From positions 1-43,727 of IMG/VR virus record IMGVR_UViG_3300042876_000853: DNA of 43,727 nt. One strand, given 5' to 3'. This document shows positions 1-43,727 of the stretch, one piece after another. The stretch comes from a virus. Position numbers and translations under genes: made by a program. The notes beneath the pieces are model-generated. The model searched no databases. It saw only the letters and a program-made list of their open reading frames with translations, and had not been told where the DNA came from. The stretch's first letter is position 1, and the number at the start of each line of letters is the position of its first letter.

Positions 1-127
1 CAACCGAGAAGGAGTTAACCAATCTTAAGTCTGTTTTGGGGCGTCAGTCCAACGAGCTTGGTGAATTGCGCAAGAAAACGGCTGAGTACGAACAGAAGTT
101 GGCCGAACTGGCGACAAAATCTCAGGC
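1..127. repeat. Left copy of the 127-bp terminal overlap
   Basis: The first 127 bases are identical to 43601-43727. An exact overlap of 127 bp is a common k-mer length in short-read assembly, so this is best read as the overlap left when a circular contig is closed. The reading frame of the scaffold gene passes through it without a break, which also argues for a circular or circularly permuted molecule of 43,600 bp. A real 127-bp terminal repeat is less likely but cannot be excluded from sequence alone. Confidence 0.95.
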
Positions 128-704
128 CCCTGCTACTCCCCCAGTAGCTGAGATCGATTACGACGCAGTCATTAAAGCGTCGGACGCCGATCTGGAAGCC
201 GCCATTCGTCGTAAGGCGGTAGAACAAGGAGCAATCCTATCAGATGCAGAGGTTGCCCTGGAGGCTAAAACCATCCGTATGGATGCGCGTTTGGCCAAAG
301 CAGAAAAAGTAACTCATGCATTGGAACAAAAAAACCAAGAATTAGAACAGGCGCGACAGATTGAAGAACGGGATATCGCATTTTTCAAGGCGCATCCAGA
401 AATGCAAGCGCGTGCGGATAAAATAGCTGCTTTGGCAAAGCAGATGTTCCCGGACGTGAAAAACATTGCGGATATTGCCAAGATGGGATTCGATCCGTAT
501 TCAATTATGCATACGCTATACGAACTGGCGGCTCTTGTCCCTGCCATGGGCCAAAAAGCTGTAGCGGATGCAGTGGCTGGTGGGCAGGCTGCGGCCCTCG
601 CCAGTCAAGGAGGGTTTTCCTCCACGCCTGCAAAAACAGCAGGGGAAAAAATATCACCCGTACGACAGGAATTGATAAATTCATTTCCTGACCTTTTTAA
701 ATAA
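1..704 (+). CDS. Probable scaffolding protein, 3' part (gene crosses the circle join)
   Basis: The gene starts at 43369 and continues here in frame, with its first full codon at position 3, giving about 311 residues in total. The N-terminal ~80 residues are rich in Pro, Ala, Thr and Ser and look disordered. They are followed by two charged heptad-like helical stretches around residues 80-120 and 180-215, then an Ala/Gly-rich segment and a C-terminus ending in FPDLFK. Its place between the portal plus a small gene and the major capsid protein is the usual place of a head scaffold, and a helical acidic protein fits that role. There is no enzymatic motif. A short TTG-initiated version beginning at position 36 is possible but has no ribosome site. 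The function is inferred from position and composition, not from a recognised family. Confidence 0.75.
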   Translation, partial: TEKELTNLKSVLGRQSNELGELRKKTAEYEQKLAELATKSQAPATPPVAEIDYDAVIKASDADLEAAIRRKAVEQGAILSDAEVALEAKTIRMDARLAKAEKVTHALEQKNQELEQARQIEERDIAFFKAHPEMQARADKIAALAKQMFPDVKNIADIAKMGFDPYSIMHTLYELAALVPAMGQKAVADAVAGGQAAALASQGGFSSTPAKTAGEKISPVRQELINSFPDLFK

Positions 705-719
705 CGAGGAGTTTGTACA

Positions 720-1625
720 ATGGCTAACATTGGTGCTTATACAGTAATTGGCGCTCGTGAGGATTTAACCAGTAAGCTGATTCAATCTGGTGATGAAACA
801 GCTACTATTTTTGGTAATTTCACCATGCAAACCAATGCCACGAATAAGTTGCACGAGTGGCAGGACTGGGCATTGCCGTCTCCTGCGGCTAATGCGCAGT
901 TGGACGGTTTTACTCCCTCCCCCTCCGGTATCGTCCGTTCGCGTCGGAGCAATTCCACGCAGATTTTCACCCGTGCTTTTGAGGTCACCAATAGTGTCCT
1001 CGAAGGTTTGGATATTGCCGGTGTTGCCAACGAACTGGAGTTTCAGAGCCAGGCCTATCTGAAGGCAATGCACCGCGATATCAACTACGCCTTGATTAAC
1101 AATACCGGGGCGGTCACGGGAGACGGTTCGGCGGCAGCGAAGTTCAGCGGTATCTTCAGCTCCGTTACCACGAACCTTTCCAAACCGGCGGCCACCACGT
1201 CCGTATTTGTGGAAAGCGAAATCTTGGCGATGATTAAGTCGATCTTCGATCAGACCGGCGAAGTCTCCACCAATCTGAAGTGCTTCGCAAACTCGGGCAG
1301 CGTGAACAACATCTTGAGCTTTACCGGCCTCGGTAAGACTCAATATGTGACCGAAACGACCAAAGAGCACAATCGTTTGGTGACGTTGATTATCACCAAC
1401 TTTGGGAATATCACGATTATTCCGGACACCATGTTGTCAGCGACCGGCAAGCTGGCCATCCTGAATATGAACTACTGGGCCTTGGCCTGGAAACGCGCCA
1501 TTAAGATGATTCCCTTGGCAATCACCAAAGATGCACGCACTGCTTACTGGGTCACGGAATTGACCATTGAGTACCTGCGTGAAAAAGCGAATGCCATTAT
1601 GACAGGTATCGTCAGCACGTACTAA
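720..1625 (+). CDS. Major capsid protein, SU10-like HK97 fold
   Basis: This 301-residue protein builds the head shell. The pattern near the N-terminus (YTVIGAREDL, then a region that positions NATNKLHEWQDW, then a GFTPSPSG loop followed by the TQIFTRAFEVTNSV strand) is characteristic of the DUF5309/SU10 major capsid family as I know it. The helix with ELEFQSQAYLKAMHRDINYA matches the spine helix of that family, and the C-terminal WVTELTIEYLREKANAIMTG is the usual P-domain end. The ATG is preceded by GAGGAGTTTGTACA. The gene follows the scaffold by 15 bases and is followed by a GC-rich hairpin, as expected for a highly expressed capsid gene. Length is slightly short but within the family range. 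Confidence 0.9.
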   Translation: MANIGAYTVIGAREDLTSKLIQSGDETATIFGNFTMQTNATNKLHEWQDWALPSPAANAQLDGFTPSPSGIVRSRRSNSTQIFTRAFEVTNSVLEGLDIAGVANELEFQSQAYLKAMHRDINYALINNTGAVTGDGSAAAKFSGIFSSVTTNLSKPAATTSVFVESEILAMIKSIFDQTGEVSTNLKCFANSGSVNNILSFTGLGKTQYVTETTKEHNRLVTLIITNFGNITIIPDTMLSATGKLAILNMNYWALAWKRAIKMIPLAITKDARTAYWVTELTIEYLREKANAIMTGIVSTY

Positions 1626-1643
1626 GCGAGACAGGATAAATTG

Positions 1644-1667
1644 GCGGGGGTTCGAGAGAGCCCCCGC
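1644..1667 (+). terminator. GC-rich hairpin after the capsid gene
   Basis: A perfect 7-bp stem (GCGGGGG at 1644-1650 and CCCCCGC at 1661-1667) encloses a 10-base loop 18 bases after the capsid stop codon. No U-run follows, so it may be a partial terminator or an mRNA 3' stabiliser that raises capsid expression over the downstream genes rather than a true stop. Confidence 0.5.
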
Positions 1668-1685
1668 TACTCCTTCGAGGGAGCA

Positions 1686-1928
1686 ATGAAATATCAGCCA
1701 ACCGCACACGAATTGCACCGGATCAGACTTATCCGAAAAAAGTATGAAAAAGATAACCCAACAGGGGTATCCCAGGAGCATGGATTCAAAGTACTCGGCA
1801 CCTACCCCCTCTCCGTTATGATCGAGATGGAGAAATTGCACGGGGCCAATTGGCAAAACAACCCACGGTTGTTGGTTGAATTTATGCAAAAGAATCCGCA
1901 TTATCGTGTAGCTAATCCAGACGCATAG
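1686..1928 (+). CDS. Small protein after the capsid gene, unknown function
   Basis: This is an 80-residue basic, mostly helical protein. The ATG at 1686 is preferred because GAGGGAG lies directly upstream; the longer reading from 1641 would start inside the hairpin. Visible features are a charged N-terminal helix (ELHRIRLIRKKYEKDN) and a conserved-looking core (FKVLGTYPLSVMIEMEKL), with no cysteines, membrane segment or enzymatic motif. It sits between the capsid gene and two glycosyltransferases. It could be a head accessory or decoration protein, or a small partner of the glycosyltransferases. I do not recognise the family. Confidence 0.7.
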   Translation: MKYQPTAHELHRIRLIRKKYEKDNPTGVSQEHGFKVLGTYPLSVMIEMEKLHGANWQNNPRLLVEFMQKNPHYRVANPDA

Positions 1929-1936
1929 GAGCTAGT

Positions 1937-2629
1937 ATGCCAACAGTGAGCATCATTTTAGTAAGCTTCAATCGCCCCCACATGATTGATCGCGCCATTA
2001 ACAGTGTGCTGGCTCAGACGTTTACCGATTGGGAACTCTGGGTTGCTGACTTTTCATCCAATCAAGAAAAAAAAGATGAGATCGTTAAAAAGATCTCCGC
2101 CTTGGCAGAAAAGGATCCGCGCGTTCATTTGAAAGATTTCCCGTGCCTGACGGAAGAGGAGAATACAAACTCCGCCCCGTACGCTACCAAAATAAACGAA
2201 ACGTTCCCTTTCACCACGGGAAAATATATCGCTTATTTGGTAGATGACGACAAGTGGAAAAATACTCACCTACAACGCTGCCTTGGTGTGTTTGAAAAAG
2301 TTAAAGATGCCTCCGTGGTTTACTCTGGTCAAGTTGTAATGGAAGATATGGGTCAAGGCGAAACCATGTCGCACATGCTTCCGGCAAGTATTATCCGACG
2401 CTGCCTGTTTGCATCCGCCGACCATATTGCAGTAATGCACACGCGAGAAGTTTTTGAGAAAGCCGGAGGCTGGTCAAACGACGAACGCGTTCGCCAGTTT
2501 GGAGATGCCGAGTTTTTTTATCGTATTTGGGAAGCCGGTTTTTTAGCGTACCCCACAAAGTACATAACCACGGTTAAATATTTACACGGCAAAAACTTAA
2601 ACATTAACGGGGGTTGCTATGAAGCCTAA
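1937..2629 (+). CDS. Family 2 (GT-A fold) glycosyltransferase
   Basis: A 230-residue nucleotide-sugar glycosyltransferase. It begins with the classical GT2 strand and turn, VSIILVSFNRPHMIDRAINS, followed by VLAQTFTDWEL. The metal-binding acidic motif is visible as YLVDDDKW (DDD at residues 103-105). A later WSNDERVRQFGDAEFFYRIW segment resembles the ED motif region. No membrane segment is present, so it should act in the cytoplasm. It follows the small gene by 8 bases with GGAG at its start and overlaps the second glycosyltransferase by 11 bases, so the two are probably translated together. A role in decorating virion proteins is inferred from its place inside the structural operon; modification of host surface glycans is the alternative. 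Confidence 0.88.
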   Translation: MPTVSIILVSFNRPHMIDRAINSVLAQTFTDWELWVADFSSNQEKKDEIVKKISALAEKDPRVHLKDFPCLTEEENTNSAPYATKINETFPFTTGKYIAYLVDDDKWKNTHLQRCLGVFEKVKDASVVYSGQVVMEDMGQGETMSHMLPASIIRRCLFASADHIAVMHTREVFEKAGGWSNDERVRQFGDAEFFYRIWEAGFLAYPTKYITTVKYLHGKNLNINGGCYEA

Positions 2630-3749
2630 GGTATTAGCCATTCCAGCAGACGACAAAGCCGTCGGAAAATTGCGCATCATCTCTCCTTTTGGAGAGCTAA
2701 AAAAACAAGGACTTATTGCCCCTGAATCCGAGCTGCTTATGTTGACCACACAAAATTCCAAAGATCTTGCCGCGCTTGGAGCGAAAATGGCTGAATTTGA
2801 TATTGTGTGGTTTCAGATCCGACTCTCCCATCTCTTCTTATGGGAGTTGGTTAACGCTCGCGGAATGAATCCAAAGATCAAATTGATTGTAGAGCTGGAT
2901 GACAATATTTTTGATGTCCAACCTTGGAATCCCTGCGTCGACGCTTTTGCCATCGACCCCATCTTGTATGGCGATACCTTGGTGCGCCCCCGCATGGATG
3001 TGAATTTATCCCGCCGCAGGTTGGCCGAAACAATTTTAGCCGAATCAGATGCCGTGGTGGTAACCACCTCTATCCTCGCGGAGCGGATGTCTCGGTACAA
3101 CAAAAACATCTTCGTCAATCCCAACACCTTGGATTGGTCGTTGTGGGATCAATCCCACGTTGGCCGCCGCCCCCTCGAGCACGTCTACATTGGCTGGCAG
3201 GGAGGCAATACACATTTAATGGATTGGGCCGAATGTGATCCGGCTATCAAGTATGTTCTTCGTAACAATGTGCGGGCCAAATTGGAGCTATTCACGGTTC
3301 AAGATGTGATGACACCTTTTACCAAAAATATGCCAGAAAGTAAACTGATTTTGCACGAGTTTATCAGTTATGATGCGCACCCGTACCGCTCGCAGGTTCT
3401 ACGCCCCGACATTGGGATTTGCCCCCTGCACAAAGATGAGTTTAATATTTGCAAATCGGACTTGAAATTCACCGAGTACGCGGCGTGCAAGGTTCCAGTG
3501 ATTGCATCAAATATCCCCCCATACTCAGAATCGATTATCCACGGGGAAACCGGATTCTTGGTGGATTCGACCCAAGACTGGATTAAGTATTTAAATCGGC
3601 TCATCGAAGATCCCCTGCTTCGTGCTAAGATAGGCGGGGCTGCCTACGAGTGGGCCAAGAAGAATAGACGCTTAGATTTAGCGGCAGCAGAATGGGCCCA
3701 AACCCTGACTGATACGGCGTCACTGCCGACATGGTTTATACCAGAATAG
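2619..3749 (+). CDS. GT-B fold (GT4-like) glycosyltransferase
   Basis: A 376-residue protein with a C-terminal half typical of family 4 glycosyltransferases: a DIGICPL strand, then KFTEYAACKVPVIASNIPPY, then SIIHGETGFLVDST and a helical tail with LIEDPLLRAKIGGAAYEWAK. These match the nucleotide-sugar binding loop and the terminal helix of the GT-B fold. The N-terminal half is more diverged, with a LIVELDDNIFDV motif. It overlaps the upstream GT2 gene by 11 bases, so the pair may act in sequence on one acceptor. It lies between the capsid and connector genes, an unusual place for two sugar transferases. Donor and acceptor cannot be told from the sequence. Confidence 0.85.
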   Translation: MKPKVLAIPADDKAVGKLRIISPFGELKKQGLIAPESELLMLTTQNSKDLAALGAKMAEFDIVWFQIRLSHLFLWELVNARGMNPKIKLIVELDDNIFDVQPWNPCVDAFAIDPILYGDTLVRPRMDVNLSRRRLAETILAESDAVVVTTSILAERMSRYNKNIFVNPNTLDWSLWDQSHVGRRPLEHVYIGWQGGNTHLMDWAECDPAIKYVLRNNVRAKLELFTVQDVMTPFTKNMPESKLILHEFISYDAHPYRSQVLRPDIGICPLHKDEFNICKSDLKFTEYAACKVPVIASNIPPYSESIIHGETGFLVDSTQDWIKYLNRLIEDPLLRAKIGGAAYEWAKKNRRLDLAAAEWAQTLTDTASLPTWFIPE

Positions 3750-3758
3750 AGGCTGATA

Positions 3759-4463
3759 ATGGCTAATCCCCCTGAAAGTTTATCCTTGGCAGAACTGGAC
3801 ACGCGATTTTCCGATTCCATTCGCGACACCACTTTATCCCAAACCCAAAGGTACCGCTACCTAAAGGACGCTTATAGTCTTTTATGGTATTCGCAGTTTT
3901 GGGAATTTCGAAAAGCCGTAGGATCGGTCACCGTATCAGCCGGAGTTACTCAATATCCCTTGGCAGATGACGTCGATTTAGTTCGCTACATTCAGAACAC
4001 TACGACCAAGGAATCACTCCACACGGATAAGTCTCAAGGGGAGATCTGGTCAGAAGAAAAAGATCATGCGGCCACCGGCAATCCAGACCGTGTCGCGGAT
4101 ATCCGATCCCAAAACGGAAACAGCGTTTTAGTTGTCTCCCCGGAGCCTACCGCTTTAGACGGAGATGGCCAGGTTTTAAACTATTATTATTTTAAGCATA
4201 TCATTCACAATGATTCGACCGGGGCTACGGTCACCGGAAACTTATCTGCGTCAACCGATGTTCCCAGCTTGGCGCCACAGTTTCATATTCTCATTACCAA
4301 GCTGGCCCTGCTGACAGCCCTAAAAGATAAGCGTCAATTCGCAGATGTGTATACAACCGCTTTGCGAGAAATAAAAGATTTGACCAGTGCTATGAAAGCA
4401 CGGTATCTAACTCCACAACGAGGCATCCGTCGTGTGCGAGTCTACAGAGGGGCGGGACGATAA
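3759..4463 (+). CDS. Head-tail connector / adaptor protein
   Basis: A 234-residue protein in the position where podoviruses encode the ring that joins portal to tail (T7 gp11-like or P22 gp4-like). The N-terminal helix pair (LDTRFSDSIRDT, then QRYRYLKDAYSLLWYSQFWEF) followed by a beta segment (SVTVSAGVTQYPLADDVDLVRYI) is a pattern often seen in such adaptors. A long C-terminal helix (ALREIKDLTSAMKARYL) and a basic tail follow. It ends in a one-base overlap with the next gene, so the two tail genes are probably translationally coupled. The family is inferred from architecture and synteny. Confidence 0.7.
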   Translation: MANPPESLSLAELDTRFSDSIRDTTLSQTQRYRYLKDAYSLLWYSQFWEFRKAVGSVTVSAGVTQYPLADDVDLVRYIQNTTTKESLHTDKSQGEIWSEEKDHAATGNPDRVADIRSQNGNSVLVVSPEPTALDGDGQVLNYYYFKHIIHNDSTGATVTGNLSASTDVPSLAPQFHILITKLALLTALKDKRQFADVYTTALREIKDLTSAMKARYLTPQRGIRRVRVYRGAGR

Positions 4464-6553
4464 TGGCCAGCATCAAGATTGATGATTTTAAGGGGCAAAA
4501 CAACCACGATGATCCGGTAGTCCTTAAGCCGAACGAGTTTTCGCAACTCTACAACGCTACCTCCGACAACAACGTACTCACCACAATACAAGCCCCCTTG
4601 GCGCGTACTTGGGCTATTCCTACCGCTATTGACTTGTACTCCGGTAATGGTGGTTGGAATATCATAACCAATCCTATTACGCAGAATATTATTTTGCAGC
4701 GATGCAACAGCACCTCCTTGGTTATTCCGGCCAACACCCTGATTACGTTTTTTGCATACATGAAGAAAAGCGCGGCCTATACTTTTGAAGCCCGCATCTA
4801 TTCCAGCACAGGATCGGTACCTAACGACACGCCCTACCAAAACGTAACCGGTACCATCGCCACAGTTATACCAACCGGAACTGATTCGGAGTATCAGTGG
4901 TACAGGTTTTTAGTAACACCGTCTGTCGATGTTACAAATCCGTGGATAGGGTTTATTTCCAACGGGGCGATTGCAGCCAGCGGCCTGGTTGGAGACGATA
5001 CCAATGCATCCGGCAACGTGTATGTGTCAGGTGACGGGGGTAGTACATGGACGGACTATGCCACCGGTTACGCTGGTTCCAACGCTCCGTATTTTCCAAC
5101 TTATATTGGTACCGCTCAAGGGGCTGTGGATGACTACCAATCGATTGTTCTTCCTCATCCCCTCTCGACAGGCTCTAATGCTGCCACTACTGGTTTAAGC
5201 TTTACAGCAGACGGCTATGCCACAGGTTGTCAGGTCATATCCGAAAGAGTCTCAGGTAAGAATACTATTAGAGAGATTCGATTTTGTGCATCATCGTCTG
5301 TAATTTCTTCTACTAAAGGTACTACAACATGGTGTGTAATTGCGCCCCAAACAAATATTATCCGAGTTGGAAAAGTGCTGGCATTTTCAGCACCAGGAGC
5401 AGTATCGTGCGTGCCTTTTATGTTAACTACCCCCGATATCGACACAGGGGCGTACGCTCCTTTAAGTGCCACTTGCCTTGGATACAATATTATTACCAAT
5501 CAGGAACTGCCTTACACAGCCACAGTTATCTCCACCCATTACTATAGCTACTTAAATTTAGTGGACGGATTGACATACCGAATCTCAACACTTAGTCCGT
5601 GGTCCCAGTATCAATTTGTTATTGTCTACAACAATACGCTTTGTTTTCTTAATAGTACCAGCGACCCCTCTGAATTTACATACTCCTTACCTGGCACGGT
5701 AAATAATTTCACGTCAGGGGGGACAGACTATCTAGGGTTGGGGGAAACTATTACAGGAGTAACTATTTATAAAGACTGGCTGGTTATTGGATTTACCACT
5801 AAAATTAAAGCGTTTACTGGTATCCCCGGGGATGGCACCCTAGCCGTCATATCTCCCAACAATGGAATTTCTAATCCTCGTGGATTTGCTTTAGGCGAAA
5901 ATGCCCTATTTATTTTATCCGGTCACCACATATTTGTGTATACCGGAGCTTGGGAAGAAATGTTTGATATGACCGCCGTACTTCGTGAGGCTGATTTAGT
6001 ACGTGTGGCAACCAGCCTATCCTTGGCATACGACAGTAAAGATCGGGAGCTGTACATCAACTACGCCCCCGCTCGTGTATTAGTATACAACTTTATGCAT
6101 CAGTTTTGGCGCACCCAATACACGCCAAGTACAGGAGGAATAAGTACCATTTTCCAGGGATTAGAATCCCCTGTGATTCAGCAATCAAATTTTTATCAAC
6201 TGAATAAGCTGGCCGAAAATGTCGGAAATCCTTATGCGGAGGCCAGTATTACCACCGGCTGGTGGGACCCTGATCCAGATCATCAAAAAACCACGTATCA
6301 GCGTTTAGTAATTGAGTATCACCCTACCTCCACCTCGGTCAGTTTGGTGGTAACGGTGGAGTACGATGACGGGGATATAGTAACTTTTCCAGCGGAAGAC
6401 ACACAAGGAGTAACAACACTTTTAAAATATTCCTCTTATCGATTGGCCAAAGAGGCCAGCCGCATCAAAGTTAAATTAGAGTGTAGTGCAATTTCCGAAC
6501 CGTTCAGTATTACGGCTATGTACTTATTTTTCGAACCTGGTATGGAATTTTAA
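4463..6553 (+). CDS. Tail hub / stabilisation protein, P22 gp10-like
   Basis: A 696-residue beta-rich protein. The central and C-terminal parts show repeated beta-propeller-like strands: GVTIYKDWLVIGFTTKIKAF, then GFALGENALFILSGHHIFVY, then SLAYDSKDRELYINY and VYNFMHQFWRT. This succession resembles the P22 gp10-type stabilisation proteins that close the portal and carry the tail tip. The N-terminal 250 residues look like a separate carbohydrate-binding-type beta-sandwich with a WTDYATGYAG segment. The start codon overlaps the stop of the connector gene (TAATG). The gp10-like assignment rests on strand pattern and genome position; a T7 gp12-like nozzle is the alternative. Confidence 0.7.
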   Translation: MASIKIDDFKGQNNHDDPVVLKPNEFSQLYNATSDNNVLTTIQAPLARTWAIPTAIDLYSGNGGWNIITNPITQNIILQRCNSTSLVIPANTLITFFAYMKKSAAYTFEARIYSSTGSVPNDTPYQNVTGTIATVIPTGTDSEYQWYRFLVTPSVDVTNPWIGFISNGAIAASGLVGDDTNASGNVYVSGDGGSTWTDYATGYAGSNAPYFPTYIGTAQGAVDDYQSIVLPHPLSTGSNAATTGLSFTADGYATGCQVISERVSGKNTIREIRFCASSSVISSTKGTTTWCVIAPQTNIIRVGKVLAFSAPGAVSCVPFMLTTPDIDTGAYAPLSATCLGYNIITNQELPYTATVISTHYYSYLNLVDGLTYRISTLSPWSQYQFVIVYNNTLCFLNSTSDPSEFTYSLPGTVNNFTSGGTDYLGLGETITGVTIYKDWLVIGFTTKIKAFTGIPGDGTLAVISPNNGISNPRGFALGENALFILSGHHIFVYTGAWEEMFDMTAVLREADLVRVATSLSLAYDSKDRELYINYAPARVLVYNFMHQFWRTQYTPSTGGISTIFQGLESPVIQQSNFYQLNKLAENVGNPYAEASITTGWWDPDPDHQKTTYQRLVIEYHPTSTSVSLVVTVEYDDGDIVTFPAEDTQGVTTLLKYSSYRLAKEASRIKVKLECSAISEPFSITAMYLFFEPGMEF

Positions 6554-6562
6554 GGAGGGCGT

Positions 6563-7333
6563 ATGTCACAGTTTACCGATTGGTGGAACGGAGCTAAGGA
6601 TACCTCTGGGGGAATTCGCGGAATTCTCGCCGATCCTACAGAGGAAAGTAGCTTGGTTAATAACCTGTATAGTTGGATAAGTGGGTCAGGAGCAAAGAAA
6701 GCAGCAGCAGAAACCAAAGCCGGAATCTCTGCTAATATGGATTGGTTAAAATCAAACTATAATTCGGCCAGATCTGCTAACGAGGCATCTTATTCGGACC
6801 GAATGAACGCCATCGGGGGATTCTCTTCTAAACTCGATAGTATGATGTTTAACAATCGAAGGGACGCCACTACCTCCTTGGATCAGTACGGTTCAGCAGT
6901 TCAATCTCAACTGGCAGGGCAAACCGGAGTGTATAAAACATCCTTGGACCAAATCCTAAACTCTGTCAGATCCAAATCAGCGTCGACCGGCTTTATCGGA
7001 GGTACTCAAGAAGCTCGGATCATGAATCCCCTGGTCTCTCAACTGAGCTCTGAGTACACTAAAAACTATGCCGACACATTGTCTGGATACCAAGCCAGTC
7101 GATTAAACACTCTCCTTGGTTTAGGGCAGTCAGAGGTTGCAGGATTGACCGGTGTTGAACAGCTTCGCCAAGCTGCTTATGGTCAATATGGGAGTCAAAA
7201 CACGTCGTTGGCGACATCGGCTATGGGGGCCTTTGGTTCGTTAAATGAGTCACAAGCCAAAGCGGCAGGGGCCCATAACGAAGGTGGAGTTGGAAATATC
7301 ATGGGCATCCTTGCCAGTATTTTCGGAGGTTAA
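6563..7333 (+). CDS. Putative small ejection (internal virion) protein
   Basis: A 256-residue, Ala/Ser/Gln-rich, largely helical protein without cysteines. It ends in a glycine-rich hydrophobic segment (GNIMGILASIFGG) that could insert in a membrane. A strong AAGGAGG precedes the ATG. It is the first of three consecutive genes between the tail hub and the fibre, the place where P22 and T7-like phages encode proteins that leave the particle with the DNA and form a channel through the envelope. Composition and position suggest such a role; there is no family motif that I recognise. Confidence 0.6.
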   Translation: MSQFTDWWNGAKDTSGGIRGILADPTEESSLVNNLYSWISGSGAKKAAAETKAGISANMDWLKSNYNSARSANEASYSDRMNAIGGFSSKLDSMMFNNRRDATTSLDQYGSAVQSQLAGQTGVYKTSLDQILNSVRSKSASTGFIGGTQEARIMNPLVSQLSSEYTKNYADTLSGYQASRLNTLLGLGQSEVAGLTGVEQLRQAAYGQYGSQNTSLATSAMGAFGSLNESQAKAAGAHNEGGVGNIMGILASIFGG

Positions 7334-7335
7334 TT

Positions 7336-8172
7336 ATGGGTAACACGTACACAGGAGAAAACTCATCCTCTGCCGAAACGTCGAATATCATAAACGCTTT
7401 CCTTGGTTCCAAAGCTGCCGAGACGCGCAACCGACAAGTCGACGCAGAAATTGCCAAGATGAAGATAGACGCGGAGCAGGTAAAGGCCGAAGCTCAAACT
7501 CGCGCTCTTACCGCCAACGTCCAACTTTTGCAAACGATGACACTGTCCGGAATGAAGCCTGTCCTCAATCTGGAAAAATTTAAAGCTAGCGGAGGGTCCG
7601 ATCTATTAGGTTCCATTGACTCCATTCAGATAGGGGATCCGCAAAAAGTAGCAATTGAAAAGCTTAAAGCAGAAAATAGAGTAAAGGCTATTGAAGCCAA
7701 AGCAGAAGCGGATCAACGAACCGCTAAAACTAAACATGGATATAAATCCGAGGAGATCGCCCAATCAGGTAGCACAAAAGCAGAAATTCAAAAACAAACA
7801 GACGATGCTGCCATGGCCCGAGAGACACTACGGTCAGCCGTTAAATCCGCTGCACTTGGACTTACAGAAAACGAACTGGCCCAGGCTGGTCGGGCTGTTC
7901 CTTATGCCGGTGGCACCGCGGCCCCTTCCATTTCCACACAACCAGGCTCCCCAGGGCAACCTAATATTGACGTACCGGGGGTATTTGGTAGCCACATCTT
8001 TGGCAAGGTCATTACCCCCGACGAGGTCATGGCCACCGGGCTAGACAGTCAAGGAGCCAAATTATTTACTCAGGCCGCGCAAGCAATCAAAAACAAGCCT
8101 GAAGCCCGAAAAGCAATTATTGCCAAGCTGATTACGATGGTGCCAAAAGTTAAATCACTTCTTAACCAATAG
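7336..8172 (+). CDS. Putative coiled-coil ejection protein
   Basis: A 278-residue protein with a long charged helical region at about residues 28-160 (for example ETRNRQVDAEIAKMKIDAEQ, and a second stretch rich in KAEA repeats) and a Pro/Gly-rich linker near residue 195. The C-terminal 50 residues form another helix pair. It starts 3 bases after the previous stop with GGAGG overlapping that stop codon, so coupling is likely. It is placed between two other candidate ejection proteins and is probably a virion component delivered with DNA. No enzymatic motif is visible. Confidence 0.58.
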   Translation: MGNTYTGENSSSAETSNIINAFLGSKAAETRNRQVDAEIAKMKIDAEQVKAEAQTRALTANVQLLQTMTLSGMKPVLNLEKFKASGGSDLLGSIDSIQIGDPQKVAIEKLKAENRVKAIEAKAEADQRTAKTKHGYKSEEIAQSGSTKAEIQKQTDDAAMARETLRSAVKSAALGLTENELAQAGRAVPYAGGTAAPSISTQPGSPGQPNIDVPGVFGSHIFGKVITPDEVMATGLDSQGAKLFTQAAQAIKNKPEARKAIIAKLITMVPKVKSLLNQ

Positions 8173-8181
8173 GAGATTGCT

Positions 8182-11100
8182 GTGGCCACAGACAATCCGT
8201 TTGAAAATATTCAGGAAGCAGCACCAGAAGATAATCCTTTTATGTCGGTAGGTGAATCCAAAGAAGAAAACCCCTTCTTGGAAGTCGCCCAAGCCGTTGA
8301 GGATGCCACAGTACCTGTCCAACAACAAGGACAGGATTTACGAGCCGCTGCCCAAGCTGTTAAAAAGGAACAAGACAACGCCTCCTTTTGGAGCTGGGCG
8401 CACTCCCCAGTAGGGCGTTTCTACGCCCAGTCCGCTGCCTCCTTTGGAGAACACGTTCTTACGCCGATTGCCGAAACTATTACCCAAGAACCTATCATCC
8501 GGGATACTGTTTCTGGAATCAAGGACGCCGTGGGGAACGCAGCCAAGATTTTCGAAAAGCACTCTGGGGCAGTAACTATGTCCCCTGACGACCTGTCTAT
8601 TACTACCACCCCTGCCCAAGTACTCACGTCCATGGGTGCACGCACCGCCCCGATGTTAAACACTTACTCCCTCTTGGAAAAGTTCGGTGTGCCAACCGAG
8701 TTTTATGTAGGCGAGATGGCGTACCTGCCGCAAACCAGAGCCTTGATCCAAGCATCTGGCGGAGATCCTGACACGATTAGAATGCGCCTTGCCCTTTCCC
8801 TTGGGATGGACTGGGCCTTACAAAAAGGTTTTACCAGCCTGCTTAAAGGCTTAGAGGCTCCTAAAGTATTGGAGACCGTAGACAAATTAACCTCTATGCC
8901 TGAAGAGGCGCAACAGGCGGTATTACGCGAAAGCCTACGCACCCGCACTTTGTCAGAAGAAGGCTCCGCCATTGTTAAATCTGAGCTGACCCGCGCCGAA
9001 TTGACGGCCAATGCCAAAACGATCAAGACTACCACGTTGCCCGGAGAGCCGACAAGTTCGTATAAAGTAGAGGTGCCGCACGAAGCCGTTATGGGCTTCA
9101 CTAAAACCTCTACCCTGCCCACGGAGATTATTGCCAACGGACTAAAGTACGACATCTCTACGGGGAAAGCTATTCCTTTAAAGCCTGCCAATTCATACGA
9201 GAAGTTAAATCAGTTACTCGAGAACGCCGATATCGTCGAGAACCCTTCCAGTATTATCAAAGAAGGAGAAACTCTCCACAACGTATTAACGGAAGCGCCC
9301 ACAATCAAAGATCCTGGAGTACCATGGGCCGCCCGTGGATGGCGTGCTATGTTTCGTAGCCCGGAATACTATGCGCCTACCCTATATTCCCATATGGCCT
9401 CTGCGCAACGTGAGGCTGCCGCCCTAAAAACAACGTTGTCGAATATGCTAGGGGACTGGTCAAAAATCCCCGAACAAGAACGATTTCTCCTTGGCGCTCA
9501 AGCCGACGGTATCTTGTCGCAGGCCGACTTCACCAAGGCTATTACTGAGGGCGCCATTTCTGAACAAGGGTTGCAGCTTCTGAATAACTGGCGTAAAGTT
9601 GCCGCGCAAGGAGCCGATCTGACAGGACTTGAAAAAGGCCGTGAACTTTCTTCTTATTTGCATCACGTAATCGAACAGGAAAAAAAGAAAGATTGGTGGG
9701 ACGGACTTAACAACTTAAAAGATATGGAGCACAATATTAAGAAGGGCGCCCTTCGCGAACGCACGGGTGCCACCGGGTATACCTTGGACATCGGCAAATC
9801 CGCCGAGCAATACATCGAGTGGGCCGCACGCCATACGGCGGAGAAAAAGTATCTGCCCTTAATGGAGGAAGAAGTTAGCCGCATCAAAGCCCTCGATCCT
9901 ACCCGTGGACACGTTGCAGAAAACTTAACCCAATACTATTTTGGGATTCTAAAGCAGCGAGTGGCGGCCTACAAAGTAGCTGTGCCTATTTCCAACACAG
10001 TAAAAAGTCTCTTTGGCCAAGGAGCCCTGTCGTACAACCTAGCATCCGGAATCTTAAACTCCACCCAGGGGCCTGTCTTTGGAACAACCCTTATTGGCTA
10101 TCGAGCCTACAACCAGGGCGTCAAATTAGCCACTGAGGCTATCTACGGATCAGCAGAACGAAAGGGATACCTTAAAAATCTCCTGCGCGAATCCGGCATC
10201 TTAGAGGACATGAGCAACAACGTACTGGATAACATGCAGACCATGTGGTCAAAAGTGTTGCCTAAAGCCGTGCTGGATCACCAATACGACTTTATGAAGT
10301 ATTCCGAGTACCTAAATAAAGCGACCGTTTACCTTGGCGCTCACCAAGACATTATGTCCAAAATGGACGTACTGAATAAAGCTGGATTAGGCAAGCTCCC
10401 TGCGGTGGAGAAATATTTAACCTCCCGTGGGGTAGATCTCTTGGGAAATGTGGAAGACGAGGCTTGGAAGTATGCCCGCAAAGTAACCGCTAAAACACAG
10501 ATTGATATGAGCCGTGCCGGGGCTACGTTTTTCCAAACGAATCCGTTTACGTCGCCCTTAATGATGTTTATGAACTACCCCACAAAAATCAGTGAGTACG
10601 TGCTCTCAACTGCGGGCACCGTCACCAAACTATTAGCCGATCCTAAACAGTGGGGTACGGCCATTCACCAACCGGAAGTCCAAGCAGCCATGCGTATGGC
10701 GATTAATGCCGCCGGACTGTATGGGATCGGGCATGCCCTTGGTGCGTCCCCGAAAAAGATTATGAATTTTCTACCCAGCTTCGCCCCAATCATGCAGACG
10801 GCGATGCGCGGACTTGACGCATTAGAAGCCATGCAAAACTACGATCCAGCGGCAGCGGAAAAAATGACTAGAGTCCTGTGCACTCTGTCAGGCCTTCCGG
10901 TCAATGCCCCCATTTGGAAGATAAAGCTGATGGTGAAAACTGCCATCCAAAACAAGGACGTACAAGGGGACGAATGGACAATCTACGATCCGCGCAATCC
11001 CCGCAAGCCCTTATACACTGTCAACAAATGGCTGTGGTCCTTTGGTAAGTTTACCAATCTTTTCGACACCGAAACGGAGGATCAGTATCACGAGCTCTTT

Positions 11101-11268
11101 AGTCAGAAGGCCAAAGAGGAAAAACAAATTTCCAACTTAAACAAGGCGCTCGTAGCTTCCCGGGGCGACGAAGATAAGCGCCTAGCCCTACGCTCGCGTG
11201 TCAAAGAACTGAGTATGAAGCGCCGCACCACCACTAAAGAATTGAGGGACCTACAACATGGCCGATAG
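8182..11268 (+). CDS. Large internal virion / ejection protein (1028 aa)
   Basis: The largest protein of the genome, with a GTG start supported by AGGAGATTGCT. Three NPF motifs lie in the first 35 residues (5-7, 18-20 and 30-32), each preceded by acidic residues. The body is mostly helical. Around residues 610-660 there is a Gly/Ala/Ser-rich amphipathic region (KSLFGQGALSYNLASGILNS), and near residue 790 a segment with MMFMNYPTKISEYVLS. The basic C-terminus contains KRLALRSRVKELSMKRR. Size, position and helical composition fit the large injected proteins of podoviruses (T7 gp16, P22 gp16/gp20 type), but I see no lytic transglycosylase signature. It overlaps the fibre gene by 11 bases. Confidence 0.65.
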   Translation: MATDNPFENIQEAAPEDNPFMSVGESKEENPFLEVAQAVEDATVPVQQQGQDLRAAAQAVKKEQDNASFWSWAHSPVGRFYAQSAASFGEHVLTPIAETITQEPIIRDTVSGIKDAVGNAAKIFEKHSGAVTMSPDDLSITTTPAQVLTSMGARTAPMLNTYSLLEKFGVPTEFYVGEMAYLPQTRALIQASGGDPDTIRMRLALSLGMDWALQKGFTSLLKGLEAPKVLETVDKLTSMPEEAQQAVLRESLRTRTLSEEGSAIVKSELTRAELTANAKTIKTTTLPGEPTSSYKVEVPHEAVMGFTKTSTLPTEIIANGLKYDISTGKAIPLKPANSYEKLNQLLENADIVENPSSIIKEGETLHNVLTEAPTIKDPGVPWAARGWRAMFRSPEYYAPTLYSHMASAQREAAALKTTLSNMLGDWSKIPEQERFLLGAQADGILSQADFTKAITEGAISEQGLQLLNNWRKVAAQGADLTGLEKGRELSSYLHHVIEQEKKKDWWDGLNNLKDMEHNIKKGALRERTGATGYTLDIGKSAEQYIEWAARHTAEKKYLPLMEEEVSRIKALDPTRGHVAENLTQYYFGILKQRVAAYKVAVPISNTVKSLFGQGALSYNLASGILNSTQGPVFGTTLIGYRAYNQGVKLATEAIYGSAERKGYLKNLLRESGILEDMSNNVLDNMQTMWSKVLPKAVLDHQYDFMKYSEYLNKATVYLGAHQDIMSKMDVLNKAGLGKLPAVEKYLTSRGVDLLGNVEDEAWKYARKVTAKTQIDMSRAGATFFQTNPFTSPLMMFMNYPTKISEYVLSTAGTVTKLLADPKQWGTAIHQPEVQAAMRMAINAAGLYGIGHALGASPKKIMNFLPSFAPIMQTAMRGLDALEAMQNYDPAAAEKMTRVLCTLSGLPVNAPIWKIKLMVKTAIQNKDVQGDEWTIYDPRNPRKPLYTVNKWLWSFGKFTNLFDTETEDQYHELFSQKAKEEKQISNLNKALVASRGDEDKRLALRSRVKELSMKRRTTTKELRDLQHGR

Positions 11269-12475
11269 TTACAGCGTCACTAAAGTAGCTCCTGGATCCA
11301 TATACAGTACTCCTACAGAGGCTAATTATTTAGATGTTACCCGCCGCGTCCGTAACCTTGAGGAGCAATCACCAGTAGCAGGGCCCACGGGTCCGGCTGG
11401 CCCGTCTGGGCCAAACAATATCACGACCGCCACTACTACGAACTTAACCGGCGTCCTTAAGGGAAACGGATCTAACGTCAGCGGTAGCGCCACAGCCACA
11501 GATGTCGACGCCCTTAAACGGGACGGCTCTAATGCCAATGCTACCATAAATCTTCAGGGGCAAACTCTTGAAACCACCGGCTCCTTGGGGGCGGGCACAA
11601 TCACACCCCGCAGAAAAATCGATGCGCTGGATGCCTCCAACCCTCAAATTCGGGCTACTCACACAGAAAACTCTGTGTACGCCGATTTTAAAACGGACAG
11701 TAACGGGTATTTAATGATTAACCCGACCGGCCAAAGAACCGGGTATAACGTTCCCTACGCCGAGGCGAATCTGCACGTCGGGGGCTCCACCGGTTCAACC
11801 CTGCTTATGGAGCTATTGGTTGGTGGCTCTGGTTCCCAAGGTCTACAATTTAAAAATAGCAATGCCGGATTAAACCATAAGTTTTTTGATCTATCGGTAG
11901 GAGAGTACCAGGTCATTTATAGATTCCCCAACGACAACTTTACCGACGCGAAAAACTTCCTTAAGGTCACCAAGGGCGGAGCTGACGGCTACACCCCGGT
12001 TTCTGTTGACTTTGAATACGGAAACGTTACCATTGGCGGGGAGTATGGAACTGCGCGTCTTCAACTACCCGCTGGAACAACTGCGGCTGAAAGCGCGCCA
12101 TTAAAGTTTTTATCCGGTGCATCGTTAACAACCCCAGAAGCAGGGGCGGTTGAATACACCACGGATGATTTGTTCTTTACCATTGACACGGGTACGGCAC
12201 GAAAGAGATTTGTTTTGGCTGATCCAACGGCAGGCCTAACTAGTGGGCGGGTTCCGTACGCTACAACTAACGGTCGGCTGAAAGATGATGCTGGTCTTAC
12301 ATTTGACGGAACCAACCTAGCTACCACCGGTACATGCGCAAGTGCCGGATTTAAAGTTGGGTCGACAGCGGGTATTGATGCTACCATTCCCGTCGCGCCT
12401 GTGGCCCCAGCTACCGTGGCCGGGAGCATGACATTTACAAAAGGTATTTTAACGGCGTATACGGCGCCTTCATAA
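11258..12475 (+). CDS. Tail fibre-like protein with collagen-like repeat
   Basis: A 405-residue beta-rich structural protein. Near residue 43 it has a short collagen-like run, GPTGPAGPSGP, common in phage fibres as a trimeric stalk. It is followed by TLTGVLKGNG-type segments and Gly/Ser/Thr-rich repeats such as GSLGAGTITPRRKIDALDAS and NVTIGGEYGTARLQLPAGTT, typical of triple-stranded fibre shafts. There is no intramolecular chaperone motif at the C-terminus that I recognise. It overlaps the ejection protein gene by 11 bases and precedes two small genes. Receptor binding is inferred; the distal half may be the variable host-recognition part. Confidence 0.72.
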   Translation: MADSYSVTKVAPGSIYSTPTEANYLDVTRRVRNLEEQSPVAGPTGPAGPSGPNNITTATTTNLTGVLKGNGSNVSGSATATDVDALKRDGSNANATINLQGQTLETTGSLGAGTITPRRKIDALDASNPQIRATHTENSVYADFKTDSNGYLMINPTGQRTGYNVPYAEANLHVGGSTGSTLLMELLVGGSGSQGLQFKNSNAGLNHKFFDLSVGEYQVIYRFPNDNFTDAKNFLKVTKGGADGYTPVSVDFEYGNVTIGGEYGTARLQLPAGTTAAESAPLKFLSGASLTTPEAGAVEYTTDDLFFTIDTGTARKRFVLADPTAGLTSGRVPYATTNGRLKDDAGLTFDGTNLATTGTCASAGFKVGSTAGIDATIPVAPVAPATVAGSMTFTKGILTAYTAPS

Positions 12476-12490
12476 CCAAAGGAGACAAAA

Positions 12491-12796
12491 ATGGCGGACG
12501 TAACACTTAGTGTGGTCATCCCCGACGCCCACGTCAACACTATTTTACAAATGCTCACAGAGTTTGCTGGTAAGACAATGGTACTCAAAGCCGGGGGAGT
12601 TATTGAATGGCCATTTACCTTTGTCGAAAAACAAGCAGGAGAAACCAACCGGGCATTTGCGGAGCGCTATATTAAAACGTTTATCCGTGCATCGGCCCGA
12701 CTATACTCCTATACCAAGGACGCACAAAGGCACGCCTCCGAAACATTAGCTATTACCAAACCAACTCAGAGTATACCGGATACGATTGTTGGGTAA
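12491..12796 (+). CDS. Small phage protein after the fibre gene, unknown function
   Basis: A 101-residue protein with a good ribosome site (AAAGGAGAC). The first half alternates a strand with short helices (VTLSVVIPDAHVNTILQM), and the second half is a basic helix (NRAFAERYIKTFIRASARLY). No cysteines or membrane segment. Similar short proteins often follow fibre genes, where they may be fibre assembly factors or minor structural proteins. I cannot name the family. Confidence 0.65.
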   Translation: MADVTLSVVIPDAHVNTILQMLTEFAGKTMVLKAGGVIEWPFTFVEKQAGETNRAFAERYIKTFIRASARLYSYTKDAQRHASETLAITKPTQSIPDTIVG

Positions 12797-12821
12797 CACA
12801 GACTAAAGTCGGGGGTACGTT

Positions 12822-13157
12822 ATGCCTACAGTGTTTGATGAGACTTACATCACCAGAACCGAATTTGAAATTTCAGAGCAACGCCGCAAGGAGCGCGAGG
12901 CCGCAGCCTTTGCGCGCGAAAGCGACCAACGGGAGATCCTTAACGAAGTACGAGAAGGAATTAGGGAAGTGGTTGACTGGAAAAACCAAATGCAAGGTTC
13001 CTTGGAAGATTACAAAGAAATTCGCCGCTGGGTGCAGAACGCTCAAGGCGGTATCATCTGGGGTACAAGCATCTTATTGTTCCTCCTTGGAGTAATCGGG
13101 TGGGCCTTCAACCATTTCTTTATTAGCCCGGTTCTAAGGCACATTCGCCTAGGCTAA
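12822..13157 (+). CDS. Membrane protein with one C-terminal helix, holin candidate
   Basis: A 111-residue protein: a very charged N-terminal coiled-coil (EQRRKEREAAAFARESDQRE) followed by one clear transmembrane helix (IIWGTSILLFLLGVIGWAF) near residues 74-95 and a short tail with RHIRLG. This arrangement, cytoplasmic coiled-coil plus one C-terminal helix, occurs in tail-anchored phage membrane proteins. It is the last gene of the plus-strand arm, and its end overlaps that of the convergent endolysin gene by 9 bases. A holin or holin-accessory role is inferred from topology and the adjacent endolysin, but a structural role is possible. Confidence 0.65.
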   Translation: MPTVFDETYITRTEFEISEQRRKEREAAAFARESDQREILNEVREGIREVVDWKNQMQGSLEDYKEIRRWVQNAQGGIIWGTSILLFLLGVIGWAFNHFFISPVLRHIRLG

Positions 13158-13553
13158 CTCGTAATGCCCGGCGTCCCACCCCAATGGAATAATTTTACCA
13201 GAGGGTAGAAGCAAGGGTGTGGTCGGTTTAAACACTCCGCCCCACCGAATAGAAATTCCCATTTCTCTTGCGGTAGTGGATACCAAAAGAAAAAGATTAT
13301 AGTAATCAAGCGGTGTGGCCGAGGGGTATGGCTCAATATCAATAGCACGCGATGGACTCGTGTTGTGCTTGCTATTGGGCCATTCCTTCGTGCTATTCCC
13401 TTCTACAAACGCCGCCGTCTGTGCAATCCGATCCCTATATCCGCATATCACAGAAAAATCCTGCTGCTGCTTTTCCAGAACCGCTGTAAATAAGTTTTGC
13501 AAAATAGGGTGACACGTCGCTAATCTCCGCGCCGAACTCTTGCTAAATTTCAT
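13149..13553 (-). CDS. Endolysin, M15 family peptidase (L-Ala-D-Glu / D-Ala-D-Ala type)
   Basis: A 134-residue zinc peptidase that cuts peptidoglycan stem peptides. The M15 signature is complete: SKHNTSPSRAIDIEPY gives the first His (63) and Asp (72), and WDAGHYEL gives the second zinc His (130). The upstream FSVICGYRD segment is the usual strand before the active site. There is no signal peptide or cell-wall binding domain, so it would need a holin. It starts in a TGATATGA overlap with the helicase gene and has GGAGGAG as ribosome site. Unusually, it is the last gene of the replication operon rather than part of the late arm. Confidence 0.9.
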   Translation of the reverse strand: MKFSKSSARRLATCHPILQNLFTAVLEKQQQDFSVICGYRDRIAQTAAFVEGNSTKEWPNSKHNTSPSRAIDIEPYPSATPLDYYNLFLLVSTTAREMGISIRWGGVFKPTTPLLLPSGKIIPLGWDAGHYELA

Positions 13554-14893
13554 ATCATCTCCTCCGAATCTCGAATAATCGGTAAAGGATCTGCCTCATC
13601 TAATTCCGCTTTAAACTCGGTTCGCAACAAAGTCTGAAATTCCTGGGTTTTGACCAACGAGTCTTTTCCTCTACGAACCAATCCGGCCTGCATTAGCCAC
13701 CGAAACTTCTGCTTGATCGCGGGCACCTGCCCAATATCCTGCTCTGTATTGAAGATCGTGAACGTAGTGTGCGTGGACAAATACGACAATAAGGTCCGAT
13801 AGGATTTCCAAGACCGAATCTCCCGCATCACCACATCTTTGCGCCGCGTAAACGCTTCTTCCGTTTGGCGATACGCCCTAACATACTCTTCATACCGTAG
13901 ATCATTTGTCTTAAAAAGATGAACAAGCCAATCGTGAATCCACTGCACATGCTCTGGATACACAACCACCGTTTTAATATCCGCCCCAGGCCCTTTGACC
14001 CTCACCAACGTAGCCAGCGCCGCCGCAAGTCGCGCCAATCTAAGATGCTGGCTGGCTGACACTACAATCGGAAAATCTGTAGCCCATGCCTTAACCAGGG
14101 AACTCCCCAAGGTGTAGCACGCTTGCTCCGCTGCCTCGGTAAACTTAACATCATTTTCTGTTAGCGCCCACGCCACGTTCAAGCCCGCCCTCAATACTTC
14201 CTTGGTAAAAAGGTTCGGCAGGTTGACGTTTTTATACTTTTCGGACAAGCCCTCCCCGGTCATTTTAAATCCCAAGATTAAATCGAACCGGGTCATGTCC
14301 TCTAAAGTTCCAATGAGATATTTAAACAACTGAACCGGAGACGGTCCGTTACTAAAATTGATAATCTCAGTGGGCCCAAACTTACGTGGATTTGCAATCC
14401 ATATTTTCCGACACTTGGCGAGAGCGACAATGGTCCGTATGCCCACGATTTGTGAAATTCCACTTGATCGTACATCGGTCATCCTTTCCAGATCCTCTTG
14501 GGAAATAGATTGCATCTCATCTATGATAACCAGACCACGATTATTATTACTAAAAAACCCAGATTTAGCCACATTACCATTGGCCTGTTTATCAATGCCA
14601 CCAACCAATCCAGCATACGTTGCCTTCCCACGGTTCATACCTCCGGCATTGGTAAAGTGCCACAGCTTTTCGACGGACGTCGATTTTCCACTTTGGCTCT
14701 CCCCAAATAAGCATATGTCCAGCCACCCCCTAATACGATCTCCGCTAAAAATAATCTCCAGGGGGGAGAAGTACGTAAGCAATATAGCGGTAAGCATGTC
14801 ATCTCTCTCGTACACATGCGTCACGTTAAACGTCAGATCATCCACGATCTGTTTCATCTTCTTATCTATCTTATGCAGAAGCTGCGGATTCAT
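13550..14893 (-). CDS. MCM-like AAA+ replicative helicase
   Basis: A 447-residue ATPase. Walker A is GESQSGKST (64-72), Walker B is GLVIIDEMQ (120-128), sensor 1 is IANPR (166-170), and an arginine-finger motif reads TRFDLIL (201-207). The last closely matches the SRFD motif of MCM helicases, and the order of the elements is that of MCM proteins. A helical C-terminal region follows, ending with a winged-helix-like stretch (QKFRWLMQAGLVRRGKDSL). The N-terminal OB/zinc domain of cellular MCM is absent. It overlaps the DNA polymerase gene by 23 bases, with GGAGGAG ahead of the ATG. No DnaB-like helicase is present, so this is probably the replicative helicase. A generic AAA+ loader is the alternative. 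Confidence 0.82.
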   Translation of the reverse strand: MNPQLLHKIDKKMKQIVDDLTFNVTHVYERDDMLTAILLTYFSPLEIIFSGDRIRGWLDICLFGESQSGKSTSVEKLWHFTNAGGMNRGKATYAGLVGGIDKQANGNVAKSGFFSNNNRGLVIIDEMQSISQEDLERMTDVRSSGISQIVGIRTIVALAKCRKIWIANPRKFGPTEIINFSNGPSPVQLFKYLIGTLEDMTRFDLILGFKMTGEGLSEKYKNVNLPNLFTKEVLRAGLNVAWALTENDVKFTEAAEQACYTLGSSLVKAWATDFPIVVSASQHLRLARLAAALATLVRVKGPGADIKTVVVYPEHVQWIHDWLVHLFKTNDLRYEEYVRAYRQTEEAFTRRKDVVMREIRSWKSYRTLLSYLSTHTTFTIFNTEQDIGQVPAIKQKFRWLMQAGLVRRGKDSLVKTQEFQTLLRTEFKAELDEADPLPIIRDSEEMI

Positions 14894-16865
14894 GCTCCTC
14901 CTTCGCCGGCCAAGGATAGGTTTCCTCTAAGTTCTTCCCAATCTCTACTTCCGCTATAATGGGCAGCACGGTATTTATTTTCGGTACGTCCTCCATGATA
15001 GCTTTCAATGCAGGAACAACAACATCGATATCCTGGTCCCGAACCATAAACACTAGTTCGTCGTGGATACAGGCGCATACGTAATTTGGACTTCCGGCAA
15101 GGTACTGTGCACATGCCACCAGCTTTTCCTTAATAAGATCTCCTGTCGCGTGCCCTGAGGTAAGATATTCCAGGCACTTGTAGTACATTCTAGGCGGGAT
15201 ACAAAATCTCCTATCGTACATGCTCCTGACATATCCCTTGGTCCGAAAGGCCTCTTCCACCCGCTTCTTAAAGTGAACGAACGACGGATGAATCTTTTTA
15301 AAGTTTCTACTAATGATGTACGCTTTTCCAAGTTGCGCCTCCAAATTTTCATCCGTGTTTGGGCCCACCACAAACGCTTCCGGCGGCCTGTACCCTATTC
15401 TTTTATTCTCCGACCACTTCGACAAATACTCCGAGTACTGCTTATAGGCCGGTCCTATGTAGTCGCTCGGCGCCCCGCCCAAAGCTTCGGCAAGCATACC
15501 GGCTAGTTTATTCACACCCATTCCATACGAGATCCCAAAATTAAACGCCTTACCGAACGATTTTCTAAGCGAGATATTACTATCCGGCCCCAGTAATTCC
15601 GACACCGTACGCCAGTGCAAATCGGGATTCGCCTTATTGTACTCCTCGATCCACGCCGCATCGTTTAAGTATCTGGCCCCTACCCGCAATTCTATTTGGG
15701 AGTAATCAATACAAACCAATGAGCGCCCTTCTTCAGCCACCAACCCTGCCCGAATATCCGTTGTCGGCAAATTCATCATGTTGGGATTTTTCGATGACAT
15801 ACGCCCGTGCACCGTACCGGCTGACAAATAGTTAATATGCACCCTACCATCAGATTCCATATTCCCAAGGATGCCGTCTATATGTTGGGACACAAACGCG
15901 GTCAATTGCCCGTGCTCTTTAATGTGCTCTATAATAGGATCGGATATTTGTAGTAGCGCCTTTTTATTTGTTTGCTTACCCTTTCCTTTTTTTGCTGGTT
16001 GTAGGGTGTGCCCTCTGGCTTCCAAGACACTCGCCACATCCCGTTTTTTAGCCGGATCAAACGACGGGTCTCCCACCATTTCTCTGATTTTCGCAATACT
16101 CTCGTCAATTCTTCGTACGTATTGGCTACGCAACTTACGGTAGTAGTCGACATCGACCGGCACTCCTTTTCTATTTAATGCAACCAATTCAGGAATTACT
16201 CTCTTCTCATTTTGGTACGCCTCGTTATCTTTATAAGCTTTAAACTTGCGCCAAATATAAGGTGGATATCGGACGTCGTTTAGGCCGTAACTTTTAAACA
16301 CGGCGTACAAATCCGATCTATGGTAGATGCCGAACTCCTCCAAAATCTTTCTTTTCTTTGGAAAGATTGTTTCCAAGGAGGATGTTGTATCCAGAAATAA
16401 AGCTTTCACAACTCCGGTAATTCCCGCTTGCTTTTGAGTACTAAGTCTTTTAAACAGATCATTTTCTTCCGTACTCAACTCTGGAAAATAGTAATTAATC
16501 ATCCGCTTTAAACCTACGGATTTTAACTTTTCCGGATTATCCCGCTTAGGGTCCCCGGTATATGTAAATGGCACCCCCTGATCCAAGACAAATGGAAGAA
16601 GCATCGTGTCTTCAAAATTGGTTATCGGTATACCGTACGTTTGGTCAAACCACCCATACTCATAAACCGCGTTGTGAATCAGCTTTGTGCATCCCGGATC
16701 CTTGGCCATCGCTACAACCTCGGCCTGATATGCAGTCCAGTCATCGGACCACAAATCTTTGTATACGCAATTCCCGTTTTCATAACCACACTGAATGCTA
16801 ACAATCTTTCCTTGGCGCGGATTCGTCCCAACGGTCTCAATGTCCAACGTAAGCAGATTATCCAT
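14871..16865 (-). CDS. polA: Family A DNA polymerase with 3'-5' exonuclease
   Basis: A 664-residue Pol I-type polymerase without the 5' nuclease domain. The proofreading site is intact: DIET (8-11), HNAVYEYGWF (64-73) and YGLND (193-197). The polymerase motifs are A with CIDYSQIELRV (385-395), B with RKSFGKAFNFGISYGMG (434-450) and C with IHDELVFMV (600-608). The residue equivalent to E. coli F762 is Phe. It overlaps the primase end by 8 bases with GGAGG as ribosome site and the helicase start by 23 bases, making a primase-polymerase-helicase operon. It is expected to be the replicative polymerase of the phage. Confidence 0.95.
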   Translation of the reverse strand: MDNLLTLDIETVGTNPRQGKIVSIQCGYENGNCVYKDLWSDDWTAYQAEVVAMAKDPGCTKLIHNAVYEYGWFDQTYGIPITNFEDTMLLPFVLDQGVPFTYTGDPKRDNPEKLKSVGLKRMINYYFPELSTEENDLFKRLSTQKQAGITGVVKALFLDTTSSLETIFPKKRKILEEFGIYHRSDLYAVFKSYGLNDVRYPPYIWRKFKAYKDNEAYQNEKRVIPELVALNRKGVPVDVDYYRKLRSQYVRRIDESIAKIREMVGDPSFDPAKKRDVASVLEARGHTLQPAKKGKGKQTNKKALLQISDPIIEHIKEHGQLTAFVSQHIDGILGNMESDGRVHINYLSAGTVHGRMSSKNPNMMNLPTTDIRAGLVAEEGRSLVCIDYSQIELRVGARYLNDAAWIEEYNKANPDLHWRTVSELLGPDSNISLRKSFGKAFNFGISYGMGVNKLAGMLAEALGGAPSDYIGPAYKQYSEYLSKWSENKRIGYRPPEAFVVGPNTDENLEAQLGKAYIISRNFKKIHPSFVHFKKRVEEAFRTKGYVRSMYDRRFCIPPRMYYKCLEYLTSGHATGDLIKEKLVACAQYLAGSPNYVCACIHDELVFMVRDQDIDVVVPALKAIMEDVPKINTVLPIIAEVEIGKNLEETYPWPAKEEHESAASA

Positions 16866-18399
16866 TCTCTCCCTCCACCCAAAAAGCTTGGCAAAGGTTG
16901 ATTTCAGTATCGGTCAGTTCAGCCCGTTTACCCACCAGCGGCTCGGCATGGTAAATGATAAACATAACTTCCTGGGTTCCAGGATGGGTTACTGTTTTGC
17001 CTGTAAATTCATAGAGCTGCCCGTTCTGTCCCAAGTGGGAGCTACTAATAAGGGCCTGAACCATAAGCGCGCTATCTGAATTTGGCTCCCCAAAAATAAG
17101 GTCCGGCTGAATGGTAACAAAGATAGCGTCCTGCTTTTCCACTGGAACGTACGAAAAACTTTTGCAGCCCTTACCAATCAACCGTTGAATAATTCCGTCA
17201 GAATTTGAAGAGGAACTAAGGGCCAGGTTTAAATACTGCTGGGGATGCTTAATAAGCCCAAGGTCGATTTCTCCATCACTTTGGTAGCAACGTTTCAAAA
17301 TAGAACAAGTGGCGCAAGGTCCTTTATTTGCACACGTTATCTTGATCTTGCGCACCAGTTGCTTGGGAGTTTCCTGCTGCTGCACCAACATCCCAACGAA
17401 AGAAACTGTCCGATTAAAGTTCTCCGACTTAACGGCATCCCACATCGACACCTTATGATAAAGGTTTAGCTTTTTCATCGCCTCGACGTAGGTCATCCCA
17501 AAAAGCTTCTGCTCAAACGATATCACCCCGCGCCCACCAGCCCCGCATCCTAAACAATACCACGCGTCAGACTCGGTATTGTAGGAACAAGACGCCTCGG
17601 TCTCTTGGTGGAACGGGCAACAAAACCACAACTCCGCCCCATCCTTTGTAGTTTTAAGGATATCAATATTTCTGTCCGCTAGATACTCCTCGATTCGATC
17701 CGAGACTGTCGGTTTATGTTTAGCTGTTTCCTTAAATAAAGGAAGGCTATCAATATACGACTCCCAGCTTTCCTTGGTAATCCTCCCGTCAACCACCAAC
17801 TCTGTAAAGTCGGAATTACCAGAGGGATCAAAATGAAGAAGATCTGCAACTTTGAAGTGCATACCCGTCATAGTTAAGTATTTAATACACGATCTTAATC
17901 CTGTATTTCCCGCTCTGTCCGGATGAAAGCACAGCACAATTTCTTTGTCTTTTAGAAGAGGGGCCCATATTGACGGATCTGTATTTGCACTACCAAATGT
18001 TATGGTATTAATACCAAGAGAAATGGCACAAAGGGCGTCCCCTTCGCCTTCTATAACTAATAGTGCCGCCGACTGCAAGGCTGACATAGGGTACAACGGG
18101 CTTTCAACGGCATGTTGATCCCCGTAACCCTGACCTGCTTTTCCATAATTGTAATATTTAGTGCCGTTTTGCTTGAAAACATCGTAGCGCCGAACGTTAA
18201 CACAGTTGCCCTCAGCATTAAAAATAGGAATCCATAAACGATTTTCCGAGGCCTCCCAGCCAAGGCACAGATTCTCGACTACCGCCTTGGTAATTCTGCG
18301 CTCGGAATACAGTCTATTTAACAACTCCTCATTTCCTAGGAGTACCGCGTTTCGTCGTGCTACTTCCTGAGTTGGAATTAGGTTGAGCGGTTTTGTCAT
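16858..18399 (-). CDS. DNA primase with TOPRIM domain before CHC2 zinc finger
   Basis: A 513-residue primase-like protein if started at the ATG at 18399, where the coding pattern becomes convincing; a longer frame to 18465 exists. A TOPRIM domain lies at about residues 113-165 (LLVIEGEGDAL with catalytic Glu 117; LCFHPDRAGN). A CHC2-type zinc finger follows at 261-285 (CPFH, then YCLGCGAGG). This is the reverse of the usual DnaG order. The first Asp of the TOPRIM DxD is His 159 here. A second Cys group (CANKGPCATCSILKRC, 356-371) precedes a beta-rich C-terminal half that could be an OB-like domain. It starts inside the upstream small gene and is followed directly by polymerase. Confidence 0.85.
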   Translation of the reverse strand: MTKPLNLIPTQEVARRNAVLLGNEELLNRLYSERRITKAVVENLCLGWEASENRLWIPIFNAEGNCVNVRRYDVFKQNGTKYYNYGKAGQGYGDQHAVESPLYPMSALQSAALLVIEGEGDALCAISLGINTITFGSANTDPSIWAPLLKDKEIVLCFHPDRAGNTGLRSCIKYLTMTGMHFKVADLLHFDPSGNSDFTELVVDGRITKESWESYIDSLPLFKETAKHKPTVSDRIEEYLADRNIDILKTTKDGAELWFCCPFHQETEASCSYNTESDAWYCLGCGAGGRGVISFEQKLFGMTYVEAMKKLNLYHKVSMWDAVKSENFNRTVSFVGMLVQQQETPKQLVRKIKITCANKGPCATCSILKRCYQSDGEIDLGLIKHPQQYLNLALSSSSNSDGIIQRLIGKGCKSFSYVPVEKQDAIFVTIQPDLIFGEPNSDSALMVQALISSSHLGQNGQLYEFTGKTVTHPGTQEVMFIIYHAEPLVGKRAELTDTEINLCQAFWVEGENG

Positions 18400-18604
18400 T
18401 AGGCACCACCATAATATAGTAAACCGCATGCTTGATCTTGATTTTCTTAAGCCATCCCTGGGCAACTAGCAATTTAGCTTTTCGACACCCGGAGTCTTTC
18501 TTTATCCCCCACTTTTTATACAAATCTAAGTTTAAAATGGCCCCCGGAGGGGGATCGACTTTACTTGCGGCTGCTAAGGCTTTTTGCCATTTTTCGTATC
18601 GCAT
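18329..18604 (-). CDS. Small basic protein, possible winged-helix DNA binder
   Basis: A 91-residue basic protein. The segment LDLYKKWGIKKDSGCRKAKL followed by VAQGWLKKIKIKHAVYYIM has the helix-turn-helix-wing pattern of a small winged-helix domain, and the C-terminus is polar and disordered. AAGGA lies 11 bases before the ATG. It overlaps the phosphoesterase end by 31 bases and the start of the primase by 71 bases, the longest overlap in this operon. A regulatory or replication-accessory role is inferred. I do not recognise a family. Confidence 0.6.
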   Translation of the reverse strand: MRYEKWQKALAAASKVDPPPGAILNLDLYKKWGIKKDSGCRKAKLLVAQGWLKKIKIKHAVYYIMVVPNDKTAQPNSNSGSSTTKRGTPRK

Positions 18605-19443
18605 ATTAAATACGTTCCTTTCGGGGGAACTATGGACCGAACAAATTTATCTACCCACAACTTTTTCTTGGTAGGATTGTAAGTAATCAGGCATCCGCCT
18701 ATTTGAGGGGTGGCTGTCCTGGCCCCACTTATCATTTGCGCAAAAGGGGTCTTCAACTGCCAAGCAGGGGTGATGAACAAAAACTGGTCCCCTTGGTGCC
18801 CGGCCATTTCTAGCTTGATATACTCGTGACGATGAGAACGAATAACAATATCAGGAACATGACTACCCCAACGGCCAGCATTTGCCCATATTTCGGCAAG
18901 TTCGGACATAGGAGCTGTAGCCTTAGATTTAATCGAAGCTGTTCCACCAATATGATGCATAGCATTAATGTATTTATTGTCGCCAAACTTAAGACGTAAT
19001 TCATAGGTTGAACGTTCACCTGTAGCACCATTTGGCACCGCCCCTAGTTCTTGTGCAAGCTGTTCTGTAAACGACCCGTTTTCCCCTACGTGCGCAGGAG
19101 TACCCCGCACAACGTAAAATCTCCCTTGGCACTTGTCAACAATAGGTTTCAAAACCGCTTTCGCTATGGCTAACTGATCGGCCATGTTGTGCGAAATTTG
19201 GGTGGTCGAATTATGGTGAACTCCCTCCAATTCATCCCCGTTCAAAATCACACCTATCGGGGCCCCTTTGGTATACTTATCCACCCATTCCCAATACGCC
19301 AGCCATTGCTTCCAAATCCATTTTTGGGCAGGGGACGCGGTGTAATACCCTCCGCTGGCCAAGGGAATTTTAAGCTTATCTGGGTATAGCCCTAACTTGC
19401 ATCCAATGTGCAGGTCAGAGATTACTGCAATATGGTTTATCAT
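18574..19443 (-). CDS. Calcineurin-like metallophosphoesterase
   Basis: A 289-residue two-metal phosphoesterase. Motifs in order: SDLHIG (9-14), LNGDELEG, VVRGTPAHVG in place of the usual GNHD, MHHIG, and IRSHRHEY near the C-terminus. Related phage proteins act as nucleases or nucleotide phosphatases; an SbcD/Mre11-like role in DNA processing is one possibility, but no SbcC partner is encoded. The GNHD box is changed to GTPAH, retaining a His but losing Asn and Asp, so activity may differ. AAGGAG precedes the ATG. It lies between SSB and the primase operon. Confidence 0.82.
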   Translation of the reverse strand: MINHIAVISDLHIGCKLGLYPDKLKIPLASGGYYTASPAQKWIWKQWLAYWEWVDKYTKGAPIGVILNGDELEGVHHNSTTQISHNMADQLAIAKAVLKPIVDKCQGRFYVVRGTPAHVGENGSFTEQLAQELGAVPNGATGERSTYELRLKFGDNKYINAMHHIGGTASIKSKATAPMSELAEIWANAGRWGSHVPDIVIRSHRHEYIKLEMAGHQGDQFLFITPAWQLKTPFAQMISGARTATPQIGGCLITYNPTKKKLWVDKFVRSIVPPKGTYLICDTKNGKKP

Positions 19444-19593
19444 ATTGCTCCTTATTAAGTTTTTATGGCCGCTTTAAGCCCTATGTCGCGCTGCCTTTGC
19501 CGTCGCAAAAGTGGACCTGTAGGCATTCAGGTCGGGGATATACACCCCATACGCTAATATGGGATGCGCCCGCGATTAAACTATTCAAAAAGC
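19444..19593. other. Structured intergenic region with adjacent hairpins
   Basis: In this 150-bp gap between ssb and the phosphoesterase, two perfect stems lie side by side: GACCTG/CAGGTC at 19514-19519 and 19528-19533, and CCCATA/TATGGG at 19546-19551 and 19558-19563. A weaker TTTGC/GCAAA stem flanks them. On the minus strand this would be the 3' end of the ssb message or the leader of the phosphoesterase. No U-run follows the stems. Short open frames here (22-33 codons) lack ribosome sites. Confidence 0.5.
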
Positions 19594-19989
19594 TTAGATT
19601 ACAACCTCATTGGCCGTGGCCAAAGGAAGTTCTGCTTGCTCCGCTGTTGCCGATCTGTCTTCTGCCGTTTCAGGAGCCACCTTCTTTGATTCCACAAAAT
19701 AGAAGTGCTCGGCTGCAATCTCGGTTACCGTGCGTTCATCCCCACTGTTTGTGGTATACTTACGTTGCCGCAGCGAACCGGACACCCCGATTTTCGTTCC
19801 CTTGGTGCAATACTGCGCCAAAGATTGTGCCTGCTGCCCCCACAACGTACACGGCAACCAAAACGTTTCATCCTTACCGCGCCCTTTTACAGCCAGGTTA
19901 AAGTTAACTACCGTCATCGCTTCCCCAACCGTCTTCAATTCCGGATCCTTACCCAAGCGACCTACCAAGCTAACTGTGTTCAAATCCAT
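19594..19989 (-). CDS. ssb: Single-stranded DNA-binding protein
   Basis: A 131-residue OB-fold protein. The SSB signature is clear: MDLNTVSLVGRLGKDPELK at the start, VVNFNLAVKGRG, then FWLPCTLWGQQAQSLAQYC and KGTKIGVSGSLRQRKY. It protects single strands during replication and recombination. The usual acidic C-terminal tip (DDDIPF-like) is absent; the protein ends in ATANEVVI, so contact with host repair proteins through that tip is unlikely. GGGAGGTAG precedes the ATG. It is encoded just downstream of a nuclease and a Sak4-like ATPase, a typical phage recombination neighbourhood. Confidence 0.93.
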   Translation of the reverse strand: MDLNTVSLVGRLGKDPELKTVGEAMTVVNFNLAVKGRGKDETFWLPCTLWGQQAQSLAQYCTKGTKIGVSGSLRQRKYTTNSGDERTVTEIAAEHFYFVESKKVAPETAEDRSATAEQAELPLATANEVVI

Positions 19990-20008
19990 GTTTACTACCT
20001 CCCATTTT

Positions 20009-20473
20009 TTAATTACTAATCGTTCCGTTTACCCCATCCGCTCGCCAAATAACCGGTTCACCGCGATTAATCCCGACCCCGTCCGGCCACCAAATTATGT
20101 AGCACGCCGAAAGTGGCAGATGATGCGCATCCGCACAGCGACAAATCAAACTTTTAAGCTTTGGCGTTAACGGATTGGCCTTGGTCTTTTTAACCTGCCA
20201 CAAAGAAAAATATTGCGCCAGTTTTCCGTCCGGTTTTTCCACCGCCTTTAAGGCGATAATATCGAATCCCCCTTCCCTCTTTTTCCCGTCTCCGGTTGGA
20301 ATAGAAAACGCATCATTAAAGCCGGATGTTTGCCATATCGGCAATTTCTCCCCTTGGCCTACCGTGCGCCACTCTACTTGCGTGTGCGGGCATACGTACA
20401 CCGCCCACCCTAACTTCGAAAGCAATTCTTGCGTTAAGGCGTGCCCTTTCCTACCCTTGGCCTTGGTGTTCAC
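20009..20473 (-). CDS. PD-(D/E)XK-type nuclease, resolvase-like
   Basis: About 154 residues from a GTG at 20473, one base after the stop of the upstream ATPase gene. The region further upstream in this frame overlaps that gene and is not protein-like. Key motifs are the N-terminal basic KGRKGHALTQELLSKLGW helix, then GGFDIIAL (Asp 71), then YFSLWQVKK (Gln 93-Val-Lys 95). This is the D...QxK variant of the PD-(D/E)XK core, like small Holliday-junction resolvases and VRR-type nucleases. The C-terminal part is typical beta-rich packing. Placed between Sak4-like ATPase and SSB, it probably processes recombination or replication intermediates. Confidence 0.72.
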   Translation of the reverse strand: MNTKAKGRKGHALTQELLSKLGWAVYVCPHTQVEWRTVGQGEKLPIWQTSGFNDAFSIPTGDGKKREGGFDIIALKAVEKPDGKLAQYFSLWQVKKTKANPLTPKLKSLICRCADAHHLPLSACYIIWWPDGVGINRGEPVIWRADGVNGTISN

Positions 20474-20474
20474 T

Positions 20475-21335
20475 TTAGGCCACCACCTGCTCCGCCTGCA
20501 ATTCGCGCAATCGGTTAAGCAACAGGGCGTTGGTTGCGTATTTCTCCCGCGCCGCCTGCCGTTGCTCCGGTGAAATTCGGAGAGTGTCAAAAAGTTTTGC
20601 AATCTCCATCTGGGTCGGATCGCCAATTTGCAAATAATTTGCCAAGTTGACCGCCAGCTCCTCGCCTGGCAAATGGTGCACCGTATCTTGAAGACCCATA
20701 TCAAAGCGGTCTTTTAAAATGGTGCCGTAATGGTCTTCGTTCAAGCGCATCCAGATATCAAATTCGTACTCCAAGCCCTTACCCTGCTCCGTAGCTAATC
20801 CGACTTTTCGCGGAGTCAACTTCCCCTTGTCGTTAACATCGGTCACCCATTCGGTTTTGACGCGCCCGGTGGCCACGATGTGCATTTTGGAAAAAACAAT
20901 GGTATCGATAAATTCCCGTTGCTTCGGGGTGCCCTCGGACCACGCCCGGAACGAATTACCCCCAAACTTGGTTCGAGCGATTGTATCCACGTCTGTCAAA
21001 AGTTCGTGCCAAGGGTGGGTAAGGGAGTCAATACCAAGGCAAGTGTACCCCGCGCGTTCGGCGTCCCGGATAAGCTTAATATACGTTTTGACCGACTTAT
21101 CCTCCACGTTGGCCACGTCCACGATAATTTCCCCCGCCGCGTTGGTAAACAAGGCATTCGGTTTTTTCTCCACGCTGTGATTTTCGCTATCAATAATCGC
21201 GATTTTACCCCCAACTACCGATTGAAATCCTCGTAACATTCGAAGCATGGTTTGCGTCTTACCAGAGCCGCTAGGGCCGTCCAACAGAATCTTATCTGTG
21301 GCTTGTTGCTTACTTGCGGGTTGAAATAGAGACAT
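20475..21335 (-). CDS. Sak4-like RecA-fold ATPase (AAA_24 type)
   Basis: A 286-residue ATPase. Walker A is GPSGSGKT (20-27), followed by KIAIIDSENHS, the strand typical of AAA_24 proteins. Walker B is TCLGIDSL (98-105). A later strand, HIVATGRVKTEW, and the QGKGLEYEFDIWMRL segment fit the same family. Phage Sak4-type proteins are RecA-core ATPases that promote single-strand annealing and often lie next to SSB, as here. The C-terminal 60 residues are helical (SPEQRQAAREKYATNALL). The start overlaps the upstream small coiled-coil gene by 26 bases. Confidence 0.82.
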   Translation of the reverse strand: MSLFQPASKQQATDKILLDGPSGSGKTQTMLRMLRGFQSVVGGKIAIIDSENHSVEKKPNALFTNAAGEIIVDVANVEDKSVKTYIKLIRDAERAGYTCLGIDSLTHPWHELLTDVDTIARTKFGGNSFRAWSEGTPKQREFIDTIVFSKMHIVATGRVKTEWVTDVNDKGKLTPRKVGLATEQGKGLEYEFDIWMRLNEDHYGTILKDRFDMGLQDTVHHLPGEELAVNLANYLQIGDPTQMEIAKLFDTLRISPEQRQAAREKYATNALLLNRLRELQAEQVVA

Positions 21336-21567
21336 TCTTACCTCCTTTGAGTGCTTTCTTTGCAGCCTTGGCTAGACTTTTTTCAAACAATTTGGCCTGC
21401 TTGGCATTTTTTTCTTGCTTTTCTGCCCTAAGTCGCAGAATAGTTTTCGATACCGTTTCACCTGCCACCCTCTCGTATTCGTTTAAAATCGCTCCGGCCA
21501 TAAGAACTGCTACCTCGTTGGCCTTGTGCTCTTGTTCCTCTTTTTTTGACACCCAGCGAAAACCCAT
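21310..21567 (-). CDS. Small basic coiled-coil protein
   Basis: An 85-residue, Lys/Ala-rich, almost entirely helical protein (for example AEKQEKNAKQAKLFEKSLAK), preceded by a short VAVLMAGAILNEYERVAGE helix. No cysteines or catalytic motif. It is tightly packed between the pyrophosphohydrolase-like gene (2 bases away) and the Sak4-like ATPase (26-base overlap), so it is probably a partner of one of these in DNA metabolism. The family is not recognised. Confidence 0.62.
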   Translation of the reverse strand: MGFRWVSKKEEQEHKANEVAVLMAGAILNEYERVAGETVSKTILRLRAEKQEKNAKQAKLFEKSLAKAAKKALKGGKNVSISTRK

Positions 21568-21569
21568 TG

Positions 21570-21947
21570 CTATGCCTCCCTTTTTATATTATAGTGCCAC
21601 ATTAAAAAAATAAGATCACAGATTGCGTGCGCCAAGTGGGGGAGATTCGAATCAGTGTCCAACCATTCCCCGCGTTTATAGGCCGCAATATGCCGCATCG
21701 CCGCCGAGAAATATCGCTCCCGAAAAGGGGTCACGTTTTGCCAGTTGTTATCCGCATATTTTTTCGCCCCAAACGTCAAGACCCTAACCACGTCCTCGAC
21801 TGGGCCAAAAGGAAGAAGATCCCACCTTGGCTTCCCATCATCAAATTTTCTACCCTCTTCCCTGTTCTGTAATTTTTTCTTGAGCCGAGCCGCTACAATC
21901 CATGGTATCCTATTCTTATTAAATTTTCCTTCTGCTACATTAGGCAT
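21570..21947 (-). CDS. dATP/dGTP pyrophosphohydrolase-like protein (DUF5664 type)
   Basis: A 125-residue protein. The segment GRKFDDGKPRWDLLPFGPVE, then VVRVLTFGAKKYADNNWQNV, then RYFSAAMRHIAAYKRGEW and LPHLAHAICDLIFLMWHY, matches the small all-helical domain annotated as dATP/dGTP diphosphohydrolase N-terminal (DUF5664). The His, Glu and Asp residues would hold a metal as in MazG-like enzymes. In some phages related enzymes prune dATP for 2-aminoadenine synthesis, but no PurZ is encoded here, so ordinary nucleotide-pool control is more likely. GGAGGG precedes the ATG. It overlaps the methyltransferase end by 13 bases. Confidence 0.8.
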   Translation of the reverse strand: MPNVAEGKFNKNRIPWIVAARLKKKLQNREEGRKFDDGKPRWDLLPFGPVEDVVRVLTFGAKKYADNNWQNVTPFRERYFSAAMRHIAAYKRGEWLDTDSNLPHLAHAICDLIFLMWHYNIKREA

Positions 21948-22693
21948 GATCCCTCCAAAGGCTTAATCGGAACATCGGAACACAGGGCAATATAGTATTC
22001 AGGAAAATTCTTTTTAATTTGCCCTTCCACGTCCTCCAACGATCTAACTGGACGAAATCCGGTATCGGTGGACACAGCGGCATACAAATTAAGTTTCTTC
22101 CCTTCCATGTGCTCCGCCGGAATTATGACAGAGGCCGAGATGTATCGTTGTAGATACAGTTTGACGTACTTAAATTGACCTGCCAACAAGGAGTGAAATT
22201 CGTCCAGCTCCATCTCCGAAATATGGTATGGATTAGGTGGTCGCAATGCCTCATGGACATGCTTATTGGGGCTGGAAATAATAAGCAACCCGTCCGGCCA
22301 AAGTACATTTTTAACCTCGTGCAAAAATGCCACATGCTCTTCCTTGGGGATATGCTCGATGGTCTCAAAAGACGTTACGATATCGATTGACCCAGTGGGA
22401 ACCGGTAGGCTTGTACACGATCCTTGCAGATATTCCAAATTATCCGCACGGTATGTGCTGGACGCGTGCGCAATTGCCTCCGAGTCTATGTCTACGCCTA
22501 TTACGCGAAAGGCTTTATTTTCGGCAATTAGGGCGGAGCCATAGCCTTCACCGCATGCAATATCTAAAACCCGCTTATTCTCCAAGGGAATTTGAGATAG
22601 CATTTGGTAGCGGTGCCAGTGCTCCATCGCCGTCTTTGGCAGGGTAGGTGAGTTTGGTATGTACCGCTCGCCTGTGGTTGGTAGTGGGCTCAT
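21935..22693 (-). CDS. SAM-dependent methyltransferase, class I
   Basis: A 252-residue enzyme from the ATG at 22693, chosen because AAAGGAGG lies just upstream; an eight-residue longer start exists. Motif I is VLDIACGEGYGS, motif II is VIGVDIDSEAI, and later blocks are DIVTSFETIEHI and VLWPDGLLIISSPN. The opening GERYIPN, then AMEHWHRYQML, is typical of methyltransferases from polysaccharide gene clusters, which suggests a sugar or small-molecule acceptor rather than DNA. No NPPY or similar DNA-adenine motif is present. It could act with the phage glycosyltransferases, though they lie in the other arm. The start overlaps the stop of the upstream Cys-rich gene. Confidence 0.85.
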   Translation of the reverse strand: MSPLPTTGERYIPNSPTLPKTAMEHWHRYQMLSQIPLENKRVLDIACGEGYGSALIAENKAFRVIGVDIDSEAIAHASSTYRADNLEYLQGSCTSLPVPTGSIDIVTSFETIEHIPKEEHVAFLHEVKNVLWPDGLLIISSPNKHVHEALRPPNPYHISEMELDEFHSLLAGQFKYVKLYLQRYISASVIIPAEHMEGKKLNLYAAVSTDTGFRPVRSLEDVEGQIKKNFPEYYIALCSDVPIKPLEGSCLM

Positions 22694-22845
22694 TTTGCCT
22701 CCTTTGGTTCGAAGCATTCAGGCTTATTGACGTATTGGGCAATTAACAATTTTGCCATGTGGGCCTTGATTTTTATGTCTCGAGTTAGGGCACGAAAGCA
22801 CCCTTTTCCAGATTCACACTTTTTATAAAATTTACAAAAAGTCAT
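22690..22845 (-). CDS. 51-aa Cys-rich microprotein
   Basis: A small gene starting one base after the stop of the upstream membrane-anchored gene and ending in an ATGA overlap with the methyltransferase. Four cysteines (FCKFYKKCESGKGCF near the start and PECFEPK near the end) and one His could bind a metal. The remainder is a basic helix. Tight spacing on both sides supports translation by coupling, since no strong ribosome site is seen. Function unknown. Confidence 0.6.
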   Translation of the reverse strand: MTFCKFYKKCESGKGCFRALTRDIKIKAHMAKLLIAQYVNKPECFEPKEAK

Positions 22846-22846
22846 A

Positions 22847-23317
22847 TCACGGTAACAGATCATTTTTTAAATTCTCCACGGCGATTTTTTTCAACTCTTC
22901 CTTGGCATCGTCCGGCCCGACCTTATCGCTTTCGTTTTCAATCGGGGGGATCTCTTTTTTAGAAAATATACGGTCATACTCATCCGCCGATATAGCTATA
23001 AATTTGTCACTCATGGAATGGTCGCCTTTATTAGTTTTTAATTTTCCACGGCATTCCCAAATTAAAATTACTCGGTTTCGCGTTTTAACAACGTAAACAC
23101 TTTTTAAATATAAATCATTCTTTAACGGATTTATAATCCGCTCCCGCTTTAAATATCTAGGCCCGGCGCTTTGCCAACAAAATTCATCTGCGACGGTAAG
23201 GGTCTCTTTTGCAGAATATTGCCGGAACGCAAAAAATGCTATGCAAGATACAAAAAGCAAAGCCACTACCAAGGATACAAACGGGGCGGTCTTTAAACGT
23301 GTATTTGATAGGGGCAT
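22847..23317 (-). CDS. Membrane-anchored protein with extracytoplasmic domain
   Basis: A 156-residue protein: short basic N-terminus, one transmembrane helix (FVSLVVALLFVSCIAFFAF, residues 13-31), then a soluble domain of about 110 residues with alternating strands (KSVYVVKTRNRVILIWECRG) and an acidic C-terminal helix. By the positive-inside rule the soluble domain should be outside the cytoplasmic membrane. The start overlaps the end of the nuclease gene by 25 bases. It could be an exclusion or spanin-like protein, but the position among DNA genes gives no direct clue. Family not recognised. Confidence 0.65.
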   Translation of the reverse strand: MPLSNTRLKTAPFVSLVVALLFVSCIAFFAFRQYSAKETLTVADEFCWQSAGPRYLKRERIINPLKNDLYLKSVYVVKTRNRVILIWECRGKLKTNKGDHSMSDKFIAISADEYDRIFSKKEIPPIENESDKVGPDDAKEELKKIAVENLKNDLLP

Positions 23318-23997
23318 GTTTTGGCCACGTCACAATAGAATTTGCACTTGATACCGTTCCAATTTTCTTCCTGTGTGCATTTGGGAGGAGTACTACCGGA
23401 TGCAAGAAAAGATTTTAGGGCGCTCGCTTTCTCTGAAAAGTACGCCTTGACATGGTCGGGGTCTAAGATAGGGCACTCAATCCAATGAAGGGTTTTTTGG
23501 CCGCGTGTTTTCTTGGCATCGCGGGCGATCAATTGGATCTGTAATTTTGAAACCTTGTGCCCAGCCTCCTCCAAGAGGAGCTTGTATCCGTTGACTTGCA
23601 TGATCCACTTGTCTATGGTTTCTTGCTTGACATAAATGGTGGACACTTTAAAATCTGTGATAGTTTCGTCGGCGTAGTCGTCCGGCAGTCCTGTAAACCC
23701 AAGCTTGGATTCTATGCGTGCAAGGTCGGATTCCAAGATGGAGTGCACGGCGGTGCCAAAGATGGCAAAAGTTCGATCTTCTGGGCGTATGAAATAATCG
23801 TGGACAATTTCTAGGTAACTTTCACACGTTGCCTTTTGCAGTTGGGTGATACTGGGCACGCCTTGCCAAGGACGAACCTTGGCCGCCTGTTGAAGGATCG
23901 ATATGTGGGCGCAACGTTGGCCGCATCGGCACTCTTTTAAACACTGGGCGAAAAGGACTGTGCCCTCGTCGGGGCAGATAAAGCCTATGGCTGGCAT
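23293..23997 (-). CDS. PD-(D/E)XK exonuclease, RecB/Cas4-like, with Cys clusters
   Basis: A 234-residue nuclease. The motif order GTAVHSILE (81-89), LPDDYADETITDFKVST (Asp 115-x-Lys 117) and QVNGYKLLLEE (134-144) is that of RecB-family nucleases. Cysteine groups lie at both ends (CLKECRCGQRC at 19-29 and CKFYCDVAKTCPY near the C-terminus), resembling the iron-sulphur arrangement of Cas4 and AddB-type nucleases. Such phage proteins resect DNA ends to feed annealing, and Sak4-like and SSB genes lie downstream. There is no CRISPR array in the window, so a role in adaptation is not suggested. Confidence 0.8.
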   Translation of the reverse strand: MPAIGFICPDEGTVLFAQCLKECRCGQRCAHISILQQAAKVRPWQGVPSITQLQKATCESYLEIVHDYFIRPEDRTFAIFGTAVHSILESDLARIESKLGFTGLPDDYADETITDFKVSTIYVKQETIDKWIMQVNGYKLLLEEAGHKVSKLQIQLIARDAKKTRGQKTLHWIECPILDPDHVKAYFSEKASALKSFLASGSTPPKCTQEENWNGIKCKFYCDVAKTCPYQIHV

Positions 23998-24029
23998 GCT
24001 AGGGCCTTGTTGAACGGGTCTCTGTGTCT

Positions 24030-24230
24030 TTACTCTACGGGGTAGGGCTGGCCTGTTTCCGGGTCGATAACTTCATACGTTAGCGCCCCCCTTGGGGGGT
24101 GTCTTGGACATGCGGCGGCAATCGTTAAATCGACAATAGCTTTGTCAAGGAACCAACGTTCCAGCTCAAGGCGCGGATCGTTGGCAAGGCCTTTATTCGC
24201 AATGTTTTGGGGTAAGGTATGCTTTTTCAT
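24030..24230 (-). CDS. Small protein of unknown function (66 aa)
   Basis: A 66-residue protein with a helical N-terminal half (RLELERWFLDKAIVDLTIAA) and a C-terminal stretch ending in TYEVIDPETGQPYPVE. Within the gene the DNA forms a short CCCCCC/GGGGGG inverted repeat at about 24086-24099. The ribosome site is weak. It is kept as a gene because it fills the gap between neighbours and has a protein-like composition. Function unknown. Confidence 0.55.
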   Translation of the reverse strand: MKKHTLPQNIANKGLANDPRLELERWFLDKAIVDLTIAAACPRHPPRGALTYEVIDPETGQPYPVE

Positions 24231-24246
24231 GGGTCGGCCCTGACGT

Positions 24247-24438
24247 TTAATTTTCAGGCTTTGCGGAGTATGTTACACCTTCGTAGGTGTTCCATACATT
24301 GACATTCAAATTCTGGGTTTGAAATTGCAAGGTTTTAATTGCGCTCTCGGCGGTATACAATCTATAACTAATGGTAAGAATAAGAACGATGGCAAGAATA
24401 ACCATAATTCGATCCAGAATTTTTTGTAATTTGTCCAC
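24247..24438 (-). CDS. Small single-span membrane protein (63 aa)
   Basis: A 63-residue protein with a GTG start, AAGGGG upstream and a short CCCC/GGGG hairpin at 24450-24461. A basic amphipathic N-terminus (DKLQKILDR) is followed by one clear membrane helix (IMVILAIVLILTISYRLY) and a polar tail of about 35 residues predicted outside. It could be an antiholin, a spanin-like accessory or a host-takeover protein. Confidence 0.6.
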   Translation of the reverse strand: MDKLQKILDRIMVILAIVLILTISYRLYTAESAIKTLQFQTQNLNVNVWNTYEGVTYSAKPEN

Positions 24439-24467
24439 TTTGGAGGGTTCCCCTTGAGGGGTCTATA

Positions 24468-24605
24468 CTACTTTGCGCGGGATTTATTCTTTTTCAGAAG
24501 ATGGCACTGACATTTGGAGCAAGGACTTTCTCCGCATTTAAGGGCACTTAGGCGAATGCCGCACGGCGTGGCTATATTTTTCTTGGCGTTTTTTGTTGAT
24601 AGCAT
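24468..24605 (-). CDS. 45-aa Cys-rich microprotein
   Basis: A short gene with AGGGGG six bases before its ATG. The centre has five cysteines and one His (a CGIRLSALKCGESPCSKCQC run of 20 residues, then H), suitable for one zinc site. Both ends are Lys-rich (STKNAKKN and LLKKNKSRAK), which suggests nucleic-acid contact. It lies between the coiled-coil gene and the small membrane gene. Function unknown. Confidence 0.6.
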   Translation of the reverse strand: MLSTKNAKKNIATPCGIRLSALKCGESPCSKCQCHLLKKNKSRAK

Positions 24606-24626
24606 ATATACCCCCTATAAATAGTA

Positions 24627-24656
24627 GGGAGGGGACAGGCGCACCCGACCCCTCCC
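24627..24656 (-). terminator. 8-bp GC-rich stem after the coiled-coil gene
   Basis: GGGAGGGG at 24627-24634 pairs perfectly with CCCCTCCC at 24649-24656. On the minus strand it begins 13 bases after the stop codon at 24669 and is followed by a weakly T-rich sequence. It may attenuate transcription from the strong promoter at 25027-25055 or protect the message; it is not a classical terminator. Confidence 0.5.
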
Positions 24657-24668
24657 GAAAACTACAAA

Positions 24669-24971
24669 CTAGGCGTTTTCCAAGTCCTCAATTTTCTCCT
24701 GCAATTCTGCTAAAGCCTTTTTCAACTTGGCGACCTCTTCCGCGTTCGTGTCATAATTGGCGATATCTTCCAAGGTGGAAGCGATTGCGCCGTGACCTCC
24801 GGACAAGAAAGCGGAGGTCAATTTACCAATTTGCGTCAAGATCACCTTGTTCTTTTCCGATTCGCGAACCGGGGCCGCTACGGTCATGTTAAGCAAATTG
24901 TTGACCGTGCGCTTGATACTGGTGATTGCAAACTCGTTTCCCGTGCTAACTGCATTCTTGAAAATCTTCAT
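24669..24971 (-). CDS. Small protein with C-terminal coiled coil, first gene after a strong promoter
   Basis: A 100-residue protein. The N-terminal half is basic and polar (TSIKRTVNNLLNM), the middle is Gly/Ala rich (LTSAFLSGGHGAIAS), and the last 30 residues form a heptad helix (VAKLKKALAELQEKIEDLEN). GAGGAG lies ahead of the ATG. It is the first gene downstream of a perfect sigma70-type promoter and is followed by a strong hairpin, so it is probably made early and in quantity. That pattern fits a host-takeover or regulatory protein, but I do not recognise the family. Confidence 0.7.
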   Translation of the reverse strand: MKIFKNAVSTGNEFAITSIKRTVNNLLNMTVAAPVRESEKNKVILTQIGKLTSAFLSGGHGAIASTLEDIANYDTNAEEVAKLKKALAELQEKIEDLENA

Positions 24972-25026
24972 CGGCTAATCTCCTCGGATGCTAGAATGTG
25001 GGCGTGTTTCTTACCCTGTATTGCGT

Positions 25027-25055
25027 ATTATACCATAACGCTAATCTTTTGTCAA
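25027..25055 (-). promoter_or_regulatory. Consensus sigma70 promoter
   Basis: Read on the minus strand there is TTGACA (25055-25050), a 17-bp spacer, and TATAAT (25032-25027). This is an exact match to the bacterial housekeeping consensus at optimal spacing. It lies about 55 bp ahead of the ATG at 24971 in a gap without genes and should be used by host RNA polymerase at the start of infection. It would drive the 24.9-kb gene and probably the DNA-metabolism genes beyond it. Confidence 0.9.
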
Positions 25056-25066
25056 GCTTTTTCGTA

Positions 25067-25240
25067 TCACCCCTTTCTGTCAGGTATGTTTAATGCTAAA
25101 ATAAAATCGTAGGCGTCGAGCGCGTCCTGTTCTAAGTATTGCTTGTACCAAGTAAGAAAGATCATTTCAGGGAATAGGACGCCGTACGCCTGGACAATTT
25201 GCCTAACAAAGGTATCAAAATTTTCTTTTAGCTGCATCAT
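25067..25240 (-). CDS. 57-aa helical microprotein
   Basis: The start ATG overlaps the stop of the upstream gene (ATGATG arrangement), so it is probably coupled. The peptide is helical, aromatic and acidic (MMQLKENFDTFVRQIVQAYG, then TWYKQYLEQDALDAYDF). It ends just before the strong promoter at 25027-25055. No cysteines or membrane helix. Function unknown. Confidence 0.6.
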   Translation of the reverse strand: MMQLKENFDTFVRQIVQAYGVLFPEMIFLTWYKQYLEQDALDAYDFILALNIPDRKG

Positions 25241-25623
25241 TTTCGTGCCCCCGTGTTAGTCGCAAAAGGGGCGTCTTCCCATTTACCATCTATGCAACGT
25301 CTAACCACCTTATAATTTGGAATTGATCTAGCTGTTCCGATGGTTGGGAGCGAGTTAATTTTTTCAAAAAGTCCATTATAATCTTCAATAGTGCCGTTGC
25401 AGTACCGCGCCGGTATTGCTTCCATCACCGCTTTCTTTTCCACATACTCGCCTTGCGCCAGGGCGTAGAGATTGGAAAAAACAAAACAAATGTCTTGCTT
25501 TCGCTTTTCAGGGTCTAATTGTGCGCGATCAATTAAAGAGTTTTTAAATATTAATAGACCGCGATAATAATCGCCTTCCGGTATCTCACACGCCATTATT
25601 TCGGACACTGACATAATTTTCAT
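25237..25623 (-). CDS. Protein of unknown function (128 aa)
   Basis: A 128-residue protein with AAAGGGG before its ATG. It is mainly helical in its first two thirds (SVSEIMACEIPEGDYYRGLL, then EKRKQDICFVFSNLYALAQG) and ends in a basic segment (YKVVRRCIDGKWEDAPF). Three cysteines are scattered and do not form a finger. It is part of a chain of small, closely packed early genes. I do not recognise the family. Confidence 0.62.
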   Translation of the reverse strand: MKIMSVSEIMACEIPEGDYYRGLLIFKNSLIDRAQLDPEKRKQDICFVFSNLYALAQGEYVEKKAVMEAIPARYCNGTIEDYNGLFEKINSLPTIGTARSIPNYKVVRRCIDGKWEDAPFATNTGARK

Positions 25624-25640
25624 TTTTCCCCTTTCTAAAT

Positions 25641-25790
25641 TTAAGTTGCTGGATAAAAAACTTTACCTGTTTTTTCGTCTTTTTCTCCTGGCATGCCACA
25701 TTTTGAGCAAACAACATCACGATCACATTGAGAATCAACTTCTTTAAAATCGTGTTCAGGGCAAGTTTCCCAAGTGTACTCGTATTTCAT
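25641..25790 (-). CDS. 49-aa zinc-finger-like microprotein
   Basis: The start overlaps the stop of the Lar-like gene (ATGA), with AAGGGGAAGCG as ribosome site. Metal-ligand candidates are C10, H13, C22, C28 and C31 (TCPEH near the start and VVCSKCGMPG in the middle), so the protein should bind zinc. It is acidic and may resemble small zinc-ribbon proteins often seen in phage early regions. Function unknown. Confidence 0.65.
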   Translation of the reverse strand: MKYEYTWETCPEHDFKEVDSQCDRDVVCSKCGMPGEKDEKTGKVFYPAT

Positions 25791-25969
25791 CGCTTCCCCT
25801 TTCGAGTGTTCCATAGCTTAACCGCGCCTCTAATTGTTAAATGCATGCCGGTTGAAATACCACATGATGCACAAGACACCCATTTTGCGTGATCGCATAG
25901 TTCCAAAATAATGTTGTTACCACCGCAAAACGGACACGTTTTTAACTTATGTATTACTTTATTTTTCAT
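25787..25969 (-). CDS. Lar-like zinc-ribbon protein (restriction alleviation family type)
   Basis: A 60-residue protein with the family pattern KTCPFCGGNNIILELCDH, then WVSCASCGIS, then a conserved end AVKLWNTRKG. The two CxxC pairs make one zinc ribbon, and the WN-R ending is typical of Lar-like proteins. The family name comes from a Rac prophage protein that modulates type I restriction. Many phage members are untested, so anti-restriction activity here is only a possibility. It overlaps both neighbours by a few bases. Confidence 0.72.
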   Translation of the reverse strand: MKNKVIHKLKTCPFCGGNNIILELCDHAKWVSCASCGISTGMHLTIRGAVKLWNTRKGKR

Positions 25970-26156
25970 TGAGTGATTCCTTCCCGGCGCGGATTAATTT
26001 TTGCCTTTTGCAGTTTTGCTGTACACAGTATTTGCAATCCCTGAGCGGTTGGCAGGGTGCCGCAATAAATTTTGTATGCATCTTCACCACTTCACGTAGG
26101 CGTGCGTTTTCTTGCTCTAGACGCTCAATCTTTCCATCTGTAAAACATGTATTCAT
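25959..26156 (-). CDS. Small coiled-coil and Cys-rich protein (65 aa)
   Basis: A 65-residue protein: an N-terminal heptad helix (KIERLEQENARLREVVKMH) followed by a Cys group (APCQPLRDCKYCVQQNCKRQ) that could bind one zinc ion and a basic tail. Similar coiled-coil plus finger proteins occur widely in phage early regions. It overlaps the Lar-like gene by 11 bases. Function unknown. Confidence 0.62.
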   Translation of the reverse strand: MNTCFTDGKIERLEQENARLREVVKMHTKFIAAPCQPLRDCKYCVQQNCKRQKLIRAGKESLNEK

Positions 26157-26178
26157 GGCTTTTGTTGTGCCTCCAATT

Positions 26179-26547
26179 TTATTGGCTTAATTTACCCTGT
26201 AAATAGTCGATTAAATATAGTTTCGGGCAATGTTTTATTTTATAATTATCAACCAAAATAGCGGGCACGGCTATCATAGATATTAAAAGCACCATAGCAA
26301 AACCCACACCCACCAGTCCTATATACATTTCGCAATCAATTTCCCGGCTAAACCGTTGTACAAGAATACCCCCTAATAGCAGTACTGTGAATAGAGAAAC
26401 AAGCCCACCAAATACCCCAACCCATACTATATTGGAGAAATACGAAAATTCTAATACTTGCCGTGCAATATCTGGCAGTTCCCCGATTGTAAAATCAACC
26501 CCATTTTTTAACATTTGAAGCAATTGATCAATCAATTTGTCATTCAT
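26179..26547 (-). CDS. Two-span membrane protein (122 aa)
   Basis: A 122-residue protein with two membrane helices, NIVWVGVFGGLVSLFTVLLL (about 39-58) and MYIGLVGVGFAMVLLISMIA (about 74-93), joined by a short loop with RFSREIDCE. The N-terminal 35 residues are amphipathic. AGGGGG precedes the ATG. Two-span topology would suit a holin, but its place in the accessory arm makes a superinfection-exclusion or host-envelope role equally possible. Confidence 0.65.
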   Translation of the reverse strand: MNDKLIDQLLQMLKNGVDFTIGELPDIARQVLEFSYFSNIVWVGVFGGLVSLFTVLLLGGILVQRFSREIDCEMYIGLVGVGFAMVLLISMIAVPAILVDNYKIKHCPKLYLIDYLQGKLSQ

Positions 26548-26567
26548 GATTTCCCCCTGTTAAATTT

Positions 26568-26696
26568 TTAATAAATGTTATATCCGTCTCCATCATAATG
26601 CAAATAGCCATCTTGATCGTCGTCTGTACCATACCAAACCATAAGAATAACCAGAGAAAAGACTGTAACAACTCCCAAGGCTGTTAAGATGTGCAT
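26568..26696 (-). CDS. 42-aa single-span membrane peptide with acidic tail
   Basis: Starts at an ATG with GGGAGGACAG upstream. One membrane helix (ALGVVTVFSLVILMVWY) is followed by an acidic, aromatic tail (TDDDQDGYLHYDGDGYNIY) likely on the outside. It sits between another tiny membrane gene and the two-span protein. The good ribosome site and context support it as a real gene. Function unknown. Confidence 0.58.
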   Translation of the reverse strand: MHILTALGVVTVFSLVILMVWYGTDDDQDGYLHYDGDGYNIY

Positions 26697-26731
26697 CTGT
26701 CCTCCCGTTAATAGTATCGTACAACGTCAAC

Positions 26732-26836
26732 TCAGTTAAACCGGGTATTTCGGAGCATGGTATACTTGGGCCGGTTTAGGCGGCGATACCACCATACACA
26801 AAAACCTAACAAAATAACTGTCGCAATATATAGCAT
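26732..26836 (-). CDS. 34-aa single-span membrane peptide
   Basis: The ATG is preceded by GGGAGGGTCTAAA, a strong ribosome site. The peptide is one membrane helix (MLYIATVILLGFCVWWY) plus a basic tail (RRLNRPKYTMLRNTRFN). It is the first gene downstream of the palindrome and origin-like region at 26868-27217. It may be a small membrane regulator or a leader peptide. Confidence 0.5.
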   Translation of the reverse strand: MLYIATVILLGFCVWWYRRLNRPKYTMLRNTRFN

Positions 26837-26867
26837 TTTAGACCCTCCCGTGTGCCGTATTGAAAAG

Positions 26868-26897
26868 CGGCAAGATCTTGCCGTGGCATAATGCCAC
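26868..26897. promoter_or_regulatory. Two adjacent palindromes, possible operators or hairpins
   Basis: CGGCAAGATCTTGCCG (26868-26883) is a perfect 16-bp palindrome. It abuts GTGGCATAATGCCAC (26883-26897), which has 7-bp arms around a single A. They lie 30-60 bp upstream of the start of the tiny membrane gene at 26836 and beside the iterons. They could be a dimeric repressor site, a recognition site for origin proteins, or mRNA leader hairpins. Confidence 0.6.
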
Positions 26898-26985
26898 ACT
26901 CCCGTTTACATATTGACAAAATACCTGTTTTTTTGCCCCCTCACCTCTTTATTTAGAGGACGGACTATTTTTATATATCATAAAT

Positions 26986-27018
26986 CTGTGGAAAACCTGT
27001 GGATAACCTGTGGAAAAC
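26986..27018. repeat. Three tandem 11-bp iterons matching DnaA boxes
   Basis: CTGTGGAAAAC, CTGTGGATAAC and CTGTGGAAAAC follow each other without gaps, one per helical turn. The middle repeat contains TGTGGATAA, the exact complement of the DnaA box TTATCCACA, and the outer two contain TGTGGAAAA, one base different. The neighbouring 200 bp are extremely AT-rich. DnaA or a phage initiator could bind here. No dnaA gene is present in the window. Confidence 0.75.
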
Positions 27019-27217
27019 TTCTTCTTATTGGTAAAAATATTTCCACCCACTAACGGTAAGACTATATATTAGATCATAAGTACCCTTAAATTATGTTATT
27101 TTACCGGGAATATATAGCTATTACGTTTTTTATATATATATAATATATAATATACTATATAAATATTTCTATACTACACTACCCCCGATGGCAAGAAAAC
27201 AAGTATTTTGTCAGATT
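27019..27217. other. AT-rich gene-free stretch, possible DNA-unwinding element
   Basis: Almost entirely A and T, with long runs of TATATA at about 27130-27165 and an inverted CGGTAA/TTACCG pair. There is no open frame with a ribosome site. Many TATAAT-like hexamers prevent a confident promoter call. Adjacent to the iterons, it is the expected kind of easily melted region in an origin. Confidence 0.6.
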
Positions 27218-28000
27218 TCAATAATTCCACTTATGTTCGCAAGTCTTAGACATGCACGCCGCTATTCTAAAGTTAACCCTTAACGCAATATCTGCGCTTT
27301 CGCATTTTGGACATTTGTACGGAATTAAACTTGTAATCATATCCTTTTTAGGGGTAAGGCTGTAATTGCCCCCCTCTGGCCCTCCCAAATAGGCCGAAAA
27401 AGACGTATTAGAGTAGAATACGCCGTCTTTCTGATGCCAGCCATCACCTATCATCTCGATCTTCCCAAAGCTGTCTAAAATAGCCATCTTACCGGCTCCC
27501 AGGGCCTTAGAAAACTCCCCTGCTTTGTCCGTTATCATCGCTTTTAATTGGTCTATAGATAGCGGAAAAGGTTTTAACTGTTGGATAAGTTGCTGTGTGT
27601 CCGATAATTCGCTCCTAAGATCAAATTTAAGCGAAGAATTGTAAAAACTCAATATTCCATTATGGGCCAAACCATAACGAAGGCCTGACAAATGGCAATG
27701 TTTTAGTAAATCCTCCGTTTCGGCAATTGGGAAGGGGTGGCAATTACCAGGGGATACCGCTCCATGGGTTGCGCGTCTAAAGTGTAATACACACGCCGTT
27801 TCTTTATCAATACGACTTAAATCCAATTGAGCAAGCAACGTTTCAGGGGTCATAAACCCTTTACAGATCGTTACGGTATCCCTTTTTGGGGACTTGCAAT
27901 ACATATACCCGGCCCCGTCTTTATTTGCAGAAAAACAGGCCTTTAATACATCTTTGCTGGGTAAGTCTATTCCCTGTGGTTTTACTACAATTATACACAT
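27218..28000 (-). CDS. Class II glutamine amidotransferase (Ntn hydrolase), copy 1, with zinc ribbon
   Basis: A 260-residue enzyme from the ATG at 28000, which puts the nucleophile Cys at position 2 (MCIIVV), as required after Met removal. Family features are GAGYMY, HFRRATHGAVSPGNCHPFP, GLAHNGILSF and LSDTQQLI. It should release ammonia from glutamine for transfer to an acceptor. The C-terminus adds a zinc ribbon (YKCPKCESAD, then ACMSKTCEHKW). It begins two bases after the amidoligase stop, so the two are coupled. It is clearly related to copy 2 at 29513-30334, on the other side of the amidoligase. No synthase domain is fused to it. Confidence 0.86.
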   Translation of the reverse strand: MCIIVVKPQGIDLPSKDVLKACFSANKDGAGYMYCKSPKRDTVTICKGFMTPETLLAQLDLSRIDKETACVLHFRRATHGAVSPGNCHPFPIAETEDLLKHCHLSGLRYGLAHNGILSFYNSSLKFDLRSELSDTQQLIQQLKPFPLSIDQLKAMITDKAGEFSKALGAGKMAILDSFGKIEMIGDGWHQKDGVFYSNTSFSAYLGGPEGGNYSLTPKKDMITSLIPYKCPKCESADIALRVNFRIAACMSKTCEHKWNY

Positions 28001-28001
28001 A

Positions 28002-29330
28002 TTAAAAAGACCCCTCGTTATCGTCTTCTTCATCCTCGCTATCGTCGTCCTCGTCGTCCTCGTCGTCTTCATCTGTGCTAACATTATCGACGCTAGCGCA
28101 GGAGTTTAAGCTTTCAAAATTTGGTAAGCCGCCAAATGTAACATGTGCAAAGTTCATAAACGCGGCCCACGAGGATTCGATAATGGCCTTTGTATCCCAA
28201 TACTTACACAGATATGCGGCGGCCATTAAAAATTCCAATGTTCCAAGATAGACCATTGGGTCAATAGTGCTCTTAAATGTACGAATTTCTACGGTCGTAC
28301 TATGCTTTAAATTTACAGCGGCATATTTCCCGTGTGTGTTTAGGATTGATTTAATAATGTTTTGTCGGTGGGTTTCGCTATTTATACCGGCCAAAAGCAC
28401 ATCGTTAGAATATCCAGAATACCGTGCAAAATCTGAATTTGAGCGGCGAGAGATTCTATCGATACTTTGTTTATTTACTTCAAAAAAGCAGATAAAATTA
28501 TATAACCCGTTTGGTATAGCGTCAAAAAAGCTACGGTCAAGATGGACATGCAACCCGCAAGAGGAGTATTCGCCTCCGCAAAATTGATTTTCTTTTAACC
28601 AAGGAAAAAGCTCGCTTACTAGTTTGGTGTGGAAATTCATTTTTCCGGGGTGCGTAACAATTTCAAAACCACATGAGACCGACCCGTCATGTTTAATATA
28701 CGCTGTGTTTTCGCCACACAACCGGATTAAATCGGCGGAATGGTAGTACAAAGCTTTGTCAGTATTTTTTTTCGAATTTTCTAACTCTGCACGTTTTTTT
28801 CTTGTGTACTGAACTTCTAATTCAGTTCCTAAAAACAGGCTATTGATTAAAGCCTTGTTTCGTCCTTCACCGTGAAAAATCGGTTTTGGTTTGTAGGAAT
28901 AATCTTCGATTTTATTTACGTGGGCGGCGTGGCAATCTCCGCATAAATTTTCAACCAAATGCTCCGGTTTTTGAACGCATCCGCAATTGTGGCAGCGGGT
29001 ATTTATTGCTTCAAAACAGGCGTGGCACATTTTGGTTTTTTCGTCGGTAACTCCGTTTTTATACCATGAAAATTTTATACCCGGTTTTCCGCACGTTGGG
29101 CACGCTTCAACTTGGCGAGCACATACTTTACAAATTGTACCATTAATCCCTGCAATAGAAACTAAATTTCTAGCAACGTGTTTTTCTCCGCATATATCAC
29201 ACGTTTTAAATTCCCGGTAACAAGTGGTGCATACTCCAAACCCACGCACATTCTTTAGTTGGTGTAATTCGGTTTCCGCTCCGCAACGGGCACAGGGCAC
29301 ACGCTGGATCATATTATTGTCAGTAGGCAT
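28002..29330 (-). CDS. Amidoligase-like enzyme with N-terminal zinc-ribbon array and acidic tail
   Basis: About 442 residues from the ATG at 29330 (AAGGAG upstream); a longer frame overlaps the small gene above. Eight CxxC pairs in the first 130 residues (CARC, CTTC, CDIC, CKVC, CPTC, CHAC, CHNC, CGDC) suggest four zinc sites. The catalytic half shows LGTELEVQ, YIKHDGSVSCGFEIVTHPG, SCGLHVHLDRSFF, FFEVNKQSIDRISRRS and AVNLKHSTTVEIRTFKST. These are the amidoligase (COOH-NH2 ligase) motifs, with a glutamine-synthetase-like fold. The last 25 residues are almost all Asp and Glu. Amidoligases are known to co-occur with class II amidotransferases; here two flank it. Predicted to form an amide or peptide bond on an unknown substrate. 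Confidence 0.82.
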   Translation of the reverse strand: MPTDNNMIQRVPCARCGAETELHQLKNVRGFGVCTTCYREFKTCDICGEKHVARNLVSIAGINGTICKVCARQVEACPTCGKPGIKFSWYKNGVTDEKTKMCHACFEAINTRCHNCGCVQKPEHLVENLCGDCHAAHVNKIEDYSYKPKPIFHGEGRNKALINSLFLGTELEVQYTRKKRAELENSKKNTDKALYYHSADLIRLCGENTAYIKHDGSVSCGFEIVTHPGKMNFHTKLVSELFPWLKENQFCGGEYSSCGLHVHLDRSFFDAIPNGLYNFICFFEVNKQSIDRISRRSNSDFARYSGYSNDVLLAGINSETHRQNIIKSILNTHGKYAAVNLKHSTTVEIRTFKSTIDPMVYLGTLEFLMAAAYLCKYWDTKAIIESSWAAFMNFAHVTFGGLPNFESLNSCASVDNVSTDEDDEDDEDDDSEDEEDDNEGSF

Positions 29331-29502
29331 TTGTATAATCTCCTTCGCTAAAATGTTTAGCATTTTGTTTTTCGTATCTTGTACGCAATTCCAATTTAAT
29401 CGAGGCTCTATTGTACCAATCGTCAATATCTGCCTCGTTAATTGCCACGGCCTCCCGTTGGGATTCACTTAAATTTTCGTCTAAATCCTCAATTACTCCC
29501 AT
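29320..29502 (-). CDS. Small acidic protein before the amidoligase (60 aa)
   Basis: A 60-residue acidic protein with a near-perfect ribosome site (AAAGGAGGATTT before the ATG). It is helical, with an acidic first half (DLDENLSESQREAVAINEAD) and a basic second half (RASIKLELRTRYEKQNAKHF). It overlaps the amidoligase start by 11 bases and follows amidotransferase copy 2 by 10 bases, so it is part of the enzyme cluster. It could be a small substrate or carrier peptide for the amidoligase, which is speculation; no family is recognised. Confidence 0.65.
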   Translation of the reverse strand: MGVIEDLDENLSESQREAVAINEADIDDWYNRASIKLELRTRYEKQNAKHFSEGDYTNAY

Positions 29503-29512
29503 AAATCCTCCT

Positions 29513-30334
29513 TTAAAAAAATATGTTACAATGCGGGCAATACCACAAAGCCTTTTTCATACAAAACAAAGTTGGATTTTTTTGACACGTAGTACAGCAC
29601 ATCGGTGATTGCTTCCAAATGTCCGGGCGCGCAAGTATTTTTTTCTGTAGTTTCTTGGAAACCGCCGTCTTTTTTGGTACATACGGTTTATATTCTCCAT
29701 AGGCCCCTTCCTCTTCCCAATTTTTATAATCAGGGTAGTAAGTGACTTTTGGGCGCGGCAAGTAAGACGTGTTAGAGTATAAGATACCCTCTTGGCTTGT
29801 CCACCCAGCCCCATAGTACCAAATTTGCCCGGTGGAAAGCATAATTGCAACCTTATTCCCTGTCCCCAAGGCCTCGTTAATCAAATTTCTGAAAATCGGT
29901 ACCTCCAAATTTTTGATAATATCAGGATGCGCTAAGTTTCGGGCGATAAAAAGCTGGGTATCTGATAAGTCTTCCTTGGTATCACCCACGCCAAACACTC
30001 CGTTATGTGCAATTGCAGCGGGTAAACCGTCGATCATGGTAGTCTTTAAAAGTTCGGTATTGTTCGAAAACGGGAAAGGGTGGCAGTTGCCAGGGGATTT
30101 AGACCCGGCTGTACCTATGCGAAAATGGTACACAATAGAATCTTTCGCCGTAATATTATCCCTTTGGTATGCCTCGAGAAAAGCTTCCCAAGTCATAAAC
30201 CCTTTTTTGAGGGTTAGGACTTTATTGCGCGTGAACATATACCCGGCCCCGTCTGGATTGTGGTCAAAACAATTATGCAAGGTTTCTACTGATGGAACGG
30301 GCACGTTAAAACTAGAGACAACGATGATACACAT
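29513..30334 (-). CDS. Class II glutamine amidotransferase, copy 2, with zinc ribbon
   Basis: A 273-residue paralogue of the gene at 27218-28000. It begins MCIIVVSS with Cys 2 as nucleophile and keeps DGAGYMF, YHFRIGTAGSKSPGNCHPFP, AIAHNGVFGVG and DLSDTQLF. The C-terminus again carries Cys pairs (CCTTCQKN, FCMKK, WYCPHC). Compared with copy 1 the middle part is diverged and has an insertion rich in Tyr and Lys (PYVPKKTAVSKKLQKKI). The start shares a base with the stop of the last ~130-aa paralogue gene (TAATG). Two similar copies around one ligase suggest different partners or a heteromeric complex. Confidence 0.86.
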   Translation of the reverse strand: MCIIVVSSFNVPVPSVETLHNCFDHNPDGAGYMFTRNKVLTLKKGFMTWEAFLEAYQRDNITAKDSIVYHFRIGTAGSKSPGNCHPFPFSNNTELLKTTMIDGLPAAIAHNGVFGVGDTKEDLSDTQLFIARNLAHPDIIKNLEVPIFRNLINEALGTGNKVAIMLSTGQIWYYGAGWTSQEGILYSNTSYLPRPKVTYYPDYKNWEEEGAYGEYKPYVPKKTAVSKKLQKKILARPDIWKQSPMCCTTCQKNPTLFCMKKALWYCPHCNIFF

Positions 30335-30723
30335 TAAATGTTTTCCTCCCTAAAATTAGATATTGCAAAGTTGACCAATTGCTCGGATATTTCTAAAACC
30401 GTGTCCTCTTTGAAAGAAAAGATGGGATTATTATCTCGTGAAAAATAATTTAAAATCCCTCTTGAGTCTAAATATAAAGGCGCCCCTGGATTTTCTTGAC
30501 TTAAACGCCACGCGGTAAAATGATGCTCGATTCGAGCGGATAAATACCAGTATTTTTTATCCTCAAGGATTAAAGCAAGCATGGTAATATTCCCTTTTTT
30601 TGAGGGCAACTCGTATTTTGGTATATAATATGCGTAGACATCAAATATATCCGAATTTAACCATAGCTTTAATTCATCTTCAAAATAGGGCGTTTTTTGA
30701 GTGCTTATCCAGGTAATTTTCAT
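30334..30723 (-). CDS. Tandem ~130-aa paralogue 1, unknown function
   Basis: A 129-residue protein. The core shows strands (TMLALILEDKKYWYLSARIE) with the family's conserved Trp in KKYWYLSA, and the C-terminus is a helix ending FAISNFREENI. It shares this pattern with the four genes upstream. Short overlaps tie it to both neighbours: it stops in a TAATG with amidotransferase copy 2. Its mixed alpha/beta content and lack of Cys pairs differ from the zinc-rich enzymes. The family is not recognised. Confidence 0.68.
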   Translation of the reverse strand: MKITWISTQKTPYFEDELKLWLNSDIFDVYAYYIPKYELPSKKGNITMLALILEDKKYWYLSARIEHHFTAWRLSQENPGAPLYLDSRGILNYFSRDNNPIFSFKEDTVLEISEQLVNFAISNFREENI

Positions 30724-30724
30724 G

Positions 30725-31111
30725 TTAGCAATTTTCCTTTTGAAAGGTGGTGATTACAAAAACGAGAACGGTTTTATATAAGCCTTGTAGCGCGGTAGTA
30801 TCCGAAAAATATCCTTCGCCTTTGTTTACTATTAACGGCGAAATAGATGTTTCTAAATTTAATATATTTGTTTCTAAAGCATGGCAGTGTATTTGGTTAT
30901 TTGCGGATAAGGTGCATACATACCAAGATGTATCTATACATAAGATATTTAAGCATGTAACTAATACCCCATCACGTAATAAACCATAGGCCCCTACAGC
31001 ATACATATAAAAAACAATATTTCCTTGGGTAATACCACTTGATGCTAGCCAATGATAAAACTTGCTTTCGTATTCTGGATTAGTTCGGTTATTTATCCAT
31101 AGAAAGGTCAT
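30725..31111 (-). CDS. Tandem ~130-aa paralogue 2, unknown function
   Basis: A 128-residue protein opening like its neighbour (MTFLWINNRTNPEYESKFYH compared with MKITWISTQKTPYFEDELKL). It has the conserved strand-Trp motif (ILCIDTSWYVCTLSANN) and the terminal helix ending VITTFQKENC. The end helix resembles that of paralogue 1 in length and pattern. Cysteines are more frequent but not in CxxC pairs. Only one base separates it from the next gene. Role unknown; it belongs to the same operon as the amidoligase cluster. Confidence 0.66.
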   Translation of the reverse strand: MTFLWINNRTNPEYESKFYHWLASSGITQGNIVFYMYAVGAYGLLRDGVLVTCLNILCIDTSWYVCTLSANNQIHCHALETNILNLETSISPLIVNKGEGYFSDTTALQGLYKTVLVFVITTFQKENC

Positions 31112-31112
31112 A

Positions 31113-31511
31113 TTAAAGCATGCTCCTTTTAAAATGGTTCTGGGCGCAGGCGATTAAATCGATCACACATGCGGTAAATTCTGTACTACACGATATAGAC
31201 AATTTATCGCAAGCTCTTCGTAAATTAAAAGGCGTAAAACATAGGGGATAATCAATTAAATATACAGCGGTTCCTAAAAACATATTAGTTGGTGAAGATA
31301 GTGTTCCTAAGTTCCACGTATTACCCATTCTATTATAAAATAAAAATATTGCATTGAGTGATTGCTCCCACAATCCGTGCGTAATATGGAGTGCTATATA
31401 ATCGCAATTCGAATTTAAATCAATAGGACGTGCCCACACGTTAATTTTACGTAAGCAAGACGCATTAACAGACTCGTGCTCAAGATTTTTAGGAACTAAT
31501 TCAATTTCCAT
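31113..31511 (-). CDS. Tandem ~130-aa paralogue 3, unknown function
   Basis: A 132-residue protein from the ATG at 31511, chosen because AGGTG lies ahead of it; a GTG three codons earlier is possible. It has the family strand and Trp (AIFLFYNRMGNTWNLGTLSS) and the C-terminal helix ending CAQNHFKRSML. Four cysteines lie in the last third, with an SISCSTEFTACVIDL segment. The start overlaps the end of paralogue 4 by 11 bases. No known domain. Confidence 0.64.
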   Translation of the reverse strand: MEIELVPKNLEHESVNASCLRKINVWARPIDLNSNCDYIALHITHGLWEQSLNAIFLFYNRMGNTWNLGTLSSPTNMFLGTAVYLIDYPLCFTPFNLRRACDKLSISCSTEFTACVIDLIACAQNHFKRSML

Positions 31512-31980
31512 AGATTTCACCTGTAGCTAGGTTGATATTTATCAGATTTTTAGGGGGGCGGTCGCTAAGGATACGCGCGCGGGATGTTTCTCGTACCAAG
31601 TGATATAATAAATACATGCCTGTATCGTTGGCAATATCCCAAGTGTTTAATCTAGGCACTAATTTTGAAAGGTTTGTTTGTCGGTATTTTTGCGTATCGC
31701 ACAAGGACACGCATGCCCAATATTTAAAAAATTTTAAAACTATGCTATCATTAGTTCTTACTCTGTCGATCCCCCAATTGCCAAGGTTAAAATATAAATA
31801 AAACATTGTGTAGTCGTTCCAAATAACACAGGAAACAAAGCTTTGATCGGTTAAATTAGCTCCCCATATATCAATATGCTGTTGTAAAAATTTAATAGCA
31901 TCATCTTTTGCAAGTTGGTTAATGCCAGGGGGAATTCCGCGCGTAAATTTTTTATTTAAGGGTAGGATGTATACCTGCAT
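31501..31980 (-). CDS. Tandem paralogue 4 (159 aa), the most diverged
   Basis: The longest of the group. It keeps the strand-plus-Trp feature (TMFYLYFNLGNWGIDRV) but has a different C-terminus, without the terminal F-K/R-E motif, ending in INLATGEIYGN. The N-terminal part has KFLQQHIDIWGANLT. It overlaps both neighbours (11 bases to the next start, one base with paralogue 5). Its membership in the family is weaker than for the others. Confidence 0.6.
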   Translation of the reverse strand: MQVYILPLNKKFTRGIPPGINQLAKDDAIKFLQQHIDIWGANLTDQSFVSCVIWNDYTMFYLYFNLGNWGIDRVRTNDSIVLKFFKYWACVSLCDTQKYRQTNLSKLVPRLNTWDIANDTGMYLLYHLVRETSRARILSDRPPKNLININLATGEIYGN

Positions 31981-32381
31981 TATAATATCCCCTCTTTAAA
32001 ATCGTTAGTTACAGCGGTATAAAGTGCCTGTAAAGCGTTTGCTAGATCGGTTTTAGAAATATAATCATATACATACGGTCTGATTAAAATATCCAAATGA
32101 GTTAAGTATAAAAAGGTATTGTGATGAATTCGATATGCGCCATGCTCTCTAAAATTTGGATCTGAAAATCCTAAATACCACATAGAATTAGCTTGAAAGA
32201 GACTGATACAGGCCTGAGTATTGTTATTTTTTTGGAGAGTTGCCCAAAAATAGATTGTGGCATCGTTTAAAGAGCTGTAATTGTTCCTTAAAAATTTACG
32301 CATATGATCTGCATATTCTCTTGCAATAACCCCCCTGTTTAAATCTACCCTTGAGCTTGATCCGACACAGTGTATAGGCAT
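31980..32381 (-). CDS. Tandem ~130-aa paralogue 5, unknown function
   Basis: A 133-residue protein, first transcribed of the five. It has the family motif (ACISLFQANSMWYLGFSD) and the terminal helix ending TAVTNDFKEGIL. The N-terminal part is basic and polar (ADHMRKFLRNNYSS). Its stop shares a base with the start of paralogue 4. It follows a secreted Cys-containing protein by one base, so the five genes and the enzymes form one long transcription unit. Confidence 0.66.
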   Translation of the reverse strand: MPIHCVGSSSRVDLNRGVIAREYADHMRKFLRNNYSSLNDATIYFWATLQKNNNTQACISLFQANSMWYLGFSDPNFREHGAYRIHHNTFLYLTHLDILIRPYVYDYISKTDLANALQALYTAVTNDFKEGIL

Positions 32382-32382
32382 C

Positions 32383-32922
32383 TTAGAACGCCTCCAAGGG
32401 AACGCCGGTTAGTTTGGACAGGGCCTTAAAAAAGGTTTCGGTCGCCGGGTCGTCACATTCTAGCGGATAATTGACCGCCCCGATTGCGTACCACAAATAC
32501 CCCTCTTTTTGATATCGCTTGATAAATAAGGCAAGCGTCTGTAGGTTTTCAACCGTGGGGCGATGCCATCCATTAGAAGAAAAATCAGTAATTGGGCCTT
32601 TTTCAATTGGATCTACCCATTCGTACACATATCCGTCCTTATGGGGGGCCGCAAGTCCGGCGTCTGGCGGGGTATTTTCGATCCGATATTTAATTAATAC
32701 GCCCATAAAAACATATCCTTGGTGATTATAGACCCAATCGTCAACGGTATCAAGTGTGCAAGGGCAATCTTTCAAAATCTCAAAGCACATAGGGCATACA
32801 TAGTTAGGGTCAAAACCATCTTCCCCTTGGGCAAAACTGATCGTGCAGATTGCAACGATAAAACAGATTGCGGCCAGAAGTGACAAGAACATTAAACGCC
32901 CTGCGGATTCTATGCGTGACAT
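32383..32922 (-). CDS. Secreted or membrane-anchored protein with CxxC motif
   Basis: A 179-residue protein from the ATG at 32922, with GGGGG upstream. A basic start and hydrophobic segment (MFLSLLAAICFIVAICTISF, then AQGED) form a Sec signal with a plausible cleavage site after SFA. The mature part begins with a Cys group (YVCPMCFEILKDCPC) and continues with aromatic strands (GYVFMGVLIKYRI, then GYVYEWVD) and a C-terminal helix. Being exported while the downstream genes are cytoplasmic, it may alter the envelope. No family recognised. Confidence 0.66.
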   Translation of the reverse strand: MSRIESAGRLMFLSLLAAICFIVAICTISFAQGEDGFDPNYVCPMCFEILKDCPCTLDTVDDWVYNHQGYVFMGVLIKYRIENTPPDAGLAAPHKDGYVYEWVDPIEKGPITDFSSNGWHRPTVENLQTLALFIKRYQKEGYLWYAIGAVNYPLECDDPATETFFKALSKLTGVPLEAF

Positions 32923-32959
32923 GATTAATACCCCCATTATTTATTTTCTTCTGCTACTA

Positions 32960-32987
32960 AGTGTATCACACTTTCCTTGGAAAGCAA
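32960..32987 (-). promoter_or_regulatory. Weak extended -10 promoter candidate
   Basis: In the 76-bp gap before the secreted-protein gene, the minus strand reads TTGCTT (32987-32982), a 16-bp spacer, then TGATACACT whose last six bases (32965-32960) form an extended -10. Matches to consensus are partial. It could start a separate transcript for the paralogue and amidoligase island. Confidence 0.35.
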
Positions 32988-32998
32988 GTGGTTATTAA

Positions 32999-33370
32999 TT
33001 AAAATCCTTCTGCCCTTTGGAGTGCCGCTTTAAGTTGGCAATCTATGCTATGCCCGTATTCTTGAAAATTACCGCAACATGGGCAAATTTTGTTTTTAGG
33101 ACATCCACTTTCGTCAAGTTCATCCACCCATTCCACACTTAAAAGCGCAAAATATAAATTAGGAGCGGAGGCGATGAGGGCGGCGCTGGCCTGTTTCTCC
33201 TCTTCATTGGAATAATTGTGGTATTCACCGTCTTGCAAACTACAAATAAAAGTTTCATCGCATCCATATCCATATGTTCTTTTTTGGGCTAGGGATTGAC
33301 TTCTGGAAATGATAGTATTTCCACCATCAACACTTACCCAAGGGCCTGGGGTGGCTTTTGCAAAGTTCAT
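32999..33370 (-). CDS. Conserved phage-type protein with TPGPW start and zinc-ligand end
   Basis: A 123-residue protein. It has the widespread phage pattern NFAKATPGPWVSVDGG near the N-terminus, ICSLQDGEYHNYS, and QASAALIASAPNLYFALLSV, followed by a Cys/His cluster (ICPCCGNFQEYGHSIDCQL). I have seen this APxL/TPGPW architecture in many phage hypothetical proteins, but no function is established to my knowledge. It starts in an ATGA overlap with the 50-aa gene upstream. Confidence 0.68.
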   Translation of the reverse strand: MNFAKATPGPWVSVDGGNTIISRSQSLAQKRTYGYGCDETFICSLQDGEYHNYSNEEEKQASAALIASAPNLYFALLSVEWVDELDESGCPKNKICPCCGNFQEYGHSIDCQLKAALQRAEGF

Positions 33371-33519
33371 TGTCCTAGCTCCTTAGCGTATTGTTTGCGG
33401 CGGGTGTGAATTTCTTCCCATGAAAGACTTTCTTTAAAGGTTAGACGTATTTGCATACACGCACGAAGAAAGGTTGCCCGTAAGGCGTAAATTCGGATGA
33501 TATCAAATTGTGGGATCAT
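33367..33519 (-). CDS. 50-aa basic microprotein
   Basis: A short gene overlapping the upstream zinc-ribbon gene by 17 bases and the downstream gene by ATGA. The peptide is basic and helical (IIRIYALRATFLRACMQIRL, then EEIHTRRKQYAKELGQ). No strong ribosome site of its own is visible, so coupling is assumed. Kept because it fills the only gap in this gene chain in frame. Confidence 0.5.
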   Translation of the reverse strand: MIPQFDIIRIYALRATFLRACMQIRLTFKESLSWEEIHTRRKQYAKELGQ

Positions 33520-33793
33520 TGGAAAAACCTTCTTTCGTTTTCATATGTACTACTGTACAGTCTATATCCTGTTTGGTGATATCCATTCGAAGCCCCATCT
33601 TCCACGAAGCATTTAAACCCGCTATGTTACTTTGCCCTGCATAAGGGCATTTGTTTGGCGTGTTTTGTAAAAAGCTTGGATTGACATCTTGCGGCCAGGG
33701 CGTAGCTAAAACACATTCGAATCCTTCCCCGCATGCATCGCAATAATATGTTAAACCTTTGGCTTTTGGGAGTGTGGGGGCGGCTATTTTCAT
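33503..33793 (-). CDS. Small zinc-ribbon protein (96 aa)
   Basis: A 96-residue protein with a Cys group near the start (YYCDACGEGFECVL) and a further Cys at NKCPYAGQ. The rest is a mixed region with WKMGLRMDITKQDIDCTVV. It starts in an overlap with the 65-aa gene. Probably nucleic-acid or protein binding; not a recognised family. Confidence 0.6.
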   Translation of the reverse strand: MKIAAPTLPKAKGLTYYCDACGEGFECVLATPWPQDVNPSFLQNTPNKCPYAGQSNIAGLNASWKMGLRMDITKQDIDCTVVHMKTKEGFSNDPTI

Positions 33794-33987
33794 ATTTCCG
33801 CCTTCTTTTTTCTAAAATCGTAAGTGTTGGTGTCTATAGGCTGGGCATCTAATAATTTTGCTAAGCGCTTGGTGTGTGCCTCGTGCGCGTCAATATCTTG
33901 GCAACAAGTGCAGCCTTCTGAATCCATATAATCTGCTATTGCTTCCCTAATGGTTTCTTTAAAATTCTCTAATGCTATATTTTTCAT
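33790..33987 (-). CDS. Small conserved phage protein with GCTCCQD motif (65 aa)
   Basis: A 65-residue protein, first gene of the minus-strand arm. The central motif SEGCTCCQDIDAHEAHTKRL followed by AKLLDAQ and a TYDFRKK end is a pattern I know from many phage early genes, where a GCSCCRD-type motif precedes LAKLL. The Cys and His could bind a metal. A GGGG-containing ribosome site precedes the ATG. No function is established. Confidence 0.68.
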   Translation of the reverse strand: MKNIALENFKETIREAIADYMDSEGCTCCQDIDAHEAHTKRLAKLLDAQPIDTNTYDFRKKKAEI

Positions 33988-34179
33988 ATAATCCCCTTTT
34001 CATGTGTACAAGCGGCCCGGTGGGGTTGCCACAATTCACGCTTGTTGCGCTATTATAAAGCATAAGGCGTGCCAACCTTGGGGCGAACAAGAAAAGCCTT
34101 GTAAAATAAGAAGAAAATAATTCACAGTTTATTCATACCTGTGGAATATGCACAAATGCCACACTAAAATGCCCCAAAA

Positions 34180-34229
34180 CACAATATGTGGGAGGCAATT
34201 TTGTTACATGCACAATATGTGGGAGGCAA
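34180..34229. repeat. Two 19-bp direct repeats
   Basis: CACAATATGTGGGAGGCAA occurs exactly at 34180-34198 and 34211-34229, spaced 31 bp start to start, close to three helical turns. A partial third copy (ATGCACAAATGCC) lies at about 34149. They are binding-site-like and lie in the divergent control region. Confidence 0.75.
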
Positions 34230-34694
34230 ATTGTCACGGTGTAATTTAGGGAAAGGCGAACAGGGGGCGAACATGACATGAAAATTGAAAGCGCGCAATG
34301 CCTGAAAAGGGCGATAAATAAAGGATAAATGGGGAAATGATGAAAACAGGAGTGGCAAAATAGTAGTAGAAAGTTTTTCCTTTCAAATTTTCGCTAATCG
34401 TATACCCTTTTGCCCATTTTATTGTGCAATGCGCCTGAAAAGCCTTATAAAATATAGAATCCTATTTGCTTTAATGTCAATCAAGGGCGCGCTTCGCATT
34501 AGGAAGAATAAACTAGGTGGCGGGAGCGGCCAGCTTGGCATGAGGATTGCTTCACACACAATATATCGTAGCTCAAGTTTTGCTCAACCACAACCTGTGG
34601 AGCCACGACATTGACGGGGGTACCACCCGCTAAGCCGGGGGCCCCTCCCACCCAGACAGGGGACCCATTCCCGCAGTGTATCAAAAAAATACGC

Positions 34695-34723
34695 TTGACA
34701 TAATAGCCAATAAATATAATAAT
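34695..34723 (+). promoter_or_regulatory. Promoter for the plus-strand arm
   Basis: TTGACA at 34695-34700, a 17-bp spacer, then AATAAT at 34718-34723 (one mismatch to TATAAT). It lies about 30 bp before the ribosome site and ATG (34756) of the first plus-strand gene, with AT-rich surroundings. It should be read by host sigma70 RNA polymerase. Confidence 0.78.
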
Positions 34724-34755
34724 ATACCTGTAGACATTACATGTGGAGGCGTAAC

Positions 34756-35022
34756 ATGACAGAGCTCACCTCAGATGACGCCGTCCGCCTTGGCATCGAC
34801 GACTACCGCTCCGGTCGCTACGGATCCGCCATCCGCAACTTCTCCCAGGGCTTACAGTTGCACGGCCCCAACTCATCCTACTCCGCCGACGCCATCACCC
34901 AGATGATCCAGCGCACCGACGCCGAGTTCAAAACGATCCTCAACCGATTCCCCCAAGCCCTCGCCACCATCCCAGAAGACGCCCATAAGCGAGCTGTACA
35001 CGATCTTGTCATAAACAACTAG
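34756..35022 (+). CDS. First plus-strand gene, small helical protein (88 aa)
   Basis: Start ATG at 34756 supported by GGAGG seven bases ahead; an earlier ATG at 34741 would place that site inside the gene. The peptide is acidic and helical, with a stretch like a single TPR helix pair (GIDDYRSGRYGSAIRNFSQG) and a basic tail (PEDAHKRAVHDLVINN). It precedes the terminase small subunit by 8 bases. Possibly a packaging accessory; not recognised. Confidence 0.65.
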   Translation: MTELTSDDAVRLGIDDYRSGRYGSAIRNFSQGLQLHGPNSSYSADAITQMIQRTDAEFKTILNRFPQALATIPEDAHKRAVHDLVINN

Positions 35023-35030
35023 GAGCACCC

Positions 35031-35882
35031 TTGACCAAAGCCCTGTACCCCAAGGAACCCGAGCTTCAGCTTCACACCTCGGTCCTCAAAAAGCTCAAAG
35101 CGGGTTTGAATCCCGACGGCACCCTCCGCATGTCCGAGGAGGAAAAGGTTTTTTACCAAGTCCTCAAGGACACCGGCAACACTTGCGAAGCCTGGCGCCA
35201 CGCCTACCCGGAAAAAGCTGCCACCTTGGCCGCTGGCACCATCCGTAACGCCGCCTCACTGCTCGTAAAACGATTAGGAGTACAGCCGCTTGTTCGCAAA
35301 AATAAAATTAAATATTCCCAGTCCATCTTCAACAAGTCCGAACGATACGCCGCCACCCAAACCACCGGAGAGGGCGTCGTCCGATTCGCCGAGAAGCAGT
35401 TCCAGGCCGGAGCCATTACCGACGAGGAACTTTGGAACACTATGGTTAATCTGTCTCGCTACGCAGTACAGGAGACAGTTCGCCTAAACGCCACCGAGCG
35501 TCTCAAAACGTGGCACGACGCCATCAAGTCCGACATCGCCGCCAACTCCCTCGGGGACAAAGACATCGCAGATCTCTTCATCGCCGCCATGTCCGCCCTC
35601 CCCCACGACAAATACATGCGTGTCCTCCTTGGCATCCGCGCCGCCCGGCAGTCCCTAATCAAGAAGCGCACGGAGGTAATAGATGTCGACCAAGAGATCG
35701 ACCGTTATCGGTCAGAGTTGGCATCACGCGCCCCGCACGCAAAGGAGACAGAAGATGACCCTCAAACAGATCCGCTCCTTCCTCCGGGGCAAGAAAACAT
35801 ACCTCTTGGCAGCAGCGGCCACGATAGCGACCTTGCTTTCCTGGTCGACAGGGGAGCTCCAGACGTCGGAAGCAATCCGTAA
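35031..35882 (+). CDS. terS: Terminase small subunit
   Basis: About 283 residues with a TTG start supported by AGGAG six bases ahead. A helix-turn-helix-like region near residues 48-82 (GNTCEAWRHAYPEKAATLAA, then NAASLLVKRLGVQ) is the pattern of small terminase DNA-binding domains that recognise pac sites. Long helices for oligomer formation follow (EELWNTMVNLSRYAVQETV and LFIAAMSALPHDKYMRVLL). The last ~42 codons overlap the membrane gene at 35755 in another frame and look less protein-like (Pro/Gly/Asp rich). The large subunit lies 3.7 kb downstream rather than next to it, an unusual separation. Confidence 0.78.
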   Translation: MTKALYPKEPELQLHTSVLKKLKAGLNPDGTLRMSEEEKVFYQVLKDTGNTCEAWRHAYPEKAATLAAGTIRNAASLLVKRLGVQPLVRKNKIKYSQSIFNKSERYAATQTTGEGVVRFAEKQFQAGAITDEELWNTMVNLSRYAVQETVRLNATERLKTWHDAIKSDIAANSLGDKDIADLFIAAMSALPHDKYMRVLLGIRAARQSLIKKRTEVIDVDQEIDRYRSELASRAPHAKETEDDPQTDPLLPPGQENIPLGSSGHDSDLAFLVDRGAPDVGSNP

Positions 35883-35946
35883 TCTGTTCGAGGCCCTGAT
35901 CGGATCCACCATTCGCTCCAGCATCGGAGGGTTGAATGCAAGTTAA
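35755..35946 (+). CDS. Small membrane protein nested over the terS end, holin candidate
   Basis: A 63-residue protein in a different frame, overlapping the last 128 bases of terS. AAAGGAGACAGAAG before the ATG is a strong ribosome site. The sequence MTLKQIRSFLRGKKTYLLAA, then ATIATLLSWSTGELQTSEAI and LFEALIGSTIRSSIGG, resembles small phage membrane proteins with a KKTY motif before one hydrophobic helix, often annotated as holin-like. It is followed, with an 11-base overlap, by a permuted NlpC/P60 gene, which would fit a lysis cassette. Confidence 0.72.
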   Translation: MTLKQIRSFLRGKKTYLLAAAATIATLLSWSTGELQTSEAIRNLFEALIGSTIRSSIGGLNAS

Positions 35947-36634
35947 AGACACTCATCTCACAAACGTTCAGGTCGGCGACGTCCTTGCTTGGCATAATCG
36001 CGGCGATTTCCTTGGCAACGTCATCTCTGCCCTACAACCCTCACCTGGCCCCAATCACACCCCTGGCCACTACACCGATATTGTCCACGTCGCCTTCGTA
36101 CGTCGCGTGCCCAACCCTAATGCCGAGGTCGTAGAAGTCCGCCCTGGCATCTTTGCCCTCAAGCACGAAGAAAATTACTCTTTGTACGAGGACAAAAAGA
36201 CCGCTTGGCATGACGTAGTTTCCCACCAACCACGCTTTTACTCCACTGCTGGTGTAAAACTTGAGGCGACCAATCCCTGCGTCCAAGAAAATGTCATCGA
36301 CTGGGCCGATCCGCACATGCTCGTTTGGCGAGTCCGTGACCTTACTCCCAAAATGGTTCAAATGACCATGCTTTTTGCCGACGATATGCTTGGCTACCAA
36401 TACGACAAGGCCAACTTCCTCACCTTTGGCGCCATTCGCCGTCCCAATGCCCGCATCTGTAGCGAATTGGTGGCCGAATCTGTCTATCAAGGAAGCCTAT
36501 CCGTCACAAAAGAATACGGTATCGCCCTTACTCCCGACATCGCCGGCAACAAGGACACGCAAAAGACCCCGAACGATATCGGCAACTCTGGTTTTGTATA
36601 CGAACTTAAGTTCCAAGGAGCGCGGGGTAACTAA
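35936..36634 (+). CDS. YiiX-like permuted NlpC/P60 cysteine hydrolase
   Basis: A 232-residue protein. VQVGDVLAW near the start, HYTDIVHVAFV (catalytic His 51) and RICSELVAESVY (catalytic Cys 175) are in the permuted order of YiiX-type NlpC/P60 proteins, with YQYDKANFLTFG ahead of the Cys as in that group. Such enzymes cleave amide bonds in peptidoglycan or lipids. There is no signal peptide, so use as lysin needs the neighbouring membrane protein; a virion-associated role is the alternative. GGAGG lies before the ATG and the gene joins its downstream neighbour by TAATG. Confidence 0.75.
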   Translation: MQVKDTHLTNVQVGDVLAWHNRGDFLGNVISALQPSPGPNHTPGHYTDIVHVAFVRRVPNPNAEVVEVRPGIFALKHEENYSLYEDKKTAWHDVVSHQPRFYSTAGVKLEATNPCVQENVIDWADPHMLVWRVRDLTPKMVQMTMLFADDMLGYQYDKANFLTFGAIRRPNARICSELVAESVYQGSLSVTKEYGIALTPDIAGNKDTQKTPNDIGNSGFVYELKFQGARGN

Positions 36635-38790
36635 TGAAAAAACTTTTACTCTTACTTTGGGCCGCCCTCACACCGGCCATCGCCATGGGTGCCACCTTGG
36701 TGGATCCCTTGCTCAACTCACCAACGGCTCTCTATGCCACTTGGCGCCTACCCAACTGCGCATCTGCCTCCATTTTCAAAATGCGGGCCAACAGTACCGG
36801 CGCCACCTACGACGTCACCGACACCCAAGCTGGTTCGTCAAACTATAAGATTCTCGGCAGCTCGGACTGGACCTCAGCAGCAGGAGAAGATTGGTGGCTT
36901 GTCGGTTTTTATGACCAAACATCCAATACTGCACACGATATGATGCAGGGCACCGAAGCCAGCCAATACCGACTTTATTTTAACGATCCAATCACCAAGC
37001 GGGCAATTGTCGCCGCTCTCAAAGCCGGTGCCTACGCCGGAACAGGCGCTCTCAGCACCTACATAACCAATTCTCTTGCTACTATGTACGCCACTTTTTC
37101 CCATACCGGAACATTCGCATCCGCAAGCTCTGCCTATAGTCTCCCCCTAATCGTTGGAGATAACGGCGGATACAAAGGTTGGGGCGTCGGATCGGTATCA
37201 GGCAAACAAGCCAACTCCCTTAATTATTTTAATTACGACGGCAATGAAGATATTTCCTACGTAAATCTGACCAACACCGCGTGGGGTACCTGGTCATCTA
37301 TTCACGAGGGTGGGCAGCTCGGCCTCTACACCGACAATACCCTCTCTTGGCAAGTATCCAGTGGAAACACCAGTAACTTGACGAGTATTTTAAAAATACT
37401 AACTTCCACCGGAACGTTTGTGAATGTATCGGTTACGTCTATTGCGGTATACAACAAAAAACTGGCCGCCTCTGAAAGCTCTGACGTCAACTATTATTTT
37501 AAACAATACGGTCTTCCCGAAGAATCCCCCACAACCACCTCCACTCCTACCTCTACAATTACCCCTACTTCAACGATTACCCCAACTGTAACCCCCACCC
37601 CCTTAATCTTAAATCCACTCCACATGCCCGGAGTCACGGTGTGCGTTGATACGTCGCGCCTATACTTAAACAATACCACCGACTACATCATGAAAGTACG
37701 CTCGGTCGCATTGGGAACCACGGTCAATATCTACGATATCAATCCTGGCACCGAATTCTATAAAACATGGTCCGGAGGAGATTGGATCAGTGCATCCGGC
37801 GACACGATGACCGTCGTGTATCTCTATAACCAAAAAAATCCGGCACAGTATTTTAAGCACCCGCTGAACTGGACCGGCCCAAAATTGGTTTTCAACGCCA
37901 CCCCAAGCGGTAAAGCCGCAATTGAATTTGAACGAGGAAAATTTCAATATCTCGTTGGCACGACCGACATGTCGCTCAGCAACGTTCTAGCCCAAGGATC
38001 ACCAGTGGCTTATGAATACTCGACCTACTACTCAGCCATGCCGCGTCAAACACCACAGCCCAATGACCCTACCGAAAACCTTGCTTGGACCGGGCCCATT
38101 ATTTACGGAGAAGAATCCGGTGGCCGCCACTTTGGGGTGCACCACACCGTGAAATTTAACGGCGCCGACGGTATGTGGGTAGGCACAGGCCAAATCGATC
38201 CACGAGAAATCGCAGAAAACTATCAACTGGACCAATGGTTTTACGGTGGCTTTGATTACGCGACCCGCACCTGGACTCCCGCCGGATATGAAGAACCTCT
38301 GACATACAAAGCGCTGACCTCCTACGTCAACGGAGAATATAGCCAGCGAGTTCAAGGATGGTCACAACTCAGCTACGCCATGAACTATACCTTGGAGATT
38401 GGTGGTAGCGGCGGCGACTTTGGCTGGTTTGACGGACTGCTACAAGGGTATGTAGTATTAGACCAAGCTGGTACAGAAGAAGCTTCCTTGGCGGTTGCCC
38501 GCAATATGTACAACTATTATCAAAGCGATGTCAACGGAACAGCCACGGCCTCACCGACACCAACCCTCACCGTAACTATGACTACCACTCCTACTCCAAC
38601 GGTTACCCCGACTTTTTCGGCGACATACACAAGTACCGCCACCGTAACCTATACGGCAACGATCACTCCTACTTCGACTATCACTGGTACGTCAACCGCC
38701 ACTCCTACCGTAACAGTTACTCCGACAATTACCGTCCGCACCCCAAAACTTAACCCGTGGGTGCAGCCACCTTGGTGGAGATTTTGGTAA
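36634..38790 (+). CDS. Secreted 718-aa protein with two LamG-like domains and Thr/Pro-rich linkers
   Basis: The N-terminus is a Sec signal peptide (MKKLLLLLWAALTPAIAMGA). Two beta-sandwich domains of about 280 and 310 residues follow. The first ends SIAVYNKKLAASESSDVNYY, a typical LamG/concanavalin end with YFKQYGLP; the second, after a mucin-like Thr/Pro/Ser linker (residues 295-325), ends similarly (VLDQAGTEEASLAVARNMYN). A second Thr/Pro-rich run of about 70 residues leads to a Trp-rich C-terminus (WVQPPWWRFW). A signal peptide is rare in phage fibres, so this may be a lectin-like protein displayed on the infected cell. It could also be a tail spike exported by chance. Linkers are possible glycosylation sites. 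Confidence 0.72.
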   Translation: MKKLLLLLWAALTPAIAMGATLVDPLLNSPTALYATWRLPNCASASIFKMRANSTGATYDVTDTQAGSSNYKILGSSDWTSAAGEDWWLVGFYDQTSNTAHDMMQGTEASQYRLYFNDPITKRAIVAALKAGAYAGTGALSTYITNSLATMYATFSHTGTFASASSAYSLPLIVGDNGGYKGWGVGSVSGKQANSLNYFNYDGNEDISYVNLTNTAWGTWSSIHEGGQLGLYTDNTLSWQVSSGNTSNLTSILKILTSTGTFVNVSVTSIAVYNKKLAASESSDVNYYFKQYGLPEESPTTTSTPTSTITPTSTITPTVTPTPLILNPLHMPGVTVCVDTSRLYLNNTTDYIMKVRSVALGTTVNIYDINPGTEFYKTWSGGDWISASGDTMTVVYLYNQKNPAQYFKHPLNWTGPKLVFNATPSGKAAIEFERGKFQYLVGTTDMSLSNVLAQGSPVAYEYSTYYSAMPRQTPQPNDPTENLAWTGPIIYGEESGGRHFGVHHTVKFNGADGMWVGTGQIDPREIAENYQLDQWFYGGFDYATRTWTPAGYEEPLTYKALTSYVNGEYSQRVQGWSQLSYAMNYTLEIGGSGGDFGWFDGLLQGYVVLDQAGTEEASLAVARNMYNYYQSDVNGTATASPTPTLTVTMTTTPTPTVTPTFSATYTSTATVTYTATITPTSTITGTSTATPTVTVTPTITVRTPKLNPWVQPPWWRFW

Positions 38791-38800
38791 AGGAGCAGAC

Positions 38801-38932
38801 ATGAAAAAACAAATAATGAAGCAAGCAATGGATAAAATGGTTACAGCAACAGGGATGTCAAAAAAACAGATTTCAGAATTTATCGGGCAATGCCCAAAAG
38901 AAGATACCCCCAAACGAAAGAAGGACAAATAA
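38801..38932 (+). CDS. 43-aa basic microprotein
   Basis: AGGAGCAGAC precedes the ATG. The peptide is Lys-rich (MKKQIMKQAMDKMVTATGMS, then KEDTPKRKKDK) with one Cys, probably a helical DNA- or RNA-binding peptide. It ends directly before the next ATG (TAAATG). Function unknown. Confidence 0.6.
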   Translation: MKKQIMKQAMDKMVTATGMSKKQISEFIGQCPKEDTPKRKKDK

Positions 38933-39283
38933 ATGCCTCAAATGGTAGGTACCCTTAACAAAGATTCGAACATGACGCCTATCCAGCGGGCTAAGGGGTT
39001 AGTCACAATTGACGGATCCGATACACCTTTACAGTCTCCGCAATCTGTGACGTCCGCCACCGAAGTCGCACTGAAAGCCCCTGAATACGCAGTTGCCGCG
39101 TTTCTCTATACCAACCAGGATATCTGGATCGACGGCGCCACCGGCGTCAGCGACTCCCAGGGCTTCTTCTTGGTATCAGGATCATACGTCCAAATTGACG
39201 TCGAAGCAGGTCGCACTCTCTATTTAAAAGCCGCCGGAACAACGGCCACCGTATCGTTTGCATTTCAAATCATTCCCAACTAA
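38933..39283 (+). CDS. Small beta-rich protein, possible capsid decoration protein
   Basis: A 116-residue protein with AAGGA ahead of the ATG, within the end of the previous gene. The chain alternates strands and turns (VAAFLYTNQDIWIDG, then GFFLVSGSYVQIDVEAGRTL and VSFAFQIIPN), typical of small trimeric decoration or fibre-like modules. It lies just upstream of SpeH and the large terminase. Family not recognised. Confidence 0.65.
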   Translation: MPQMVGTLNKDSNMTPIQRAKGLVTIDGSDTPLQSPQSVTSATEVALKAPEYAVAAFLYTNQDIWIDGATGVSDSQGFFLVSGSYVQIDVEAGRTLYLKAAGTTATVSFAFQIIPN

Positions 39284-39291
39284 GGAGCCCT

Positions 39292-39657
39292 ATGAAGCAC
39301 ATTATCTTGGATCTTTACGCATGTAACCCAGAAATTTTAAATTGTATTGAGCAGCTTGAGCCCATCGTCTACAACGCTGCGCACGAGGCAGGGGCCAATA
39401 TCCTGTACTCAAAGTTCTACCAATTTGAGCCGCAGGGTGCCACAGGTTTCTTACTCTTGGCAGAATCACACATCAGCGTGCACACATGGCCCGAGTTCGG
39501 TTTTGCCGCCGTCGACATCTTTACCTGTGGAGACACAGTAGACGCCGAAGCAATCGCCCAAGATATTTGTGACGGACTTCAAAGCAAAAATCGCATCTAT
39601 AATTATGTGGAGCGTTGCCAATATGATTCTAACCCCAACAGCCGAGATTTGGCGTAG
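39292..39657 (+). CDS. speH: S-adenosylmethionine decarboxylase proenzyme (bacterial class 1b, SpeH)
   Basis: A 121-residue proenzyme. LLLAESHISVHTWPEFGFAA has the self-cleavage site between Glu 58 and Ser 59; the new Ser becomes the pyruvoyl cofactor. His 64 and Cys 79 (in DIFTCG) occupy the same spacing from the Ser as in characterised SpeH. It makes decarboxylated SAM, the aminopropyl donor for spermidine. AAGGAG precedes the ATG, and its end overlaps the terminase large-subunit start by 35 bases. No SpeE (spermidine synthase) is present. Its place next to packaging suggests raising host spermidine to compact DNA. Confidence 0.93.
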   Translation: MKHIILDLYACNPEILNCIEQLEPIVYNAAHEAGANILYSKFYQFEPQGATGFLLLAESHISVHTWPEFGFAAVDIFTCGDTVDAEAIAQDICDGLQSKNRIYNYVERCQYDSNPNSRDLA

Positions 39658-41044
39658 GTTCAAAAAGCAAGAACAACTGATTGACTTTTTTGAGCCTCTG
39701 ACATACCAAAAACCGGCTTGGTTCTCGAAGCATAAATTTCAACTCTTTGAGGGCGGAAACCGCAGCGGCAAAACAGAACTGGTTATCGCCAAGATCGTAG
39801 CAATTGCCCTTGGCACCCACCCCGAGATTAAGCGCGTGGGGCCACAAAAGATCCGTATCATTGCCACGGTCCTAAACGAAGGGGCCTTGACAGTTATTGT
39901 CAACAAGTTAAAAAAATTCATCCCAGTTCGCAAACTCAGGGGTGAATCGTGGCGCTCCGGCTTCCGGGTAGATCGCCGAACCTTTTACTTTAAGAATGGC
40001 AGCACTATCCAGTTGATGGCTACCACGCAAGACCTAGACAACTTTCGTGGCGAAGACTTGGACATCGTGGTGTTCGACGAAGAACCGCCGGAAGACATCT
40101 TCGACGAAAACATCACTCGCTTGGCAGATCGCAACGGAATGTGCTTTTTAAGCATGACCCCACATAAAGGACTTACTTGGTCATGGCGGCGCCTAGTCAA
40201 AGAGGCTGGTAAAAACATCGATATAGCCTATTTCTTCTTTGATCCAATGAAGAATTACTATATCAACCGTCGCGAGCACCTGCGCGCGGTCTTTACAATG
40301 AGCCAGCGAGAGTTCCAGATTCGTATCCTTGGAAAGCGCATCTCGCTCGAAGGGCTGGTGTACTACCCGTTCGAAGAAGAAAAGCATGTGATCGCGCCCT
40401 TTGTGTTACCCGCCTCTGCGCAACTGTACCTTGGCGTAGACTACGGATTACAAAATCCGACAGCAGGCACCCTGTGGGCGGTAGTACCGGGCGAAGGTTC
40501 GTCACCAGAAAAACATTATATCGTGGATGAATACTATGAAACCGGGCGCACGGTTAAACAGAACGCAGAACGCATGGCTACTTGGTTGCGCGATAAATGG
40601 GGAACCCACCGTATCCGACGTGTGTACACTGATCCAAACTCGGGATCCCAACGAAGTGAGCAAACATCCGAACGCAACGTCGACGTGTTCCGAACAGAGT
40701 TCTGGCGAGTGTACGGAAAGCCGGTGCCAGTCATCCTTGGCAAAAAAGAGCAGGGATGTGTAGAGCACCGAATTAATCGCGTGCTCGAACTATTGTCACC
40801 CGATGCATCTGGAAAAGTAAGGCTCCAGTTTTTTAGTACCTGTTTTCACCATATCGACGAAATTGAAAACTATATCTATCCGCAACGCCGGGATGAGAAC
40901 ATGAACAAGATCGAGAAACCAAAGGAATACAAGAATCACTTAATGAACGCTATGGAGTACATTGCGGAAACTAACCCGCACGTTATGGTGGACACCAAGC
41001 GTTTTATAATTACGGGCACACAATACGATAGAGTTTCGAGGTAA
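39623..41044 (+). CDS. terL: Terminase large subunit
   Basis: About 473 residues from the ATG at 39623, with GGAG ten bases ahead; a longer frame would run deep into SpeH. The motor has Walker A GGNRSGKT (44-51), Walker B DIVVFDEEPP (147-156) and an adjacent coupling motif (CFLSMTP). The nuclease half begins at LGVDYGLQNPT (Asp 273), with a second acid in RRVYTDPNSG and a third region ending in KNHLMNAMEYI. These are the features of phage DNA-packaging terminases of the Terminase_6 type. It is followed 3 bases later by the portal gene. Confidence 0.94.
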   Translation: MILTPTAEIWRRFKKQEQLIDFFEPLTYQKPAWFSKHKFQLFEGGNRSGKTELVIAKIVAIALGTHPEIKRVGPQKIRIIATVLNEGALTVIVNKLKKFIPVRKLRGESWRSGFRVDRRTFYFKNGSTIQLMATTQDLDNFRGEDLDIVVFDEEPPEDIFDENITRLADRNGMCFLSMTPHKGLTWSWRRLVKEAGKNIDIAYFFFDPMKNYYINRREHLRAVFTMSQREFQIRILGKRISLEGLVYYPFEEEKHVIAPFVLPASAQLYLGVDYGLQNPTAGTLWAVVPGEGSSPEKHYIVDEYYETGRTVKQNAERMATWLRDKWGTHRIRRVYTDPNSGSQRSEQTSERNVDVFRTEFWRVYGKPVPVILGKKEQGCVEHRINRVLELLSPDASGKVRLQFFSTCFHHIDEIENYIYPQRRDENMNKIEKPKEYKNHLMNAMEYIAETNPHVMVDTKRFIITGTQYDRVSR

Positions 41045-41046
41045 CT

Positions 41047-43065
41047 ATGGCTGCTCCTTTTTGGGTAGGCGTCAACAAAAAAGATTCGACTCCAGATGAA
41101 ATTGCTTTGGATATTCTGGAACGCTTTGACCACTCATCCCGCTATATTACCAATATCCGGGATCAGCATGCCCGTAATCTCAAAGCTTACTACGGCATCC
41201 CAGAAGACCTTCCCTCCCACCTCAAGGATAGCGGGGCGTCCAATCTATTCATTCCCCTAATTGAGCCCTTGGTCGATACAAACACGTCCAAAGCCTTTAT
41301 GACCATCCTTTCGCACAATCCGTTTATTAAATACGTCTCCGAGCATCCGGATGGCGAACTGTCGGCCCGCATCATGGAGCGCATTGTTAAATACATGATC
41401 GTGGACAAGATGCCCGATGGCCTGACCCAACTGGAACTTTGGATCCGAAAAGCCTGCTTGGACGGCACCGGCATTTTACACGTATTTCACGACAAAGTAA
41501 CCCGCACCCGCAGCGTGGCCAAACCGGTTATGCACCCCCAGATTCCCGGCGTTGTTGCCCTCAATCCAGATGGTACACCCCTCTTGGAGCGTGGGGTCGA
41601 AACTGTCACCGACTATTCAGGCCTCCGTTTTGAGGTTCTTGATCTGTTTAACTTTGCCGCCGACTGGAACGTTATGGATATCCGGGACGGGTGGTGCGCG
41701 GCCCGTGAGTTTATCGATCCAGAAACTTACATTGGCCGGGTGGAGTCCCTTGGTTATCCCGACATTGGCCAAGAAGGATTGGAAGCCTTAATTGATTCCA
41801 ATATTGCCGACCGCTCGCGTATCTACAACTGGATCCTCGCCAACCAGTATTTGCGTGAAGACAAGTACCGCCAAAAAATAGAATTGGTCCACTACTATGG
41901 TAAAGCCTGGTTAGACGGTGTACGTCAAGATTGCATGGTTACAATTGCCCGTAACGGAGTAAAAGGAAACACCACAACCGGGGGTGGGCGCCTACTCCGC
42001 ATTATCCCTTTTGGAGTGAAGCCTTTTTGCATCCTGCGCTTCAAGAGTAAAGAAGGGCAGCTCCTTGGTCGTGGCATGGCTGACCAAATTTATGATCTCC
42101 AAGTTGAAAAGAATGTCACCCGTAATCAGCGCGTGGACAATATTTCCTTTGAATTGAACGGGGGCTGGATCTACAGTGACGGGGCCATCGAGGATGAAAA
42201 AGAATTAAACTCACGCCCCAACCAAACGATTAAGAAGTTGGATCAAACCGCCACCCTGCAAAAGATTGAGCGTCAAGCATTACCACCGGATGCCTTTGCG
42301 CATGAGCAGACCATCGAGCAAGAGGCCATGCGCGTAACCGCGTCAACTGATATCATGCGCGGTCAAATGTCGCGTCAAGAAACAGCGACCACCGCCACCC
42401 TGATGAACAACAATGCCGGGCAGCGTATGGAGTCCATGGTCTTTCAGATGGGAAATTCCGGTTTCCGTATGCTTGGAAATCTCATGAAGATTTTGATTTC
42501 CGAATACTTTCCGGCCACCGAACCAGTTATCCTGAAGCTGAGCAAGAACGAGATTGAAAGTTTTATTGAAGAGGTCGGGCCAGAGGACCCCCGCCTTCAG
42601 GGAATTTTGGATCCCAAAACAGGGGTTATTAAGGTTTCCCCCATGGCGCTCCAGCACGCCATGTTTGCTACCACATCCATCTCCGCCCTGGAAGGGGATA
42701 ACCTGGCTAAGAGCCAAACCTTACTTCAGTTATTGCAGATTTTGCAACCGTACTCGCAGGTTGGCTTTAAAGATAAACACGGCAATATCAATTATCCGGA
42801 TATATGGTATATTATACGTGAGCTTGCAAGACTGAATAAGTTCAATGATTTCCGAGATATGATTGTGAAGATTCCGGCGGAAGTTGTGGCACAGCAAGAA
42901 GCACAGAAGCAAGCCCTCTTGGCCCAAGCACAAAACAGCCAGCAACCCCAGTCATCCCCATCGGAAGTAGCAGGACAAACCGGTGTTCCGCCGGTTGAGG
43001 AGAAGTACAATCAGCAACAGGCTACTATAGAGATGATCGATTCTGCAATAGCTAACGGAGGGTAA
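41047..43065 (+). CDS. Portal protein
   Basis: A 672-residue protein in the canonical position after terL. It has typical P22/SU10-like portal features: an N-terminal clip of helices (IALDILERFDHSSRYITNI), SGASNLFIPLIEPLVDT, a central strand region (RFEVLDLFNFAADWNVMDIR), RGMADQIYDLQVEKNVTRNQ preceding the wing, and a helical stem with MRVTASTDIMRGQMSRQET. The C-terminal 80 residues are Gln/Ala rich and disordered (QKQALLAQAQNSQQPQSSP). It forms the dodecameric gate for DNA entry and exit. Confidence 0.9.
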   Translation: MAAPFWVGVNKKDSTPDEIALDILERFDHSSRYITNIRDQHARNLKAYYGIPEDLPSHLKDSGASNLFIPLIEPLVDTNTSKAFMTILSHNPFIKYVSEHPDGELSARIMERIVKYMIVDKMPDGLTQLELWIRKACLDGTGILHVFHDKVTRTRSVAKPVMHPQIPGVVALNPDGTPLLERGVETVTDYSGLRFEVLDLFNFAADWNVMDIRDGWCAAREFIDPETYIGRVESLGYPDIGQEGLEALIDSNIADRSRIYNWILANQYLREDKYRQKIELVHYYGKAWLDGVRQDCMVTIARNGVKGNTTTGGGRLLRIIPFGVKPFCILRFKSKEGQLLGRGMADQIYDLQVEKNVTRNQRVDNISFELNGGWIYSDGAIEDEKELNSRPNQTIKKLDQTATLQKIERQALPPDAFAHEQTIEQEAMRVTASTDIMRGQMSRQETATTATLMNNNAGQRMESMVFQMGNSGFRMLGNLMKILISEYFPATEPVILKLSKNEIESFIEEVGPEDPRLQGILDPKTGVIKVSPMALQHAMFATTSISALEGDNLAKSQTLLQLLQILQPYSQVGFKDKHGNINYPDIWYIIRELARLNKFNDFRDMIVKIPAEVVAQQEAQKQALLAQAQNSQQPQSSPSEVAGQTGVPPVEEKYNQQQATIEMIDSAIANGG

Positions 43066-43066
43066 C

Positions 43067-43366
43067 ATGGAGCTTAGGGTTTGCGGTGTAGCAGTTACGC
43101 ACGAGGAATTGCTTCAACTTCACGATTTGGTCACGAGCCCCGCTTGGCGTGGTATCATGACCCGTGTTTTTGAACTGGACAAGAAATTTTCAGAGAGCCT
43201 CCTCTTGGATCATGGGTGCCGTAATGACAAGAGCGACGGCTACGAATGGAAACTTAAAACGGATAAAGAATTAGGCTTTCAGCTCGGGCTCCACAAAATG
43301 GCCACCAAGTACCTTGGCTTAGAACGCACGGTACAGGAAGCAATCAAAAAAAGCGGAGGTAATTAG
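43067..43366 (+). CDS. Small protein between portal and scaffold (99 aa)
   Basis: A 99-residue, mostly helical protein starting 1 base after the portal stop, with GGAGG before the ATG. N-terminal strand-helix (MELRVCGVAVTHEELLQLHD), then a charged helix with FELDKKFSESLLLDHGC and a basic C-terminus (RTVQEAIKKSGGN). Its place suggests a head assembly or packaging accessory. Not recognised. Confidence 0.62.
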   Translation: MELRVCGVAVTHEELLQLHDLVTSPAWRGIMTRVFELDKKFSESLLLDHGCRNDKSDGYEWKLKTDKELGFQLGLHKMATKYLGLERTVQEAIKKSGGN

Positions 43367-43368
43367 TA

Positions 43369-43727
43369 ATGTCAATTGAACCGAACGTGCCTGCCACTCC
43401 TGCGTCCGAACCTTCGGGTAGCGCAACTACGGCAGCACCAGAGCCCGCACAGCAACCGTCAGCCATACAACAAGAATTATCACGATCTGGTGTTTTAGCC
43501 GCCTTTGGATTAACCCCGACTCCTGATCCAGCTGCCACGGCCCCCGTAGAGGACAAGGCCGTACCTGCCGGACAGACAAAGCCGGACGAAAATCCGAATC
43601 CAACCGAGAAGGAGTTAACCAATCTTAAGTCTGTTTTGGGGCGTCAGTCCAACGAGCTTGGTGAATTGCGCAAGAAAACGGCTGAGTACGAACAGAAGTT
43701 GGCCGAACTGGCGACAAAATCTCAGGC
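43369..43727 (+). CDS. Probable scaffolding protein, 5' part (continues at position 1)
   Basis: The true start of the gene whose 3' part lies at 1-704. GGAGG precedes the ATG at 43369. The first 80 residues are rich in Pro, Ala, Thr and Ser (SIEPNVPATPASEPSGSATT), typical of a flexible scaffold head. Then a heptad helix begins (TEKELTNLKSVLGRQ). The frame runs through the 127-bp overlap unchanged, which proves the circular closure. Confidence 0.78.
   Translation, partial: MSIEPNVPATPASEPSGSATTAAPEPAQQPSAIQQELSRSGVLAAFGLTPTPDPAATAPVEDKAVPAGQTKPDENPNPTEKELTNLKSVLGRQSNELGELRKKTAEYEQKLAELATKSQ
43601..43727. repeat. Right copy of the 127-bp terminal overlap
   Basis: Identical to bases 1-127; see the left copy. 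One copy should be removed to obtain the 43,600-bp circle. Confidence 0.95.

Follow-up and report, generated by a model that had tools for sequence, protein, structure and literature searches.

Class II glutamine amidotransferases (GATases) release ammonia from glutamine, and amidoligases use ATP to form an acyl phosphate that is then converted by ammonia into a carboxamide. Cassettes related to the locus described here are carried by phages RIO-1, phiEco32, LUZ24, tf and UFV-P2, for which a change of the peptidoglycan directed against superinfection has been proposed (PMC5498523, PMC3890496, PMC10580990); this proposal of an altered envelope is already in print for phiEco32-like, RIO-1-like and OM43 phages (PMC5498523, PMC10580990). 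In the literature found on phage amidoligase-GATase pairs, which are a widespread phage module, no experiment identifies the product.

The DNA analysed is a single record, IMG/VR virus record IMGVR_UViG_3300042876_000853, positions 1 to 43,727; the whole of these 43,727 bases is referred to as the window. Positions 1-127 are identical to 43601-43727, and because of these 127-base terminal repeats the record is probably a complete genome. Four genes are found on the minus strand between 30334 and 27218, in the order GATase B, a 60-aa acidic ORF, an amidoligase of the Amidoligase_2 family and GATase A; their features are listed in Table 1. Each is preceded by a Shine-Dalgarno-like sequence, each overlaps or nearly touches its neighbour, and translational coupling extends across the cluster. 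The tight spacing, the Shine-Dalgarno-like sites and the fact that three of the four genes belong to recognisable enzyme families argue against a chance set of ORFs. No structured RNA was found by using Rfam, PADLOC gave no match to known defence families, and promoter and terminator scans returned no more than in shuffled sequence.

Table 1. Features of the amidoligase-GATase cluster in the window
Feature	Position	Strand	Basis
GATase B (273 aa; class II glutamine amidotransferase), begins with Met-Cys, Cys hairpin at the C-terminus	29513..30334	-	catalytic residues, AlphaFold model
Possible zinc hairpin CTTC...CPHC, C-terminus of GATase B	29528..29596	-	sequence
Acidic ORF (60 aa, net charge -7), in translational coupling with the ligase gene	29320..29502	-	Shine-Dalgarno, overlap
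Amidoligase (Amidoligase_2, predicted glutamine-synthetase fold), 442 aa	28002..29330	-	PF12224, phrog_16683, core residues, fold
N-terminal stretch of the ligase, eight CxxC forming four predicted zinc ribbons	28932..29294	-	direct count
Amidoligase catalytic core, residues 168-375	28206..28829	-	invariant residues
Polyacidic C-terminal tail of the ligase	28005..28079	-	net -18, last 25 residues
GATase A (260 aa; class II glutamine amidotransferase), next gene after the ligase, the canonical partner position	27218..28000	-	catalytic residues, phrog_25883
Possible zinc hairpin CPKC...CMSKTC, C-terminus of GATase A	27239..27313	-	sequence

Two gene starts had to be chosen among alternatives. 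The ligase can be read as a 488-aa ORF beginning at a GTG at 29468, which overstates the gene; the ATG at 29330, within the end of the 60-aa ORF, is preferred. GATase A begins at the ATG at 28000, one base past the ligase stop codon (28004-28002), with an N-terminal Met-Cys, and a longer frame reaching 28084 is a mere upstream extension.

Three features lie elsewhere in the genome. Two glycosyltransferase genes (families 2 and 1) are located on the plus strand at 1937-3749, between the genes of the major capsid protein and of a SU10-type adaptor; this position suggests glycosylation of a virion protein. An S-adenosylmethionine decarboxylase, an enzyme of polyamine synthesis, is encoded on the plus strand at 39292-39657 (Pfam, 7.5e-35); the next gene is that of the terminase large subunit. 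A phage helicase on the minus strand (13550-14893) matches the MCM P-loop domain at 1.1e-9 and also phrog_18685; MCM-type helicases are unusual in phages of such size.

The ligase matches the Pfam family Amidoligase_2 (PF12224) above the curated cut-off (1.3e-7, 32.2 bits for a cut-off of 22), as well as phrog_16683 (2.5e-34). In an alignment of 44 sequences 13 core positions are invariant, and all of them are present in the ligase: G168, E170, E172, D215, E223, P228, G259, H261, H263, N340, T346, E348 and R350, a set that includes a G-x-E-x-E motif, the D of DGS, an H-x-H motif and T-x-E-x-R. The AlphaFold model (pLDDT 84.5) was compared with solved structures by using Foldseek. A YbdK-type protein, predicted to be a glutathione synthase, is the nearest solved fold; PafA, Dop, glutamine synthetase and gamma-glutamylmethylamide synthetase are matched as well, the E-values being 7e-6 to 1e-3 at a probability of 1.00; TM-scores are only about 0.3, and the matches are consistent in fold family. 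On family match, residues and model, the protein is predicted to be an amidoligase with the glutamine synthetase/YbdK/PafA fold.

Ahead of the core, exactly eight CxxC motifs, at residues 13, 34, 44, 67, 77, 102, 113 and 130, make up four pairs; of 191 related ligases, about half likewise have at least four such motifs ahead of the core. Profile matches of these N-terminal ribbons to zinc domains that bind protein or nucleic acid, LIM and PHD among them, are weak and not significant (E 0.014-1). The last 25 residues carry a net charge of -18, the runner-up among the 191 relatives having -6; no other ligase ORF in this comparison has a tail of such acidity.

Both GATases keep Cys2, the Arg/Thr pair, the Asn-Gly motif and the conserved Asp; in GATase B these are C2, R72, T75, N111-G112 and D125. 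Since the class II glutaminase residue set is intact in both, neither appears by its sequence to be a dead copy. The Ntn-hydrolase glutaminase fold was modelled for GATase B only (pLDDT 81.7), the model matching the glutaminase domain of GlmS (1xff) with an E-value of 5e-7, while for GATase A the fold is assigned by alignment and by a PDB profile: the profile of 42 GATase relatives matched GFAT/GlmS at 7e-7 and PurF at 1e-5. GATase A also matches phrog_25883 (2.2e-7). Neither protein reaches the Pfam cut-offs for GATase_4 or GATase_6, GATase A scoring 16.8 bits with GATase_4 for a cut-off of 23 and GATase B giving no match. Both are placed in a distant subfamily of class II, membership resting on the residues and the fold. 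The two proteins are about 40% identical and are mutual best BLAST hits; this level of identity rules out a recent tandem duplication. Their C-terminal Cys motifs are CPKC...CMSKTC in GATase A and CTTC...CPHC in GATase B, and pairs resembling the latter are present in about 40% of related GATases.

The anatomy given in a preliminary description of the locus, made from the letters alone, is borne out by these results, and its interpretation in part. It had proposed an amidoligase with four zinc sites and a polyacidic tail, a 60-aa acidic protein and two paralogous class II amidotransferases, all of which are recovered. It had named the lack of a glutamine-synthetase-type fold, or the loss of catalytic residues, as what would speak against the enzyme; the fold was found and the residues are kept. 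A zinc ribbon had also been placed at the C-terminus of each GATase: the Cys pairs are indeed there, and zinc binding by them is plausible, in a hairpin that the model of GATase B predicts with low confidence (pLDDT about 45-50).

The distribution of the two enzymes was established by several searches. An alignment-based scan of IMG/VR with the ligase identified at least 571 relatives among 599 candidates, 80 loci being kept, and a scan with the GATases gave 60 loci, in all of which (60/60) a ligase lies in the fetched flank. Ligase and GATase are both present in 146 of the 151 related loci, on the same strand in 145 of these, and in 120 loci the GATase follows immediately after the ligase. 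GATase A thus occupies the same position as the GATase of most related loci. In bacterial assemblies, mostly of gut Clostridia, a ligase is found at 24 of 27 GATase loci, the remaining three being at or near contig ends. Cultured phages with the pair include Methylophilales MEP401/402, the Marvin-group mycobacteriophages and Stenotrophomonas phage StenR_269. The ligase and the GATase are therefore a near-obligate, widespread phage unit. Apart from the core genes of phages and an ATP-grasp gene in certain clades, no gene family recurs near the pair; no wall-specific gene accompanies it across clades.

Some related loci depart from the simple pair. Two amidoligases with one GATase, the reverse doubling, are present at L014, L023, L034/L187, L053, L068 and L137. 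At L067 (2443-4023) ligase and GATase are joined in frame, the GATase catalytic Met-Cys being missing; this fusion is not used as functional evidence, as the join removes the N-terminal Met-Cys and is probably a deletion or an assembly chimera. Gene 116 of mycobacteriophage Beelzebub/Marvin (L008, 6562-7923; MK061407.1, 62057-63418) is annotated as a glutamine amidotransferase and aligns as a zinc-ribbon amidoligase, with Pfam below cut-off; the GATase there is gene 117 only.

No conserved partner was found among the other genes of the locus. The 60-aa ORF has a strong Shine-Dalgarno sequence and its TGA overlaps the ligase start; it has no homologue at related loci, nor in Pfam/NCBIfam, and a putative role as partner or substrate is unsupported. 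Directly upstream of GATase B, and apparently in the same operon, are five consecutive minus-strand ORFs of 128-159 aa (30334-32381). At least two of them, 30334-30723 and 30725-31111, are paralogues (BLAST, 6e-5), the others showing at most marginal similarity; none of the five has homologues at related loci or a Pfam family. Both the 60-aa ORF and the upstream ORFs were rejected as conserved partners, having no homologues at other loci.

The recurrent linkage of ligase and GATase had been anticipated in the preliminary description, and it holds; recurrence with two amidotransferases does not, one ligase with two GATases having been seen in this phage only. No such arrangement occurs among the other fetched IMG/VR or bacterial loci. 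When the whole records of 42 phages were searched, a second GATase was found in only one (L119), where it is accompanied by a second ligase of its own, so that the whole pair is doubled there and the ratio is not 2:1. StenR_269 is the only other phage with two GATases outside doubled pairs; they belong to different subfamilies and to a larger cassette. Pattern scans of IMG/VR made with one protein at a time (ligase, GATase A, major capsid protein) gave no relatives, nor did the first 24 kb match any phage by megablast, so that the collections offer no close relative that would show if the double GATase is conserved.

The following reaction is proposed. The class II GATase would hydrolyse glutamine with its N-terminal Cys and hand the ammonia to the amidoligase, where ATP would activate the carboxylate of an acceptor as an acyl phosphate, leading to a carboxamide. 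The ligase may use its zinc ribbons and acidic tail to help bind the acceptor or the other subunits. GATase A would be the standard partner of the ligase, and GATase B a diverged paralogue providing a second glutaminase for the same ligase, to which it is assigned because no second ligase was found. We infer the transfer of ammonia, the amide product and the sharing of the ligase by GATase B. Glutamine-dependent amide chemistry in general, also expected in the preliminary description, is likely, as judged from the two families and their near-obligate pairing.

No dedicated substrate gene recurs near the pair across clades, and the acceptor is therefore probably made by the host. The most likely candidate would be a carboxyl of the host peptidoglycan stem peptide or of its precursor, the envelope being altered during infection, with a host or phage protein as the nearest alternative. 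Acceptor and benefit to the phage are both guesses, and the complete statement, of a phage glutamine-dependent amide synthetase that acts on the wall, is offered tentatively, as possible rather than probable. Wall peptides take the lead because L. casei strains that lose a wall-amidating glutamine amidotransferase become resistant to phage J1 (PMC3885529), and because MurT-GatD carries out an analogous ligase-plus-glutaminase reaction (PMC6736417); the interpretation of similar cassettes as peptidoglycan modification against superinfection points the same way. Several observations weigh against the wall. The pair is also found in mycobacteriophages, and mycobacteria amidate their stem peptides themselves, so that extra amidation would do little there. 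The pair has no wall-specific companion gene across clades, and published wall cassettes include genes for an ATP-grasp and a cyclotransferase that the window lacks. The zinc ribbons, moreover, have no stated role there and point as readily to a protein target.

With the same chemistry, carboxyls of a host or phage protein could be amidated or joined to an amine, the zinc ribbons recognising the target. This is somewhat unlikely, in spite of some attractive features: the Pup ligase PafA and Dop, found by the fold search, act on protein carboxyls, tandem CxxC ribbons with non-significant matches of the LIM/PHD type are shared by about half of the related ligases, and a protein target would explain the presence of pairs in phages whose hosts' walls differ greatly. 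PafA-type matches are, however, expected of any superfamily member, and no conserved candidate target gene lies near the pair.

The product could also be soluble, an amide metabolite of gamma-glutamyl or nucleotide-linked type that aids the phage or counters defence. The YbdK-type predicted glutathione synthase as closest solved fold, together with the match to gamma-glutamylmethylamide synthetase, fits a small-molecule acceptor, and so do the ATP-grasp and gamma-glutamyl cyclotransferase genes of some related cassettes; a role in nitrogen metabolism has been suggested for another phage (PMC10945688). Yet neither the window nor most of the pairs have the cyclotransferase and ATP-grasp genes, and a metabolic enzyme has no obvious need for four zinc ribbons, which leaves this reading unlikely. 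That GATase B stands outside the synthetase, having been acquired separately, serving the host or another ligase, or being the remnant of a lost second ligase-GATase pair, is improbable. In favour of it, the free tree groups GATase B with 25 other GATases, GATase A being outside (support 95/90), and loss of one ligase from two complete pairs, as carried by one related phage, would give the 2:1 ratio. Against it, a tree constrained to unite A and B is not rejected (p-AU 0.55), the two are each other's best hits, nearly every relative lies near an amidoligase, and GATase B, its catalytic set intact, shows coupling with both the 60-aa ORF and the ligase.

If the acceptor is the wall, as in the preferred reading, the pair would be a general phage means to shut out rivals. 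A three-subunit amide synthetase may also be envisaged: the two diverged glutaminases would assemble as a hetero-oligomer on a single ligase, or would supply ammonia for two different acceptors, the polyacidic tail being a charged docking arm; this is unlikely. No 2:1 architecture is known to have been described for amidoligases, and the doubled form is suited by nature to show if the ligase has a fixed glutaminase subunit or can exchange it.

Among described systems, Methylophilales phages MEP401/MEP402 (PMC10580990) have, as here, an amidoligase directly followed by a class II GATase on the same strand, both being tblastn homologues; they differ in having one GATase and no polyacidic tail, and identity is about 24% for the ligase and 29% for GATase A. 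Genes 116/117 of the Marvin-group mycobacteriophages likewise encode a zinc-ribbon amidoligase and then a GATase with C-terminal Cys pairs, but one GATase only. The StenR_269 and LUZ24/phiEco32/RIO-1 cassettes (PMC5498523, PMC3890496) combine an Amidoligase_2 with class II GATases, two in StenR_269; there, however, besides GATases of different subfamilies, the cassette includes genes for an ATP-grasp, a gamma-glutamyl cyclotransferase and two more ligase-like proteins, of which no counterpart was found in the window. The peptidoglycan amidation complex MurT-GatD (PMC6736417) resembles the proposed enzyme in its ATP-dependent ligase and separate glutaminase, encoded in one operon, and in its carboxamide product; MurT has a Mur-ligase fold and GatD is not an Ntn-type class II glutaminase, so that the analogy is functional only. 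By analogy, the locus would work like the RIO-1/phiEco32 peptidoglycan modification cassette, whose amidoligase and GATase are present in the window; it is not filed as a full member because no ATP-grasp or gamma-glutamyl cyclotransferase was matched in the window (Pfam scan of the main ORFs, StenR_269 proteins and PF13772). The second ligase of that cassette, COOH-NH2_lig (PF14395), had no match in the window in a search whose control likewise matched nowhere. While the ligase-GATase unit itself is already known from these phages, what is unusual here is the 2:1 ratio of GATase to ligase, together with the acidic tail of the ligase.
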